From: an uncultured Opitutia bacterium
Lineage (GTDB): Bacteria; Verrucomicrobiota; Verrucomicrobiia; Opitutales; UBA953
Assembly: GCA_945957395.1 (NCBI GenBank)
Contig: CAMFKE010000002.1
Span: 310,001 to 374,000 of the forward strand
Length of the DNA stretch: 64,000 nucleotides
Direction of reading: 5' to 3'
Of the stretch, positions 1-64,000 are shown piece after piece (position 1 is the stretch's first letter; each line of letters opens with the position of its first letter). The notes below the pieces were generated by a model. It was not told the origin of the DNA, did not search any database, and worked only from the letters and a program-made list of their open reading frames with translations. The translations under genes were made by a program, and so were the position numbers.

Positions 1-1263
1 GAACAGCGGGAATATCGCCGTGGCCGGGATGGACGCCACCACCTGGGTGACCGGCTGCACAGCGCCGGCAAGACGCGGTCGAGAACCGATGAACACGCCG
101 AAGGGCACCGTCCACAGCAGCGCGATGAGCACGGTGAGCAGCACGCGACCGGTCGTGAACACCAGGCCGACGCCCAGATTCGCCCAATCCCTGGCCTCCA
201 GCGCGACGAACGCGCGCAACGAGAAACCAACGGCGGCCATGGCGGCGAGCGAGGCGAGCGCCGGAATCAGCCACCCCGGCAGACGAGTCACAAGCGCAGG
301 GCGCGACTCCTCCCGGGCCGGCGCGACACGCCGGGCTCGGGCGTCGAACCACTCGCCGAGCGGCGAGAGAACGCGCTCGTTCACGCGCTGCACGAGCGTG
401 GAGTCGCCAAGCAGGTCAAGGAACCAGGAGGAGGGCGCCGCGCCGGATTCGCCGCCGTGTCGGAACTTGTCGGACCACGCCAAAAGGGGACGCCAGATGA
501 ACTGATCCATGCACACGATGATGCAAACGAGAGCACCCAGCCCCATGAGCACGGCATGCGTGTCGCTCTCCTCCACCGCCTTGGCCAGGTACGACCCCAG
601 CCCGGGCAGTCGGAAGTCGCGCCGGCCGACCTTGAAGCTCTCGGCCGCCATGAGGAAATACCAGCCCGCCGACCAGCTCATCACGCTGTTCCAGATCAGG
701 CCGATGGCGGCGTGCGGCAACTCCAGAGTCTTGAACCTGCTCCACCCGTCCAGCCGCATCACCCTCACCGCCTCGCGCAGCTCGCGCGGCTGAGTGCCCA
801 GCGACTGGTGGTAGCTGAAGGTCATGTTCCAAGCCTGCGAGGTGAAGATGAGCACGACGGCGGCGACCTCGGCGGCCACGCCTTCGGACATGAACACGCT
901 GCACGAGAGCACGACGACCGGCAGGAACGACAGGATGGGCACGCTCTGGAGCACATCCAGCACCGGCAGAAGGAAGCGCGAGGCGCGCGCGGACTTGGCG
1001 GCGGCTCGCGCGTAGTAGATGCTGAAGAGCAGGGAGAGCGCGTAGGCGCCGGACATGCGCAGGACCGACTTCAACGCGTATCCTGGAAGCGCATACGCGC
1101 CGGTCGCCAGCTCGGGCCCCGCGTGCGTCTCGGGCGCGTTCCACGACAGGCCGGAAAGCCCCAGCAGCGCGCCGCCCAGAAGGCAAAGCACGACGATGTC
1201 CGCGCGCGACAGCCCGTACGGCATGTGCGGGGTGGCGAACAGGGAGGGGCGCGATTCGGACAT
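1..1263 (-). CDS. ABC transporter permease, duplicated domain, partial (3' end beyond window)
   Basis: This is an inner-membrane permease of a binding-protein-dependent importer (NitT/TauT type, duplicated-permease group). The frame is open for 421 codons from ATG 1263 to the window edge, so the C-terminus is missing. The first permease domain covers about residues 60-270 and has an EAA-loop segment with 'REAVRVMRLDG' near residue 155. A second permease domain begins near residue 370 ('TGRVLLTVLIALLW') after a soluble linker, as in the fused anion-type permeases. Any ATPase and substrate-binding partners would lie to the left. The substrate cannot be told. The gene is 81 bp downstream of parA, probably separated from it by a terminator. 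Confidence 0.85.
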   Translation of the reverse strand, partial: MSESRPSLFATPHMPYGLSRADIVVLCLLGGALLGLSGLSWNAPETHAGPELATGAYALPGYALKSVLRMSGAYALSLLFSIYYARAAAKSARASRFLLPVLDVLQSVPILSFLPVVVLSCSVFMSEGVAAEVAAVVLIFTSQAWNMTFSYHQSLGTQPRELREAVRVMRLDGWSRFKTLELPHAAIGLIWNSVMSWSAGWYFLMAAESFKVGRRDFRLPGLGSYLAKAVEESDTHAVLMGLGALVCIIVCMDQFIWRPLLAWSDKFRHGGESGAAPSSWFLDLLGDSTLVQRVNERVLSPLGEWFDARARRVAPAREESRPALVTRLPGWLIPALASLAAMAAVGFSLRAFVALEARDWANLGVGLVFTTGRVLLTVLIALLWTVPFGVFIGSRPRLAGAVQPVTQVVASIPATAIFPLF

Positions 1264-1285
1264 GGGCTGCGGCAATTAATATAAA

Positions 1286-1343
1286 CGCGGGACGGGAAAA
1301 ACGGGGCGCACGGCCCGGTCTACGGGGTCGGGCCGAAAGGGCC
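1286..1343 (-). terminator. Possible terminator after parA
   Basis: On the minus strand just past the parA stop there are GC-rich complementary arms (CGGCCC with GGGCCG, nested with GGCCCG and CGGGCC), followed about 8 bases later by a GTTTTT run. The spacing to the T-run is longer than ideal. Confidence 0.4.
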
Positions 1344-1344
1344 G

Positions 1345-2124
1345 TCACTTGAGGTCGAAGCGCTTGATGACCTCCTTGGCCAGCGCCTCGTAGGCGAGCG
1401 CGCCGGGAGACGCCGCGTCGTACTCGAAGATGGTCTTGCCGTGGCTGGGCGCCTCGCTGAGGCGGATGCTGCGCGGAATCATGGACTTCATGACGAGTTC
1501 CGGGAAGTGCTTCTTCACTTCCTGAAGCACCTGGCGGGAGAGGTTCGTGCGCACATCGAACATGGTCATGATGATGCCGCCCACGCTCAGGTTCGGGTTC
1601 ACGCCCGCGTCGCGCAGCTGGTCCACGACGCCGAGAATCTGCCCCAGTCCCTCCATCGCCAGATACTCGCACTGCAAGGCCACGAGCAGGTGGTCGGCGG
1701 CGGCCAGGCTGTTCATGGAAAGCATGCCGAGCGCCGGAGGGCAGTCGATGATGATGGCCTTGTAGCGCTCGCCGGTGCGCAGGGGCGCGAGCACCTCGCG
1801 CAGCCGCGCCAGGTAGTTCTCGCGCTGGAGCAGCTCGGCCTCGACGGCCGCCATGTCCACCTCGGACGGGATGAGGTCGAGGTTCTTCAGGCGCGTGACG
1901 ACGATCTTATCCTCCGCGCGACCGTCGCCGTGCAGGGGGCCGTAGAGCGACTTGCCGGGCTCCTTGGCGTGGCCGATGGCGCTGGTGGCATTGGCCTGCG
2001 AATCGAGGTCGATAAGCAGGGTGGGCACGCCGCGCCGGGCGAGTCCGGCGGCGAGGTTCACGGCGGTGGTGGTCTTGCCGACGCCACCCTTCTGGTTGGC
2101 GATGGAGAAAATTTTGGCGGGCAT
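1345..2124 (-). CDS. parA: ParA/Soj-type chromosome-partitioning ATPase
   Basis: This ATPase drives segregation of ParB-parS complexes and binds DNA nonspecifically in its ATP form. The 259-residue length is normal for chromosomal Soj/ParA. The deviant Walker A 'KGGVGKTT' is at about residues 11-18, 'LLIDLDSQANAT' follows near residue 40, and the Walker B region 'IIIDCPPALG' is near residue 130. There is no N-terminal HTH, so it should not autorepress like plasmid ParA. The start is ATG 2124. It is unusual in that parB is not adjacent: the only ParB in the window is about 23 kb away on the other strand. Its upstream neighbour is the SRP RNA gene. Confidence 0.95.
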   Translation of the reverse strand: MPAKIFSIANQKGGVGKTTTAVNLAAGLARRGVPTLLIDLDSQANATSAIGHAKEPGKSLYGPLHGDGRAEDKIVVTRLKNLDLIPSEVDMAAVEAELLQRENYLARLREVLAPLRTGERYKAIIIDCPPALGMLSMNSLAAADHLLVALQCEYLAMEGLGQILGVVDQLRDAGVNPNLSVGGIIMTMFDVRTNLSRQVLQEVKKHFPELVMKSMIPRSIRLSEAPSHGKTIFEYDAASPGALAYEALAKEVIKRFDLK

Positions 2125-2305
2125 GGCGCTGGGAAAGGTGCGGGGGAAAACGGGCGTGTTTTTGACACCGGCCGTTAAGCCGCCGCAAGCGTCCGGCGGC
2201 GAGGGATTTTTTCATCCCCGACATTTTCCAAGCACGGGAGCGGACTCGGAACAACCAGCATTGCAACCGCCTGAAAACGCCGCCGTCGCGCCACGCGCGC
2301 CGCGG

Positions 2306-2409
2306 AAAAAAGAGAGGCCGGGTGACCCACGACACGCCCGACCAGCTTGCCGTTGCTACCTTCCGGTCCTGGCGGGATTGGGCGGCGGTGCGTTGCATGG
2401 GGCCCGGCC
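2306..2409 (-). ncRNA. ffs: Signal recognition particle RNA (4.5S, small bacterial type)
   Basis: Read on the minus strand, this RNA carries the diagnostic SRP apical motif 'CAGGACCGGAAGGTAGCAA', the symmetric-loop GGAAG/AGCA site bound by Ffh. The ends pair: GGCCGGG near 2408 pairs with CCCGGCC near 2315, giving one hairpin of about 95 nt without an Alu domain. A T-rich stretch (CTCTCTTTTTT) follows the closing stem and should terminate transcription. The rest of the 2125-2558 gap holds only a short GC hairpin near 2175-2196 and otherwise nothing I can name. The exact ends are approximate. Confidence 0.93.
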
Positions 2410-2558
2410 GAGCGCCCATGACGCGCCGCCGGCGCGCGTTTTCAACCGTAATCTTGCCCGACGCGGCAAATCACCCCGGGGCGGGCCAACAGTTTTCCCA
2501 CCGGGGGCCGTAACTTCCGGGTTTCAAACCCGAATCTTGTTTGGCAAATTTCCGGACC

Positions 2559-3458
2559 ATGCCCCACCCCAAGCTCGTCACGATTCTGACCCTGTTCGTC
2601 GCCTGCGCCACCGCCCACGCCGGCATAACGATTTCCACTCGGGAAGGGGATGACAACGCCAGCACCGTCGGCGGCTTCCGCATCACGCTCAACGACCCCG
2701 AGGCGCTTGTCGCCTTCAGCGACCCGGACAAGGCGCCCTTGCCCGCGTCGTTGGCGCTGGAATCCGTCACCCTCACGGCGCGCCAGTTCAGGCCCGGCAC
2801 CAACGACTCGAAGGAGCCGCTCAAACTGAAAATCTATGAGGATGCCGAGCGCACAAGCCTCGTCGCGGAATCGGCAGAGGCCTTGGGCTGGGCGCCCGGT
2901 CAGGAAGGTGCGGTCAAGTCCGGGGAAACGGGCGTATATCACTTTGCGAAACCCAAGCTGCAGACGGACAAGCCCTATTTCTTCGTCTTCGAAACCGGTC
3001 CGGGCAAGGCGGCCCCCGCCGGAATGGCCGGCGTGCGCATCGCGCGCAAGATGCCGATCAAGTCGTGGCGTGTGCTCAGCTCGACCCAAGGACTCACCCT
3101 TTTCGGCACTTCCGTCGCCGTCTCATTCACCCTGAAGGGCGACGCCCCTGCTACGCCGCGCAAGGAGAACGCTCCCGCGCCGGCACCCAAGGAGCCGGCC
3201 AAGCCGAAGCCGCCGGCCGGGCCGCCGCCCGCCTACCGTATTCACCTCGCCGGGCTCAGCGAAGCCAACTGGCGCGCACTGAAGCCCGCGCTCCTTGCAC
3301 TGGAGGGCGTGGAAAGCGCTCACGCCAAGGTGACCGGGGAAGTCATCCTCACCCCGGTCAAGGGCAGGCAACTCTCGCGACAGTCCGTGGAAAAAGCCCT
3401 CGGCGGGTCGCCCGGCGTGACCTTGAAGGAATTCACGCCACTGGACACGGCCCCCTGA
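2559..3458 (+). CDS. Secreted protein of unknown function with C-terminal HMA-like domain
   Basis: The function is not recognised. Start ATG 2559 gives 299 residues; a TTG 18 bp upstream is open but less likely. The N-terminus is a signal peptide ending near 'ATAHA' (residues 14-18), so the product is exported. The first 190 residues look like an all-beta domain. A Pro/Ala/Lys-rich linker (about residues 200-230) leads to a final domain of about 70 residues. That domain has a heavy-metal-associated-like beta-alpha-beta pattern ('ALLALEGVESAHAKVTGEV') but no CXXC motif, so metal binding is doubtful. A strong terminator follows. Confidence 0.75.
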   Translation: MPHPKLVTILTLFVACATAHAGITISTREGDDNASTVGGFRITLNDPEALVAFSDPDKAPLPASLALESVTLTARQFRPGTNDSKEPLKLKIYEDAERTSLVAESAEALGWAPGQEGAVKSGETGVYHFAKPKLQTDKPYFFVFETGPGKAAPAGMAGVRIARKMPIKSWRVLSSTQGLTLFGTSVAVSFTLKGDAPATPRKENAPAPAPKEPAKPKPPAGPPPAYRIHLAGLSEANWRALKPALLALEGVESAHAKVTGEVILTPVKGRQLSRQSVEKALGGSPGVTLKEFTPLDTAP

Positions 3459-3486
3459 GCCTCACTTTACAGCCCTACGCAGTCCC

Positions 3487-3531
3487 CCGCCGCCCTCCGG
3501 GAAAAACTCCCAAGGGCGGCGGTTTTTTTTG
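3487..3531 (+). terminator. Rho-independent terminator
   Basis: A perfect 10-bp stem (CCGCCGCCCT with AGGGCGGCGG) and a 16-nt loop are followed directly by eight Ts. It separates the secreted-protein gene from pdxA. Confidence 0.9.
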
Positions 3532-3563
3532 GAAAATCGCGCACCAAGCGTTGAAGTGCCCCC

Positions 3564-4484
3564 ATGCAGCCCCCCGCCAAGCCCATCGCGCTCACCTGCG
3601 GCGACCCCTCCGGCATCGGCCCCGAGATTATCGCGCGCTGGCTCGATGCCCACCCCGATTGGCGCCCGCTCGTCACCCCCATCGGCCCGCGCCGCTGGCT
3701 TGACTCGCTGGGACTCGACGGCGTGGCCGTGGGCGACGCAGACTTCGCGGCCGAACCCGGCCGCCCCGACGCCAGCGGGCAGCGTGTGGCGCTCGACGCC
3801 ATGATTGCTGGCGCCGACGGCTGCCGCGACGGAAGCTTCGCCGCCGTCGTCACAGGACCGGTGAGCAAAGCCGGCCTGCATTCCATCGGGTACAGGCATC
3901 CGGGGCAGACAGAGTTCTTCGCCGAACGCTGGGGCGGCGAGCCCGTCATGGGCTTCGTCGGGGAACGGCTCCGCGTGATTCTGGCCACCTGGCACATCCC
4001 GTTCGCCAAGGTGCCCGAAGCGCTCGACCGCACCGCCCTCACCCGGGCGGTCCGAGCCGCCGAACGCCTCGCCCTCGCGCTGGGCTCGACCGCGCCGCGC
4101 ATCGGCGTTTGCGGGCTCAACCCGCATGCGGGCGAGGACGGCGTACTCGGCGACGACGAGCGCGACCGGCTCGACCCGTGGCTGGACGCGCTGCGCGCCG
4201 ACCTGCCCGGACTCTCCCGCTGCCTGCCCGGCGACACCGTTTTCCACCGCCAGTTGCGCGGCGAGTTCGACGCGGTCGTGGCGCTCTACCACGACCAGGG
4301 CCTCGCGCCGGTCAAGGTGCTGGAGTTCGACAGCGCCGTGAACATCACCCTGGGGCTGCCCCACCTGCGCACCAGCCCCGACCACGGCACCGCCTACTCG
4401 CTCGCCGGGCGCGGCCTCGCCGACTTCGGCAGCTGGGACCACGCCGTGCGCCTCGCCGCCCGCCTCGCGCCGCAGGGCGCCTGA
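3564..4484 (+). CDS. pdxA: 4-hydroxythreonine-4-phosphate dehydrogenase
   Basis: This enzyme oxidises 4-phosphohydroxy-L-threonine with NAD(P)+ in the DXP-dependent pyridoxal-phosphate pathway. The 306 residues carry the family signatures: 'LTCGDPSGIGPEI' near residue 10, 'VTGPVSKAG' near 95, 'GLNPHAGEDG' near 185, 'LYHDQGLAP' near 245 and 'TSPDHGTAY' near 273. The histidines in 'TWHIPFAK', 'YHDQG' and 'PDHGT' fit the three metal ligands of PdxA. The protein is slightly shorter than the E. coli enzyme. It stands alone between a terminator and the prepilin genes; no other B6 gene is near. Confidence 0.95.
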   Translation: MQPPAKPIALTCGDPSGIGPEIIARWLDAHPDWRPLVTPIGPRRWLDSLGLDGVAVGDADFAAEPGRPDASGQRVALDAMIAGADGCRDGSFAAVVTGPVSKAGLHSIGYRHPGQTEFFAERWGGEPVMGFVGERLRVILATWHIPFAKVPEALDRTALTRAVRAAERLALALGSTAPRIGVCGLNPHAGEDGVLGDDERDRLDPWLDALRADLPGLSRCLPGDTVFHRQLRGEFDAVVALYHDQGLAPVKVLEFDSAVNITLGLPHLRTSPDHGTAYSLAGRGLADFGSWDHAVRLAARLAPQGA

Positions 4485-4574
4485 GCACCCGGCCCGGATT
4501 GCCGGGTTGACAGTGCCGCCGCCCCGACGGATGGTGACACCACCCCCTGTTTAACAATTTACCCTCGCTTCCCC

Positions 4575-5204
4575 ATGTCGCTCAAGAAGTCCCCCCTCCG
4601 CGCCGGCTTTACGCTGATCGAACTGCTCACCGTCATCGCCATCATCGGCATCCTGGCCGGCATGGTCATCGGCACCGTGCAGATCGTGAAGAAGCAGGCG
4701 CGCATCACCGCCTCCAAGTCCATGTTCACCCAGTGGTGCTCCGCCGTGGAACAGTACAAGACCACCTACGGCCAGTACCCCTACCTCAACGGCAGGTATG
4801 AAACCTCCAAGGACACCGTCGTCTCCCTGGACAGCACCGTGACCACCGGCGAGTTCATCAAGTGCCTGACCGGCCGACAGCCCATGTTCGACGGCGGAGC
4901 GGCCCTTAGCGCCGACGACCGCAAGAAGTACAACCGCCAGGGCACCTCCTTCTGCGACTTCGACCCCAAGGCGTTCCAGGTCAACGACTCCGGCGCCTAC
5001 ACCAAGAAACTCGTCGACGGGTTTGGAAACACGAAGCTGCGCCTCGTCATGGACACCGACGGCAACGGCATGGTGAAACCCGAGGACAGGATGCCCGACG
5101 ACGCCGGAGCCGACTCCAACGGGTACATCGGAGCCAAGGTGATCATCTACACGCTCAAGTCCGACAACGTCTCGGAATACGAGGACATCCTGAGCTGGAA
5201 GTAA
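4575..5204 (+). CDS. Type II secretion/type IV pilin-like protein (GspG-like major pseudopilin)
   Basis: A prepilin-like protein of 209 residues. After a short positive leader, the prepilin-peptidase site and hydrophobic helix read 'AGFTLIELLTVIAIIGILAG' (residues 10-29), with the canonical Glu at mature position 5. The C-terminal half contains a 'DTDGNGMV' acidic loop typical of the calcium-binding region of GspG-type pseudopilins. It is first of four consecutive prepilin-like genes on the plus strand (94 bp before the next), suggesting co-expression as one pseudopilus. No secretion ATPase, secretin or prepilin peptidase is in the window. Confidence 0.85.
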   Translation: MSLKKSPLRAGFTLIELLTVIAIIGILAGMVIGTVQIVKKQARITASKSMFTQWCSAVEQYKTTYGQYPYLNGRYETSKDTVVSLDSTVTTGEFIKCLTGRQPMFDGGAALSADDRKKYNRQGTSFCDFDPKAFQVNDSGAYTKKLVDGFGNTKLRLVMDTDGNGMVKPEDRMPDDAGADSNGYIGAKVIIYTLKSDNVSEYEDILSWK

Positions 5205-5298
5205 CGGCCGCTCCGGCCCGTGTCTAACGGGGTGCGCCCCGGCGAGCATTTCGCCGCCGCCCCCTGCGCCTCGAATCTCGAATCTCGTCTCCCCGCCC

Positions 5299-6087
5299 AT
5301 GCTTCCCCGCCGAATCCGCCGCGCGTTCACCCTCGTCGAACTGCTTGCGGTCATCGCCGTCATCGCCCTGCTCGCCACGCTCCTCGCCGGCCTTCGCCCG
5401 GGCTCGCCCAAGGGCCTCGACGGCGCCACGCAGCAGGCGCAGTCGATGTTCCAGCTCGCGCGCTCCCAAGCCATGCTGGCGAACAACCTCGACCCGGACT
5501 ACCCGGACGACCGCCTCTACACGCCCCGCGCCCGCGTCATCATCCTCAACGATCAGACCGACACCGAAAACCACCTGAGCCGCATGGGCGTGATCCTCGG
5601 CGGACAGCTCGTGGACCCCAAAACCGGCCGCAACCGCTACACCGGCGGCGAGATCAAGGGAGAAAAGGACCTCCAGGAAAGCGACCTCGTGTGGTACGCC
5701 GTGGGCGAAGGCGCCACCCTCCCCAAAGGGTTCTACTATGTGGACAACGCCAACAAGGCGGTGACCAAGGCCATCCTCAAGAGCGACGTGGAGAACAAAA
5801 CCTTCCCCTCCACCCCCACCATGCGCGTGGAATTCCCCCGTCGCAAAGCCCAGAGAACAGGATCCGGAAAGACGTGGTATTTCTACGAGTTCCTCTCCAG
5901 CGGAGCCGCCAACATGAGCGACAAGGCCGATGTGACCGGCGCCCGATTCATCGTCATGGAGGGCGAAATCAACCCCGCCACCAAGGAACTCACCGCCATC
6001 GCCGGCAAAGAGAACATCGTGGGCGGTCTGCTCATCCTGCGCCCCGGCACCACCGTGAGCATCAACAAGAAGTACGAAGCGAAGTAA
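5299..6087 (+). CDS. Prepilin-like protein, probable Verru_Chthon cassette protein D (GspH-like)
   Basis: The product has 262 residues. The leader 'MLPRRIRR' is followed by 'AFTLVELLAVIAVIALLATL', a class III (prepilin peptidase) signal with Glu at mature position 5. Length, position and N-terminus fit protein D of the four-gene verrucomicrobial cassette (A-D); that label is from family memory, not a search. The remainder is soluble and beta-rich, as for minor pseudopilins. It lies 24 bp before the next prepilin gene, so they are likely co-transcribed. Confidence 0.75.
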   Translation: MLPRRIRRAFTLVELLAVIAVIALLATLLAGLRPGSPKGLDGATQQAQSMFQLARSQAMLANNLDPDYPDDRLYTPRARVIILNDQTDTENHLSRMGVILGGQLVDPKTGRNRYTGGEIKGEKDLQESDLVWYAVGEGATLPKGFYYVDNANKAVTKAILKSDVENKTFPSTPTMRVEFPRRKAQRTGSGKTWYFYEFLSSGAANMSDKADVTGARFIVMEGEINPATKELTAIAGKENIVGGLLILRPGTTVSINKKYEAK

Positions 6088-6111
6088 CCCCGCCCACCTC
6101 GGACTGCGCCC

Positions 6112-6822
6112 ATGCCCCACCCCCTTCTCCCCAAAAAACCTCGCCGCCGCGCCTTCAGCCTCGTCGAGGTCGTGCTCGCCCTCGGCGTCGTCGCCGCCGC
6201 CGTGCTCGTGCTCATCGGCATCCTCGGCACCACCTTCACTTCCGCGCGAGAAGTCGCCATGCAGCACCGCGCCGTCAACGCGGTGAGCCTGCTCTCCGGC
6301 GCCCTCCAGAACGCCTCAGGCATCAAGGGCGCCCCGACCACCTCCGACGGCACGCCCGCCTTCGAGCGCGTCTACAGGCTCCTGCAACCCAAGAGCGACG
6401 GCACCCAGTTCATCGATTTCTTCGTGTATCAGAAATCGCAGGAGAAGACGCCCTCCGTCCCCGTCGTCTACTACGCCGCCTCCGGCAACTTCACCATGGC
6501 CGAATCCATGGGCGCCGAACACGAGGGCATCGACCGTTCCACCGTTTTCCGCCTGCGCGTGCGCGTCTCCGCCATGCTCAAGGACAAGCTCTACGAACTC
6601 GACCCGGCCACCTTCGAGCCCAAAGCCGGCGTGAAATGGTCCGTGGGCACCCCGCTGCCCTCCTCCGTCGACAACTACGCGCTCGCCTACCTGCCCCTGT
6701 CCGTCGAGCTCTACCCGCACGACTTCACCGAGGCCACCAACCCCGGCACCGCCGCGAATGTCGACCCGGCGACCGCCAAGGTCCTCCCGCTGATCACCGC
6801 GCCGGTCGTCCTCAACCGCTGA
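6112..6822 (+). CDS. Prepilin-like protein, probable Verru_Chthon cassette protein B (GspI-like)
   Basis: The product has 236 residues. A basic leader ('PKKPRRR') precedes 'AFSLVEVVLALGVVAAAVLV', giving cleavage before A and Glu at mature position 5. The 'SLVEV' version of the signal and the size recall GspI/PilV-type minor pseudopilins and protein B of the verrucomicrobial cassette. The next gene starts 10 bp downstream, so translation is probably coupled. Assembly into a pseudopilus tip is inferred from the family. Confidence 0.75.
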   Translation: MPHPLLPKKPRRRAFSLVEVVLALGVVAAAVLVLIGILGTTFTSAREVAMQHRAVNAVSLLSGALQNASGIKGAPTTSDGTPAFERVYRLLQPKSDGTQFIDFFVYQKSQEKTPSVPVVYYAASGNFTMAESMGAEHEGIDRSTVFRLRVRVSAMLKDKLYELDPATFEPKAGVKWSVGTPLPSSVDNYALAYLPLSVELYPHDFTEATNPGTAANVDPATAKVLPLITAPVVLNR

Positions 6823-6832
6823 GCCCCACCCG

Positions 6833-7921
6833 ATGAAACGCCCCCTGCGCCGAAGCCTCCGCGGCTTCACCCTCGTCGAGATCCTCGTCGCCACCGCCGT
6901 CTCGCTCATCCTCGTGCTCGGCGTCGTGCAGATCGCCGTCTACGCGCTCAAGGCCTACGACAGCGCGATGAGCCTGGTGAGCACCACCGCCGTCTCCCGC
7001 CAGTGCCTCGATACGCTCGAGAGCGACCTGCAGACCGCCCTGATTCGCAACGACGGCTCGACCTGGATGGAGTGCGTCTCCGACCAGGCCACCGACCCCT
7101 CCGCCTCCGGCAACTTCGACCGCGGCGCGTGCAAGTCGCTCCTGCTGTTCAGCACGCCCCCCGACCGCGACCTGTTCAAGCCCGGCAGGACCGGCGCCTC
7201 GCGCGAGGCGTACAAGGGCGAGCTGTGCGCGGTGCGCTACCGCCTCAGCAACGCCAACCCGATGCCGGAGCCCCTTCGCTCCTCCGCCGACACCGACCGC
7301 GCTTTCGCGCTCTCGCGCACCATCATCGACCCGGAAAAGACCTTCGCGGACATCCTCACGCGCACCACCGACACCTCGGCCAAGTCGCTTTACGAGGTCT
7401 GGAACGCCTACAGCTACAACAACGGCGCCTCCACCCGCCCCCTGCGCGACAACGCCCCCGCCGACATCTTCGGACTCAATGTCGTGGCCCTCACCCCGGT
7501 GTTCATCTTCAAGCGCACCGACACCACGGCGACCCCCGCCAAGTCCTGGTTCTTCTACGCCTACCCGAAGTCCCCGGTGAACGACGCCTTCTACAAGGAC
7601 TCCAAAAACTTCTCCGAAGGCTTCGGCTCGGAAACGGACACCGGATTCAACCCTCTCGCCTTCGACTCCCTGCAGGTCACCGCCGGCAAGTACGCCGTCG
7701 ACCAGGCCACCACGCCCGCCAAGGACAAGCAGTGGAAGGACGGCACGCTCGCCGCCGTGCTCATTTCCATCACCGTGGTGGACGACGCCGGCGCCGACAA
7801 GATCCGCGCCGCGCAGACGCGAACCTCCGCAGGAAAACTCTCCGACCAGGAGTGGGAGAGTCTCCTTCGCGAACACGGCCGCTCGTATGTGCGCCGCATC
7901 AACCTCTCCGGCGCCGAGTAA
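6833..7921 (+). CDS. Prepilin-like protein, probable Verru_Chthon cassette protein C (GspJ-like)
   Basis: The product has 362 residues and is the largest of the local four. The leader 'MKRPLRRSLR' and the signal 'GFTLVEILVATAVSLILVLG' show prepilin-peptidase processing and Glu at mature position 5. The long C-terminal region with several inserted loops is the usual build of GspJ/PilW-type subunits and of cassette protein C. It ends the operon, and a good terminator follows 20 bp after the stop. The matching large protein A is not here but at 60.1-63.8 kb on the other strand. Confidence 0.77.
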   Translation: MKRPLRRSLRGFTLVEILVATAVSLILVLGVVQIAVYALKAYDSAMSLVSTTAVSRQCLDTLESDLQTALIRNDGSTWMECVSDQATDPSASGNFDRGACKSLLLFSTPPDRDLFKPGRTGASREAYKGELCAVRYRLSNANPMPEPLRSSADTDRAFALSRTIIDPEKTFADILTRTTDTSAKSLYEVWNAYSYNNGASTRPLRDNAPADIFGLNVVALTPVFIFKRTDTTATPAKSWFFYAYPKSPVNDAFYKDSKNFSEGFGSETDTGFNPLAFDSLQVTAGKYAVDQATTPAKDKQWKDGTLAAVLISITVVDDAGADKIRAAQTRTSAGKLSDQEWESLLREHGRSYVRRINLSGAE

Positions 7922-7941
7922 CCCGCTCCTCAAGCCCCTTC

Positions 7942-7977
7942 AAAGGCCGCCCGCGCACCCCGCGCAGGCGGCCTTTT
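7942..7977 (+). terminator. Rho-independent terminator after the prepilin operon
   Basis: The arms AAGGCCGCC and GGCGGCCTT enclose a 14-nt loop, followed by TTTT. Confidence 0.85.
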
Positions 7978-8068
7978 GGCACCCACGCCCCTCACCGGGG
8001 TTCTCTCCTGCCCTCGTATTTGCGCTTCCCGGCCGAAGCCTCTCCCGTTTTCTCGCCGCCTCCAAAAC

Positions 8069-8740
8069 ATGAGCACCCAAGCCTTCGCCGCCATCTTCGA
8101 CTGGGACGGCGTCATCGTGGACTCCTCCTTCGCGCACGAGCGCAGCTGGGACCTCCTGGCCGCCGAGGAGCGCCGCACACTGCCGGAAGGCCACTTCAAA
8201 AAAGGCTTCGGACGAAAGAACGAGTACATCATCCCCAACATCCTGGGATGGGCCGACGACCCGGCCGAAGTGAAGCGTCTCGCCGACCGCAAGGAGGCGC
8301 TCTACCGCGACATCGTGAAAGCCTCCGTGCTCGAGCCGCTGCCGGGCGTGCGCGCCCTGCTCGAGGACCTGCGCCGCGCCGGCATCCCCTGCGCCGTGGG
8401 CTCCTCCACCCATCGCGCCAATATCGACATGGCCATGGACATGCTCGGCATTCGCGAATTCTTCTCCGGCATCGTCACCTCCGAGAATGTCAAAAACGGC
8501 AAGCCCGCTCCGGATGTCTTCCTGCTGGCGGCCGCCAGCGTGGGCTGCGCCCCCGGCCGCGGAGTCGTCTTCGAGGACGCCCTCGCGGGCGTCGAGGCCG
8601 GCCTGGCCGGCGGCTTCCCCGTCATCGCCGTGGCCACCACGAACACCCCCGAGGTGCTCGCCTCGGCGCGCCCCACTCGCATCGTGCACCGACTCACCGA
8701 GGTCGACGCCGCGCTCGTGCGCACCCTGGCGGCAAAGTGA
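8069..8740 (+). CDS. HAD-superfamily phosphatase/beta-phosphoglucomutase-like hydrolase
   Basis: The start is ATG 8069 (223 residues); upstream in-frame ATGs lie in or next to the preceding terminator. HAD motifs are complete: motif I 'FDWDGVIVDS' (nucleophile and acid/base Asp, residues 9-18), motif II 'VGSSTH' near 110, the motif III Lys in 'KNGKPAPDVF' near 145, and motif IV 'VVFEDALAGVEA' near 170. A helical cap sits between motifs I and II, the C1-cap type of beta-phosphoglucomutase and phosphoglycolate phosphatase. The substrate cannot be told. Confidence 0.9.
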   Translation: MSTQAFAAIFDWDGVIVDSSFAHERSWDLLAAEERRTLPEGHFKKGFGRKNEYIIPNILGWADDPAEVKRLADRKEALYRDIVKASVLEPLPGVRALLEDLRRAGIPCAVGSSTHRANIDMAMDMLGIREFFSGIVTSENVKNGKPAPDVFLLAAASVGCAPGRGVVFEDALAGVEAGLAGGFPVIAVATTNTPEVLASARPTRIVHRLTEVDAALVRTLAAK

Positions 8741-8839
8741 CCTGCCCGGCGCGGGATTCAAAAAGGCCCATTACTCCTTTGCAAAACCCCGCAAGCCCGC
8801 CCTTATCGCAACCCCACCCTTTCCAATTTCACTCCGACC

Positions 8840-9361
8840 ATGTCCGACTCGGGCCAGCCCGTCTATCTCGTGAACGCCGAAGGCGACCCCGTTCGCCTCG
8901 TGATTCAGGGTCGCGCGTCCTACACCAACTGCGGTCCCGTCCAGCAGTTCTTCGACCGTCTTTCCGCCGAAGGTCACGCCTCCCTTGAAATCGATTTCGC
9001 AGCCTGCACCGGCATGGACAGCACCTTCATGGGACTGCTCGCCGGCGCGGCCATGAACCTGCGCACCCGCAAGCCGACGCCGGGCGAAATCACCCTGCGC
9101 AACCTCTCGGCGCGCAACAGCGAGCTCATCCGCAACCTGGGTCTGCACCGCCTCGTCAAGGTCGTTGAAAACACTCCGGAGCAAGCCGCGTCCGCAGCCC
9201 CCTCCGCCAGCGGCCTGCCGACCAACGCCGCCAACCGCGCGGCATCGCAGGAAACCATCCTGAAGGCGCACGAGAACCTCATGAAGGCCGACCCGGCCAA
9301 TGTCGCCAAGTTCCAGGATGTCGTCGCCTTCCTCCGCCGGGAAGCGCCGCCGAAGCCCTGA
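8840..9361 (+). CDS. STAS-domain protein (anti-anti-sigma-factor type)
   Basis: The product has 173 residues. The N-terminal 105 or so form a STAS domain with the phosphorylatable-serine region 'TGMDSTFMGLLAG' near residue 58, as in SpoIIAA/RsbV. A low-complexity Ala/Ser linker and a short helical tail follow. In partner switching, unphosphorylated STAS protein captures the anti-sigma kinase, and a SpoIIE/RsbU phosphatase removes the phosphate. The next gene, 19 bp downstream, is such a phosphatase, which supports this role. No anti-sigma kinase or sigma factor is adjacent. Confidence 0.88.
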   Translation: MSDSGQPVYLVNAEGDPVRLVIQGRASYTNCGPVQQFFDRLSAEGHASLEIDFAACTGMDSTFMGLLAGAAMNLRTRKPTPGEITLRNLSARNSELIRNLGLHRLVKVVENTPEQAASAAPSASGLPTNAANRAASQETILKAHENLMKADPANVAKFQDVVAFLRREAPPKP

Positions 9362-9380
9362 GCCCACTCGTATTCATAGT

Positions 9381-10853
9381 ATGGATATTGTGCAGAATGT
9401 CGGGGCGCTCTTCGCCTTTATCGGACTCGCCCTGGTCTCACTGGGCCAATGGTGGCGGGGCATCCGGTACAAGCGCGACCTCATCCGTTTCGAGGAACGC
9501 GCCGAGCAGGAGCGCCGCGAAAAGCAGATGGCCGTGGAGTTCCTGCACAACCTCACCAAGGACATCGACACGGGCAAGGGCCGCGAATCGCTCTACCCGG
9601 CCATCACCCACGCCGCCCAGCGCGGCACCGCCGCCCTCGGCGCCTGCCTGTTCGAGTTCGATTCCGCCGGCATGCTGCGCCCGGCCGCCGTCTCCGGCCT
9701 TTTCCCGCCCCTGAAGCAGCTCCCCGACAGGCTGCGCAAGCCCGACACCCTGCGCGCCGACCTCATCGACCACGCCCTGCGCGTGGACTGGTCGCCCGAC
9801 ACCGACACGCTCGTCGGACTGGTGGCGCGCGACGGCAAGGCCCGCTTCATCCCCGACGCGCTGCGCTCGCATGACATCGTCGCGTTGGAGGAGCCCGCGC
9901 TGCGCACGCGCTCGATCATCGTCGCCCCCATCACCTTCTCCGGGCGCAGGCTCGGCGTGCTCGCCGTGGCCAACCCCGAGCACGAACAGCAGTTCGACGC
10001 CGGCGACTTCTCCTTTGTCAAAAGCCTGGGCGACCAATGCGCGCTCGCCCTGCACCTGCACGAACTCTTCCAGATTCGCGCCGAGAAGACCCGCATCGAC
10101 TTCGACCTCTCCATCGCCTCCGGCGTGCAGAAACTTCTCCTGCCCCAGACGCTCCCTCACTCCGCGGGACTGGACCTGCACGCGTGTTACCGCCCGGCCA
10201 AACAGGTCGGCGGCGACCTCTACGATGTCACCGACCTGGGCGGCGGCCGCATCGGCGTCATCGCCGCCGATGTCTCCGGAAAAGGCGTTTCGGCCTCCCT
10301 GGTCATGGCCATGGCGCACACGCACCTGCGCCACCTCCTTCGCCAGCACGGCTCGCCCGCCGAACTCCTCCGCCGGCTCAACGCCGACATGCTGGGTGAA
10401 ATTCAGCGCGGCATGTTCATCACCATCGCCTGCGCCATCATCGACACGAAGAAGAACTCGATCACCCTGGCCCGCGCCGGACACGAGATGCCGCTGCTGC
10501 TGACCAAGGGCGACGGCGTCTCGCCGCCGCGCTTCGAAAAGATCCGCACCGAAGGCATGGCCATCGGCATGGTGCCGCCCGCCGTCTTCGACGAGATTCT
10601 CACCGAGGTAACCCTGCCCTTCCGTCCCGGCTCCGTTCTCGTGCTCTTCACCGACGGACTCACCGAGGCGCGCAACCCCGACGGCGACGAATACGGCGCC
10701 AACAACCTCGCGCACACCGTCCTGCGCACACACCAGTACGGCGCCCGCGACCTCAACCAGGAGATTCTCGGCTCGCTCGAAGCCTTCTGCCAAGGCACGC
10801 CCCTGCACGACGACCTCACCCTCGTGACAGTCAAGCGACTCAAGGAGGACTGA
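9381..10853 (+). CDS. Membrane-anchored GAF/PP2C (SpoIIE/RsbU-type) serine phosphatase
   Basis: The start is ATG 9381 (490 residues), giving an N-terminal transmembrane helix at about residues 7-25 followed by a charged coiled coil. A GAF-like sensor domain covers about residues 50-240. The SpoIIE-type PP2C domain fills residues 250-490 with metal-binding motifs 'VGGDLYDV', 'AADVSGKGVSAS', 'LFTDGLTEA' and 'HDDLTLVTV'. It probably dephosphorylates the STAS protein encoded just upstream in response to a signal sensed by GAF. All catalytic Asp positions appear intact. Confidence 0.92.
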   Translation: MDIVQNVGALFAFIGLALVSLGQWWRGIRYKRDLIRFEERAEQERREKQMAVEFLHNLTKDIDTGKGRESLYPAITHAAQRGTAALGACLFEFDSAGMLRPAAVSGLFPPLKQLPDRLRKPDTLRADLIDHALRVDWSPDTDTLVGLVARDGKARFIPDALRSHDIVALEEPALRTRSIIVAPITFSGRRLGVLAVANPEHEQQFDAGDFSFVKSLGDQCALALHLHELFQIRAEKTRIDFDLSIASGVQKLLLPQTLPHSAGLDLHACYRPAKQVGGDLYDVTDLGGGRIGVIAADVSGKGVSASLVMAMAHTHLRHLLRQHGSPAELLRRLNADMLGEIQRGMFITIACAIIDTKKNSITLARAGHEMPLLLTKGDGVSPPRFEKIRTEGMAIGMVPPAVFDEILTEVTLPFRPGSVLVLFTDGLTEARNPDGDEYGANNLAHTVLRTHQYGARDLNQEILGSLEAFCQGTPLHDDLTLVTVKRLKED

Positions 10854-10901
10854 CCTTCCCGGCCGCCCCTCGCCCCCCTCATTCTCTCTTGTTTCTCCCT
10901 G

Positions 10902-10927
10902 ACCGCCGGCTTTCCTCCGGCGGTTTT
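10902..10927 (+). terminator. Rho-independent terminator
   Basis: A CCGCCGG/CCGGCGG stem with a 7-nt loop is followed by TTTT, between the phosphatase gene and cysS. Confidence 0.75.
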
Positions 10928-10953
10928 ACATTTCCCAACACAGACCCAACGCC

Positions 10954-12393
10954 ATGCCGATCCGCCTGTTCGACACGCTCTCCCGCACCGAAAAGGAACT
11001 GCGCCCCGCCGCGCCCGGAACCCCCTTCGGCATGTACTGCTGCGGCCCCACCGTCTACGGACCGGCCCACATCGGCAACTTCCGCACCTTCCTCATCCAG
11101 GACACCCTGCGCCGCGCCCTCGAGCTCGACGGCCTCGCGGTGAAACATGTGCGCAACCTCACCGATGTGGACGACAAGACCATCCGCTCGTCCATGAAGG
11201 AAGGCGTCTCCCTGAAGGCCTTCACCGACAAGTGGACCGCCAAATTCCACGCCGACTGCGATGCGCTCAACATGCAGCGCCCGGCCGTCGAGCCCTCCGC
11301 CGTCGAACACATCCCGCACCAGATCCGCATGATCGAGAAGCTCGTCGCGCGCGGCCACGCCTATGTCGCCGCCGACGGCTCCGTCTACTTCAAGGTCTGC
11401 ACCTGCCACGACTACGGCAAGCTCGCCCACATCGACCGCTCCAAGCTCCAGACGCAGAACGAAAACTCCGCCGGCGCCGCCAACGCCGCCGACGAGTACG
11501 ACCGCGAATCCGTCGCCGACTTCGCGCTGTGGAAGGCGTGGAAGCCCGAGGACGGCCCGAACAAGTGGGACTCGCCCTGGGGCCCCGGCCGCCCCGGCTG
11601 GCACATCGAGTGCTCCGCCATGTCCATCGAGTACCTCGGAGAGACCTTCGACCTGCACGGCGGCGGCGTCGACCTGTGCTTCCCCCACCACGAGAACGAG
11701 ATCGCCCAGTCCGAGTGCGCCACCGGCAAGAAGGACTTCTCGCGCCACTGGTTCCATTCCGAGCACCTGATGGTCGACGGCGCCAAGATGTCCAAGAGCC
11801 TGGGCAACCTCTACACGCTCGACGACCTCAAGGCCAAGGGCGCCTCGCCCATGGCCGTGCGCTACGCCCTCATCTCCGGACACTACCGCACCCAGCTCAA
11901 CTTCACCCTCAAGAGCCTCGAGGACGCCGCCTCGGCCCTCGAGAAGATCGAGCGCGCCGCCGAGCGACTCCTCGCCAAGGCCGGACTCGAGAAGGCCGAC
12001 TTCCTGCCGCCCGCCGTGCACGAGAAGAACACCGCCTGGGGCTCCTACCTGCCCGCATGGGAAGCCCTGCAAAACGACCTCAATGTCCCCGCCGCGCTCG
12101 GCAAGGTCTTCTCCGCCCTGCCCAACGCCAACCGCCCCGAACTCTCCCCCGCCGACGCGCGCGCCGACCTCTCCGGCCTCGCCAAGATCCTCTTCGCCCT
12201 CGGTATCCGGCTTTTCACCACGGAAAAGAAGGCCGAGGAAATCCCCTCCGATGTCGCCGGGCTGGGCGCCCGCCGCTGGGCCGCCAAGCAGGCCAAGGAC
12301 TTCGCCGGGGCCGACGCCCTGCGCCTCGAGCTCGAAAAGCTCGGCTGGAAGTCGCTCGACCGCAAGGACGGCTACAGCCTTGTCCGACTCTGA
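10954..12393 (+). CDS. cysS: Cysteine--tRNA ligase
   Basis: This class I synthetase charges tRNA-Cys. It has 479 residues. 'MYCCGPTVYGPAHIGNFRTF' (about residues 27-46) holds the zinc Cys and the HIGH-type signature 'HIGN'. 'GRPGWHIECSAMS' and 'HHENEIAQSE' supply other zinc ligands, and the KMSKS loop is exact ('KMSKSLGN'). The C-terminal tail has the usual anticodon-binding helical domain. It is single-gene, with its own upstream terminator, and ends 12 bp before the first copy of a short repeat. Confidence 0.97.
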   Translation: MPIRLFDTLSRTEKELRPAAPGTPFGMYCCGPTVYGPAHIGNFRTFLIQDTLRRALELDGLAVKHVRNLTDVDDKTIRSSMKEGVSLKAFTDKWTAKFHADCDALNMQRPAVEPSAVEHIPHQIRMIEKLVARGHAYVAADGSVYFKVCTCHDYGKLAHIDRSKLQTQNENSAGAANAADEYDRESVADFALWKAWKPEDGPNKWDSPWGPGRPGWHIECSAMSIEYLGETFDLHGGGVDLCFPHHENEIAQSECATGKKDFSRHWFHSEHLMVDGAKMSKSLGNLYTLDDLKAKGASPMAVRYALISGHYRTQLNFTLKSLEDAASALEKIERAAERLLAKAGLEKADFLPPAVHEKNTAWGSYLPAWEALQNDLNVPAALGKVFSALPNANRPELSPADARADLSGLAKILFALGIRLFTTEKKAEEIPSDVAGLGARRWAAKQAKDFAGADALRLELEKLGWKSLDRKDGYSLVRL

Positions 12394-12404
12394 GTCGGCC
12401 AAGG

Positions 12405-12438
12405 CATTGCGGATTTCGAATCGCGGATTGCGGATTTC
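12405..12438. repeat. GCGGATT-type short repeat, copy 1 (forward)
   Basis: An iterated ATTGCGGATT / GAATCGCGGATT unit of about 34 bp, just after cysS. The reverse-complement form occurs at 12836-12868, so the two copies bracket the four-helix-bundle gene as inverted repeats. Two further copies are at 14720-14752 (forward) and 14926-14958 (reverse). Confidence 0.85.
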
Positions 12439-12456
12439 GCAGCGGAGACATCGCCG

Positions 12457-12816
12457 ATGAACGCCAGTGATCTCAAGGAACGCACCTTCCGGTTCGGACT
12501 TCGCGTGATTCGCCTTTGCGAATCCATGCCTGAGTCGCGAACCGGCCGCGCGATCGCCAACCAGCTCATCCGTTGCGGCACCTCCGTGGGCGCCAACTAC
12601 CGCACCGCCGCGCGCGCGAAGTCTACAAGGGACTTCATCGCCAAACTGTGCATCGTCGAGGAGGAGTGCGACGAGGCCATCTACTGGATTGAAATGGCCG
12701 TCGCCTCGGGTTGCGCGAAACAGGAACTTGTCGCGGAACTGCTCGACGAAGCGGGACAACTTCTCGCCATCACCGTCGCCTCCATCAGGACCGCCAAGGA
12801 GCGGGAAAAAGAATGA
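12457..12816 (+). CDS. Four-helix bundle protein (S23/TIGR02436 family)
   Basis: The product has 119 residues, entirely helical in pattern: 'FRFGLRVIRLCESMP', 'AIANQLIRCGTSVGANYRTA', then 'KLCIVEEECDEAIYWIEM' and a final helix. This matches the small four-helix-bundle family first noted inside 23S rRNA intervening sequences and now found as scattered free genes. The biochemical role is unknown. The gene sits between inverted copies of a short repeat, with nothing else in the bracketed 430 bp. It is inserted between cysS and an ABC exporter, which is suggestive of a small mobile cassette. Confidence 0.9.
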   Translation: MNASDLKERTFRFGLRVIRLCESMPESRTGRAIANQLIRCGTSVGANYRTAARAKSTRDFIAKLCIVEEECDEAIYWIEMAVASGCAKQELVAELLDEAGQLLAITVASIRTAKEREKE

Positions 12817-12820
12817 GGCC

Positions 12821-14710
<1,890 letters not shown>

Positions 14711-14719
14711 TGAGCCCCA

Positions 14720-14752
14720 ATTGCGGATTGCGAATCGCGGATTGCGGATTGG
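14720..14752. repeat. GCGGATT-type short repeat, copy 3 (forward)
   Basis: This 33-bp copy begins 9 bp after the stop of the first exporter gene, in the same orientation as copy 1. With copy 4 it brackets the intergenic palindrome and the start of the second exporter gene. Confidence 0.85.
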
Positions 14753-14793
14753 CCGGGCACCGGCGCCCGCTTCGTGCCGGCGGTTTCCCCGTC

Positions 14794-14861
14794 GTAGGGC
14801 GCGCGATTGCGCTTGCCGCGAGTCAATCGGCGAAACCGGCACGCGCAAGCGCGCCCCCTAC
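14794..14861. repeat. REP-like palindromic element 1
   Basis: The left arm 'GTAGGGCGCGCGATTGCG' and the right arm 'CGCGCAAGCGCGCCCCCTAC' are near-perfect reverse complements separated by a loop of about 20 nt. The same element recurs at 16793-16859, and one arm recurs at 58231-58255. It lies between the two exporter genes. Confidence 0.85.
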
Positions 14862-14873
14862 GGAGGACCGCGC

Positions 14874-16796
14874 ATGAGCCTCTTCCGTAAAACCAAAGCC
14901 GATGCGGACAAAGTCACCACCGATCAATCCGCGATCCGCAATCCGCGATCCGCAATCCCCGAGCTCGAGCTGGTCGTGCGCCGCAAGCCGGCGGCCGCCG
15001 GAGGTGAGCCGGAGGAGGCGGAGCGTCTGCCGCTCTCGTGGGCGCTGGTGAGGCGCATCCTGGGCTACACGCGTCCCTATGCGCGCCTGCGCAACACGCT
15101 CCTTCTCGTCTGCACGCTGCGCTCCGTGCAACTGGCCGTCACGCCATGGGTCATCGGCCGCATCATCCGCGGCCCCGTGGCCGCCGGCGATTCGCGCATG
15201 CTCGCCTGGTGGCTGGCCGGACTGGCCGTGCTCGTCGTGCTGTGCGAGCTCACGCTGTACCTGCGCGTGACGCTCGCGCACCGCATGGGCGAGGCCGTGC
15301 TGCACGACATGCGCGTGGAGCTTATGGGGTTGCTGTTGCGCCGCCCCATGAAGTTCTTCCACCGCACGAGGCACGGTTCGCTCATCAGCCGCATGATCTC
15401 GGACATCGAGGCGGTGCGCAACGGCGTGCAGAACAACATGCCCATCGCGTTCATCTCCATCGGACAGATGACCGTATCCGGCCTCGTGATGGCGTTCATC
15501 AGCTGGAAACTTTTCCTGCTGCTCATCCTGCTGCTTCCCGGCCTGCGCGCCCTCAGCGCCTACTTCAAACCGCGCATCGCCGAGGCCGCCAAGGTGCAGA
15601 TCGAGAGCTTCTCGCGCGTCACCGCGGCGCTCGCCGAGACGGTGCAGGGCATCCGAGTCACCCAGGGCTTCAACCGCGAGGAGGTCAATGCCGGCATCTT
15701 CGGCCGCCTGGTGGGCGCGCTGGCCGACAATGTGCTGCGCACCACGCGGCTCAGCGCCCTGTACGCGCCGATGTTGGAGTTCCATGCCGGATTGTTCCTC
15801 GCCCTGCTCGTGGGCGTGGGCGGACTGTTCGCGCTGGAGCCCGCCTCGGGCGTCGCGGTGGGCGACCTCGTGGCCTTCTTCTTCCTCTCCAACATCTTCT
15901 TCGGCCCCATCAACCTGCTGGGCAACATGTTCGCCGAAATCGGATCCGCCATGGCCGGCGCCGACCGCCTCTTCCGCCTGCTGGACGCCCCGCCGGAGCA
16001 CGACGACGCCCCCGGCGCGGCCGACCCCGGCGAGCTCGGCGGTCGCGTGGAGCTGCGCGGAGTCACCTTCTCGTACGAGCCCGGCAAGCCCGTGCTGCAC
16101 GAGGTGTCCTTCACCGCCGAGCCCGGCATGACCGTCGCCTTCGTAGGCCACACCGGCAGCGGCAAGAGCTCGCTCATCAACCTGCTCGCGAAGTTCTACC
16201 CGGCCGACTCCGGCGAGGTGATCTTCGACGGGCGCGACATCCGCACGCTCAAGGGCGACGCGCTGCGCCGTCGCATGGGCTTCGTCCTCCAGAACAACTT
16301 CCTCTTTCGCGGCACCGTCGCCGACAACATCCGCGTCGCGCGCCCCGACGCCACCGACGCCGACATCGCTCGCGTGCTTCGCGAGCTGGACTGCCACGAC
16401 ATCGTGGCGAACCTGCCCGACGGCCTGCACACCGAGATTTCCGAAAAGGGGCGCGGGCTGTCGCAGGGACAGCAGCAGATCGTGTGCTTCGCGCGCGCCA
16501 TGCTGGCCGACCCGCGCATCCTCATCCTAGACGAGGCCACGAGCAGCGTGGACACCATCACGGAGGCCAAGCTTCAGCGCGCTCTCGCCACGCTGCTGCG
16601 CGGTCGCACCGCGTTCGTGGTGGCGCACCGGCTTTCCACCATCCGCAACGCCGACCTCATGCTGGTGCTCGACCACGGGCGCGTCATCGAGCGCGGCACG
16701 CACGCCACCCTGCTCGCGTCCGACGGCGAATACGCGCGCCTTCACCGGCGCTTCGTCGAGGCCACCGGCGCCGAAGGGAACGAGAACGCCCGGTAG
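14874..16796 (+). CDS. ABC exporter subunit with canonical catalytic Glu (heterodimer partner 2)
   Basis: The product has 640 residues. Six transmembrane segments span about residues 60-370 and the nucleotide-binding domain about 395-630. Walker A is 'GHTGSGKSSL', Walker B 'ILILDEATSSVD' keeps the catalytic Glu, and the H-loop 'VAHRLST' is present. The signature motif is altered to 'LSQGQQQ', which together with the Asp-type Walker B of the upstream subunit forms one degenerate composite site. Start ATG 14874 follows a palindrome; residues 18-29 are encoded by a short repeat copy. The stop TAG overlaps the first bases of the second REP-like palindrome. The substrate (drug, lipid or peptide) is unknown. 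Confidence 0.92.
   Translation: MSLFRKTKADADKVTTDQSAIRNPRSAIPELELVVRRKPAAAGGEPEEAERLPLSWALVRRILGYTRPYARLRNTLLLVCTLRSVQLAVTPWVIGRIIRGPVAAGDSRMLAWWLAGLAVLVVLCELTLYLRVTLAHRMGEAVLHDMRVELMGLLLRRPMKFFHRTRHGSLISRMISDIEAVRNGVQNNMPIAFISIGQMTVSGLVMAFISWKLFLLLILLLPGLRALSAYFKPRIAEAAKVQIESFSRVTAALAETVQGIRVTQGFNREEVNAGIFGRLVGALADNVLRTTRLSALYAPMLEFHAGLFLALLVGVGGLFALEPASGVAVGDLVAFFFLSNIFFGPINLLGNMFAEIGSAMAGADRLFRLLDAPPEHDDAPGAADPGELGGRVELRGVTFSYEPGKPVLHEVSFTAEPGMTVAFVGHTGSGKSSLINLLAKFYPADSGEVIFDGRDIRTLKGDALRRRMGFVLQNNFLFRGTVADNIRVARPDATDADIARVLRELDCHDIVANLPDGLHTEISEKGRGLSQGQQQIVCFARAMLADPRILILDEATSSVDTITEAKLQRALATLLRGRTAFVVAHRLSTIRNADLMLVLDHGRVIERGTHATLLASDGEYARLHRRFVEATGAEGNENAR
14926..14958. repeat. GCGGATT-type short repeat, copy 4 (reverse), inside second ABC gene
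   Basis: This copy is coding for the hydrophilic N-terminal tail of the second exporter subunit (translated 'QSAIRNPRSAIP'). It is in the same orientation as copy 2 and inverted relative to copy 3. Confidence 0.85.
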
Positions 16797-16859
16797 GGCG
16801 CGCGCTTGCGCGTGCCGATCACGCCCGAAAACCTACGGCACGCGCAAGCGCGCGCCTAC
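16793..16859. repeat. REP-like palindromic element 2
   Basis: The arms 'GTAGGGCGCGCGCTTGCGCG' and 'CGCGCAAGCGCGCGCCTAC' flank an 18-nt loop. The TAG in the left arm is the stop codon of the upstream exporter gene. The right arm ends 8 bp before the stop of the convergent Xer gene, so the hairpin may also act as a bidirectional transcription barrier. Confidence 0.88.
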
Positions 16860-16867
16860 GGCGAGGA

Positions 16868-17827
16868 TCACGCGCGCCGACGCCCCCTCGGGTGGAATTT
16901 GCCGTGCTCCTCGACGAGGCGCTTGGGCGACACGGCGGTGTAGATCTGCGTGGTGCCGATGTCGGCGTGGCCGAGCATCTCCTGGATGGCGCGCAGGTCG
17001 GCGCCGTGCGCGAGCAGGTGCGTGGCGAACGAGTGGCGCAGCGCGTGCGGCTTCACCGGAGCGGTGATGCCGGAGCGCGCGGCGTGGGCCTTGAGCCAGT
17101 GCCAGAAGGTCTTGCGCGAGATGGCCTTGCCGCGCTCGCTGAGGAAAAGCGCGCCGCCGGTCTTGGGCTTCACGAAGTGCGCGCGTCCGGCGGCGAGGTA
17201 GTCGCGAAGCGCCTTCGCGGCGGACTCGCCCAGCGGCACGAAGCGCTCCTTGCCGCCCTTGCCGGTCACGCGCACCGCGCCCTCGTCGAGGTTCACCGAC
17301 TGCAGCGTGAGCGAGCAAAGCTCGGAGACGCGCAGGCCGCTGCCGTACATGAGCTCGAACATCGCTCGCTCGCGCAGCGCGAACGGCGTGTCGCCGCCGG
17401 GCGCCTCCACGAGCCGGGCCATATCCTTCTCAGAAAGCGCGCGGGGCACGGGGCGCACGCGACGCGGGCGCGCCACGAGTTCCGTGAAGTCGTCGGGTCG
17501 CACGCCGGAGGCGACGAGATGGCGCGCGAACATGCGCACAGCAGAAAGCTTGCGCGCCGCGCTGGCCACGGCCGGCGCCTGCGCGGCGATGTCGCCCAGC
17601 CACAGCGAGAGCTTCGGCCCGTCAGCGCCGCGCCAGTCCCCCACCCCGGATTTCCCCAAAAACACGGCGAACTGGGCGATGTCGCGCTCGTACGCGGCGA
17701 CGGTGTTTTTCGACAGGCCGCGCTCGAGCTGAAGGAAGCCGAGGAAGTTGTCCAAGGCGTCGCGCAGCGAGTCCGGCACGGCGTTGACGACCGGTTCGTC
17801 GGACGGGTGGCGCGGGGCTCGGGGCAT
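16868..17827 (-). CDS. Tyrosine recombinase XerC/XerD-type
   Basis: The product is 319 residues from ATG 17827. The N-terminal SAM-like core-binding domain is at about residues 15-105 ('LERGLSKNTVAAYERDI'). The catalytic domain carries Arg in 'YGSGLRVSELCSL', Lys in 'VTGKGGKERFVPL', the 'HALRHSFATHLL' box, His in 'EMLGHADIGTTQIY' and the Tyr nucleophile in that same segment. The size and conserved arms fit the chromosome-dimer-resolution Xer proteins rather than phage integrases; XerC and XerD cannot be separated by eye. It diverges from alr (123 bp apart) and no attachment site or integrated element is nearby. Confidence 0.93.
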   Translation of the reverse strand: MPRAPRHPSDEPVVNAVPDSLRDALDNFLGFLQLERGLSKNTVAAYERDIAQFAVFLGKSGVGDWRGADGPKLSLWLGDIAAQAPAVASAARKLSAVRMFARHLVASGVRPDDFTELVARPRRVRPVPRALSEKDMARLVEAPGGDTPFALRERAMFELMYGSGLRVSELCSLTLQSVNLDEGAVRVTGKGGKERFVPLGESAAKALRDYLAAGRAHFVKPKTGGALFLSERGKAISRKTFWHWLKAHAARSGITAPVKPHALRHSFATHLLAHGADLRAIQEMLGHADIGTTQIYTAVSPKRLVEEHGKFHPRGRRRA

Positions 17828-17950
17828 GAGCGCGAGCAAGGCGCGCGAGGCGCGGATGGCGACGCAGAACAGCGCCGGCGATTTCGCATCTTCGCGCTTC
17901 GCACCGGAGTCCGGATTTCCATCCTGCGCGGGCACCCCAAGACTTTCCTC

Positions 17951-19096
17951 ATGAAAACCGACCTGCGACACCGCGCCTGGGCGGAGATCGACCTCTCCGC
18001 GTTCGAGCGCAACCTGGGCAAGATCAAGGCCGCCCTGCCGGAGCGCGTGCGCTACATCGCGGTCGTGAAGGCCGACGCCTACGGCCACGGCATGCCGCAG
18101 ATCGTCTCCCGACTGCTCCAATGCGAGGTGGACTGCTTCGCGGTCGCCAATGTCTACGAGGCCGCCGATGTGCGGGAAATCGGACCCGGCGCGGAGATCC
18201 TCGTGCTGGGCGCGCTGCTCCCCGAGGAGTTGGAGCATGTGGCCGCCTATGACCTCACGGTCGCCGTCTCCAACGCCGACGAGCTGGCGCGACTGGCGCA
18301 GCTGGGCGAGCGGCACGGCCGGAAAATCCCCATCCACATCAAGGTGGACACCGGCATGGGCCGCCTCGGCATCTGGCACGAACAGGCGCCCGCCCTCATC
18401 GGACAGGCGCTGAACACGCCGCAAATCGAGCTGCGCGGGCTCTTCACGCACTTCTCCGCCGCCGAGAGCGACCCGGACTTCACGCGCCTGCAGCGCGAAC
18501 GCTTCCTCAAGGCGCTGGAAACCGTGCCCGAGGAGCGCCGAACGGGGCTGCTCATCCACGCCGACAACTCCGGCGGCCTCGAAAGCTTTTCGCAAAACCA
18601 GCCGTTCAACGCCGTGCGCATCGGCCTGCTCCAGTACGGCCACAAGCCCGGCCCCGGCGCATTCCTGTCCTCCATCGGCACCGAGCCCGTGCTGAGCTTC
18701 CGCGCTCGCGTGGGCCTCATCAAGGAACTGCCCGCCGGCACCGACATCAGCTACGGTCGCACGCACACCCTCGTGCGAGACAGCCGTCTGGCCGTCATCA
18801 CCGCCGGATACGGCGACGGCCTGCCCACCAGCGCCAGCGGCCGCGGCAAGATCATCGTCGGCGGCGGCGCCAGGCCGATCCTGGGACGCGTCACCATGGA
18901 CCAGACCATCGTGGACATCACCGGCATGGACAATGTGAAGGTCGGCGACGCCGTCACGCTCATCGGCCGCCAGGACGGCGCGGAGATCACGGTGGAGCAG
19001 TTCTGCGCCGACACGGAGTGCATCGCGTGGGAGGCGCTGTGCACCATCACCAAGCGCGTGAAGCGCATCTACCGCACCGCGCGCGTCACGACCTGA
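17951..19096 (+). CDS. alr: Alanine racemase
   Basis: This PLP enzyme makes D-alanine for peptidoglycan. It has 381 residues. The PLP lysine motif 'VVKADAYGHGM' is near residue 37. 'IKVDTGMGRLG' and 'FTHFSAAES' lie in the barrel. The C-terminal domain holds the second catalytic Tyr region ('DISYGRTHTL') and 'GRVTMDQTIVD'. The start is ATG 17951, the first in-frame start that keeps the conserved 'WAEIDLSAFERN'. It stands alone, divergent from the xer gene, and is followed by GC-rich hairpins. Confidence 0.97.
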   Translation: MKTDLRHRAWAEIDLSAFERNLGKIKAALPERVRYIAVVKADAYGHGMPQIVSRLLQCEVDCFAVANVYEAADVREIGPGAEILVLGALLPEELEHVAAYDLTVAVSNADELARLAQLGERHGRKIPIHIKVDTGMGRLGIWHEQAPALIGQALNTPQIELRGLFTHFSAAESDPDFTRLQRERFLKALETVPEERRTGLLIHADNSGGLESFSQNQPFNAVRIGLLQYGHKPGPGAFLSSIGTEPVLSFRARVGLIKELPAGTDISYGRTHTLVRDSRLAVITAGYGDGLPTSASGRGKIIVGGGARPILGRVTMDQTIVDITGMDNVKVGDAVTLIGRQDGAEITVEQFCADTECIAWEALCTITKRVKRIYRTARVTT

Positions 19097-19110
19097 CCGG
19101 CGCAGGCCAA

Positions 19111-19173
19111 GGCGGCGGGCGTGTTGACCCGCCGCCCCTTCGGGACTCACTTTAAACCGCACCCCCGAAGGGG
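19111..19173 (+). other. Two consecutive GC-rich hairpins between alr and an orphan gene
   Basis: The first hairpin is GGCGGCGGG/CCCGCCGCC (19111-19136), likely the end of the alr transcript although the T-run is weak. The second is a CCCCTTCGGG/CCCGAAGGGG inverted repeat with a 19-nt AT-richer loop (19135-19173). They share a few bases, so they could be mutually exclusive. They lie 94 bp upstream of the start of the next gene. Confidence 0.55.
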
Positions 19174-19266
19174 TCGGCAGGGCGCCCGGAATCCGCGCGG
19201 GAATCGCGCTAAAACAAGGGGGCTCCCGGCCCCGCTGGGTGGTGCGGAACCGACAGGAGGTTCACC

Positions 19267-19686
19267 ATGATACTCAACAACATGCACGGACGATTTTTCC
19301 TGCGAACCCTGACCGACAGGGATGTGGCGCTTCTGGCCTACATGGGAAACCGCAGCGGACGCTTCGCCGTGGCGGAGGTCTACGACCCCTACAACGGTGC
19401 GCATGTGGCGCTCTGCGGCCCCGGCACCAATTACCCGGACTGGGAGCACAGGGATGTCCACCTGATGCTGGCCATCGGCGACTGGAAACCCGGCAATCCG
19501 ACCTTCGACAGGATGCTGGCCCTGAGGCGTTACGAAAGCGCGCTTCGCATGGGCAAGGAATCCGACAGACCGCACTCCATAAGGATCATGCGTCTGGGCT
19601 CGCCCGAGGAAGTCAGCGAGCTGGCCAAGGCCGAGCTAGACCGGCGCGCCGAGGAACGCGAAGTGTGGGAAAGCGCCGCAGCCTGA
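19267..19686 (+). CDS. Hypothetical protein, orphan
   Basis: This 139-residue protein is not recognised. It is preceded by an excellent ribosome-binding site (ACAGGAGG, 6 bp before ATG), so it is probably translated. It has no signal peptide or membrane segment. The sequence is mixed alpha/beta at the start ('MHGRFFLRTLTDRDVALLA'), then has a charged helical end rich in Glu and Arg. The residues 'PGTNYPDWEHRDVHLML' may be a binding loop. Codon use has more AGG, TCC and non-C third positions than neighbouring genes, which could reflect later arrival. Confidence 0.7.
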   Translation: MILNNMHGRFFLRTLTDRDVALLAYMGNRSGRFAVAEVYDPYNGAHVALCGPGTNYPDWEHRDVHLMLAIGDWKPGNPTFDRMLALRRYESALRMGKESDRPHSIRIMRLGSPEEVSELAKAELDRRAEEREVWESAAA

Positions 19687-19823
19687 CGCCTCCCGCAAAG
19701 ACGGGAACACCCCCGAAGGGCATGGAGAACGGCGCATCAAGTCCGCTCCGAAAGCCTCGACGGGGCGTGGGCCCATGACCTCGCCGGCGCGTCCGGCGAG
19801 GGAACTTTTGAGCGTATCCGCGA

Positions 19824-20954
19824 CTAGCGAAGGTCGAGGAACAGGCCGCCGTGGCCGTGACGCAGAAGGTAGTCCCAGGAGACGCTGCCGTAGCCGCGCT
19901 CGCCCCACTCGGGGCCGTAGGAGTTTTTAAATCGGAAAACGGTGTGCTCGGGTATGCCGTCCGGACAGGAGTATCCGGTGATGACCACCGCATGCCCGCG
20001 ATGGGTCGGCTCCGGCGCATCGGGCAACCGGCCCGTGGCGCGCAAGGCGGGTGTCTCGACCGGCCAGCGCAAACCCACCGCGACCGGTATGCCCTCGTTG
20101 AGCGCGAGCACCAGCTGCTCGAGCCTGGACTTCGGCGTGCGCCCGGTGAGCTCGACGGCGCCCACCCGGCGCAGCTTACGCGCCTCCTCCAGCGCCTTCC
20201 AGGGCGGCATGTCGGTGCGCGGGTCGAAACCGACGGGCATGATGGCGTGCGGGGGCACGCCGTGACTGCGCAAAGCCTGGGCGACCTCGACGAGCGTGAA
20301 GCCGTCGGCGAGCCGGGCCTCGCCGCCGAAGCGGTCGATGCGGTCCTTGGTCAACCCGATGGAGCGCAGCGTGGCCCACACGAGAAAATCCTCGCCCAGG
20401 CGGGTTGCCGGGCGGCCGGCCTTGGCCAGCTGAAACTCGAGCGCACACACCACGGCGAAGGCCGAGCAACTGGGGCTGCCGCCCTGATCGCGCGCGTCCA
20501 GTCCGAACCGTTCGAACTCAGGCCGCAGGTTCACCTCCCGACGCACCACCGGGCGTTCGCCATACGCGGCGAGCACCCGCGACACCGGATCGTCGGCCGC
20601 CTCGGAGGGGGCGGCGGTGACCTGAGAGGGGGCGCTAGGCGCAGCCGGCGGGCGATTCGGGTCGAACCCGAGCAACGCGCGGGCGGGCTCCGGCAATCTC
20701 GCCAGAGGCACGGTGATTATGCCGCGGTCGAAATACACGGTGGCCGTCCAGGTGTCGGCCGACCTCACGCGGGCGCGCACCAGAGGTTTCCCGGAGAGCG
20801 TGATGCGCTCCCAGCGCAGTTCCTCGGGCGTCTGCTCGTAGCGGCCGCGCGCGAGCTCCAACGCGCGCAGGGCGTCGGCGCGCCGCTCGGACGAGGCGAC
20901 CTGGGCGCGCAGCGGAGCGGCGAGGATGACGAGAAGGAGCGCGAGGCGGCGCAT
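19824..20954 (-). CDS. Secreted papain-family (C1) cysteine peptidase
   Basis: The product is 376 residues from ATG 20954, with a clear signal peptide ending near 'APLRAQ' (residue 18). A variable N-terminal region of about 120 residues (possibly a SLA1-like or pro-region) precedes a papain fold. The oxyanion Gln and catalytic Cys are in 'DQGGSPSCSAFAV', the catalytic His in 'HRGHAVVITGY' and the Asn in 'FRFKNSYGPEWGERGYG'. All three catalytic residues are in the expected order. It is likely exported and may degrade protein outside the cell or in the periplasm. It is not in an operon. Confidence 0.9.
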   Translation of the reverse strand: MRRLALLLVILAAPLRAQVASSERRADALRALELARGRYEQTPEELRWERITLSGKPLVRARVRSADTWTATVYFDRGIITVPLARLPEPARALLGFDPNRPPAAPSAPSQVTAAPSEAADDPVSRVLAAYGERPVVRREVNLRPEFERFGLDARDQGGSPSCSAFAVVCALEFQLAKAGRPATRLGEDFLVWATLRSIGLTKDRIDRFGGEARLADGFTLVEVAQALRSHGVPPHAIMPVGFDPRTDMPPWKALEEARKLRRVGAVELTGRTPKSRLEQLVLALNEGIPVAVGLRWPVETPALRATGRLPDAPEPTHRGHAVVITGYSCPDGIPEHTVFRFKNSYGPEWGERGYGSVSWDYLLRHGHGGLFLDLR

Positions 20955-21060
20955 GGGACGGGAAAAATCGTTGGGACCATTGGAGGCGATGCGCGCCGGC
21001 CTCACAAGCGGGGAAATGCCGGCCCGCTCCCTGCCCTCGAAGGCCGTGCGCCATGCCCGC

Positions 21061-21096
21061 AAAAAAAATCGCCCGGGCGCGCACGCCCGGGCGATT
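21061..21096 (-). terminator. Rho-independent terminator after the Old Yellow Enzyme gene
   Basis: An ATCGCCCGGGCG/CGCCCGGGCGAT stem with a 4-nt loop is followed on the minus strand by eight Ts. Confidence 0.92.
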
Positions 21097-21143
21097 CGGC
21101 GACGAGGACAGCCTCGTCCTATGACATTGAGATCCGAAGCCGC

Positions 21144-22235
21144 TTACTCGGCGGCGAAAGCGGGCGGCAAGGCCGGGTAGTCCGTGTAACCGCGCGGCGA
21201 GGAGATGGCATAGAAGCCGGAGACATCGGGCGTGTTCAGCGGCGCGTTTTCCAGAAAACGGCGGGGCAGGTCCGGATTCGCCAGGAAAGGCACGCCGTAG
21301 GCGATGGCGTCGGCGCGACCTTCGCGCAACGCCGCCTCGCCCGATTCGCGGGAAAAGCCGCCGTTCAAAACCAACGGACCGCGGAAGGCGGCCCGCGCGA
21401 CCCGGTTGAGTTCGCGCTCCTCCGGCAACGCCTGGTCCGCGTGGCGAAGTTCGAGGTAAGCGAGGCCCCGACGGTCCGCCTCCTTGGCCACATGCTCCAA
21501 CAGCGCGGCGGGCGCGGAGTCGGTCATGTCGTTGAACGCGACGAGCGGCGACACCCGGACCCCCACGCGATCCGCGCCCAACACCGACGCCGCGGCGTCG
21601 ACGATTTCGAACAACAACCGCGAACGGTTCGCCACCGAACCGCCGTAGTTGTCGGCGCGGTCGTTCACGCCGTCGCGAAGGAACTGGTCGATCAGATAGC
21701 CGTGAGCGCCGTGGATCTGCACACCGTCGAAGCCGGCGGCCAGCGCGTTGGCCGCCGCGCGGCGAAACGCCTCCACGATGCCGGGAATCTCCTCGGTGCG
21801 CAGCGCGCGCGGCACAGGATACTCCTGCTTGCCCTGCGGCGTGTGAATGGTGTCCCCGCGCAGGGCCTTGGCGGAGGAGGAAACGGGCTGCACGCCGGCG
21901 TTGAGCGACGGGTGCGTGGCGCGACCGGGGTGCCAGAGCTGGACTTGAATGCGGCCCCCGGCGGCATGCACCGCATCCGTGACCTGACGCCAGCCGGCCA
22001 CCTGCTCCTCGCTATGCAGGCCGGGCTGATGCGGCCACGCCTGGGCGTCCGCCGCCACCATGGTGGCCTCGGCGATTAACAGGCCGGCGCTGGCGCGCTG
22101 GCGGTAGTACTCGGCCATCAGCGGGCCCGGCACATTCGAAGCGGAGGCCCTCACACGCGTGAGCGGAGCGAAGAGGATTCGGTTGGGGATGCCAAGGGCG
22201 CCGAGGCGGCCTGGATTCAAAAGGGCGAGAGACAT
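21144..22235 (-). CDS. Old Yellow Enzyme-family NADH:flavin oxidoreductase
   Basis: This is a 363-residue FMN TIM-barrel enzyme of the NemA/OYE group, which reduces activated C=C bonds or nitro compounds with NAD(P)H. Signatures include 'NRILFAPLTRVRA' (FMN region with the OYE Thr) near residue 18, 'QLWHPGRA' near 99, the substrate-binding 'GFDGVQIHGAHGYLIDQFL' near 170 and 'DNYGGSVANR' near 198. Start ATG 22235 gives the normal length. It forms a single-gene unit with a strong terminator. Confidence 0.95.
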   Translation of the reverse strand: MSLALLNPGRLGALGIPNRILFAPLTRVRASASNVPGPLMAEYYRQRASAGLLIAEATMVAADAQAWPHQPGLHSEEQVAGWRQVTDAVHAAGGRIQVQLWHPGRATHPSLNAGVQPVSSSAKALRGDTIHTPQGKQEYPVPRALRTEEIPGIVEAFRRAAANALAAGFDGVQIHGAHGYLIDQFLRDGVNDRADNYGGSVANRSRLLFEIVDAAASVLGADRVGVRVSPLVAFNDMTDSAPAALLEHVAKEADRRGLAYLELRHADQALPEERELNRVARAAFRGPLVLNGGFSRESGEAALREGRADAIAYGVPFLANPDLPRRFLENAPLNTPDVSGFYAISSPRGYTDYPALPPAFAAE

Positions 22236-22350
22236 GGGTCGATGATAGGTTCGTCGTTTCAGGTACCCGGTTTTCCGCTTTCAACAAGGGGCTTGCCCGG
22301 TTTGTCGCGACAGCGACGGCCGCAACGCGCGATGCCGGAAATCCGGATGC

Positions 22351-22396
22351 GGCAAAACAAACGGCGCGGCCCGGGATGATTCCGGAGCCGCGCCGT
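22351..22396 (-). terminator. Rho-independent terminator after dnaK
   Basis: A perfect ACGGCGCGGC/GCCGCGCCGT stem is followed on the minus strand by GTTTGTTTTG. Confidence 0.8.
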
Positions 22397-22437
22397 GCGG
22401 GTGTGCAAGGGGCCGGCGGCGTGTCGCCGGCTTCCGC

Positions 22438-24414
<1,977 letters not shown>

Positions 24415-24789
24415 GGTTGTGGGCTTTCTTTTTTAGGTTTTAGATAGGGACGGGGCTTCGCGGTGAAGCCCGGGTCACCGGCACTTCTTGCACGCCGGGT
24501 GCCAAGGCATCCGGCTCAGCCGCAACCGCTTGGCCCTCAGCATCTTTAAGGCGACAACGGGGACGACGGCCCTCCGGCGTGACGCGACACAGGCCCATGT
24601 CGCAGCCAAGTTGGCACAACCTGTCACACCAAAGGACAATCCGAGCGCCGCGACGGCGTCCGCTCGAGCGCCGGGATGAAAACCGGGGCGCGTCGGGCGC
24701 GTTTCCAAAATCTCCGGCCGTGGGCGGTTTTTAGATTCAAAGGCCCCCACTCGACCGCATAGTGCGCGCCAAAATCTTCGCCCAAGGCC
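24415..24789. other. Intergenic region between divergent dnaK and LysM-protein genes
   Basis: These 375 bp have no gene I can support. They must hold both promoters. Close to dnaK, at 24453-24471, is a perfect 7-bp hairpin (GGGCTTC/GAAGCCC) that would lie in the dnaK 5' leader. A short palindrome GCCAAGTTGGC lies near 24607. I see no CIRCE operator. The stretch around 24490-24515 contains GTGCCAAGGCATCC, resembling a bit of 23S rRNA, but the match does not extend. Confidence 0.5.
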
Positions 24790-25443
24790 ATGACCCGATT
24801 CATCTCCCGCCTCGCCCTCGCCGCCCTCGCCGTCGCCCCCCTGCTCGCCCGCGCCCAGTCCGCGGCCGTCCTCGAAGGGCTCTCGCAGGATGTGGCGTCG
24901 CTGCGCGACGAGGTGCGCAAGCTGCGCGCCGAAGTGGAGGAACTTCGCGAGGCGCAGGCCGCCCAGGCCAAGGCGCCCAAACCGAGCGGCCCCACCTCCG
25001 GCGAACTCGCCTCGGTGAACGCGCGCATCGCCGCCGTGGAGACCGCCGCCGCCACCGCACGCACGCGGGACAAGGCCGAGGTGCTCGCCGAGGCCGACCG
25101 CAAGATGGAAAGCCTGCGAGCCTCGGTGAACAAGAGCCTGGCCGAACAGACCCGGCAGGTGAACGAGGCGCTGCGCGGCGGCGGCTCGGTGCGCGCGAAC
25201 GAAGCGGCCAAGCCGGCGGAGCCCAAGGCCGACACGAAGGCTTCGGACCTGCCGGCGGACATGCCCAAGACCGGCGTGCGCTACACCGTGCAACCCGGCG
25301 ACACCATTCCCAAAATCGCGCGCAAGATGAACTCCAAGTCGGCCTGGATTCTCGCCGCCAACGGGCTCAAGTCCACCGCCGACCTGAAGGCCTACGCCGT
25401 GATCTTCATCCCGCAGGCCGAAGGCGCCGCCAAGGCGGAATAA
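24790..25443 (+). CDS. Exported coiled-coil protein with C-terminal LysM domain
   Basis: The product has 217 residues. A signal peptide (residues 1-23, 'APLLARAQS') is followed by a coiled coil with heptads ('LSQDVASLRDEVRKLRAEVE'), then an Ala/Lys-rich stretch and a single LysM-like domain at the C-terminus ('YTVQPGDTIPKIARKMN...'), the peptidoglycan-binding fold. It is likely periplasmic and wall-associated, with a structural or regulatory role. It is 65 bp upstream of parB in the same direction and could be co-transcribed with it. Confidence 0.85.
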   Translation: MTRFISRLALAALAVAPLLARAQSAAVLEGLSQDVASLRDEVRKLRAEVEELREAQAAQAKAPKPSGPTSGELASVNARIAAVETAAATARTRDKAEVLAEADRKMESLRASVNKSLAEQTRQVNEALRGGGSVRANEAAKPAEPKADTKASDLPADMPKTGVRYTVQPGDTIPKIARKMNSKSAWILAANGLKSTADLKAYAVIFIPQAEGAAKAE

Positions 25444-25508
25444 CCCGCCGGGCCCGCACCGCTTCAGCGTCCCAAATCCAGAATCCCCCCTCGCATCTCT
25501 TTCCGCCC

Positions 25509-26462
25509 ATGTCGCGCCCCAATAAGAACAACCTTGGCCGAGGACTCGGCAGCCTCATCGCCGGCGCAGGATTAAGAAAACCCGACCCCGCTCCGGCCGC
25601 CGTGGCGCAGCCCGCGAAACCTGCGGGCGCACCCGCAGCCCCCGTGGCGACGCCGGCGCCCGAGTCGCCGTTCCGCGAGATTCCCGTGGCCAGGATCGAA
25701 CCCGCCAAGTGGCAGCCGCGCCGCGAGTTCGACGAGGAGGCGCTGCGCGAGCTGGCCGAATCCATCCGCGCCGAGGGCCTCATCCAGCCCATCACCGTTC
25801 GCAAACACGGCGAGGGCTTCGAGCTCATCGCCGGCGAACGCCGCTGGCGCGCATTCCGCCAGCTGGGCATCAAGACCATCCCGGCGCGCATCGTCGAGGC
25901 TTCCGACGCCGGCTCGGCCGCGATGACGCTCATCGAAAACCTTCAGCGCGAGAACCTCAACCCCATCGAAGAGGCCCTCGGCTACGCCAGCCTCATGCGC
26001 GACTTCGCGCTCACTCAGGACGCCGTCTCCGAGCGCGTGGGCAAACCCCGCGCCACGGTCGCCAACATCGTGCGACTGCTCGCGCTCGATCGCGAGACGC
26101 AGGGCTACATCGTCAAGGGCCTCATCTCCGCCGGACACGCCAAGGTGCTGCTGGGCCTCGAACTCGAGGCCGAGCGCGTGCCGCTCGCTCGCAAGACGGT
26201 CGAGCAAGGCCTTTCCGTGCGCCAGCTCGAACAGGAGGTTCGCCGGCTCAAGGCCGCCTCCGTGGAGAAGGCCGCCGGCAAGGACGACGCCGCCAAGGCC
26301 GCGAAGAACACGGCGGCCGTCATGGACATCGAGAAGAAGCTCGTGACCCGGCTGAACACCAAGGTGCGCGTGAAGCACGGCGAACGCCGCGGCGTCATCA
26401 CCATCGAATACTACGGCAACGACGACCTCGCCCGCGTGCTCGGCAAACTCGGCGTGGCCTGA
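25509..26462 (+). CDS. parB: ParB/Spo0J-type chromosome-partitioning protein
   Basis: The product is 317 residues from ATG 25509, opening with the typical 'NNLGRGLGSLIAGAG'. The CTP-binding/N-terminal ParB domain has 'WQPRREFDEEALRELAESI' near 75, 'ELIAGERRWRAF' near 110 and 'TLIENLQRENLNPIEEA' near 140. A helix-turn-helix for parS ('TQDAVSERVGKPRATVANI') is near 175, and a C-terminal dimer domain follows. It loads at parS and works with ParA to segregate the origin. It is separated from parA (1.3-2.1 kb) by 23 kb, and no parS palindrome was seen in the window. Confidence 0.96.
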   Translation: MSRPNKNNLGRGLGSLIAGAGLRKPDPAPAAVAQPAKPAGAPAAPVATPAPESPFREIPVARIEPAKWQPRREFDEEALRELAESIRAEGLIQPITVRKHGEGFELIAGERRWRAFRQLGIKTIPARIVEASDAGSAAMTLIENLQRENLNPIEEALGYASLMRDFALTQDAVSERVGKPRATVANIVRLLALDRETQGYIVKGLISAGHAKVLLGLELEAERVPLARKTVEQGLSVRQLEQEVRRLKAASVEKAAGKDDAAKAAKNTAAVMDIEKKLVTRLNTKVRVKHGERRGVITIEYYGNDDLARVLGKLGVA

Positions 26463-26500
26463 GCGCGACCGGGAGCGCAGCCGGCCTCACCGGCCCCGCT

Positions 26501-28216
26501 TCAGGACTCGGCGGGACGCCAGTCGACCAGCTCGGCCTGCGGGTACTTGCGGCCGTTGTAGTGATTCCAACCCAGGCGCAACGCCAGGTCCACGGGCTTG
26601 CCCGCAGGCGGCGGATTGTCGGCCTTGCGCCAGGCGACGACGCCCAGTCGGCGCCCCGGCGTGGAGGCGATCTGGAAACGGAAATTGCTCTCGCCGAAGA
26701 ACAGGGGCGGCTCGCGCAGCGTCACGCCGCACAGCGCGAACACCGGCTCGGGATTGCCCTCGCCGTGCGGATGGAGCAGTTCCAACTGGTCCAGCAGAGA
26801 ATCGGAGATCTCCTCCGGATGCAGACGGCCGGACACCACCAGCGAGGAGTCGGGAACGCGTCCGGCCTTCAGCCAGTCGGTGACCGCTTGGTTGAACCGC
26901 TCGGCGAACTCGCTCACGCGGTCGGCGTGCAGCGTGATGCCAACCGCCATCGGATGCCCGCCCCACGCGTCCAGCAGATCGCCGCACTCCTGAAGCACCT
27001 CGACCAGGCTGATGCCGGCGACACTGCGCCCGGAGCCCTTGGCCAGCTCGCCCTCGCGCCCCAGCACGATGCAGGGCCGGTTGAAATGACGCGCCAGTTT
27101 GCCCGCCACGATGCCCACGACGCCGGGATGCCAGTCGCCGTGCGCGAGCAGACCGCGCCGGTCGCCGTCCACGGCGGAAAGCTGGGCCTTGGCCTCCTCG
27201 AAAACGAGCTTCTCGATCTCCTGCCTCTCGCGGTTCATGGCGTCCAGCGACTCGGCCGAACGGCGGCAGAAATCGGGGTCGTCGGAAAGCAGCATCTGCA
27301 CGGGCAGAGCCGCGTCGGCCAGGCGGCCGGAAGCGTTGATGCGCGGGCCCAGGCGGAACGAGATGTCCACCGGGTGCAGCTCGGAGTCGGTGGCGATGCG
27401 GCTGACCTTCATCAGCGCTTTCACCCCTTCGCGCCGCGTGGCGCGGAGCTGGCGCAGGCCGTGATGCGTGAGCAGGCGGTTTTCGCGCGTCAGCGGCACG
27501 AGGTCGGCCACCGTGCCCAGCGCCACCAGGTCGAGATACTCGCGCATGACCACCGTCTGCGCCGCGGCGTCGCCGCGCAAACGCAGCTTCTTGAGCAGGC
27601 CGTGGGCGACCTTGAAGGTCAGGCCGACGGTGCACAGGTTGAGCCAGGGCGACTCGGGATGGTCGTGCACATGCGGGTTCACCAGGATGCAGTCCGGGTG
27701 CACGGCCGCCTTGGAACGGTGATGGTCGACCACGATAACATCGATTCCGCGCGCGCGCAGCGTGGCGATCTCCTCGCGCGAGTTCGTGCCGCAGTCGAGC
27801 GAGATGAACAGCGAGACGGGGCCGCAGGCGAGCGCCCGGTCGAGCGCGGCGAGCGAGAGCCCGTAGCCCTCCTCGAGCCGGCGGGGCACGAAGAACTTGG
27901 GATCCGCCCCGAGATGGCGCAGCACGCTCACCAGCAGCGTGGTCGAGGTGACACCGTCCACATCGTAGTCGCCCAGCACCGCGATGGGCTCGCGCGCGTC
28001 AAGCGCGGCGATGATGCGGTCGACGGCCTCCTCGAGGTGGGCGACCTTCAGCGGGTCGCAAACCCGATCCAGCCGGGGACGCAGGAACGCCTCGGCGGAA
28101 TCCGTATCCAGGGATTCAAGACGGGAAAGTATGCCGGCGACGACCGGATGCAGCGAAAGCTCGTCGGAAAGCCGGCGGGCGCACACGGGGTCGGGGTCCT
28201 GAAAAAGCCAGGGCAC
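26501..28216 (-). CDS. recJ: Single-stranded-DNA-specific exonuclease RecJ
   Basis: This 5'-3' ssDNA exonuclease of recombination and mismatch/base-excision repair has 571 residues, close to the usual size. DHH-family motifs are present: 'LGDYDVDGVTST' near 81, 'SLDCGTN' near 140, 'VVDHHRS' near 162, and the DHHA1 region 'GDWHPGVVGIVAGKLA' near 370. The C-terminal OB fold follows. The start is GTG 28216 ('MPWLFQD'). It sits convergent to parB (38 bp apart) and downstream of the secDF terminator. Confidence 0.95.
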   Translation of the reverse strand: MPWLFQDPDPVCARRLSDELSLHPVVAGILSRLESLDTDSAEAFLRPRLDRVCDPLKVAHLEEAVDRIIAALDAREPIAVLGDYDVDGVTSTTLLVSVLRHLGADPKFFVPRRLEEGYGLSLAALDRALACGPVSLFISLDCGTNSREEIATLRARGIDVIVVDHHRSKAAVHPDCILVNPHVHDHPESPWLNLCTVGLTFKVAHGLLKKLRLRGDAAAQTVVMREYLDLVALGTVADLVPLTRENRLLTHHGLRQLRATRREGVKALMKVSRIATDSELHPVDISFRLGPRINASGRLADAALPVQMLLSDDPDFCRRSAESLDAMNRERQEIEKLVFEEAKAQLSAVDGDRRGLLAHGDWHPGVVGIVAGKLARHFNRPCIVLGREGELAKGSGRSVAGISLVEVLQECGDLLDAWGGHPMAVGITLHADRVSEFAERFNQAVTDWLKAGRVPDSSLVVSGRLHPEEISDSLLDQLELLHPHGEGNPEPVFALCGVTLREPPLFFGESNFRFQIASTPGRRLGVVAWRKADNPPPAGKPVDLALRLGWNHYNGRKYPQAELVDWRPAES

Positions 28217-28243
28217 GAGTCGGTAAAGGTGAAGGGACGGGAT

Positions 28244-28307
28244 AAAAATGCCGGGCGTCGGCGGGAGGCGGGGCGTCTCTCGGCCCCGCCCTCCCGTCGC
28301 GTCCGGC
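28244..28307 (-). terminator. Probable terminator after secDF
   Basis: A long hairpin has an inner stem GGGAGGCGGGGC/GCCCCGCCCTCCC (one bulge) and outer GCCGGGC/GTCCGGC pairing. It is followed on the minus strand by ATTTTTAT. Confidence 0.55.
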
Positions 28308-28315
28308 GGCGTGGT

Positions 28316-31027
28316 TTACTGAAGCTTGGCGACCTCGCTCTTGGCGGCGCCGGTGGTCTCCCACTCGCGAGCCGTGCCGGCCTCGGCCTTCTCGACGCTG
28401 CGGCGGTCGCCCTTGTGCCACCAGTAGAAGATGGGGCAGGCGATGAACATGGAGGAGTAGACGCCGGTGAGCACGCCGAAGCAGAACACCAGTCCGTACT
28501 CCTTCACATCCCCGGCGCCGAACACGAACAGGGCGACGGCGGTGAGGAACACGGTGAGCGAGGTGAGGATGGTGCGCGAAAGCGTGCGGTTGATGGCCAG
28601 GTGGATGCACTCACGCAGGGACAATCCGGGGTTGTTTTCCATCTCCTCGCGCACGCGGTCGAACACGATGATGGTGTCGTTGATCGAGTAGCCGATGATC
28701 ATCAGGATGGACGCCACCATGGCGGCCGTGGCCTGACCGCCGCCGAAGATCCAGCCGTAGGTGACATACAGGCCGACGGTCATGAACACGTCGTGCACGG
28801 TCGCCACGATCGCGCCCAGGCCGAAGCCCAGTTCGAAGCGCAGCGCCACATAAACGAGGATGCCCACCATCGCCAGGACCACCGAGATGATGGCGTTCCA
28901 CTGGAGCGCGCCGGAAACTGTGGCGCCGATGGCCTCGCGGCCGGTGATCAGCTTCTCGGCCGGCTTGTCGGCGGGGAAGAAGCCGGGGTGCTTCGCGACG
29001 AGCTCCTTCACCAGCTTGGTGGCGTTGGCGAACTCGCCGGCGTCCTTGCCCGAAAGCTCGCACTCCACGCGCAGCGAGGTCTTCTTCGTGCCCAGGTCGT
29101 CGAGGTACACCGAGGTCACATCCTTCACGCCCACGGAGGCCGCGACGCGCTCGACCTCGGCGGTGTCGAGCTTCTTGTCCGCAACGGCCTCGATGGTGAC
29201 GGCTTCGCCGCCCTTGAAGTCCTTGCCCAGCGAGGCGCGGCCGCGGAAGCCGATGGCGACGAGCCCCATGAGCATGATGGCGCCGGCGACAAAGAAGCCG
29301 CGGCGGGTGTAGTCGAGGAACTGGATCTTGGGCTCCTTCTTGAGCATCGTGAGTCCGAAGAGGTGGGTGAACATGCCGGTGTTCACGCAAAGTTCCTGAA
29401 GACCGCGCGTGGTGATGAGCGCGGTGATCACGGTGGTCACGATGCCGATGGAGAGCGTGACGCCGAAGCCGCGGATGGGGCCGGTGCCCATCCAGATGAG
29501 GATGATAGCGGTGAGCAGCGTGGTGATGTTGGCGTCCAGGATGGTCGACAGCGCGCGCGAGTAACCGGCGGAAAGCGCTTGGCGCAGACCGGCGCCGGCC
29601 TTCGTCTCCTCACGCATGCGTTCGAACACGAGGATGTTCATGTCCACCGCCATGCCCACGGTGAGCACGAGCGCGGCGACGCCGGGCAGCGTGATGGTGG
29701 CACCCATGGCGGCCAGCACGCCGAGCGTGATCACGATGTTGGCCACCACGGCGATCACCGAGAGAACGCCGGCGGACAGGTAGAAGGCGACCATGAACAG
29801 GACGACGAGGCCCACGCCCACGGAGGCCGCCACGACCGACTTGGTCTGCGCGTCCTTGGCGAGAGAGGGTCCGACCGTCTGCACATCCTGAAGCTCGAGG
29901 GGGAATTCGAGCGGGTTGTTGAGGACATTGGCCAGCTCGACGCAGCGGGTCTGGTCGCCGAGGTTGATTTCGGCGCCGCCGGAGATGGGCTTGTTTTCGG
30001 CAATGCCGTGGTTGGAGATGAACTTGCCGTCGAGGATGATGGCGAAAGTGCCGTTGTCCTGGCCGCTGCGGATGTTCTCATCGCAGATCTTCTTGGTGGC
30101 GGCGTAGAAGATGTCGTTGCCCTTGTCGCTGAAGGCGATGCTCACCTTCCAGGTGAAGCCGTCGGCCGAATAGGCCTGGGCCTTGCGGATGATGTCACCC
30201 GTGGCGAAGGGCTTCTTCTGCACATACAGCGGGCGCTCCTCGACGACCTGCCCGGTGGTCTTGTCGGTCGTGCGCGAATACATAACGACGTAGTTCTGCA
30301 GGGGCGACGCCACATCAGAGGGGTTCTCCTTGAGCGAGGCGGTGGAGAACTCGGGCGTGCCGGGCTTGGGAGTCAGCGTGCGGTGCACGAAGGCGAACTC
30401 GAGCTTGGCCGGCTTCTTCAGCGCGTCGATGGCGTCGGGGTTGTTCGCCATGTCGTCGCCGGGCAGCTGGATTTCCAAAACGTTGCTGCCGACGGTGCGG
30501 ATGAGCGGCTCGGCGACGCCGTACTGGTTGATGCGGTCCTGCATCACCTTGGACGCCTTGTCCATCTGGGCGGCCGGGTCTTTGCCGACAAAGGCCTCGT
30601 CGGGCACCTTGAGCGAGAAGGCGACGCCGCCCTGCAGGTCCAGACCGAGCTTGAGCTTGCCCTGCGACGCCTTGAGCAGGTGGCGCAGCACGAGCAGGTT
30701 GCGCTTCTGCACATTCGGCTCGGACACCAGGTCGAGCTCGGGGAAATAAAGCGCGTGCAGGTCGACCGGCGCGGCGGGGTCGTTGACGATGTCGCGAAGA
30801 GCCTGGTAGACGGTGGGGGCCTTGGGCGCGTCGGGGATGTTTTTCGCGTTGTTCTCAACGCGCTCGCCGGCCTTGGCGAGCAGCGCCTGGAAGCCGACCT
30901 TGTCACCGGTCACCTTGGAGGCCGCGAACTCGTCGAACCGGCGCGTGGTGAGCGGGGTGAGGGCGCCCACCGCGTAGGCGAGCAGGAGGAAAGTGACGAG
31001 GAGTTTCCAGAAAACGCGAAGGTTCAT
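28316..31027 (-). CDS. secDF: Fused SecD-SecF protein-export membrane protein
   Basis: This RND-type accessory of the Sec translocon uses proton-motive force to pull proteins out of SecYEG. It is 903 residues, with SecD in the first 560 or so and SecF in the rest. SecD features include 'GLDLQGGVAFSLKV' near 130, a long periplasmic P1 region, and 'GMAVDMNILVFERMREE' near 470. The SecF half begins after 'FLDYTRRGFFVAGAIML' and has 'SINDTIIVFDRVREEMENNP' near 805. Both Asp/Arg proton-relay motifs are present. Single-chain SecDF occurs in several phyla. The gene lies after yajC in the same direction, the usual yajC-secDF order. Confidence 0.96.
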   Translation of the reverse strand: MNLRVFWKLLVTFLLLAYAVGALTPLTTRRFDEFAASKVTGDKVGFQALLAKAGERVENNAKNIPDAPKAPTVYQALRDIVNDPAAPVDLHALYFPELDLVSEPNVQKRNLLVLRHLLKASQGKLKLGLDLQGGVAFSLKVPDEAFVGKDPAAQMDKASKVMQDRINQYGVAEPLIRTVGSNVLEIQLPGDDMANNPDAIDALKKPAKLEFAFVHRTLTPKPGTPEFSTASLKENPSDVASPLQNYVVMYSRTTDKTTGQVVEERPLYVQKKPFATGDIIRKAQAYSADGFTWKVSIAFSDKGNDIFYAATKKICDENIRSGQDNGTFAIILDGKFISNHGIAENKPISGGAEINLGDQTRCVELANVLNNPLEFPLELQDVQTVGPSLAKDAQTKSVVAASVGVGLVVLFMVAFYLSAGVLSVIAVVANIVITLGVLAAMGATITLPGVAALVLTVGMAVDMNILVFERMREETKAGAGLRQALSAGYSRALSTILDANITTLLTAIILIWMGTGPIRGFGVTLSIGIVTTVITALITTRGLQELCVNTGMFTHLFGLTMLKKEPKIQFLDYTRRGFFVAGAIMLMGLVAIGFRGRASLGKDFKGGEAVTIEAVADKKLDTAEVERVAASVGVKDVTSVYLDDLGTKKTSLRVECELSGKDAGEFANATKLVKELVAKHPGFFPADKPAEKLITGREAIGATVSGALQWNAIISVVLAMVGILVYVALRFELGFGLGAIVATVHDVFMTVGLYVTYGWIFGGGQATAAMVASILMIIGYSINDTIIVFDRVREEMENNPGLSLRECIHLAINRTLSRTILTSLTVFLTAVALFVFGAGDVKEYGLVFCFGVLTGVYSSMFIACPIFYWWHKGDRRSVEKAEAGTAREWETTGAAKSEVAKLQ

Positions 31028-31192
31028 GGGACGAAAAGGGACGGGGTTTTCAGTGGCGGATTTTCGCGCCTGAGGGCGCGGTCCAAGCGTATCGAATCAT
31101 CGCATACGAGACAGCCGCCCGAGGTCATCGGGCGGCGCAGGGTTCGGGCGGACCGCGGGAAACGCACCGGGCGTGCCGCCCGAAACCAAGGC

Positions 31193-31537
31193 TCAGGCCT
31201 TGGTCTCTTCGGTCAGAAACTCGACGATGTGCGCGCGGCGGAACGGGATGCGAACGCCGGTGGACACCTCGAGGGTGACGATGGAGTCGTCAAGGGTGAC
31301 GACCTTGCCGACGATGCCGGAGGAGGTGGCCACCTTGTCGCCGGTCTTCAGCGCGGCCTGCTTCTTGGCGGTCTCCTTGGCCTGCTTCTGCTGGGGGCGG
31401 ATGAGCAGGAAGTAGAAGCCGAAGCCGAAAAGCACGAGCGGCAGGAACTGCATGAGGGCGCCGGCACCGGAAGGGGCGTCGGCGGCGGGGGCGGTCTGCT
31501 GGGCGAGGAAGGAAATCTGAGAGAGGAGCGATGTCAT
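31193..31537 (-). CDS. yajC: Preprotein translocase subunit YajC
   Basis: The product has 114 residues with one transmembrane helix ('FLPLVLFGFGFYFLLIRPQQ', residues 30-49) followed by the typical 'QKQAKETAKKQAAL' and a small beta domain ('LKTGDKVATSSGIVGKVVTL'). It forms the SecDF-YajC complex. It is 165 bp upstream of secDF; the spacer holds a GCCGCCCGA/TCGGGCGGC hairpin at 31114-31136 without a T-run. Confidence 0.95.
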   Translation of the reverse strand: MTSLLSQISFLAQQTAPAADAPSGAGALMQFLPLVLFGFGFYFLLIRPQQKQAKETAKKQAALKTGDKVATSSGIVGKVVTLDDSIVTLEVSTGVRIPFRRAHIVEFLTEETKA

Positions 31538-31641
31538 CGGTCTTGACGGTTTTTTAAGGCGGTCACGGATGCGCCGGGGGGCTCAAAAGGCAAGGTCTTT
31601 CGCCCCGTCCCGACCGAATCGCGCCCCGTGTATCCGGACGC

Positions 31642-31674
31642 AAAAAGCGCCGGCCACATGGCCGGCGCTTTTTT
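31642..31674 (-). terminator. Rho-independent terminator after the greA-like gene
   Basis: An AAGCGCCGGCCA/GGCCGGCGCTT hairpin with a 3-4 nt loop is flanked by A-run and T-run, so it could work in both directions. It lies 22 bp past the greA stop. Confidence 0.92.
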
Positions 31675-31696
31675 GCGAGTGCGAAGGCGGAAAGCC

Positions 31697-33616
31697 TTAG
31701 TGCTGCTCGTCCACCCAGCGGGCGATGGACTTGACCGTCCAGGTCTCCTTGTTGCCGCCGATGTCGGTCTCGACGGTGCTGCCCACCTTCTTGCCGAGCA
31801 GCTGCTGGGCGAGCGGGGTCTTGTAGGAGAGCACATTCTTGTCCGGGTCGGAATCCCAAGCGCCGAGGATGGAGTAGCGCACGGGCTTCTTGGCGCCGGC
31901 CTGGAGCACTTCGACGACGGAGCCCACGGAGATGAGGTCCTTGACGGCGTCGGTGAAGTCGGTGACACGGGCGCGGGCGAGGTCGGTCTCGACCTGGGCC
32001 TTGCGGGCCATGGTCGTGGTCTGATCCTGCTTGGCCATCTTGTACTCGGAGTTCTCCTTCAAGTCGCCGTGTTCCTTGGCGATGTTGATGGCCTCCTTGA
32101 TGGCGGGCAGCTTGACCTTGATGATCTCGTGAAGCTCCTTCTGGAGCTTCTCGTAGGAGCCCTTGGAGACGACGAGCTGCTCGGACGCCTCGGCCTGTGC
32201 CTCCTTGTCGATGAGGGCCTGAATCTTCGGGTAAAGCTTGATGAAGCGTGCCAGCAGGGACTTCTTGGTGAGGGGCTCGAAGCCCTGGTTGAGCAGCAGG
32301 GACTGGGCGAGGTCGCGGGCGATCTCGAAGTTGGCGTCGTCGAGCAGGTCGCTGATGAGCTCGCTGTCTTCGGAGAGCACTTCGCCCAGCGGGATGCGGC
32401 GGTTGGTGGTGGCCAGAAGCGCCTCGCGGTCGATGGCGTAAAGGATGGCGGCGAGAAGACGGTGGGTGACCATCGGCTTCACGATCTTGGCGTACTTCTT
32501 CGAGTCGCGGTTCTTGATCACCCAGATGAGCACGGAGCTCTCCAGGCTCTGGGAATCGAGCCAGTCATTGAGCTTGGCGGCGACGAGCTTGGAGCAGTCA
32601 TTCTCCACGAGGAAGTTCACGCACTCGGCGGTGAACTTGCCGGTGGACTTGCGAAGCAGCTCGATGACGACCTCCTGCCACTGGACGTCCTCGGGGTACA
32701 CTTCCTTGACGTTGGAAAGGAGGCGCTTGAGGTAGGCGGGGCTCTGCGGAATCTCGCCGGCAAGCGTGTTCAGCTCGTCCTTGGAGCAGGAAAGGATGAT
32801 GGAGGAGCGGGTGGGCTCCAGGGACTCCACGCTCTCCTTGAAGTGACGGCAAAGGTCGTTGCGAACCCAGACGCCGTGCAGGATCTCGGCCTTGGTGAGC
32901 GTGCGGGCGGTCTTGAGCGCGGCGGTGAGCTCGTCGAAGATTTTGTGCAGGTCGCTCTCGATGCGCTTGACGCTCTCGCCTTCGCCGGCGGAGGTCTCGA
33001 TTTCCTTGCTGAGTGAGACGAACAGCTTCTCGGCCAGCTCGATCTTCTTGCGGGGGTTCTTGTTAAGGTAGTATTCCTCGAGGATTTCGTCCTCGGGCTT
33101 CACCTCGTCACCCTCGGCGCGCAGCACATAGGCGCCGTCCTTCTTGGCGGGAACGGCCACGGCGGGATCGCGGGAGAGCTCCTTCTTGGCCTCGGCCCAC
33201 CATTTCTTCATCTTCACCGGACCGAGCAGCTTGATCAGCGTGGTCTCGAGTTCGACGGTGGACATGGTGCCGTTGACGGCGGCCTTGAGAATCTCGCGCA
33301 CCAGGCCGGCGCGGTCGTTCTTCACGAGCTCCTCGATCTTCTTGGGCTCCGTGCGCTGACGAACCAGAATGTTGTCGGGAGAGAGGATGCGCAGCTTGTC
33401 CACGCAGAACTCCGGCGCCATGGGATGGCCCAGCTTGCCGGACTCAAAAAAGTCGATGACGAGGCGATTGGCGCCGGCATCGTATTGCCTGATCTGGCCG
33501 AAGCCCCAGCTGGCGTGCATGCAATAGGCGCCGGGAACCATCGCCTCCAACGCCTCGCGGCGCGTGCGCAGATTCGGGTTCTTGTCCAGAAGTTGTTCGA
33601 TGACCTCGTTGTTCAT
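31697..33616 (-). CDS. greA: Transcript-cleavage factor GreA/GreB with very long N-terminal extension
   Basis: The product has 639 residues; ordinary GreA has about 158. The last 155 or so residues are a complete GreA: a coiled coil with the catalytic tip 'GDLKENSEYKMAK' (Asp and Glu retained, near residue 535), then the FKBP-like domain ('SVVEVLQAG', 'SYKTPLAQQLLGKKVGSTV'). GreA rescues backtracked RNA polymerase by stimulating transcript cleavage. The first 480 residues are mostly helical, with an N-terminal segment 'CMHASWGFGQIRQYDAGANR' resembling a CarD/RapA-like beta module. The extension's role is unknown. ATG 33616 is the only sensible start. Confidence 0.92.
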   Translation of the reverse strand: MNNEVIEQLLDKNPNLRTRREALEAMVPGAYCMHASWGFGQIRQYDAGANRLVIDFFESGKLGHPMAPEFCVDKLRILSPDNILVRQRTEPKKIEELVKNDRAGLVREILKAAVNGTMSTVELETTLIKLLGPVKMKKWWAEAKKELSRDPAVAVPAKKDGAYVLRAEGDEVKPEDEILEEYYLNKNPRKKIELAEKLFVSLSKEIETSAGEGESVKRIESDLHKIFDELTAALKTARTLTKAEILHGVWVRNDLCRHFKESVESLEPTRSSIILSCSKDELNTLAGEIPQSPAYLKRLLSNVKEVYPEDVQWQEVVIELLRKSTGKFTAECVNFLVENDCSKLVAAKLNDWLDSQSLESSVLIWVIKNRDSKKYAKIVKPMVTHRLLAAILYAIDREALLATTNRRIPLGEVLSEDSELISDLLDDANFEIARDLAQSLLLNQGFEPLTKKSLLARFIKLYPKIQALIDKEAQAEASEQLVVSKGSYEKLQKELHEIIKVKLPAIKEAINIAKEHGDLKENSEYKMAKQDQTTTMARKAQVETDLARARVTDFTDAVKDLISVGSVVEVLQAGAKKPVRYSILGAWDSDPDKNVLSYKTPLAQQLLGKKVGSTVETDIGGNKETWTVKSIARWVDEQH

Positions 33617-33846
33617 TGGAATGACGAGCTCTGAAGTAAATTTAAATTCAAAGCAAGCCCTTAACCGCGGGACACCGGGCTACGCGAACGACCCCCCCCG
33701 CCGGACCAACGGGAGCGGCGGGGGGAAATCACAAGAAAGCGAAAGGCGTCAAGTGAGAAGAAGGAACGATTTAAGGAAAAAAATCGCCCCTTCGCTCAAA
33801 CGCAGGACGCGTCCGGCGCCCCGGCTCTTGAGCCGCGCAACCGGAA

Positions 33847-34812
33847 TCAGCCTACCGCCACCATTGCGGCGGCCTCGGCGCGCGCCTTCTCGGCGAGCAC
33901 GGTGGAGAGGTAGCGCTCACCGGTGGAGCAGGCCACGGTGACGATGCGCTTGCCCGCGTACTCGGGACGCTTGGCGACCTCCATGGCGGCCCAGATATTG
34001 GCGCCGGAGGAGATGCCCACCAGGAGCCCCTCGCGGGCCGCGACCAACTGGGCGGTCGCCACGGCGACTTCGCCGGACACCTGCATCACCTCGTCGACAA
34101 TCGACAGATTCAGATTCTTGGGAACAAATCCGGCGCCGATGCCCTGAATCTTGTGCGGGCCCGGCTTGCCGCCGGAAATCACCGGCGAGGCGTCGGGCTC
34201 CACCGCGATGGCCTTGAAGCCGTGTCGGCGCGCCTTGATCACCTCGGCCACGCCGGTAATCGTGCCGCCCGTGCCTACGCCGGCCACGAAAGCGTCGATA
34301 TGCCCCTCCATCTCGGCCCAGATTTCCTCGGCGGTGGTGCGCCGATGCGCCTCGGGATTGGCCGGGTTTTCAAACTGCTGGGGAACGAACGCCCTGTCAC
34401 CCAGTTCCGCGGCAAGCTCATTGGCCTTGGCGATGGCGCCCGACATGCCCTTCGACCCGGGCGTGAGCACGATTTCGGCGCCGAGCATACCAAGAAGCAC
34501 GCGACGCTCCAGCGACATGGTCTCGGGCATCGTGAGAATGCAGCGGTAACCGCGGGCGGCCGCCACGAAGGCCAGCGCGATGCCCGTATTGCCCGAGGTG
34601 GGCTCGATGATGGTGCTTTGACCGGGGCGGATCCGGCCGGCCTGTTCGGCCGCGTCGATCATGGCCCGGCCCACGCGATCCTTAACGCTGGAGAGCGGAT
34701 TGAAGAACTCACACTTCACATACACCTCGGCATGCAGCCCTTCGGTGATTCGATTTAGCTTAACCAGCGGGGTTCCGCCGATGCTGTCGGTGATGGAGTT
34801 GTATCGAGCCAT
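33847..34812 (-). CDS. cysK: Cysteine synthase (O-acetylserine sulfhydrylase)
   Basis: This PLP enzyme joins O-acetylserine and sulfide. It is 321 residues from ATG 34812 ('[20 protein letters not shown]'). The PLP lysine is in '[11 protein letters not shown]' near residue 43, '[13 protein letters not shown]' binds substrate near 72, '[11 protein letters not shown]' binds the PLP phosphate near 178, and '[13 protein letters not shown]' is near 266. The open frame continues upstream without support. The 230 bp between this gene and the greA start contain a CCGCC/GGCGG hairpin near 33695-33725 and nothing else recognised. Confidence 0.96.
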
Positions 34813-34893
34813 GGTCGTGGGGTGTTCGGATTTGAAAGTGGTTTCAGCATGCAACGCATTGACCGCTCGCTTTGGGCGCAAGCCAGTTCCATC

Positions 34894-34930
34894 AAAAAAC
34901 CCCGCCCCGGCGCGGGCCGGAAGACGGGGC
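34894..34930 (-). terminator. Terminator after infA
   Basis: On the minus strand, CCCCG and CCGGC arms pair with GCCGG and CGGGG around a short loop, followed by TTTTTTG. Confidence 0.8.
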
Positions 34931-34981
34931 ATGGTTCGATCACGCCACGGGGGGAACTCCACCCGACGTGAAACCGGCTCG

Positions 34982-35260
34982 TTAACGACGGCCGCCGGGA
35001 CGATTGCCGCCGGCCATGGGAGGACGGGGCGCCTGATTACGGATGCGGTAGACGATGCGCGCCTTCGAGATGTCATGCGGGCTCATCTCCATGCGCACCA
35101 TGTCGCCGATCATGATCTTGATGAAGTTCTTGCGGAGTTTGCCCGAAATCGAGCCCAGCACCACATGCTTGTTGGCGAGTTCGATGCGGAACATGGTACC
35201 AGGGAGCACCTGGATGACCTTGCCCTCGACTTCGATGACGTCTTCTTCTTGTTCTGACAT
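34982..35260 (-). CDS. infA: Translation initiation factor IF-1
   Basis: The product has 92 residues. The S1/OB-fold core (about residues 7-76) is clear: '[20 protein letters not shown]', '[20 protein letters not shown]', 'ARIVYRIR'. IF-1 binds the 30S A site and assists IF-2 and IF-3. It is about 20 residues longer than the usual 72 because of a C-terminal tail '[16 protein letters not shown]', a basic Gly/Pro-rich sequence that resembles the N-terminal tail of IF-3 in this window. It diverges from tadA. Confidence 0.96.
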
Positions 35261-35386
35261 GCTTTACTTTGGAAGCGCCGCAGCCTAGCCGCACCGCCAC
35301 CGAGTCAATCGGTAAGTTTCCGGTTTCAAGTTTTCCGTTTTACGCAAAGACACCGACGCGCACGCGCGACAACCCACCCATCCCTC

Positions 35387-35965
35387 TTGAATCCGACAAA
35401 CGAGAGCGCCGGCCAACGCCGGCTGGAATGCCCTTTCGCCAAGCTGCATCCCTCGCAGCTGGTGAAGGACGACACGCACTTCATGGCCCTCGCGTTCAAC
35501 CAGGCCGTGGAGGCCTGGCGCATCGACGAGGTCCCCATCGGCGCCGTCATCGTCAAGGACGGCGCCGTCATCGCCGCCGCCCACAACGCGGTGGAATCGC
35601 TCAACGACCCCACGGCGCACGCCGAAATCCTGGCCATCACGCAGGCGGCCAGGCACATCGGCAACTGGAGGCTCAACGAGTGCACGCTCTATGTGACCAA
35701 GGAGCCCTGCCCCATGTGCGCGGGAGCCACCATCATGAGCCGGCTCGGACGCGTCGTGTACGCCTGGGGAGACCCCAAGATGGGCTGCATGGGAGGCGCG
35801 ACCGCCACCCATGAGCTCCCGAAGCTGAATCACCGGGTGAGCGTCACCCGCGGCGTCATGGAAGAGGAGTGCCGATCCATCCTCCAGGCTTACTTCGCCA
35901 TGAAACGCGCCTTCGCAAAATCGGACGCCCCCGCATCCGAAGACCCGGCGCAGGAAGCGCCGTAA
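35387..35965 (+). CDS. tadA: tRNA-specific adenosine deaminase
   Basis: It converts A34 to inosine in tRNA-Arg(ACG). Zinc and catalytic motifs are intact: 'PTAHAEILAI' (His ligand and proton-shuttle Glu) and 'PCPMCAGA' (two Cys ligands). The product is 192 residues if read from TTG 35387; no ATG precedes the conserved domain. An in-frame GTG at 35462 also keeps the deaminase fold. I prefer the longer form because the extra segment 'CPFAKLHPSQL' looks like the N-terminal extension I associate with verrucomicrobial TadA. The Ala/Pro-rich C-terminus is longer than in E. coli. Confidence 0.93.
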   Translation: MNPTNESAGQRRLECPFAKLHPSQLVKDDTHFMALAFNQAVEAWRIDEVPIGAVIVKDGAVIAAAHNAVESLNDPTAHAEILAITQAARHIGNWRLNECTLYVTKEPCPMCAGATIMSRLGRVVYAWGDPKMGCMGGATATHELPKLNHRVSVTRGVMEEECRSILQAYFAMKRAFAKSDAPASEDPAQEAP

Positions 35966-36156
35966 ACGGAGCGAGAGGCCCGGCTTCGCGCGCCGCGCCA
36001 TTGCCCGACCTCGGGCGCCAAAGCCACGACGACGCCGGGAGAGCAACCGCAGCCCCCGGAGCCGGAACAGAGCAAAAGACCCCGGAACAAAGGTCGGGTT
36101 GGAGTTTGCCTAACACGAGAGTCCCCCTTTCGTGCCCCGCCAACTCGTAAAAACCC

Positions 36157-37518
36157 ATGGTAAAAGTAGGACTCGTTTCACTTGGCTGCGCCAAGAACCT
36201 CATCGACTCGGAAATCATGATCGGCCACCTCGCCCAGGCCGGCATGTCGCTCACCGCCGAAACGAAGGAGGCCGACGTGGTCATCGTGAACACCTGCTCC
36301 TTCATCGACGCCTCCAAGAAGGAGTCGCTCCAGGCCATCTTCGACATGCAGGACGAGCGCCTCGCCGCGAAAAAGAAGAAGCAGAAGCTCATCGTCGCCG
36401 GCTGCATGTCCCAACGCTACGAGGGCGAACTTCCCAAACTGCTCCCGGAGGTGGACGCCTTCATCGGCCTCGACCAGGTCACCCAGGTCGTGCCCGTCAT
36501 CAACGAGGTGCTCGGACACACCTCCAAGGAGAACGAGCAGCTCGATTTCACCACCGAGAAGCCGCAGTACATCCCGGACTTCGACACGCCGCGCGTGCGC
36601 CTCACCCCCAAGCACACGGCCTACATCAAAATCGCAGAAGGCTGCAACCACCCCTGCTCCTTCTGCATCATCCCCAAGATTCGCGGCCGCCACCGCTCGC
36701 GCACCGTCGAATCGGTCGTCAAGGAGGCCCGTCGCCTCGTCGCCGAGGGCGTGAAGGAGATCAACCTCATCTCCCAGGACACCACCTACTTCGGCATGGA
36801 CCGCTGGGAGAGCGACCGGCCCAACCCGCGCTCCGGCGTCGACAGCGCCAAGGGAGAATCCCTCGCCACGCTGCTGCGCGAGCTTAACAAGATCGAGGGC
36901 GACTTCTGGATCCGCCTGCTTTACACACACCCGGCCCACTGGTCCGACGAGCTCATCGCCACCATCGCGGAGTGCCCCAAGGTCGTTCGCTATGTGGACA
37001 TCCCTCTGCAGCACATCAGCACCAACATGCTGACCAAAATGCAGCGCCAGACCGACGGCCCGTACATCCGCGACCTCATCCGCCGCATGCGCGCCGGCAT
37101 CCCCGGCATCATCATCCGCACCACCTTCATCGTCGGATTCCCCGGAGAGACCGAGGCCGACTTCGAGGAACTGCGCGAATTCCTCTCCGAAACCCGCTTC
37201 GAACGCGTCGGCATCTTCAAGTACTCCAAGGAGGAGGGCACCAAGGCCGCCAAACTCGACGAGCACATCCATCACAAGACCAAGGAGCGCCGCTGGGCAC
37301 TCGCCATGGGCACCCTGCGCCAGCTCTCCGAAGAGCGCTGCCGCTCCTATGTCGGCCGCAAGATCAAGGTGCTCGTGGACAAGCCGGGCGAAGCCCGCTC
37401 CGCCGCCGACGCCCTGGAAATCGACGGCACCGTGTTCGTCGACGAGTCGATCCCCGTGGGCACCTTCGCCGAAGTGACCGTCACCGGGCACCGCGAATAC
37501 GACCTTATCGCGCGTTAA
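36157..37518 (+). CDS. rimO: Ribosomal protein S12 methylthiotransferase
   Basis: This radical-SAM enzyme adds a methylthio group to the conserved Asp of S12. It has 453 residues. The N-terminal UPF0004 domain begins 'VGLVSLGCAKNLIDSEIM', with cluster Cys also in 'NTCSF' and 'VAGCMSQRY'. The radical-SAM motif is 'EGCNHPCSFCIIP' (CX3CX2C) near residue 165, and 'LYTHPAHW' and 'FIVGFPGETE' follow. The C-terminal TRAM domain recognises the substrate. The 'LIDSE' text at the first Cys favours RimO over MiaB. It is a stand-alone gene with a strong terminator. Confidence 0.95.
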   Translation: MVKVGLVSLGCAKNLIDSEIMIGHLAQAGMSLTAETKEADVVIVNTCSFIDASKKESLQAIFDMQDERLAAKKKKQKLIVAGCMSQRYEGELPKLLPEVDAFIGLDQVTQVVPVINEVLGHTSKENEQLDFTTEKPQYIPDFDTPRVRLTPKHTAYIKIAEGCNHPCSFCIIPKIRGRHRSRTVESVVKEARRLVAEGVKEINLISQDTTYFGMDRWESDRPNPRSGVDSAKGESLATLLRELNKIEGDFWIRLLYTHPAHWSDELIATIAECPKVVRYVDIPLQHISTNMLTKMQRQTDGPYIRDLIRRMRAGIPGIIIRTTFIVGFPGETEADFEELREFLSETRFERVGIFKYSKEEGTKAAKLDEHIHHKTKERRWALAMGTLRQLSEERCRSYVGRKIKVLVDKPGEARSAADALEIDGTVFVDESIPVGTFAEVTVTGHREYDLIAR

Positions 37519-37540
37519 GCTCACACGCCGGGCCGACACG

Positions 37541-37578
37541 AAGGGCGATGTCCGCGAATCCGCGGCGTCGCCCTTTTT
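37541..37578 (+). terminator. Rho-independent terminator after rimO
   Basis: An AAGGGCGA/TCGCCCTT stem, with inner CCGCG/CGCGG pairing, is followed by TTTTT. Confidence 0.88.
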
Positions 37579-37716
37579 CGTGCAAACACGGGCGTACCGG
37601 CGCGGCGCCCGGCCACTTTTGTCATGGCGGGCTTCTCCCGGTTCGGAGTCCCTCAGGATGATTTTGCGTTCAGACAAATCCCCTGAAAGAAAAGTCCCCC
37701 GCCGACGATTTGTATC

Positions 37717-39024
37717 ATGATGACCCACTCCCCAGACTCCCGCCCGCGCGTCGCCATCATCGGCACCGGCATATCCGGCCTCGGATGCGCCTACCTCCTT
37801 CGCCGGGACGCTCACATCACGCTTTTTGAAAAGGGGGACCACATCGGCGGCCACACCCACACCGTGGATGTGACAGAGCCGGGCACGGGCCGCCCCTGCC
37901 CCGTCGACACCGGATTCATGGTGTACAACGAGGTCACCTACCCGCTGCTCACCCGGCTTTTCCGCGAACTGGGCGTGAAATCGAAGCCCACCGACATGTC
38001 GTTCTCCGTCTCCCACGAGGACACCGGCTTCGAGTACCGCGGCTCCGACCTGAACACCCTTTTCGCCCAGCGTCTCAACCTGCTGCGTCCGCGTTACTGG
38101 CGGCTCCTGCTGGCCATCAACCGCTTCAACGCCGACGCCGCTCGCGACCGCGAAAACCCCGAACTGACGACCCTCACGCTCGAGGACTATGTGAAGCGCG
38201 GCCGCTACGGCGACGACTTCCTCCACCTCTACCTCGTCCCCATGTCCTCCGCCGTGTGGAGCACGCCGCCCGAGCTCATGCTGCGATTCCCGGCCGCCAC
38301 GCTGTTGAGATTCTTCCATAACCACGGCTTCCTGGGCCTGCACACCCAGCACCCCTGGCTCACCGTCCAAGGCGGCTCTCGCACCTATGTCGCCAAGATC
38401 CTGGCGTCGCTAGGCATGGAGCCCTCCTCCGTCCGGGAGGCGGCCGTGCGCGTGTCGCGCCCGGCGTCGGGCGGGGCCACCGTCCACACGGTATCCGGCC
38501 AATCCCTACACTTCGACCGCGTCGTGCTCGCCTCGCACGCCGACGAATCCCTCGCCCTGCTCGAGGCGCCCACACCCGAGGAAGCAAGCCTGCTGGGTGA
38601 ATTCCGCTACCGAGACAACCGGGTGGTCCTGCACACCGACGCCTCAGTCATGCCGCGCAACCGCCGGGCCCATGCCTCCTGGAATTACGCCGTGCGCCGC
38701 GAAGCCGACGGACGGGTCGGCAACGCCACGCACTACTGGATGAACTCGCTTCAGGGCGTCAGCGATCGCGAACAGTACTTCGTGACGGTGAATCCGCCCG
38801 ACCGCCTCGACCCCGCCAAAATCATCCGACAGTTCGACTACGCCCACCCCCTGTTCACGCTCGGCGCCATCCAAGCCCAGCCCCGACTTCCCGGGCTAAA
38901 CCGCACCTCCCCTGGCCAACCCGTGCTCTTCTGCGGCAGCTACTTCCGCTACGGCTTCCACGAGGACGGCCTGATGGCCGCCGTCGACGCCGCTCAGGCG
39001 CTGCTGGGCCGGGCCCCTTGGTGA
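37717..39024 (+). CDS. FAD-dependent amine-oxidase-like protein (COG2907 type)
   Basis: The product has 435 residues. The Rossmann FAD motif 'VAIIGTGISGLGCAYLL' is near residue 12 and the second dinucleotide motif 'FEKGDHIGGHTHTVDV' near 37, with 'VDTGFMVYNEVTYPLL' after it. The C-terminal FAD contact 'YGFHEDGLMAAVDAAQAL' is present. This family is known chiefly as the flavoprotein encoded beside cyclopropane-synthase-like methyltransferases and DUF1365, and in Rhodobacter-type clusters it belongs to fatty-acid modification. It is first gene of the operon that runs to 43.5 kb. Confidence 0.9.
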   Translation: MMTHSPDSRPRVAIIGTGISGLGCAYLLRRDAHITLFEKGDHIGGHTHTVDVTEPGTGRPCPVDTGFMVYNEVTYPLLTRLFRELGVKSKPTDMSFSVSHEDTGFEYRGSDLNTLFAQRLNLLRPRYWRLLLAINRFNADAARDRENPELTTLTLEDYVKRGRYGDDFLHLYLVPMSSAVWSTPPELMLRFPAATLLRFFHNHGFLGLHTQHPWLTVQGGSRTYVAKILASLGMEPSSVREAAVRVSRPASGGATVHTVSGQSLHFDRVVLASHADESLALLEAPTPEEASLLGEFRYRDNRVVLHTDASVMPRNRRAHASWNYAVRREADGRVGNATHYWMNSLQGVSDREQYFVTVNPPDRLDPAKIIRQFDYAHPLFTLGAIQAQPRLPGLNRTSPGQPVLFCGSYFRYGFHEDGLMAAVDAAQALLGRAPW

Positions 39025-39893
39025 GGACCAAGCCCATGCCGGAAGACACGCCCATGCGCTCCCGACTCTTTCCGTGCACCGTGGCCCACCGGCGGTTCAC
39101 GCCCACGCGCCACGCGTTCGCCCACCGCGTGTTCATGATAGCGGTGGACTTGGACAAATGGGACCTTCTCAGCGACCGGCTGCGGCTGCTCAAAACCGAC
39201 CGGCGCGCCCTCTACTCCCTGCACGACCGCGATTTCCTGCCCACCGGAGAACCGGTGAGCCGCGCGCGACACGAACCGCCTCCCTCCGCCCCGGGCCTGA
39301 ATCTCAAGCAGCGCGTGCTCGCCCGGATCGCCGCGCACGGCGTGACCATCCCTCATGAGGCGCGCGTCACGCTCGTGTCCATGCCGCGCGCCGCCGGGTA
39401 CCTGTTCAACCCCGTCAGCTTTTACTTCCTCAGCGACGCGCAAGGCAACCCGGTCGCGGCGCTCGCCGAGGTGACGAACACCTTCCGCGAGGTGAAGGTC
39501 TTCGCGCTCGGCACCGAATGCCTGACTCGCGACGCCTCCGGCGAACCCGTTTTCCGCCTTCGCACCCCCAAGGACTTCTATGTGTCGCCCTTCTCACCGC
39601 CCGACGGCGAGTTCGAGTTCGTGCTGCACCCGCCGGGCAAGTCGCTGCGGCTGCGCGTGGACCATTGGGAGGGCGGCGTGCGCACACTCACCGCCCCGGT
39701 GAACGGGCAGGGGAAGAAGCTCTCGGATGCCGGGCTTCTGCGAGAATCGTTCATCTGCCCGCTCGTCACGCTCAAGACCATCATGCTCATCCACCTGCAC
39801 GCCCTTGCGCTCTGGCTTAAGCGCACCCCCTGGTGGCCCAAGTCGCAAGATCTCGACCGGCAGACCGACCTGCGTCGGCCGCACGAAGGATGA
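39021..39893 (+). CDS. DUF1365 family protein
   Basis: The product is 290 residues from GTG 39021, which overlaps the upstream TGA by 4 bp (GTGA), a sign of translational coupling; ATG 39036 and 39054 are alternatives. Family hallmarks are 'SRLFPCTVAHRRFTPTRHAF', 'MPRAAGYLFNPVSFYF' and 'EVTNTFREVKVFAL'. The biochemical function is not established; members nearly always lie between a COG2907 flavoprotein and a cyclopropane-fatty-acid-synthase homologue, as here. Confidence 0.92.
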   Translation: MRTKPMPEDTPMRSRLFPCTVAHRRFTPTRHAFAHRVFMIAVDLDKWDLLSDRLRLLKTDRRALYSLHDRDFLPTGEPVSRARHEPPPSAPGLNLKQRVLARIAAHGVTIPHEARVTLVSMPRAAGYLFNPVSFYFLSDAQGNPVAALAEVTNTFREVKVFALGTECLTRDASGEPVFRLRTPKDFYVSPFSPPDGEFEFVLHPPGKSLRLRVDHWEGGVRTLTAPVNGQGKKLSDAGLLRESFICPLVTLKTIMLIHLHALALWLKRTPWWPKSQDLDRQTDLRRPHEG

Positions 39894-39998
39894 TGCCGCG
39901 ACCACCGCCGCCATGATTTGGCACGAGGCGGTCAAAAAAGATGATTGAACCAAGATGAAGCTGTAATCCCGAACGGCTCCCGAACGATAGGGACGGAT

Positions 39999-41297
39999 AT
40001 GAGCAGCGACTTGCACGAGGATGTTCGAGACCCCCTGTCCGCCGGGTTGACCGCGCCTGCGGCGTCCGCCCCCGGATTCGCCCGCAAAGCCTTTGTCTCC
40101 GCCCTCTCCCCCTTGCGACGCGGAGGACTGGAACTGATTTTCCCGGACCGCTCCTCGCACCGCTTCGGCGAAAGCGACTCCGCTCAGGCGCGGCTGATCG
40201 TGCGCCGCGAATGCTTTTTCCAAAAATGCCTGCTGCGCGGAGACATCGGCTTCGCCGAGTCGTACATGGACGGCGACTGGGACACACCGGACCTTCACGC
40301 GATCTTCTCCTGGATACTGATCAATGCCGACCGGGCACCCACGCTCTCCGGCTCCGCCGCGCGCACCTGCGCCCTCGGACTGCTGCGCTTCGCCGACAGA
40401 ATCGCGCACATTCTGCGCCCCAATTCCCTGCGCGGCGCCCGGCGAAACATCGCGGACCACTACGACCTCTCCAACGAGTTCTTCGCGCTCTGGCTGGACC
40501 CGCGCATGGTCTACTCGTCGGCCTTGTTCGCATCCCACGCCATGTCACTCGAAGAGGCGCAGGTCGCCAAATTCGACCGACTCTGCCGACTCCTTCGACT
40601 CGCCCCGGGGGACCATGTGCTGGAAATCGGCTGCGGATGGGGCGGATTCGCCTTGTACGCAGCTTCCAAGTACGGCGTTCGCGTCACAGGACTTACCCTT
40701 TCGACTCGCCAGGCCGAAACAGCCCGCGCTCGCGCCGCGGCAGCCGGGCTCTCCGACCGCATCGACATCCTCATGCGCGACTTCCGCGAGACCTCGGGGT
40801 CCTTCGACAAAATCGTGTCCATCGAGATGATGGAGGCGCTCGGCCACGACAACCTGCCGGCCTTCTGCCAGGCCTGCGACAGGCTGCTCAAGCCCCATGG
40901 CCTGGCCGCGCTGCAGTTCATCACAGTCCCCGACACGCGTTACGACGACCTGCGCAAGGGCGTCGACTTCATCCAGAAGCACATCTTCCCCGGCTCCCTG
41001 CTGCTCCCGCTCAACCGCGTGAACTCGCTGCTCTCGCGTCACGGCTCCTTCACCCTCGCCGACCTTCGCGACCTCTCCTCCGACTACGCGGAAACCCTCC
41101 GACGCTGGGCCGTCACCTTCGAATCCAGGCGCGACGAGGTGGCGGCGCTGGGCTTCGACGAGCGATTCCGGCGCAAGTGGGGATACTACCTGCAATACTG
41201 CAGAAGCGCCTTCGCCACCCGACACATCGGCGTGGTCCAGGCCCTCTACACCCGCCCGAACAACCCGGTCCTGGCCGCCAACCCCGCGATATCATGA
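39999..41297 (+). CDS. Cyclopropane-fatty-acid-synthase-like methyltransferase 1
   Basis: The product is 432 residues from ATG 39999 (an upstream in-frame TTG at 39945 is less likely). The SAM site is 'VLEIGCGWGGFALYAA' near residue 205. In the E. coli Cfa active site the bicarbonate is held by Cys139, Glu239 and His266. Here the first reads Ser ('VYSSALF'), Glu is kept ('IEMMEALG') and His appears to be Gln ('AALQFITVPD'). This suggests a paralogue acting on the same unsaturated acyl chains but perhaps giving methylated rather than cyclopropane products. It ends in an ATGA overlap with the next gene. Confidence 0.9.
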   Translation: MSSDLHEDVRDPLSAGLTAPAASAPGFARKAFVSALSPLRRGGLELIFPDRSSHRFGESDSAQARLIVRRECFFQKCLLRGDIGFAESYMDGDWDTPDLHAIFSWILINADRAPTLSGSAARTCALGLLRFADRIAHILRPNSLRGARRNIADHYDLSNEFFALWLDPRMVYSSALFASHAMSLEEAQVAKFDRLCRLLRLAPGDHVLEIGCGWGGFALYAASKYGVRVTGLTLSTRQAETARARAAAAGLSDRIDILMRDFRETSGSFDKIVSIEMMEALGHDNLPAFCQACDRLLKPHGLAALQFITVPDTRYDDLRKGVDFIQKHIFPGSLLLPLNRVNSLLSRHGSFTLADLRDLSSDYAETLRRWAVTFESRRDEVAALGFDERFRRKWGYYLQYCRSAFATRHIGVVQALYTRPNNPVLAANPAIS

Positions 41298-41647
41298 GCC
41301 GATTCATCCGCCCCGTGCCCGCCCTGCGACTCTTCTTCGCGCTCGCGCTGGCCGCCATTCTCTTCGCCACCACGCGAGCCTCCCTCGACTACTCCATCCT
41401 CGAGGTGCCGGAGCGCATCGGCCACGACACCTGGTTTCAGGCCACCCTCACCGACGCCTACCTCGGCTTCCTCTCCTTCTACTGCTGGATCTTTTATCTC
41501 GAGCGCTCCCGCGCCTCGCGACTCCTGTGGCTGATCGCCCTTCTGCTCCTGGGCAACATCGCCATGGCGTCCTACGCGCTCAACCGCCTCCTGCGCCTGC
41601 CGGCCGACGCCCCGGTGCGCGACATCCTGCTGCGTCGCGAGGACTGA
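41294..41647 (+). CDS. Small integral membrane protein in the lipid operon
   Basis: The product has 117 residues with three predicted hydrophobic segments (residues 10-28, 50-67 and 75-97). The pattern 'LTDAYLGFLSFYCWIFYLER' and 'LLLGNIAMASYALNRL' resembles the small membrane proteins often encoded next to DUF1295 genes (possibly DUF1475-like; not certain). It overlaps the upstream methyltransferase by 4 bp and ends 3 bp before the DUF1295 gene, so all three are likely translated together. The role is unknown. Confidence 0.8.
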   Translation: MSRFIRPVPALRLFFALALAAILFATTRASLDYSILEVPERIGHDTWFQATLTDAYLGFLSFYCWIFYLERSRASRLLWLIALLLLGNIAMASYALNRLLRLPADAPVRDILLRRED

Positions 41648-41650
41648 CCC

Positions 41651-42457
41651 ATGCCCGACTCCGCATTCCCCCTCGCCGCCTACGCGCTCAGCTGCGCCGG
41701 CGTGTGCGCCTGGTTCTCGCTCGTTTGGGCGTACTGTCGCCAACGCGACAACTGGTCGCTCATAGACGCCGCATGGGCGGCCACGCCGGCACTCTTCTCT
41801 CTTGTCCCGCTCGCACTTTCCTCCGGCTCGCCGCGCGCCTGGGTGCAGTTCGCCCTGCTCGCCCTCTGGGGAGGAAGACTCGCGCTTCACCTGCACGCCC
41901 GCGTCGGCGGCGGTCGCGAACGCGAGGACGCCCGCTACGCCGACATGCGAGCGCGCTGGGGCGAGGACACCCCCAAGCGCATGTTCGGCTTCTTCCAAAT
42001 CCAAGCCGTCACCGTGTGGGTGCTCCTGCTGCCGGCTTTCGCGACGAACTCGGACCCCTCAGCATATCCGCAACCCCATGACATCGCCGGCGCCCTCATC
42101 GTGCTTGCGGGCATCGCCGGGGAGGCCGCCGCGGACGCCTCGCTCAAGAAATTCCGCGCCGACCCGGCCAACCGCGGCCGCATCTGCGAAGCGGGCCTCT
42201 GGGCTTACAGCCGCCACCCCAACTACTTCTTCGAGTGGCTCATCTGGATAGGCTTCGCCACGAGCGCCCTCGGCGCTCCCGCCGGCCTTATAGCACTCCT
42301 GGCGCCCGCCATGATGTACGGCCTGCTTCGCCATGGCTCCGGCGTCCCCCTTTCCGAGGAACGCGCGGCTCGTCTCAAGGGCGATGCCTGGCGCGACTAC
42401 GCCGCACGAGTGAACACCTTCTTCCCCGGCCCCCGCCGGAAGCGCCGCGACCCCTGA
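41651..42457 (+). CDS. DUF1295 membrane protein (steroid 5-alpha-reductase-like fold)
   Basis: The product has 268 residues with about six membrane segments. The C-terminal signature 'GLWAYSRHPNYFFEWLIWIG' is the conserved NADPH/substrate region shared with steroid 5-alpha reductase C-terminal domains and isoprenylcysteine methyltransferases, and 'WSLIDAAWAA' near the N-terminus is typical of DUF1295. It probably reduces a double bond of a lipid substrate; in this operon it could saturate the methylene product of the methyltransferases. It is tightly packed with its neighbours. Confidence 0.92.
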   Translation: MPDSAFPLAAYALSCAGVCAWFSLVWAYCRQRDNWSLIDAAWAATPALFSLVPLALSSGSPRAWVQFALLALWGGRLALHLHARVGGGREREDARYADMRARWGEDTPKRMFGFFQIQAVTVWVLLLPAFATNSDPSAYPQPHDIAGALIVLAGIAGEAAADASLKKFRADPANRGRICEAGLWAYSRHPNYFFEWLIWIGFATSALGAPAGLIALLAPAMMYGLLRHGSGVPLSEERAARLKGDAWRDYAARVNTFFPGPRRKRRDP

Positions 42458-42470
42458 CCCCCCCCTCCCC

Positions 42471-43508
42471 ATGTCCCTCTCCGACGCCCTCCTTTCCCGC
42501 GGTCTTCTCCCCGACCCGCTCATTCGCTTCGGCATACGCCGACTGCTCGCCGCACGACTGCGCGAAGTGCGCTCCCCCGACGCCGCGACGCGCGAGCGCA
42601 ACCTGCGCGCCTTCGCCGCGGAGCTGGACACCATGCCCGTAGCGGTGCGTACCGACGCCGCCAACGAACAACACTACGAGGTTCCGGCCGAGTTCTACAA
42701 AGTGGCCCTCGGCCCGCACCTCAAGTACTCCTGCGGCCTCTACAATTCGCCCGACTCCTCGCTGGCCGACGCCGAGGAGGCCATGCTCAACCTGTGCTGC
42801 GAGCGCGCCGAACTCGCCGACGGACAGGATATCCTGGAGCTGGGCTGCGGCTGGGGCTCGCTCACTCTTCACATGGCCCGCCGCTACCCGTCGGCGCGCA
42901 TCACCGGCGTCTCCAACTCCAATTCGCAGCGCGAGCACATCGAGTCCGAGTGCCACCGACTCGGTCTCACCAACGTGCGCATCCTGACGCGCGACATGAA
43001 CGACTTCGCCGCAGAAACCTCACGCTACGACCGCGTCGTGTCCGTCGAGATGTTCGAGCACATGAAGAACTACCGGGAACTGCTGCGGCGCATCGCCGGC
43101 TGGCTCAAACCCGACGGAAAACTCTTCGTGCATATCTTCACCCATCGCGACAGCGCCTACCACTTCGTGGCCCGCGACGAATCCGACTGGATGTCCAAGT
43201 ACTTCTTCACCGGAGGCACCATGCCGGCGAACGACCTGCTCACCTTCTGGCAGGACGACCTGCGGCTGGAAACCCGCTGGGAGGTGGACGGCACCCACTA
43301 CCAACGCACCGCCGAGGACTGGCTTCGCAACATGGACGCCGGTCGCGGCGCCCTGCGGGAGATTTTCCAACGCACCTACGGCGACCAGTCCCGGCGCATG
43401 TGGCACTACTGGCGCATCTTCTTCATGTCCTGCGCCGAGCTCTGGGGATACGCCGACGGCCGGGAATGGATGGTCTGCCACTACCGCTTCGTGAAACCCG
43501 CAGCCTGA
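42471..43508 (+). CDS. Cyclopropane-fatty-acid-synthase-like methyltransferase 2
   Basis: The product has 345 residues and is shorter than the first paralogue because it lacks most of the N-terminal lipid-binding region. The SAM motif is 'ILELGCGWGSLTLHMA' near residue 120. The Cys ('KYSCGLY'), Glu ('VEMFEHMKNY') and His ('LFVHIFTH') of the Cfa-type active site are all present, in contrast to paralogue 1. This subgroup includes SAM methyltransferases annotated broadly as Cfa or coclaurine-N-methyltransferase-like. It is last gene of the lipid operon, 13 bp after DUF1295. Confidence 0.9.
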   Translation: MSLSDALLSRGLLPDPLIRFGIRRLLAARLREVRSPDAATRERNLRAFAAELDTMPVAVRTDAANEQHYEVPAEFYKVALGPHLKYSCGLYNSPDSSLADAEEAMLNLCCERAELADGQDILELGCGWGSLTLHMARRYPSARITGVSNSNSQREHIESECHRLGLTNVRILTRDMNDFAAETSRYDRVVSVEMFEHMKNYRELLRRIAGWLKPDGKLFVHIFTHRDSAYHFVARDESDWMSKYFFTGGTMPANDLLTFWQDDLRLETRWEVDGTHYQRTAEDWLRNMDAGRGALREIFQRTYGDQSRRMWHYWRIFFMSCAELWGYADGREWMVCHYRFVKPAA

Positions 43509-43655
43509 TTCATCCCCTCCTCGATGCAAGCGATAGGGCGAAGTCCGAACACCGGGCTTTGCCCTTGCTCGTTTAACGCCCGCACATACCGCCGCGCCCC
43601 CCTCACTTTTTCGTGGCCATCCCCGGCGGCATGCGTGACCTGACCGCACCCCGCC

Positions 43656-44747
43656 ATGCCCGACGCCGCCACCGATTCGCCCGCCACCGCCCTTCCCCGC
43701 GCCAAGCCCGGTCGCGGCCCGCGCGTGAAGGCCGTGGAAGGCCCGGCCCCCTTCCCCAACCCTAAAAAGGGCGAGTTCACCTTCATCGACCTCTTCGCCG
43801 GCATCGGCGGCTTCCGCCTCGCCCTGCGCTCCCTCGGAGGCAAATGCGTGTTCACCTCCGAGTGGGACGCCGCCGCGCAAAAGACCTACGAGGCCAACTT
43901 CGGCGACAAGCCCCACGGCGACATCACCAAGATCGATGAAAAGGCAGTTCCCGACCACGATGTGCTCTGCGCAGGCTTCCCCTGCCAGGCCTTCTCCATC
44001 GCCGGCAAGCGCCGCGGCTTCGACGAGACGCGCGGCACCCTCTTCTTCGATGTCGCCCGCATCATCCGCGAGAAACGCCCCCGCGTCGTTCTCCTCGAGA
44101 ACGTCAAGGGACTGGTGAACCACGACAAGGGCCGCACGCTCGCCACCATCCTGCGCGTGCTGCGCGAGGACCTCGGCTACACCGTGCCCGAGCCCCGCAT
44201 CGTCAACGCCCGCCACCACGGCGTCCCCCAGAACCGCGAGCGCGTCTTCATCGTCGGCTTCCGCGACGCCGCCGACGCCCCCGGCTTCGCCTACCCGTCC
44301 AACTCCGCCAAGCGCCCGAAGCTCGCGGACATCCTGGAAGGCGAGACCGTCTCCGCCCGATACTACCTTTCCACCCAATACCTCGGCTGCCTGCGCGCCC
44401 ACAAGGACCGCCACGCCGGCAAGGGCAACGGCTTCGGCTTCGAGGTCATCCCGCACGACGGCACGGCCAACGCGATCGTCGTGGGCGGCATGGGCAAAGA
44501 GCGTAACCTCGTCGTGGATACGCGCCTCACCGACTTCACCCCCGTCACCCGCATCCGCGGCGAAGTGAACCGCGAGGGACTTCGCCGCATGACGCCCCGC
44601 GAGTGGGCTCGCCTGCAGGGATTCCCCGACGCCTACCGCATCGTCTGCGCCGACGCCCAGTCCTACAAGCAGTTCGGCAACTCCGTCGCCGTGCCCGCCG
44701 TGCGAGCCGTCGCCCACGCCCTCCTCTCCGCCGCAAAAATCATCTGA
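43656..44747 (+). CDS. C5-cytosine DNA methyltransferase, no restriction partner
   Basis: The product has 363 residues. Motif I is 'FIDLFAGIGGFRLAL' near residue 42, motif IV has the catalytic Cys 'AGFPCQAFSIAGKRRGF' near 105, motif VI is 'LLENVKGLVNHD' near 148, motif VIII 'QNRERVFIVGF', motif IX 'RMTPREWARLQGFP' and motif X 'YKQFGNSVAVPAV'. The target-recognition domain (about 220-300) includes 'HAGKGNGFGFEV' and 'VVGGMGKERNLVVD'. All catalytic motifs look intact. No endonuclease or Vsr gene is adjacent, so it is an orphan here. The recognition sequence cannot be read directly; the window-wide lack of ACGT makes that tetramer a candidate. Confidence 0.95.
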   Translation: MPDAATDSPATALPRAKPGRGPRVKAVEGPAPFPNPKKGEFTFIDLFAGIGGFRLALRSLGGKCVFTSEWDAAAQKTYEANFGDKPHGDITKIDEKAVPDHDVLCAGFPCQAFSIAGKRRGFDETRGTLFFDVARIIREKRPRVVLLENVKGLVNHDKGRTLATILRVLREDLGYTVPEPRIVNARHHGVPQNRERVFIVGFRDAADAPGFAYPSNSAKRPKLADILEGETVSARYYLSTQYLGCLRAHKDRHAGKGNGFGFEVIPHDGTANAIVVGGMGKERNLVVDTRLTDFTPVTRIRGEVNREGLRRMTPREWARLQGFPDAYRIVCADAQSYKQFGNSVAVPAVRAVAHALLSAAKII

Positions 44748-44775
44748 CAGTGGCACAGGCCACTCGGCGCCCTCC

Positions 44776-47025
44776 TCACGAAGTCTCCGTGGGATCGGAG
44801 TCGAGGATGTCGACCACCTCGTCGTCGGCAGGGAAGGCGTGGCGCACCTTGAGTATGCAGGGCATGACTCGCGTGACGCGGTCGCAGCAGTACCAGATCT
44901 GGAACCGATAGTTGTCCTGGATTTTCTCGATGGGGCACGGGGCGGGGCCGCGCAGTTCGAACACGCCTCCCGGATGCGCTGCTTCGAGTGCGCGCGCGAA
45001 CTGCTCGGCGTAGAAGGAGACTTTCTCCGGATTGGGGCCGCGAAAGAGGTGGCGGATGAGGTGGCGGTGCGGCGGGTAGTCGTACTCGCGCCGCTGCTCC
45101 AGCTCGTCCTCCAGGAAGCCCTCGTAGTCGCCCTTCTTCGCATACTGGATGGGGCCGGCCGCCGGCGTCATGGTCTGAACGATGACCTCACCGGCCAGTC
45201 CGCCGCGGCCCGCGCGGCCGGCGACCTGGGTGAGAAGCTGGAAGGTGCGCTCGGCGGCGCGGAAGTCTGGTGCGTGCAGGGAGATGTCCGCGTCGATGAC
45301 GGCCGCGAGGGTGACGCCGTGGAAGTCGAGCCCCTTGGCGATCATCTGCGTGCCCAGCAATATATCCAGTTCGTGATTACGAAACGCCGTGAGCACGCGG
45401 CGAAAGCCGTCCTTTTGCCGCATGGTGTCGGCGTCGATGCGCGCGATGCGCGCCTTCGGGAACAGCTCGCGCAGCACATCCTCGGCTCGCTGGGTGCCGT
45501 AGCCCTTGTGACGAATCTTGGGGGAACGGCAGGCCGGACACACGGAGGGTGCGCGCTCGGTGTGGTCGCACAGGTGGCAGCGCAGCGTCTCGTCGGTGCG
45601 ATGGTAGGTCATCGACACGCTGCAGTGCGGGCACTGAACGACATGCCCGCAGTCCGGGCAGATCACCGCGCGCGCATGCCCGCGCCGGTTGAGGAACAGA
45701 ATGGACTGCTCGCCCTTGTCGAGGCGCTCGCGCAGCGCGATTTCAAGCTCCTTGGAGATGAGCACGGGCCCCTTGGCCTTCAGCATCTCGCGCTTCATAT
45801 CCACGATGCGCATGGGCGGCAGCGGCCGGTCGTCCACGCGCTTGGTGAGCCGCACGAGGGCGTATTTGCCGGCGCGAGCGTTGGCCATGGATTCGAGCGA
45901 GGGCGTGGCGGAGCCGAGCACGCACACGGCCTTGTTCAGGCTCGCCCGGTACACGGCGACATCGCGCCCATGGTAGAAAGGGGTCTCGCCCTGCTTGAAC
46001 GACGACTCGTGCTCCTCGTCCACCACGACGAGCCTCAGGTTGTTCAACGGCAGGAAAACGGCTGAGCGCGCGCCCACGACCACGCGGCACTCGCCGCGCG
46101 CCACGGCCATCCAGGCGTCAAAGCGTTCGCCGTCGGAAAGGTGGCTGTGCCACACGACGACGCGCTGCCCTTCCGTCGCCAGTCGCGCGCGCAGGCGTCC
46201 GACCGTCTGCGGCGTGAGCGCCACCTCGGGCACGAGGAACAGAACGGAACCGCCGGCGGCGAGCGCACGGTCGATGGCGGCGATGTACACCTCGGTCTTG
46301 CCCGCGCCGGTCACGCCGTGCAACAGGATCGTGCGATGAGCCTGCGCGTCGAGCGCCTCGCCGATGACGGCGGCAGCGGCGGATTGCTCCTCATTGAGCA
46401 CCGGCGGGGCGCCCGTGGGCCGAACGCCCTCGTCACCGTACGCCTCGCGATCCACGCGCTCGGCGGTCTCGCGCAGCAACCCCTCCATGACCAGCGCGTC
46501 CACCACGCCGCCGGTCACATTCAGCGCGGCCAGCACGGCGTCGCGCTCCACGGGCTCGCCTCGCTCACGAACGAACTCGTACACGGCGGCGCGCTTGGGA
46601 GAGCGCTTCGAAATTTTCGCCCACGCCTCGGCGTCCGGCACGCGGGCGACTTCCAAGGAGCGACGCAGCACCGGCTTCACGCCGCGGCGCACGACCGCCG
46701 GCAGCACGGACTCCAGCACGGAGTTCATCGGCGCCGCGTAGTAGCCGGAAATCCACGGGATGATTCTGAGCAGGTCCGGCGTGAGCACCGGCGTCTCATG
46801 CACGATCTTCGTGATATCGCGTAATTTCGCCTCGGGAACATCCTCACCCGAGCCAAGCCGCCATACGACGCCGGTGCGCGTGGTGCGCCCGAGCGGAACG
46901 AGGGCGAGCGCACCGGGCACGGCCTTTTCGGCCCACTCGGGCGGCACGCGATAGGCATACGGACGCCCGCCGCCGTCGAGCGGCAGCACCTCGACCACGC
47001 GGGGTTTTTCCGTAAACAAATCCAC
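44776..47025 (-). CDS. priA: Primosomal protein N' (replication restart helicase PriA)
   Basis: The product has 749 residues. The 3' DNA-binding domain is N-terminal. Helicase motifs are 'LLHGVTGAGKTEVYI' (Walker A) near residue 235, 'VVDEEHESSFKQGE' near 330 and 'VLGSATPSLES' near 370. Four zinc-finger Cys pairs lie between about 450 and 490 ('CPDCGHVVQCPHC', 'CHLCDH', 'CPACRSP'). It reloads DnaB at stalled forks. The start is GTG 47025 ('MDLFTEKP'); no ATG keeps the N-terminal domain. It converges with the methyltransferase gene, 28 bp apart. Confidence 0.96.
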   Translation of the reverse strand: MDLFTEKPRVVEVLPLDGGGRPYAYRVPPEWAEKAVPGALALVPLGRTTRTGVVWRLGSGEDVPEAKLRDITKIVHETPVLTPDLLRIIPWISGYYAAPMNSVLESVLPAVVRRGVKPVLRRSLEVARVPDAEAWAKISKRSPKRAAVYEFVRERGEPVERDAVLAALNVTGGVVDALVMEGLLRETAERVDREAYGDEGVRPTGAPPVLNEEQSAAAAVIGEALDAQAHRTILLHGVTGAGKTEVYIAAIDRALAAGGSVLFLVPEVALTPQTVGRLRARLATEGQRVVVWHSHLSDGERFDAWMAVARGECRVVVGARSAVFLPLNNLRLVVVDEEHESSFKQGETPFYHGRDVAVYRASLNKAVCVLGSATPSLESMANARAGKYALVRLTKRVDDRPLPPMRIVDMKREMLKAKGPVLISKELEIALRERLDKGEQSILFLNRRGHARAVICPDCGHVVQCPHCSVSMTYHRTDETLRCHLCDHTERAPSVCPACRSPKIRHKGYGTQRAEDVLRELFPKARIARIDADTMRQKDGFRRVLTAFRNHELDILLGTQMIAKGLDFHGVTLAAVIDADISLHAPDFRAAERTFQLLTQVAGRAGRGGLAGEVIVQTMTPAAGPIQYAKKGDYEGFLEDELEQRREYDYPPHRHLIRHLFRGPNPEKVSFYAEQFARALEAAHPGGVFELRGPAPCPIEKIQDNYRFQIWYCCDRVTRVMPCILKVRHAFPADDEVVDILDSDPTETS

Positions 47026-47121
47026 GCGCGAATGACGCCCGTTGAGCGCTCAGCCGCCAAGCCGGAAAACGGTTTGGCATCACGCATTCCTTGGGTCACA
47101 TTGGGCGCCCCATCCATTAAC

Positions 47122-47628
47122 ATGAAAAAGAACCTGCTTCTGATTTCGCTGCTGTCACTCATCGCCGCCCCCGTTTTCGCGGACGACAAGCCCCCGGCGA
47201 AACAAACCGAAACCGCCAAGGATGAATCCGGCTGGTATACCGACTACGCGGAGGCGCAAAAGGCGGCTCGCAAGGCAAAGAAGCCCATCATCATGCTCTT
47301 CACCGGATCCGATTGGTGCGGTTGGTGCATCAAGCTTGAGCGTCAAATCCTAAGCAAAGATGAGTTCAAAACCTGGTCGGAGAAGAAGGCCGTGCTCTTC
47401 AAGGCGGACTTCCCCAAGAAAAAGAAACCCGCGGCCGAAATCGCCCGGCAAAACGAAACCCTCGCGCAGAAATTCGGAATCCAAGGGTACCCGTCCGTCA
47501 TCGTCACCGATGCTCACGGCAAAGTTCTTGGAAACACCGGATACCAGGACATGACCCCCGACAAATACACCGCCCACCTGGACGAGATCATCGCAGGAAA
47601 ATCCAAGAAAAAATCCGCTCACAAGTAG
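47122..47628 (+). CDS. Exported thioredoxin-fold protein
   Basis: The product is 168 residues from ATG 47122; further upstream the frame is open but has no signal peptide. It begins with a signal peptide ('LLISLLSLIAAPVFA', residues 5-19). The thioredoxin-like domain has the active site 'FTGSDWCGWCIKLERQI' (CGWC, near residue 64) and the cis-Pro region 'GIQGYPSVIVTD'. It is likely a periplasmic disulfide oxidoreductase of the single-domain type common in planctomycetes and verrucomicrobia. The Lys-rich, lower-GC coding differs from the surrounding genes. Confidence 0.9.
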   Translation: MKKNLLLISLLSLIAAPVFADDKPPAKQTETAKDESGWYTDYAEAQKAARKAKKPIIMLFTGSDWCGWCIKLERQILSKDEFKTWSEKKAVLFKADFPKKKKPAAEIARQNETLAQKFGIQGYPSVIVTDAHGKVLGNTGYQDMTPDKYTAHLDEIIAGKSKKKSAHK

Positions 47629-47652
47629 GCGGGCGTCTGACGCTCCAAAACG

Positions 47653-47685
47653 AAAAGGCCCGCCGGATATCCGGCGGGCCCTTTT
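47653..47685. terminator. Bidirectional terminator
   Basis: A symmetric hairpin AAAAGG...GGCGGGCCCTTTT (CCCGCCGG/CCGGCGGG core) lies between the convergent thioredoxin-like and rplT genes. It has T-runs on both strands. Confidence 0.92.
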
Positions 47686-47707
47686 GTGTCGGTTCAAACC
47701 GGCTCGC

Positions 47708-48064
47708 TTACGCGAGGGCGGCCTTGGCCTTGCCAACGACGGCCTCGAAGGCGGCGGCGTCGTGGATGGCGAGCTCGCTCAGCGACTTGCGGTCGAGGGC
47801 GATGTTGGCCTTGGACAGACCCTGGATGAGGCGGCTGTAGGTGATGCCGAGAGGACGGCAGGCGGCGTTGATACGCACGATCCAGAGCTGACGGAATTCC
47901 GTCTTCTTTTCGCGGCGGTCGCGGTAAGCGAACTTCTGCGCGCGTTCGACGGCGTCGCGGGCCTCTACATAGAGGCGGGACTTGTTGCCGAAGTAACCCT
48001 TGGCGAGCTTCAGCGTGCGCTTGCGGCGGGCGCGAGTCGCGGGGGCGTTGGTGACACGAGGCAT
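47708..48064 (-). CDS. rplT: 50S ribosomal protein L20
   Basis: The product has 118 residues, with the basic N-terminus ('MPRVTNAPATRARRKRTLKL') and the conserved 'AKGYFGNKSRLY' and 'LWIVRINAACRPLGITYS'. L20 is an early 23S-binding assembly protein and, in many bacteria, represses its own operon. It follows rpmI by 88 bp. infC, usually upstream in the same operon, is here divergent and separate. Confidence 0.98.
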   Translation of the reverse strand: MPRVTNAPATRARRKRTLKLAKGYFGNKSRLYVEARDAVERAQKFAYRDRREKKTEFRQLWIVRINAACRPLGITYSRLIQGLSKANIALDRKSLSELAIHDAAAFEAVVGKAKAALA

Positions 48065-48152
48065 GTTGTGTTTCTCCTGTAGTTTTGATGACCGTCGGGC
48101 CGCCTAAAAAGATCGCCCGATGGGTCGGATTGGATGTCTGGGCCTTTGCGGA

Positions 48153-48344
48153 TTACGCGAAGGGCATCGCGGACTTGAGGGTCTTTTCAAAGCCCTCGTC
48201 CACGCGCTTGTCCTGGCCGTTGCGGCGCTTCGACTTGGTCGACTTGAAGCGGAGCAGGTGGCCGGAGTTGGGGGAACGGCGCATCAGCTTGCCCGAAGCC
48301 GTCAGCTTGAAGCGCTTGGCGATGGATTTCTTGGTTTTTTGCAT
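48153..48344 (-). CDS. rpmI: 50S ribosomal protein L35
   Basis: The product is 63 residues from ATG 48344 ('MQKTKKSIAKRFKLTASGKL'), containing the family's 'RRSPNSGHLL' segment and the 'STKSKRR' basic run. It is first gene of the rpmI-rplT pair. The spacing and order are standard, but infC is not upstream. Confidence 0.97.
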   Translation of the reverse strand: MQKTKKSIAKRFKLTASGKLMRRSPNSGHLLRFKSTKSKRRNGQDKRVDEGFEKTLKSAMPFA

Positions 48345-48482
48345 GGTGAATCCCTCTTGAAGAGGGGCGGCGAAGAAAGAACCCGCGCCGGCCTCTGTAA
48401 AGCGTTTTCCCGGCTTTTTTCCCAAAAAAATCACCGGCGGCCGAATTTGCCGGCGGCCATCGCCCGAGCTTCCCTTCGGCGC

Positions 48483-48965
48483 ATGATTCAGACCGGAACC
48501 CGACCCGACCTCGCCATCCCCGTCAAGGCCCTCGTCGAGGGCGCCGCCCATGAGACCACCTTGGGCGAACTTATCGCGGGAGCCCGCGCGGTCGTGTCCG
48601 TCTACATGCGCAACAACACCAGCGCCTGCGACCGGCAGACCGCCTCGCTGGCCGCCCACTCCGAGGAGTTCGCCCGGCGCGGCTGGCGCGTGGTGGCGGT
48701 GAGCCGCGACACCTGCGCCTCGCACGCCAAGTACGCCGCCAAGCTCGGCCTGACCTTCACCCTCGTGTCCGACCCCGAGGACAAAATCTCCCGCGCCTTC
48801 GACGCCATCGTCGAAAAATCCATGTACGGCAAAAAGTACCTGGGCCCGGCGCGCGCCGCCTACCTCATCTCGTCCGACGGCACGGTGCTGGGCGTGATCC
48901 CAAAGGTGGACGCCCCCAACCACGCCCGCCAGGCACTGGACGCCATCGACGCCCTGCCCGCCTGA
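48483..48965 (+). CDS. Peroxiredoxin (BCP/PrxQ-like)
   Basis: The product has 160 residues with a thioredoxin fold. The peroxidatic Cys is in 'YMRNNTSACDRQTASL' near residue 44; the Thr/Ser-X-X-Cys context is right for peroxiredoxins. A resolving Cys is not at the usual +5 position, but Cys in 'VSRDTCASHAKYA' (near 79) could serve. It reduces peroxides with thioredoxin-type donors. It diverges from rpmI and lies upstream of infC in the same direction, 110 bp apart. Confidence 0.88.
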   Translation: MIQTGTRPDLAIPVKALVEGAAHETTLGELIAGARAVVSVYMRNNTSACDRQTASLAAHSEEFARRGWRVVAVSRDTCASHAKYAAKLGLTFTLVSDPEDKISRAFDAIVEKSMYGKKYLGPARAAYLISSDGTVLGVIPKVDAPNHARQALDAIDALPA

Positions 48966-49075
48966 GGCCGGCCAAGTGGGCCGGAGCGCCCGCAGCTTTT
49001 TATGGGATAAAGGATTGAACAGCCCTTCGCCCCGCCTAAATCGGACGGCCTACTTAGGAAAACACGCGTCACTGA

Positions 49076-49792
49076 ATGGCCATCCCCAATAGCTCCGGCG
49101 GCAACCGTCCGCCCTTCTCCGGCGGCAACCGCCCCCCCTTCGCCGGCGGCAACCGCCCCGCCTCCGGCCCCAACCGCGGCCCCAATCGCGGCCCCCGCGC
49201 CCCGCGCGAGGAGGCCCACCGCCGCAACGACCGCATCCGCGTTCCCGAAGTGCGCGTCGTCGGCCCTGCCGGCCAGCAGCTCGGCGTGATGGACACGCTC
49301 AAGGCGCTCAACCTCGCCCGCGATTGCGACATGGACCTGGTGGAAATCGCCCCCACGGCCGTGCCCCCAGTCTGCAAAATCTGCAACTACGGCAAGTTCC
49401 TCTACGAGGAGTCCAAGAAGCAGCAGCAGCAGAAGCAGGCCACCACCAAGATGAAGGAGGTCAAGATGCGCCCGCGTTGCGACATCCACGACCTCATGAT
49501 CAAGGTGAAGCGCGGTGAAAACTTCCTCTTCCACGGCAACAAGGTGAAGCTCACCCTCCAGTTCCGTTACCGCGAACTCGAGCACCCCGAGGTAGGCTAC
49601 GACATGATCAACAAGGCCATCGACGAGCTGCGCCACATCGGCACCCCCGACAACAAGCCCGTGCTGCAGGGCCGCTCGATGACCGTCACCATCACCCCGC
49701 TGCCTCAGAACAAGCGCAAGCTCATCCACAACGAGGCCCCGGGCGCCGAGGACGCGGAGGACGATTCCGACATCGGAGACGACGAGGAATAA
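49076..49792 (+). CDS. infC: Translation initiation factor IF-3
   Basis: The product has 238 residues. The N-domain begins at '[17 protein letters not shown]' (near 50), the interdomain helix includes '[15 protein letters not shown]', and the C-domain has '[20 protein letters not shown]'. IF-3 prevents 70S formation and checks the start codon. About 45 extra N-terminal residues contain three GGNRP units and two GPNRG units, similar to the IF-1 tail; the C-terminus is an acidic tail. ATG 49076 includes the extension, whereas an internal ATT-type start cannot be excluded. It is separated from rpmI-rplT. Confidence 0.95.
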
Positions 49793-49821
49793 TCTTCCCG
49801 CCCCCCCCTGCCCCACCAAGG

Positions 49822-49844
49822 ACGCGCGGCCGGAAACCGCGCGT
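49822..49844 (+). terminator. Weak terminator after infC
   Basis: An ACGCGCGG/CCGCGCGT stem with a 7-nt loop is followed by TCTCAATTTCC. The T-run is poor. Confidence 0.45.
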
Positions 49845-49868
49845 TCTCAATTTCCAACGCCCAGCCCC

Positions 49869-50945
49869 ATGTCAGGTCACCCCCTCCGCCGGCTCGCGCC
49901 GCTCATGCTCGCCGCCATCGCCGCGTTGCCGGCCTCCCTTGGCGCGCAAAACATCAACCTGGGGGACGCCCTCGGTCGGTGGGGCTACGGGGATGATTCC
50001 GTCAAGGCGGACAACCTCGCCCGATGGGACATGAAGGGCTTCTCGGTGCGCGCCGAAAAGAACCGCGCCTTCGTGGAGCTCGGCGGAGTCAAGGTCTACC
50101 TCGGCGCGGCCGTCGTCGAAAGCAACGGCCGCATGTTCGTCGCCAAAAGGGACTTCGACAAGACCATCGCGCCCGTGCTGGCGCCGCAGGCCGTATCCGT
50201 CCCCCATATACGCACCATCGTGCTCGACCCCGGACACGGCGGCAAGGACCCGGGCAACCTCAACAAGCGCATGGGCCTGACCGAGAAAACCCTGGCGCTG
50301 GATGTGACCAAGCGGCTGAAGGCCATCCTGGAGGCCAAGGGATACCGCGTGCTGATCACGCGCACGCGGGACACCTATGTCGAGCTGGAGGACCGCACCG
50401 CCTACGCCAACCGGGCCAAGGCCGACCTCTTCCTCAGCATCCACTTCAACGGCGCCGAATCCACTTCCGCCGCCGGCCTCGAGACCTACTGCCTCACCCC
50501 CGCGGGACAGTATTCCACCAACGACGCGCGCCGCTCGGCCGGAAACACCGGCGCCGAAGCCGGCAACGCGCACGATCGCTGGAACATCCTGCTGGGCTAC
50601 TATGTGCAAAAGACCCTTGTGGATAAGCTCGAGGGCGAAGACCGCGGCGTGCGCCGGGCGCGCTTCAAGGTGCTTTGCGACCTGGCTTGCCCGGGAGTGC
50701 TCGTGGAGTGCGGCTACCTGAACAACCCCGCCGAAGCCGCCAACATCGCCAGCCCGGTGTACCGCGAGAAGATCGCGCAAAGCCTCGCCGACTCCGTCGC
50801 GATTTTCCACGCGCGCGTTTACAAGCTGGCCCGCAAGACCTCCACGCCGCCCCCGCAGGCGAAGCCGAAGGAGACCGCCCCCTCGGCGCCCGCCCGCCCC
50901 CGCTCCCCGCTCTCCCCCTCCGAATCCTCCGTCACGCGCCGATAG
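49869..50945 (+). CDS. N-acetylmuramoyl-L-alanine amidase (Amidase_3)
   Basis: The product has 358 residues. A signal peptide (to about 'ASLGAQ', residue 26) and an AMIN-like or short beta domain come first. The zinc amidase follows at about residues 115-320: 'IVLDPGHGGKDPGN' (His ligand), 'RLKAILEAKGYRVLITRTRD', 'LFLSIHFNGAES' (His ligand) and 'VLVECGYLNNPAEA' (catalytic Glu). A Pro/Ser-rich tail ends it. It cleaves peptide stems from glycan strands in the periplasm, as in cell separation. The blocking helix of the AmiB type is not obvious. Confidence 0.93.
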   Translation: MSGHPLRRLAPLMLAAIAALPASLGAQNINLGDALGRWGYGDDSVKADNLARWDMKGFSVRAEKNRAFVELGGVKVYLGAAVVESNGRMFVAKRDFDKTIAPVLAPQAVSVPHIRTIVLDPGHGGKDPGNLNKRMGLTEKTLALDVTKRLKAILEAKGYRVLITRTRDTYVELEDRTAYANRAKADLFLSIHFNGAESTSAAGLETYCLTPAGQYSTNDARRSAGNTGAEAGNAHDRWNILLGYYVQKTLVDKLEGEDRGVRRARFKVLCDLACPGVLVECGYLNNPAEAANIASPVYREKIAQSLADSVAIFHARVYKLARKTSTPPPQAKPKETAPSAPARPRSPLSPSESSVTRR

Positions 50946-51020
50946 GGCGCCGGCGGCTCATTCGACGGCAGTCCGGAGAGGAACAAGGCGAAGGAAAACG
51001 CCCCCCAACACGCGCCCGGC

Positions 51021-52295
51021 ATGCCGCTTCGATTTTTCAAAAAAACCTCGGACGACCTGGTCGAATCCGCCCTGCGCTGCGTGCTGGTCACGCCCCTGGC
51101 GATCGCCGCCGGCTCCGCCTCGGCGCTTTTCCTGCTCACGCTCGAGGCCGTCACGCAGACCCGATTCAGCCACCCCTGGCTGCTCTGGACGCTCCCGCTA
51201 TGCGGGCTGCTCACCGTCGCGCTCTACCGGTTTTGCGACCGCTCAGGGCGCGGCAACAACCTCATCCTCGACGAGATTCACGCGCCCGGCGGAGGAGTCC
51301 CCCTGCGCCTGACGCCCCTCGTGCTGCTGGGCACGCTCATCACCCACCTCGGCGGCGGCTCCGCAGGACGCGAAGGCACGGCCGTGCAGATGGGCGGAGG
51401 CCTCGCGGGCGGCTGGGCTCGCGCCCTGCGACTCAACCACGAGCGCACGCGCCTCATGCTCATGGCGGGCGTCGCCGCCGGATTCGGCGCCGTCTTCGGC
51501 ACCCCTCTCGCCGGCGCGGTCTTCGCGCTCGAGGTCCTCACGACCGGCACGCTCGCCTACGAGGCCATCCTGCCCTGCCTCGTGGCCGCCTACGCCGGCG
51601 ACTTCACCGCGCGTTCCCTGGGGGCGCACCACACGCACATCGCCGTCATGATACCCGAAGGGCTCGACCGCACCGGAGCGTTCGCCGCGCTGCTTCTCAA
51701 GAGCCTGGCGGCCGGCGCCGTGTTCGGGCTGGGAGCCGCGTTCTTTTCCGGGTTCCTGCACAAGGCGGGAGAAACCTACAGGCGGCTGATTCCTAACGCG
51801 TGGCTGCGCATCGTCGCGGGAGCGACCCTTGTGATAGCGCTCGCGCTCGCGCTGGATACGCGCGCCTACCTGGGCATCGGCGTGCACGACCAAATCCCCG
51901 GCGAAACACAGGTGGCGTGCATCAAGACGGCCTTCGTCGCCGGCGGCGTGGGTGCGTTCGCCTGGTTCTGGAAAACCGTCTTCACGGGCATCACCCTCGG
52001 CGCCGGATTCAAGGGCGGCGAGGTCACCCCGCTCTTCTTCGTCGGCGCATGCCTGGGCAACGCGCTGGCCGCCCCCCTCGGCATGCCGGTGGATTTCGCC
52101 GCCGCGCTCGGCTTCGTCGCCGTGTTCGCCGGCGCCGCCAACACGCCGATGGCGGGCACCCTTCTGGGCATCGAGCTCTTCGGCGGCGAATTCGCGCCTT
52201 TCCTTGCCGCCGCATGCTTCGCCGCCTACAAGCTCAGCGGCGCCCGGGGCATCTACCAAGCCCAGCGACACGGCACCGACAAATCCCTGGCCTGA
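51021..52295 (+). CDS. CLC-family anion/proton antiporter, possibly fluoride-type
   Basis: The product has 424 residues with about 10-12 membrane helices. The selectivity loop is 'GRGNNLILDEIHAPG' where chloride CLCs have GSGIPE. The gating-Glu motif is 'GGSAGREGTAVQMGG' (GREGT rather than GREGP). Later helices include 'GFGAVFGTPLAG' and 'GAGFKGGEVTPLFF'. The replaced Ser loop and GREGT are features I associate with the fluoride-exporting CLC-F branch and its relatives, so fluoride export is possible but unproven. No fluoride riboswitch is visible upstream. There is no CBS domain. Confidence 0.9.
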   Translation: MPLRFFKKTSDDLVESALRCVLVTPLAIAAGSASALFLLTLEAVTQTRFSHPWLLWTLPLCGLLTVALYRFCDRSGRGNNLILDEIHAPGGGVPLRLTPLVLLGTLITHLGGGSAGREGTAVQMGGGLAGGWARALRLNHERTRLMLMAGVAAGFGAVFGTPLAGAVFALEVLTTGTLAYEAILPCLVAAYAGDFTARSLGAHHTHIAVMIPEGLDRTGAFAALLLKSLAAGAVFGLGAAFFSGFLHKAGETYRRLIPNAWLRIVAGATLVIALALALDTRAYLGIGVHDQIPGETQVACIKTAFVAGGVGAFAWFWKTVFTGITLGAGFKGGEVTPLFFVGACLGNALAAPLGMPVDFAAALGFVAVFAGAANTPMAGTLLGIELFGGEFAPFLAAACFAAYKLSGARGIYQAQRHGTDKSLA

Positions 52296-52305
52296 TCCCC
52301 CTCCC

Positions 52306-53883
52306 ATGCTCCGACACGCCGCCGCCGTACTCCTGCTCGCCTGCTGCGCGCGCGCCGCGGCGCCCTCGCCGGAGCGCGTGGCGGTGCTCGCCAACGCCGA
52401 CGACCCGCGCTCGATCGCCCTCGCCGAACACTACCTGAAGGCGCGGGGCGTCCCCGCCAAAAACCTTGTCGCACTGAGCCTGCCGACCGAGGAGCGCATC
52501 TCGCGCGACGCGTACATCGCGCGGCTCGCCAACCCGCTTCTGCGCGAGCTCGTCTCGCGCGGCCTGCTCGCGGGAAGCGAATCGCCCGGGCTCGACCCGG
52601 AAGGCCGTATCCGTTTCACGGTGACGGAAAACCGCGTCGACTTCCTTGTGCTCTGCCGTGGCGTGCCCCTCAAGATCGCCCACGACGCCGCCCGGTTCGA
52701 GGCTCGCGAAAAATCCCGCGGACTGCCCCCGCAGCTGGCGGTGAACCACGCCTCGGTGGATTCCGAGCTGGGCGTACTGCCTCTCGCCGACGCCCCGCTG
52801 GCCGGATTCGTCCCCTCCCCCTGGTACAATGTCGCGCAGCCTCCGGCGGCGCTGACGCGCGACACCCTGCGCGTCGCGCGCCTCGATGGGCCCACCGACG
52901 CCGACGCGCGCCGGCTCGTCGACAACGCGCTGAAGGCCGAACGCACCGGCCTGCTGGGCCGAGCCTATTTCGACCTGGGCGGAGGCCCCTCGCCCAAAGG
53001 CGACGAATGGCTCGCCGCCGCCCAAAAGCTGTGCCGTCAGGCGGCCTTCGATGTCGCCGAGGACAAATCCCCCGCCGTGTTTCCAGCCGGCGCACGCTTC
53101 GACGCCCCCGCGTTGTACTTCGGCTGGTACGCACCGGATCTGTGCGGCGCGTTCGCCGAGCCGGGATTCCGCTTCCCCCCCGGAGCGATCGCCCTGCACA
53201 TCCACAGCTTCTCCGCGCGCACGCTGCGCGACCCCAACGCGGGCTGGACCGGGCCGCTGGTGGCACGCGGCGTCACCGCCACCTTCGGCAATGTCGAGGA
53301 GCCCTACTTGGAGTTCACCCACAACCCGGCGCTCGTGGCACTCGGTCTCCTGCGCGGCATGTGCGCGGGTGAGGCGGCCGCCTACGCCTCGCCGACGCTG
53401 AGCTGGCAGACCGTATTCATCGGCGACCCCCTCTACAGGCCCTTCGCCCACGATGTGCCGGCCCAGCTCGCCGATATCGACAGCAGCAGGGAGCCCGAAT
53501 TGGCTCACGCGGTCATACGCGCCGTGCGCCGGCTGGACTCAGGAAACTCAGGCGACCGCGCGAACGAACTGCTGGCCAAGGCTTATGCAAGACTGCCCGT
53601 GCTGGCGCTCGCGCGCGAGATACTCGACCGCGAAATCGCCGCGGGCAAGCCGCCCTCCTTCCGAGCCGGCGCGCTCGCCCCGGTGAGAGAGGACGCCGGG
53701 CTGGTTGTCGAAACCGCCCAAAAGCTAGCCGAGGCGGGCAAGACCTCCGAGGCACGCGCCCTGCTGGAGGCGCAAGTCGCGCTCGGTTTGAAGCTCCCGG
53801 CGAGCGCCGCCGCGACGGCCGCGCGGGTGGGTCGCCCCGACCTGGCCCCTCAGCCGCCGCGCCCCGCGCCCGCCGCACGCTGA
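52306..53883 (+). CDS. TIGR03790 family secreted protein
   Basis: The product has 525 residues with a signal peptide (residues 1-18). The core contains 'RVAVLANADDPRSIALAEHY' and 'VPAKNLVALSLPTEERISRD' followed by 'VDFLVLCRGVPLKIA', which fit the TIGR03790 family of uncharacterised exported proteins found in verrucomicrobia, acidobacteria and some proteobacteria. The region 'TPTLSWQTVFIGDPLYRPF'-like ending ('SWQTVFIGDPLYRPF') recalls caspase/gingipain-type folds, but no catalytic dyad is evident. Its start is 10 bp after the CLC gene, so they may share a transcript. Confidence 0.87.
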   Translation: MLRHAAAVLLLACCARAAAPSPERVAVLANADDPRSIALAEHYLKARGVPAKNLVALSLPTEERISRDAYIARLANPLLRELVSRGLLAGSESPGLDPEGRIRFTVTENRVDFLVLCRGVPLKIAHDAARFEAREKSRGLPPQLAVNHASVDSELGVLPLADAPLAGFVPSPWYNVAQPPAALTRDTLRVARLDGPTDADARRLVDNALKAERTGLLGRAYFDLGGGPSPKGDEWLAAAQKLCRQAAFDVAEDKSPAVFPAGARFDAPALYFGWYAPDLCGAFAEPGFRFPPGAIALHIHSFSARTLRDPNAGWTGPLVARGVTATFGNVEEPYLEFTHNPALVALGLLRGMCAGEAAAYASPTLSWQTVFIGDPLYRPFAHDVPAQLADIDSSREPELAHAVIRAVRRLDSGNSGDRANELLAKAYARLPVLALAREILDREIAAGKPPSFRAGALAPVREDAGLVVETAQKLAEAGKTSEARALLEAQVALGLKLPASAAATAARVGRPDLAPQPPRPAPAAR

Positions 53884-53893
53884 TTCCGCCGAT

Positions 53894-53922
53894 AAAAAAA
53901 CCGCCCCGGGGAAGGGGCGGTT
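53894..53922 (-). terminator. Rho-independent terminator after aqpZ
   Basis: An AACCGCCCC/GGGGCGGTT stem is followed on the minus strand by seven Ts. Confidence 0.9.
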
Positions 53923-53939
53923 GGCACATGAAGGGCGCT

Positions 53940-54635
53940 TCACTCGGTCGGCTTTTGCCAGACGCAGCGGTAAACCAAACCGGCAAGAATCGCGCCGAGC
54001 ACAGGGGCCACCCAGAACAGCCAGAGTTGCCCGAGTGCGACGCCACCTTCGATCAGGGAGGGACCGGTGCTGCGAGCGGGATTGACCGAGAGGTTGGTCA
54101 CGGGAATGCCGACCAGGTGGATGAGGGTGAGACCAAGGCCGATGGCGAGGGGAGCGAACCCCTTCGGCGCGCGATCATCCGTGGCGCCCAGGATGATGAT
54201 CAGGAACATGAAGGTGAGCGCCACTTCCGCCGCAAAACCCGCGGCCATGGAATACCCCCCCGGGGACAACTCACCGTAGCCGTTGGAGGCGAGCCCGCCC
54301 GCATATCCCGCCTTGCCGCTGGCGATGAAGTACAGAAGCCCCGCCGCGGCGGTGGCGCCGACCAGCTGGGCAACGATGTAGGGCGCCGCCTCGCGTGCGC
54401 TGAAGCGTCCGCCGGCAACAAGACCGAGCGTCACGGCCGGATTCAGGTGGCACCCGGAGATGTGCCCGAGGGCATAGGCCATGGTGAGCACCGTCAGGCC
54501 GAAAGCCGCGGACACGCCCAGCAAACCGATGCCGACGCCCGGGAAGGCGGCCGCGAGAACGGCGCTGCCGCAGCCGCCGAAAACAAGCCAGAAAGTGCCG
54601 AGAGCTTCGGCACCCATGCGTTGAGTAAGTTTCAT
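53940..54635 (-). CDS. aqpZ: Aquaporin Z-type water channel
   Basis: The product is 231 residues from ATG 54635, exactly the length of E. coli AqpZ and very similar to it. Six membrane helices and both NPA boxes are present ('[11 protein letters not shown]' and 'SVNPARSTG'). In the aromatic/Arg filter, Phe ('AFGLTVL'), His ('LTLIHLVG') and Arg ('NPARS') are kept, but the position of E. coli Thr183 reads Leu ('[10 protein letters not shown]'). Water conduction in the inner membrane is expected; the substitution could alter pore size. It has its own terminator. Confidence 0.95.
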
Positions 54636-54793
54636 GATGTAAGGTGTTGAGGCCCTGGTTTGTTTTGCGCGCCCATGAGTATCCACCCGCTTCTCTGCGC
54701 CGGGCGCATACGGGGAGGACCGCGCGGAACACCGACATCACTCGGGGGCCGGACCGACTGACATTGGCTCTGCGCGAGCCGGGCGCGGCGGCC

Positions 54794-55180
54794 TTATCGG
54801 GCCTTTTGAATGAGCTCGACCTCGTAGCCCTCGGGCGCGTCGATGAACGCGATGACGGAGCCGGACGAGGTGCGATGGGGGCCGTCGGTGAGCGGTTAGC
54901 CCAGCGCGGCGGCGTGCTTGGCGAACGCCTCCAGGTCATCCACCGCGAAAGCCAGATGAGTGAGATCCGGCTGCACCTTCACAGGACCGGAGTCCTTGAA
55001 CTCGGTCAGTTCCAGCTGCGCGTCGGTCCCGGGCAGCTCGATGAACGCGAGCTTGGAGCCTCGGGGCGAGACGGCGCGCGAAACCTCGCGCAGCCCGAGC
55101 ACCTCGCGATAAAACTTCACGGTGCGCTCGAGATCGTCCACGCGGTATCGGGTGTGGAGGAATTTGGTGATGTGTGACAT
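54794..55180 (-). pseudogene. gloA: Glyoxalase I (lactoylglutathione lyase) interrupted by an in-frame TAA
   Basis: From ATG 55180 the frame encodes a glyoxalase I: 'FLHTRYRVDDLERTVKFYRE' with the first metal His, 'QLELTEFKD' (Glu ligand) and 'LTHLAFAVDDLE' (His ligand). After residue 94 ('HAAALG') a TAA at 54896-54898 interrupts it. The same frame then continues without shift through 'PLTDGPHRTSSGSVIAFIDA' and 'GYEVELIQKAR', which contains the fourth ligand Glu, to a TAA at 54794. A single TAC-to-TAA change explains it (Tyr is common there). The truncated product would lack an essential ligand. It is a recent mutation or a sequence error; a glyoxalase II-like gene is next door. Confidence 0.88.
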
Positions 55181-55317
55181 GGTGACAGTGTGTTCGCGCG
55201 TCGGCGCCGGAACCTCCGGCGCGACGGGCGCGGCCGCAACCATGGGAAAGCTCCGGGCTTGGGCAAACGCGCAGCCCCGCTTTTGCGTCTCCGCCTGCGC
55301 CGGCGGCGGCCCGCGAA

Positions 55318-55971
55318 TCAGGCCGGACGCGCGTACGGGTTGGATTCGATTTCCTCGCCCACGCTCGTCTCATCACCGTGCCCGGGAAGCAGGGCGGTGT
55401 CCGCCGGCAGCGTGTAGATCTTTTCGCGAATGGATTTAAGCAGCGTGTTCCAGTCGCCTCCGGGCAGGTCGGTGCGCCCCACGGAGCCGGCGAAAATGGC
55501 GTCGCCGACGAAGGCGATTTTTTCCGAAACACAGTGGAAGAGAAGGCTGCCGGGGCAGTGGCCGGGCACATGGCGCACCTCGAAGGTGAAGCCGATTGCG
55601 GAGACCGCGTCACCGTCCTCCAACCACACATCCACCTTGCACGGCGTGAAGGCGGAATCGGGCAGCCCCGGCACCATGGCCTTGTACTTGGGCGCCACGA
55701 GGTCGACCTGCTCGATGATGAAGCGGTCGTCCTTGTGCGCATAGACCTTGGCGCCGGCCTTTTGGAAAAGGTGGGCGTCGGACATGTGGTCCCAGTGCCC
55801 GTGCGTGAGCAGCAGGCTTTCCGCACGCAGCCCGCGCCGCTCGAGCGCGGCGAGCACGGGCGCGCCCGAGCCGGGCGGAGCGTCGATGACGACGCAGGAC
55901 TTCGTGGCGTCGTCGGTGATCAGGTAGCAGTTTGTGGAAAAGGGCCCGAAGGCAGCGCGCTCGATTTTCAT
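55318..55971 (-). CDS. Metallo-beta-lactamase-fold hydrolase (glyoxalase II-like)
   Basis: The product has 217 residues. The metal motif is 'LLLTHGHWDHMSD' (HXHXDH, near residue 55), with later ligands in 'VRHVPGHCPGSLLF' near 132, 'FVGDAIFAGSVGR' near 158 and 'LLPGHGDETS' near 200. The size and motifs fit the short glyoxalase II/YcbL-type thioesterases. Being 137 bp upstream of the glyoxalase I gene on the same strand suggests a shared role in methylglyoxal detoxification, now compromised by the stop in that gene. Confidence 0.92.
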   Translation of the reverse strand: MKIERAAFGPFSTNCYLITDDATKSCVVIDAPPGSGAPVLAALERRGLRAESLLLTHGHWDHMSDAHLFQKAGAKVYAHKDDRFIIEQVDLVAPKYKAMVPGLPDSAFTPCKVDVWLEDGDAVSAIGFTFEVRHVPGHCPGSLLFHCVSEKIAFVGDAIFAGSVGRTDLPGGDWNTLLKSIREKIYTLPADTALLPGHGDETSVGEEIESNPYARPA

Positions 55972-56042
55972 CGCCTGCGCAAGGTGCGGCGCGCGCCGCC
56001 TACGGCAAGGGGGAAGCGCACCGCCGCGCGGCGGAAGAAGAG

Positions 56043-56136
56043 AGAAGAGTGAATGACGAAGGGTGAAGCGAGTCCCTGCTTGTGCGTTTCGGAAGGCGAA
56101 GCCCCTCGCACTTCAATCTTCCCCGTTCACTCTTCT
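56043..56136. repeat. Long imperfect inverted repeat upstream of cstA
   Basis: The perfect outer arms AGAAGAGTGAA and TTCACTCTTCT are 94 bp apart end to end, with further imperfect pairing inside (GAAGGGTGAAGCGAG against CTCGCACTTCAATCTTC). The AT-richer sequence stands out from its surroundings. It lies 53 bp before the cstA start codon. Confidence 0.7.
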
Positions 56137-56189
56137 TACTTGGCCATAGCGCTCGCCAAGCGGCGCGCCGGCGTTTCAAACGCCCGCCG

Positions 56190-58187
56190 ATGAAACACCT
56201 CCTGCATCGGTTGGTCTGGGCGCTCGTGAGCGTGGGCGGCGCGGGCGCGCTGGGCTACGCCGCCGCCGCGCGCGGCGAGAGCGTGAACGCGCTGTGGCTG
56301 ATCGTGGCGTCGCTGTGCACCTTCGCGCTCGCCTGGCGCTTCCATAGCGCCTGGCTGGCGGCCAAGGTGCTCGCGCTGGACGACGCGCGCGCCACGCCGG
56401 CGGTGAGCCGCGCGGACGGCAAGGACTTCGTGCCCACGCACAAATGGGTGACCTTCGGGCACCATTTCGCCGCCATCGCGGGCCCCGGCCCGCTCGTGGG
56501 CCCGGTGCTCGCCGCGCAGTTCGGCTACCTGCCGGGCACGCTGTGGATCCTCGTCGGCGCGACGCTCGGCGGCGCCGTGCAGGACGCCGTCATCCTGTAC
56601 GCATCGATTCGCAAGGGCGGGCGCTCGCTGGGCGAGATGATCCGCGAGGAAGTCGGCGAGTGGGCCGGGCTGGTGGCGTCGGTGGCGATTCTGGCGATCA
56701 TGGTCATCCTCATCGCCGTGCTCGGACTCGTGGTGGTGAAGGCGCTCACGGAGAGCCCGTGGGGCTGGTTCACCATCCTGGCGACCATTCCCATCGCCAT
56801 GCTCATGGGGCTGGGCATGCGCTCCGGCAAAGGCGGCGTGGGCCTGTGGTCGGCCGTGGGCGTGACGCTCCTGCTCGCCTCCGTGTGGGCCGGAGGCCAC
56901 CTGCCGCCCGCGCTGCACGACGCGCTGAACTGGAAAAAGGAACACCTGGCGATCGCCGTCATCGGCTACGGCGTGGCCGCCTCGGCGCTCCCGGTGTGGC
57001 TGTTGCTGGCCCCGCGCGACTACCTCAGCTCGTTCCTCAAGATCGGCGCGGTCGCGGTGCTCGCGGCGGCCATGCTGCTCATCGCGCCGGACCTGAAGAT
57101 GCCGGCGCTCACGCGCTTCATCGACGGCTCCGGCCCGGTGTTCGCCGGACCGGTGTTCCCCTTCTGCTTCATCACCATCGCGTGCGGCGCGGTGAGCGGC
57201 TTCCACGCGCTCATCTCGTCGGGCACGACGCCCAAGATGCTCGACCGCGAAAGCGCGGTGCGCTTCGTCGGCTATGGCGCGATGATCACGGAAATGCTCG
57301 TGGCCATGACCGCGCTCATCGCCGCGTGCTCGCTGGAGCCGGGCGTGTATTTCGCGATCAATGTGAAATGCGCCAACCCCGCCGACCCGGCGCAGGTCGC
57401 GCAAGTCATCGACCGGGTGAACGCCGCCGGCTTCGCCGTGAGCGACGCCGACATGCGCGCGCTGGCCGCGGAGATGGGTGAAAGCACGCTGTACGGTCGC
57501 ACCGGAGGCGCGCCCACCTTCGCCGTGGGCATGGCGAAGATGTTCGGCCAAGCCTTCGGCTCAAGCGGCTCGACCACCGCGCTGTGGTACCACTTCGCCA
57601 TCATGTTCGAGGCGCTCTTCATCCTCACCACAATCGACGCCGGCACGCGCGTGGGCCGCTTCCTCGTGCAGGACATGCTCGGACGGAAATGGCCCAAGCT
57701 CGGAGCGCAGGGCGGCACGGCGGCGGCGTGGTTCGCCAGCGCGCTCTTCGTGGGCGCGTGGGGCTACTTCCTGTATCAGGGCGTTGTCGACCCCAACGGC
57801 GGCATCAACTCGCTCTGGCCGGTCTTCGGCATCGCCAACCAACTGCTCGCCGTCATCGCGCTCGCCTTCGGCACCGTGCTGCTCGTGCGCAGCGGCCGCG
57901 CGCGCTACGCATGGGTCACCGCCGCGCCCCTGGCTTTCCTGTTCGCCGTCACCATGACCGCCGGCTGGCAGAAGATCTTCTCGTCCGACGCGAACCTCGG
58001 CTTCCTCGCGCAGGCGAAGAACCTCGCGGCCAAGCTCGCCGTCGCCGCGCCCGACAAGGCCGCCACGCTCGCCGCTCAACTGGCGAACACGCGCATCAAC
58101 ATCGCCGTGACCGCCACCTTCCTCGGGCTCGCCGTGATCATCGTCGCCTTGTGCGGCGCGAGGCTGGTGCGCGACAGGGTGCGGTGA
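56190..58187 (+). CDS. cstA: Carbon starvation protein A (peptide/pyruvate transporter)
   Basis: The product is 665 residues from ATG 56190 with about 16-18 membrane segments. CstA signatures include 'GPGPLVGPVLAAQFGYLPG' near residue 95, 'WILVGATLGGAVQDAVIL' near 115, 'HALISSGTTPKML' near 340 and 'WPVFGIANQLLAV' near 545. The E. coli homologue imports peptides in starvation and relatives import pyruvate. The frame is open 36 codons upstream, into the inverted repeat, but the ATG at 56190 begins the first membrane helix. It is a stand-alone gene. Confidence 0.94.
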   Translation: MKHLLHRLVWALVSVGGAGALGYAAAARGESVNALWLIVASLCTFALAWRFHSAWLAAKVLALDDARATPAVSRADGKDFVPTHKWVTFGHHFAAIAGPGPLVGPVLAAQFGYLPGTLWILVGATLGGAVQDAVILYASIRKGGRSLGEMIREEVGEWAGLVASVAILAIMVILIAVLGLVVVKALTESPWGWFTILATIPIAMLMGLGMRSGKGGVGLWSAVGVTLLLASVWAGGHLPPALHDALNWKKEHLAIAVIGYGVAASALPVWLLLAPRDYLSSFLKIGAVAVLAAAMLLIAPDLKMPALTRFIDGSGPVFAGPVFPFCFITIACGAVSGFHALISSGTTPKMLDRESAVRFVGYGAMITEMLVAMTALIAACSLEPGVYFAINVKCANPADPAQVAQVIDRVNAAGFAVSDADMRALAAEMGESTLYGRTGGAPTFAVGMAKMFGQAFGSSGSTTALWYHFAIMFEALFILTTIDAGTRVGRFLVQDMLGRKWPKLGAQGGTAAAWFASALFVGAWGYFLYQGVVDPNGGINSLWPVFGIANQLLAVIALAFGTVLLVRSGRARYAWVTAAPLAFLFAVTMTAGWQKIFSSDANLGFLAQAKNLAAKLAVAAPDKAATLAAQLANTRINIAVTATFLGLAVIIVALCGARLVRDRVR

Positions 58188-58212
58188 TCGGCCTGCGGGC
58201 GGGCACGCCCGC

Positions 58213-58259
58213 GCTCCGGCGCGTTTTGCCGCAGGGCGCGCGCTTGCGCGTGCCGGAGC
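58213..58259. repeat. REP-like element, single arm embedded in a different hairpin
   Basis: 'GCAGGGCGCGCGCTTGCG' at 58231-58248, continuing CGTGCCG, matches the left arm of the palindromes at 14794 and 16793. Here it is enclosed by outer GCTCCGGC/GCCGGAGC arms. It lies between the convergent cstA and ArsR-methyltransferase genes and could serve as the terminator for both. Confidence 0.65.
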
Positions 58260-58288
58260 CCGACGAGGTCGCCGCGCCGGCGAAGCGC

Positions 58289-59221
58289 CTACTTCTTTTC
58301 GCCCACGGCGAGAAGCGTCTCGAAGTGCGGCTCATCCGCCTCGCGCGCCACGACCTCCACGGAGACGCCCTTGAACCCGGCCTTGGCGAGCATGTCGGCG
58401 AGCGCGTTTTCGGAGAAGCCAAGCCAGTAGTCGGCGTAGAGCTCACGCGCCTTCTCGAAGGTGTGCCTGCGCAGGTCGAGCAACACCAGGCGCCCGCCCG
58501 GGCGCAGGATGCGGTGCGCCTCCGCGAGCGCCTTGTCGGGATGCGGCGCGTGATGAAGCGCCTGGGAAAGCAGCGCGATGTCCACGGAGGCGTCGGGCAG
58601 CGGCACATCCTCGAGGTCGCCCAGTTTGTATTCGAGATTCCGGATACCGTGCTGCTCGGCGAGCTTCTTGCCGAACTCCACCATCTTCTCGGAGTTGTCG
58701 ATGGCGTACACGAACTCGGCGTTGCGCGCGAGCAGCTGGGAGAGCACGCCCTCGCCCGCGCCCAGGTCGGCGACGCGCACGCGGGGCACGAGGCGGAACA
58801 ACATCAGCCCGATGGCCTCCCACGAGCGACCGGGGCAGTGGTTTTTGCCCAGGCGGCCGGCCACGGTGTTGAAATACTCCTCGGTGGCGTGGCGGCGCCG
58901 CTCAATCACGCGAGAGAGCGCCTTGCCGTCCGCCTTCACCTCCGCCTCCCGCGCGACCGTGTCGAACGCGGCGTCGAGCACCGCACGCACCCCCGCCGGC
59001 AGCTCCGGGTGCAGCGAGTAAAAGGTCTTCTTGCCGTCGCGCCGGTCGAGCACCAGGTCGGCCGACCTCAGCAGCGCCAGATGCGACGAGATGCGCGACT
59101 GGCCCATCTCGAGGATGTCCTGGATCTCCGTGACGGCCAGTTCCTCGCGGGAGAGCAGGCGCAGGATGCGCACGCGCGTCGCGTCCGCCAGAAGTTTCAG
59201 GGTATCCCAGGGCGTGGCCAT
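58289..59221 (-). CDS. ArsR-type HTH fused to SAM-dependent methyltransferase
   Basis: The product has 310 residues. The ArsR winged helix occupies residues 1-85 or so ('LKLLADATRVRILRLLSREE', recognition region 'MGQSRISSHLALLRSADLV'); no metal-binding Cys pair is visible. The class I methyltransferase domain runs from about 140 to 265, with SAM motif 'RVADLGAGEGVLSQLL' and 'ALLSQALHHAPHPDKAL'. Such fusions are widespread, and their sensor and substrate are generally unknown; the regulator may respond to SAM or to a product of the methyltransferase. It is monocistronic. Confidence 0.92.
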   Translation of the reverse strand: MATPWDTLKLLADATRVRILRLLSREELAVTEIQDILEMGQSRISSHLALLRSADLVLDRRDGKKTFYSLHPELPAGVRAVLDAAFDTVAREAEVKADGKALSRVIERRRHATEEYFNTVAGRLGKNHCPGRSWEAIGLMLFRLVPRVRVADLGAGEGVLSQLLARNAEFVYAIDNSEKMVEFGKKLAEQHGIRNLEYKLGDLEDVPLPDASVDIALLSQALHHAPHPDKALAEAHRILRPGGRLVLLDLRRHTFEKARELYADYWLGFSENALADMLAKAGFKGVSVEVVAREADEPHFETLLAVGEKK

Positions 59222-59293
59222 ATGGGGTGAATACCAAGGCGAACGCCCCGACCGGGGCCAACAAAATTGCGGAGGAGGCGCAGGAACGGGCGC

Positions 59294-60052
59294 TCAGGAC
59301 CTGCGCGCGCCCTTGGCGGCGGAGGCCTTCGCGGCTTTTTCGTCCGGGGCCTCGACGAGTTCCTTCACCTCGGGATCCTCGACGGTGCGAACCATAAGTC
59401 GGCCCGAGGCGTCGTTGAAAAGGAAGGCCATCGTGCGCAGCTTGGCCCCGGACGGCCACACCGTGCTGTAAACCACCCTGGGCCCGTCCGCCGAGGGGGC
59501 CGTGATTCTCACCGCCATGTCGCCCAGGTCCGATGCGGCCTTGGGCGGCGGACAAAGCTGAGCCCCCTTGGCCGGAAGCGAGCACTCGGCGCCCCCCAGA
59601 TTCATCGAAAGCGGTTCGCCCGTGAGGTTCACCGCCAGCACCCGCCCGTACGGAAACCGAGTGGCGTTGTCCGGAATGGCCTGGGCCGTCACGCCCCCGC
59701 TGGCGTCGCCGAACAGCAGCACGAGCTGGCGCGGCGCCCCGGGGGCGGCGCTGAAGGCGGTCACGCGCTCATACCCGGCTTCCCCCGGTCGCACGGAGGC
59801 GGCCGATTTGGTGAAAAGCCCGACGGGCCCGTCCACCGCCACGCGCACCGGCGCGCCGATAAAGGTGGAGGGGGCCTGGACGCCCACATACTTGCCGGAC
59901 GCCGTGCGGGCCCAGAGCTCCTTGGCGGGCGCCAGGCTGATGAAGCGGAAGGAGACGCTGCCGCCGCCCGTCTGCGGCGAGGAGGCGGAGGCGGCCCAGG
60001 CCAGGGCGGGCAGGAAAAGCGAGGCGGCGAAAACGGGGCGAAGAATACGCAT
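59294..60052 (-). CDS. Exported protein of unknown function next to cassette protein A
   Basis: The product has 252 residues with a signal peptide ('AASLFLPALAWAAS', cleavage near residue 22). The rest looks all-beta, possibly a tandem of two related sandwiches ('AKELWARTASGKYVGV' and 'YGRVLAVNLTGEPLSMNL'). It ends in an Ala/Lys-rich tail. It is not recognised. It begins 56 bp after the stop of the giant prepilin-like gene on the same strand, so they are probably co-transcribed and it may be a periplasmic partner of the pseudopilus. Confidence 0.75.
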   Translation of the reverse strand: MRILRPVFAASLFLPALAWAASASSPQTGGGSVSFRFISLAPAKELWARTASGKYVGVQAPSTFIGAPVRVAVDGPVGLFTKSAASVRPGEAGYERVTAFSAAPGAPRQLVLLFGDASGGVTAQAIPDNATRFPYGRVLAVNLTGEPLSMNLGGAECSLPAKGAQLCPPPKAASDLGDMAVRITAPSADGPRVVYSTVWPSGAKLRTMAFLFNDASGRLMVRTVEDPEVKELVEAPDEKAAKASAAKGARRS

Positions 60053-60108
60053 GGGGGAAAGGGGCGTTGCGATTGAAGTTAAAAAAGGATACGCGATGGG
60101 GCGTCCGC

Positions 60109-63100
60109 TCAGAGCGTGGAGTCGTCGAGCACCCGCACGGAGGTGACGGTGAAGCGGCGTCCGAACGCGCGGTTAGACGCCTTCTTCAACGCGGCGTATT
60201 CGGACTCGGGGGCCTCGGAGCCGTCCACATAGTCGTAGGAGCGGCGCAGGGTGAGCTCGAGATGGCAGCGGGCGTCGCCGGAGGAGCCGCCCACGCGCAC
60301 CGTGAAGGTGTCGCCGCGCGGGGTGAGCGCGTTGGCCAGAGGGGCGAGCAGGTCGGCCTGGGAGAGCCAGCCGGGGAGGCCCACGCCCGAGGCGTCCACG
60401 CTCTGCGCGTAGCGGGTGTTGGGCAGGCCGGAGACGCCCATGTCGCGCCCGGTCACCCTGCGGTGATCGTTGAGGCCGGCGGCGTCGATGGCCGCCTGCG
60501 CGGCGCCCTTGGCGCCCAGCTCGCCGGGCTCCAGACGGCGGTTGAGAAACTCGCCGAGGGAAAGGAACGGCCCGCGCTTCTTCACCTCGTTCACCATCGC
60601 CTGCGCCAGACGGTCGAGCTGCGCCTCGGTGAGCGCACGACCGGCGTTGGCGCGCCCGGCCGCATCGGAGACCGGATTGGCGGCGGGGTCGCCGCTGAGC
60701 ACCGTCGCGGCCGGTACGACCACGGGCGCGGTGGGCGACACGGCCGCCTTGGCCAGAGCGCCGGAATCGGCGAGCTTGACGCTTTGCGTGACGGCTTCCG
60801 GCGTGGGCCGGTCGGTGTGCAGCGAGGCGAGGAAGGCGCGCCAGGCGCGCGCGGAGGTGGAGTTGATGTTGAAACCGCCCTCCACCAGGAAGTGCCCGGC
60901 GGCCCGCCGGAAGCCGTCCGGAGTGGCCGCACCCGAGTCATCGGTGAGCCCGACGGGCTTGGCGCCCAACGGGGCCAGTCGCCGGTTCGGCAAAGGCTTC
61001 ACCCCGGAGAAGAAATCCGAGACCTGAGTGGAGGCGTTGCCCGTCATGGACGGGAAAAGCTTGGCGGCGACGCCCTTGTCCCAGTCGCCGAGCGAGCTGA
61101 CAAACCAAGTGTCGGCGAGGGCGGAGTTCATGATCCAGGACATGTCACAGGGACGCGCGGGGGCGCCCGCGCGCACGGAACAGGCGACCGGGGCGCTTGC
61201 GCCCGCGGCCTCCTGCGCCACCCAGGGGGTGGCCAGGGAATTGCCGAAGGCGTCATGCACGGCGGCGATGCCGGTGGACTGCTCGTAGGGCGGCGTGCTG
61301 CCGCCGGAAGATGCCGGATAGGCGCGAACGCCGCCGCCCAGGCGGGCATGGCGCAGGTCGAGCAAGCCGACGGGGGGGTGAAGCGGGGCGCGGTGGTAGA
61401 CGAAGCGGCCGACGCCCGTGCCGACGGAGTGGCCGGTGCCCATGTAGCCGAGCGCGCCGGGCACGCCGGGCAGGCGCGGATTCTCGCCGGCGGAAAGGAA
61501 GCGGGTGTTCTCGGTGTCCTCGTAACCCACGCCCCAGGCGACGAACTCGAACGGCGACACGGCCTGCCCGACGGCGTCGGTCTGGTTAAGGGAAAGCGGG
61601 CGGTGCAGGAACGGGGTCTCTCCGGCCCAGGCGTAGGCGGTGTCGGCGGCGGCGCCGGACTTGGCCTCGGCCTTCAGGCGCATCTCGAACACCATGGCGG
61701 GCTTGAGTTGACCGACCTGACCGGTCAGCGCCGACACATTGTTGTAAAGCTGATCCTCGGCGCCGCCGAGCATGCGCACGAGGTTGCCGGTGGTGCCGGA
61801 GGCCCCGTAGGAGGTGAGGTAGGTGGAGGCGTCGTTGGTAAACGCGCCCCGGTAGACGCCGAAGTGGCAGTAGCCGGAACTCCACGCCGTGAAATCGAAA
61901 TTCGGTCGCACCTTGATGGAAATCGCGTCCGAGGCGCCCAGGCCGCTCATGACCGACCAGTTGACCGCCTTCGCGCCGCCCGAAGGCGCGTAGCCGGGCT
62001 CCAGTTTCAGCGTCGTCTCATTGAGCGAGTTGAGCGTGGTGGCGGCCCTGAAGGAGAAGGTGCGCACCTCGCCGGGCGCGAGATAGGCGGAGGCGCCCGA
62101 ACCGTACAGGGGGATGAAGCCGCCCATGCGCTGCGACGGATTGTTGAAGTCGAATCCGAACTTGGCGGTCTTCGACGGGGTGCCGGTGGTGCGCAGCTCG
62201 GCCACCAGCGGGAAGGCCACGCAGCGCAGGATGTAGTTGTCCGTGTTCCCCTGAGAAAGGCGCAGCGCCACATTGTAGGGGTTCCACAACTGGGCCACGA
62301 CATTCACATGCGGGTTCAGGTTGTACTGCCCCGACCCGGGCGAGGTCTCGGTCGCCGCGAAGCGCACCTCCAGCCGATACTTGGCCAGCACCGGCTGGCG
62401 CCAGTAGCCGTGATACAGCCGGTCGGGCCCCTTCGCCGCCACGGCATCCAGCATCTGCGCCTTTTGGTCGGCGAACGAGATCAACGACACGAACGGCCCG
62501 ACCGAGGAGTCGTACCCGAGCAGGTCGCCCGCGTTCGTTTTGGCGACCGTCGCCATGCGCGACCACTCGCGCACATCCGACCACAGCGGCCAGGTCGACT
62601 TCGTCGCCGCATCCGCCGCGGCCGGCGACGCCAAGGCGGCCGTGACGCTCGTGCGCCACCAGGCGTTGCGGCCCTGGGAGGACTCGGCGGAGTCGAAGCC
62701 CACATAGCCGGACATGCCCCCGAGATTGGGGGCGCCGCCGCCGCCATTGAGCGAATCGAAGTCGGCGTCCCCCAAGAGCGCCATCAGGCTCACATCGCGC
62801 TTGAGCCCGCCGTTGGCGGTATCGGTCAGCAACGACACGGACTCCGGCGTGAAGTCGTGCCGCAGCGCCCGCAGGGGCGTCGTCTGACCGGATTCCGACG
62901 GGAACCAGTCGGGGGAATCAGGATCGTTGACCAAGCCGGCCCACCCGGCGGAGCGCGAGTGAAGCCCGACCGCCTGCGAGGATTTCCAGCGACCCAGCGA
63001 GGTGCCGTCTTCGGGGTAGCCCGGGAAAAAGGCGCGCGCCGCGCCGGCGCGAAACACGCCGCGCGCCACGATATCCAATCCGTCCCCGGCGCTGTCACGC

Positions 63101-63804
63101 AGGTCCACCCGCGCCTTCTGATTCTCATCCATCGCCACCCAGGCGAACTCGCCCAAGGCGGCGCCGTCGGGGGCCGGGATGGGCTCGGGGCGCGCGTAAA
63201 GGTGCAGCGCGTCGTCGCAGGCCAGAGCAGCGGCGCCCGCATAGGCAGTCTTGCCGCCGTTGAGCAACAGCCATTCGCGGGAGATATCCGGCGACGAGGC
63301 ACCGTCCATCATCCAAGCCTGACCCTGCGCTCCGGTGCGGGAGGTCAGCGGCACGCCCGACTCGAAGCCCGAGGCCAGCCAGCCGCAAAAGGCGCCCTCA
63401 TGATCCTGCGCATACCCGGAGATCGGCGACACGGCGGCGAGATTGTTGGACGAAAGGCCCTTCCACACGCCGACATACCGGGGGCGCCCCACCCCGGCGG
63501 CCCGCCTGTACGCCTCGGCCGAGGACGCATTGGTCCCCAGAATGGCCGCATTGGCGCTCACTCGCCGATCCGGCCCCAGGAGTCGCTGAATCTCACCCAA
63601 CGCCACGCGCGCCCCAGCTTGCGCATTCAACCTCGCCTTTAGCAAACCCACCGAGGCGCGCGACGCGCGCAACTCCACCGACATCAACGCCGCCGCTCCG
63701 AGGCACAGCAGCAGCAACATGGACATGACGGTCAGTGAGAGGACCAGGCTGAACCCGCGACGGCGGGTGACGGCGACGGGGAAGGCGGGGCGCTTGGGGG
63801 TCAT
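60109..63804 (-). CDS. Giant prepilin-like protein, probable Verru_Chthon cassette protein A
   Basis: The product is 1231 residues from ATG 63804. The leader 'PKRPAFPVAVTRRR' is followed by a prepilin-type helix 'GFSLVLSLTVMSMLLLLCLG', in which mature position 5 is Leu instead of Glu. Next comes 'RLNAQAGARVALGEIQRLLG', typical of cassette protein A. The remaining 1100 residues form a large exported region with no recognised domain. GspK, the tip pseudopilin of type II secretion, also lacks Glu5 and is enlarged, so this may be the tip of the pseudopilus formed by the 4.6-7.9 kb genes. ATG 63804 is preferred over upstream GTG and TTG codons. Confidence 0.83.
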   Translation of the reverse strand: MTPKRPAFPVAVTRRRGFSLVLSLTVMSMLLLLCLGAAALMSVELRASRASVGLLKARLNAQAGARVALGEIQRLLGPDRRVSANAAILGTNASSAEAYRRAAGVGRPRYVGVWKGLSSNNLAAVSPISGYAQDHEGAFCGWLASGFESGVPLTSRTGAQGQAWMMDGASSPDISREWLLLNGGKTAYAGAAALACDDALHLYARPEPIPAPDGAALGEFAWVAMDENQKARVDLRDSAGDGLDIVARGVFRAGAARAFFPGYPEDGTSLGRWKSSQAVGLHSRSAGWAGLVNDPDSPDWFPSESGQTTPLRALRHDFTPESVSLLTDTANGGLKRDVSLMALLGDADFDSLNGGGGAPNLGGMSGYVGFDSAESSQGRNAWWRTSVTAALASPAAADAATKSTWPLWSDVREWSRMATVAKTNAGDLLGYDSSVGPFVSLISFADQKAQMLDAVAAKGPDRLYHGYWRQPVLAKYRLEVRFAATETSPGSGQYNLNPHVNVVAQLWNPYNVALRLSQGNTDNYILRCVAFPLVAELRTTGTPSKTAKFGFDFNNPSQRMGGFIPLYGSGASAYLAPGEVRTFSFRAATTLNSLNETTLKLEPGYAPSGGAKAVNWSVMSGLGASDAISIKVRPNFDFTAWSSGYCHFGVYRGAFTNDASTYLTSYGASGTTGNLVRMLGGAEDQLYNNVSALTGQVGQLKPAMVFEMRLKAEAKSGAAADTAYAWAGETPFLHRPLSLNQTDAVGQAVSPFEFVAWGVGYEDTENTRFLSAGENPRLPGVPGALGYMGTGHSVGTGVGRFVYHRAPLHPPVGLLDLRHARLGGGVRAYPASSGGSTPPYEQSTGIAAVHDAFGNSLATPWVAQEAAGASAPVACSVRAGAPARPCDMSWIMNSALADTWFVSSLGDWDKGVAAKLFPSMTGNASTQVSDFFSGVKPLPNRRLAPLGAKPVGLTDDSGAATPDGFRRAAGHFLVEGGFNINSTSARAWRAFLASLHTDRPTPEAVTQSVKLADSGALAKAAVSPTAPVVVPAATVLSGDPAANPVSDAAGRANAGRALTEAQLDRLAQAMVNEVKKRGPFLSLGEFLNRRLEPGELGAKGAAQAAIDAAGLNDHRRVTGRDMGVSGLPNTRYAQSVDASGVGLPGWLSQADLLAPLANALTPRGDTFTVRVGGSSGDARCHLELTLRRSYDYVDGSEAPESEYAALKKASNRAFGRRFTVTSVRVLDDSTL

Positions 63805-64000
63805 AAGCACCGGCGACCAAAGCCTCCGGTAGAAAATCAGCAAATGGTTTCTTTAAAAAACCAGCGCCCTTGCAAAACCGGTCATTTGAAAAACCATACA
63901 GACACCCGCCTAACGGCAAAAAATCCTCTCAGACACAAGGCATAGTCAAAACCAGCCTGCTTCTCTTTTCCCCCGGAAAACTTTGAGTCAAAACAGGAAC
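63805..64000 (-). promoter_or_regulatory. Leader/promoter region of the giant prepilin-like gene
   Basis: This is an AT-richer stretch than its surroundings, reaching the window edge. Two TTGACT hexamers on the minus strand (near 63989 and 63948) could be -35 elements, but no convincing -10 at the right distance was found. A GGAGG lies 17 nt before the chosen ATG, further than usual. No other gene is visible. Confidence 0.35.

Follow-up and report, generated by a model that had tools for sequence, protein, structure and literature searches.

Protein A, a prepilin-like protein encoded near the end of the window (the whole 64,000-nucleotide stretch analysed, C2:310001-374000 of a 2.79 Mb genome), is probably a giant GspK-like capping minor pilin, and the pilus that it would cap in trans would be shared with several other such tips. 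Capping of this kind is the role of a small subunit at the end of type II secretion and type IV pilus filaments, of which protein A is predicted to be an enlarged version. Both its tip location and its function are what we infer from the evidence below. With the pseudopilin set of the window it would work, if at all, in trans. The preliminary description had proposed a GspK-like protein, and this idea is better supported than the sequence alone could reveal: the predicted fold, residue 5 and the N-terminal profile speak for it, but the scores stay below the curated sequence thresholds for both GspK and Verru_Chthon A. The features discussed are collected in Table 1.

Table 1. Features of the window and paralogues of protein A (positions are those of the window unless a contig, C2 or C4, is named).
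Feature	Position	Strand	Basis and remarks
Pseudopilin with Glu5 (GFTLIE), GspG / Verru_Chthon D-like	4575..5204	+	NCBIfam
Pseudopilin with Glu5 (AFTLVE), Verru_Chthon D / GspH-like (D')	5299..6087	+	NCBIfam
Pseudopilin with Glu5 (AFSLVE), Verru_Chthon B / GspI-like (XpsI)	6112..6822	+	TIGR02598, E 4.9e-7
Pseudopilin with Glu5 (GFTLVE), Verru_Chthon C / GspJ-like	6833..7921	+	TIGR02599, E 1.4e-4; single copy in the genome and most relatives
Gene of the secreted partner (252 aa; predicted to have two Ig-like beta-sandwich domains)	59294..60052	-	Sequence, model; 3' of A on the same strand
Protein A, a giant GspK-like prepilin of 1231 aa; copy 1 of the four genomic copies	60109..63804	-	ORF, homologue and profile searches
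C-terminal part of the predicted split GspK-like fold, residues ~960-1231, motifs FNINSTS, GPFLSLGEFLNR, RGDTFTVR	60112..60927	-	Alignment, model, fold match
Variable insert, residues ~241-959, Ig-like beta-sandwich stretches, proposed display region	60928..63084	-	Lower conservation than flanks, weak Ig-like matches at model residues 437-740; boundary estimated
N-terminal part of the predicted split GspK-like fold, residues ~18-240: alpha1 helix, first strands, GEFAWVAMDENQKARVDL strand	63085..63753	-	N-terminal profile match to GspK, fold match spanning the model ends; exact boundary estimated
Class III signal peptide (residues 1-17, last five TRRRG); putative cut between residue 17 and F18, Leu at mature position 5	63754..63804	-	Sequence
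A paralogue 2	C2:374171-377872	Opposite to window copy	Genome search; directly following
A paralogue 3	C2:378898-382962	Opposite to window copy	Genome search; directly following
A paralogue 4	C4:65597-68965		Genome search

The gene for protein A starts at an ATG at position 63,804 of the minus strand, with an in-frame TTG upstream at 63,843. The N-terminus, MTPKRPAFPVAVTRRRG followed by FSLVLSLTVMSMLLLLCLGAAAL, forms a class III (prepilin) leader, the +1 residue being F. The junction reads TRRRG/FSLVLSLTVMSMLLLLCLG, with RRRG/FSLVLSL around the putative cleavage site, and the protein would be a substrate of prepilin peptidase. The reading frame and the leader agree with the earlier account of a 1231-residue prepilin-like protein with Leu at mature position 5, and the four local pseudopilins all keep Glu5, as had been stated. 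The absence of Glu5 from protein A extends to its family, a point on which a check had been suggested: neither Glu nor Asp occupies mature position 5 in any of the ~100 readable homologues. In the first alignment the residue was other than Glu in 20 of 20 sequences (19 read by script, one by eye). Among 78 homologues from the loci of relatives it was V (26), I (19), A (18), S (8), T (4) or L (3) and never E or D, and Glu5 was likewise missing from the further homologues met, one of which has Pro. A class III leader without Glu5 is a property that protein A has in common with the GspK family (NF037980 / PF03934).

In profile searches, protein A resembles GspK at the sequence level in the N-terminal ~65 residues only. 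As the E. coli GspK, the K-12 protein was used. The hhalign comparison of 67 A sequences with 12 GspK sequences gave an E value of 5.9e-7 and a probability of 92% over 65 N-terminal columns. The NCBIfam GspK profile matched 12 of 20 family members (best E 4.5e-6), and in the seven A proteins examined closely the matches were confined to the first ~120 residues. The C-terminal part of the family had no significant hhalign match to the GspK profile (probability 4%), splicing the insert out of the A profile made the match no better and not significant, and the window protein itself matched neither the NCBIfam GspK profile nor Pfam. Membership by the curated GspK cut-offs (130 bits for NF037980, 24.2 bits for PF03934) was not obtained, the best relative scoring 26.4 bits in the N-terminal part only. 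Matches to PF03934 (T2SSK) in frames of 1000-1500 aa across the phylum were rejected as evidence on GspK, none of the 14 fetched being an A protein; with one unrelated exception, we take nearly all of them to be polymerases of the DnaE type that contain an HhH stretch. Other PF03934 frames, of 700-900 aa, begin with what we take to be Tex-like sequence. The PDB sequence search with the A family profile returned a sole match, to an S4 ribosomal chain, which was discarded as due to chance.

The AlphaFold2 model of protein A covers residues 32-1231 (pTM 0.85, mean pLDDT 71), with pLDDT values of 80-96 in most blocks of the presumed GspK-like core. VIA-align placed chains 6utu_C, 5vtm_X, 3ci0_K and 9a1f_T at ranks 1-4, with Z scores of 10.4, 9.9, 9.9 and 9.7, respectively; all four are GspK/XcpX chains, 9a1f_T being an integrative model. 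Their superpositions have an rmsd of 2.9-3.6 with 214-237 residues aligned of 259-295, and they span model residues 13-1200. Rank 5 reached a Z of only 4.2, and the absence of other pilin folds from the list was not counted as evidence against them. Foldseek also ranked 3ci0_K first, with a weak E value of 0.054. Because the GspK/XcpX matches are near whole-length and far above the next match, the model of protein A looks like a GspK fold opened by a ~700-residue insert. The long N-terminal helix (alpha1), the alpha-beta pilin core and the helical domain are all present in the predicted model, at Z 9.7-10.4 to the four chains, fold similarity alone being no proof of function. The insert borders (~241 and ~959) are estimates, placed with reference to the conserved strand GEFAWVAMDENQKARVDL before the insert and FNINSTS behind it. 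The share of the top residue is 0.29 in the insert versus 0.46 in the flanks of the family, and the window copy is only 20-23% identical to its two neighbouring paralogues in the insert, against 56-64% in residues 17-130.

It is very improbable that protein A is no homologue of GspK and that its model resembles GspK only through convergence or an over-predicted pilin-like arrangement. Such an origin would agree with the absence of significant profile matches outside the N-terminus, with the modest Foldseek value and with the apparent DnaE nature of the PF03934 matches in long frames, but the four top VIA-align rows are all GspK/XcpX, with more than twice the Z score of the next row, and the N-terminal profile match to GspK is significant.

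Protein A is one of three clustered paralogues at C2:370112-382962, two of which lie beyond the window end. Each of the three is followed on the same strand by a gene for a secreted protein of about 250-270 aa. The protein had been described as separated from its likely partners; this is true for the pseudopilins, but protein A sits in a three-paralogue cluster with a partner gene of its own. In a positional scan, 87 of 111 A genes had a same-strand ORF of partner size downstream, the distance usually not exceeding 50 bp, and since a few of these ORFs are not family-like, about three quarters is a fair figure for the partner. The partner protein has no Pfam or NCBIfam family. Its model (pLDDT 84) comprises two beta-sandwich domains, with the PepT2 extracellular domain as their best match (Z 14.5 and 14.0). 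The A family was found in 49 of 57 related genomes with a single-sequence search and in 51 of 57 with a profile, two of the latter being weak. This spread, together with the consistent lack of Glu and Asp at residue 5, speaks against a chance reading frame. Its members are roughly 950-2050 aa long and occur in Akkermansiaceae, Verrucomicrobiaceae, Coraliomargarita, Cerasicoccus and others.

The four pseudopilins of the window look like a G-H-I-J set without K, although their NCBIfam scores are all below the curated cut-offs of the families. Protein A lies 52 kb from them on the other strand, in agreement with the coordinates given earlier. A gene behind gspI-gspJ in the operon, the usual place of gspK, is therefore not what protein A represents in its own genome; only in G043, representing one family, does an A frame overlap the end of the J-like gene and so occupy the K position. 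Nor does A normally adjoin B, C and D in this lineage, as had been asked: the 79 fetched loci have it singly or beside paralogues, accompanied by the secreted partner. True Verru_Chthon cassettes, ordered A-B-C-D or B-C-A-D, were found in G120. The pseudopilin cluster comprises three to five Glu5 pilins in most genomes where it was read, and neither a K gene nor motor genes were seen beside the G-H-I-J clusters read.

The J-like gene is present in 45 of the 57 relatives, mostly once, and all 45 also carry A; A occurs without J in four genomes, J without A in none, and eight have neither. With one genome per family (f2-f21), the association of A with the J-like gene has a Fisher p of 0.0007 and that of A with canonical GspK a p of 0.54, both the A and the J-like query coming from one genome and the detection of both falling with distance. 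The profile search adds weak A matches in G045 and G051, which may be the GspK of these genomes; the table then becomes 10/4/0/6, with p about 0.01 (calculated by hand). The T2SSF control was present in 56 of the 57 genomes. Across families, the G-H-I-J set and the A genes co-occur, unlike canonical GspK.

These data bear on a further reading, in which protein A is a Glu5-less prepilin that never enters a filament and is a membrane-anchored surface or periplasmic protein with a borrowed pilin N-terminus. The missing Glu5, the distance of most A genes from pilin genes and the restriction of GspK sequence similarity to the first ~65 residues are compatible with it. We consider it decidedly unlikely: in the model, the C-terminal part makes the GspK fold complete; the presence of A follows that of the J-like gene from family to family, which is not so for canonical GspK; and A takes the K position in G043 and accompanies B, C and D in the G120 Verru_Chthon cassettes.

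Two T2SS-like operons, on C10 and C4, are present in the genome itself, and both include a GspK of their own, so protein A was ruled out as the K component of either. The genome also has a PilB-PilT-PilB-PilC locus at C9:4231-10213, read from translations and from a scan of the matching locus. In the sister genus g3 (G002, G006, G010, G014 and G018; 95-98% complete), the two T2SSF domains correspond to one PilC/GspF gene, which adjoins PilB and PilT in both loci read (G018 and G006). No canonical GspK was found in this genus. The GspK family matches the A protein in these genomes (E values from 8.6e-8 to 1.8e-7), in some of them also a second A-like protein of roughly 950-980 aa (L245, where it precedes a Glu5 pilin, and L246), and frames that look like Tex. 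Proteins of the A family are thus the only GspK candidates in g3.

Protein A might instead be the K-type pseudopilin of a dedicated T2SS-like piston, with the partner as secreted cargo or cargo adaptor and no extended pilus tip. The regular occurrence of a partner-size ORF behind A genes (87 of 111, a few not family members), the T2SS-like order of the GHIJ cluster and the two T2SS operons of the genome would suit such a machine. Both operons have their own GspK, however, the single GspF/PilC gene of g3 lies, where read, in a PilB-PilT-PilC locus with a retraction ATPase, and none of the genes seen next to the GHIJ sets codes for E, F or a secretin; we regard the piston as unlikely.

Compared with GspK/XcpX/PulK, the T2SS minor pseudopilin (NF037980, PF03934; 3ci0_K, 5vtm_X, 6utu_C), protein A shares the class III leader, the lack of Glu5 and the similarity of the N-terminal helix; its predicted fold covers nearly the whole GspK chain, and in one family it has the K position behind the J-like gene. 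GspK is about 330 aa long, whereas A proteins have roughly 950-2050 aa with an insert of about 700 residues. Unlike GspK, they also score below the curated cut-offs, are multi-copy, usually lie apart from the pseudopilin set and have a secreted partner of their own.

Verru_Chthon cassette protein A (TIGR02600) has the size and the lack of Glu5 in common with protein A, and its partners B, C and D correspond to the window pseudopilins. The two families match at the N-terminus (hhalign E 6e-8) and weakly at the C-terminus, around LTTKSNTFTV/LSARSDTFTI. Cassette A proteins are also hit by the profile of the A family, with E values of 1e-5 to 8e-5. The true Verru_Chthon A proteins are distant homologues of the window family. 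Protein A scores 10.8 bits over residues 17-74, below the curated TIGR02600 cut-off of 332.3 bits, and true Verru_Chthon A sits with B, C and D, whereas the window protein is 52 kb away from them and its relatives were not adjacent in the 79 fetched loci. A literature search found no paper naming Verru_Chthon or TIGR02600.

For the preferred role as a capping minor pilin, the following mechanism can be proposed. Protein A lacks Glu5 and therefore would not dock under a higher subunit, which would leave it at the top of the filament. Its partners in priming assembly would be the I- and J-like pseudopilins (Verru_Chthon B and C), encoded by the single-copy D-D'-B-C cluster that lies apart at 4575-7921, and the filament would be powered by a machine of the PilB/PilT/PilC type or by one of the T2SS machines. 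At the tip, the variable insert would face outwards, perhaps covered by the secreted two-Ig partner. The several A copies per genome may represent alternative tips for one shared filament, their most likely use being adhesion to, or capture of, particles and polysaccharides.

For the Kil Tad-pilus of Myxococcus xanthus (KilL/M/N), it has been proposed that one pilus can bear any of several paralogous tip complexes whose distal domains vary (PMC12075869). The likeness is drawn from the published description only, and the Kil tips are Tad (TadE/F/G) minor pilins for predation, from a pilin branch different from that of A. The modular tip minor pilins PilB and PilC of Streptococcus sanguinis carry functional domains grafted on a pilin (PMC10191384; PMC8179133). 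Compared again by description only, their domains are joined by short linkers, whereas the extra part of A is predicted to lie inside the GspK-like fold.

Verrucomicrobiota are particle- and mucus-associated polysaccharide degraders. In Akkermansiaceae, attachment and glycan uptake have been linked to a pilus locus, MUL2 (PMC13174399). For A, a role in glycan capture is a guess that draws on this locus and on how the group lives. If the proposed role is true, the giant multi-copy GspK-like tip family would be a candidate receptor end for MUL2-like filaments, a large set of "cassette protein A"-like genes of unassigned function would gain a role, and a Glu5-less capping subunit could be enlarged mid-fold into a display platform. 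The relatives of A are multi-copy across Verrucomicrobiota and may be interchangeable giant tips for one shared filament. As a more tentative generalisation, which we hold possible rather than probable, Verrucomicrobiota, Akkermansia-type gut genomes included, might combine one pseudopilus (a single G-H-I-J set with a PilB/PilT/PilC motor) with a set of exchangeable giant GspK tips. Each tip would consist of an interrupted GspK fold that bears a variable display insert and has a secreted two-Ig cap protein to itself, and the tips would determine what a cell holds on to or takes in. The N-terminus of A in genomes of genus g40 is almost letter-identical to an Akkermansia muciniphila sequence (L165), and from this likeness the family appears to be present in gut Akkermansia too.

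Some homologues of protein A, the giant GspK-like prepilin lacking Glu5, occupy open frames of approximately 1940–2060 aa (related genomes G013, contig C7; G005, C5; G021, C22; G052, C2), and therefore the insert, the variable middle region of A, can reach over double the length. Divergent pairs of A genes, like the one that the window copy forms with the adjacent paralogue, occur in loci L250 and L251 (genus g40) and in L165, a record titled Akkermansia muciniphila.

Among solved folds, the secreted partner protein (window 59294–60052) and its homologues come nearest to the two-domain extracellular module found in mammalian PepT1/PepT2. The 751-aa protein found further along the own genome contains the stretch GGVCGTMATMCVRSYNMANIPA, which, judged by eye, resembles a transglutaminase-like domain.

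Features located in the own genome
Feature	Locus	Contig and position	Remarks
751-aa protein	L038:15856-18111	C2	hydrophobic segment at N-terminus; behind partner of third A gene
T2SS-like operon	L101	C10:78383-84936	GspF, small pseudopilins, GspK
T2SS-like operon	L102	C4:297-302 kb	GspF, small pseudopilins, GspK
Large prepilin-like protein without Glu5, 831 aa, after small pseudopilins	L103:11045-14941	C6
Large prepilin-like protein without Glu5, 913 aa, after small pseudopilins	L104:6176-9697	C4
Large prepilin-like protein without Glu5, 532 aa, after small pseudopilins	L108:4005-6871	C4

Each T2SS-like operon contains one Glu5-less GspK of canonical size. At loci L225–L238 the Pfam T2SSK model picks up HhH segments of apparent DnaE-type polymerases; this cross-reaction is a pitfall for GspK gene counts in the phylum.

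When the own genome was searched for members of the A family, the three large Glu5-less proteins gave no match. Two of them were scanned, with a very weak GspK match in one and none in the other. All three are immediately preceded by small Glu5 or Asp5 pseudopilins.
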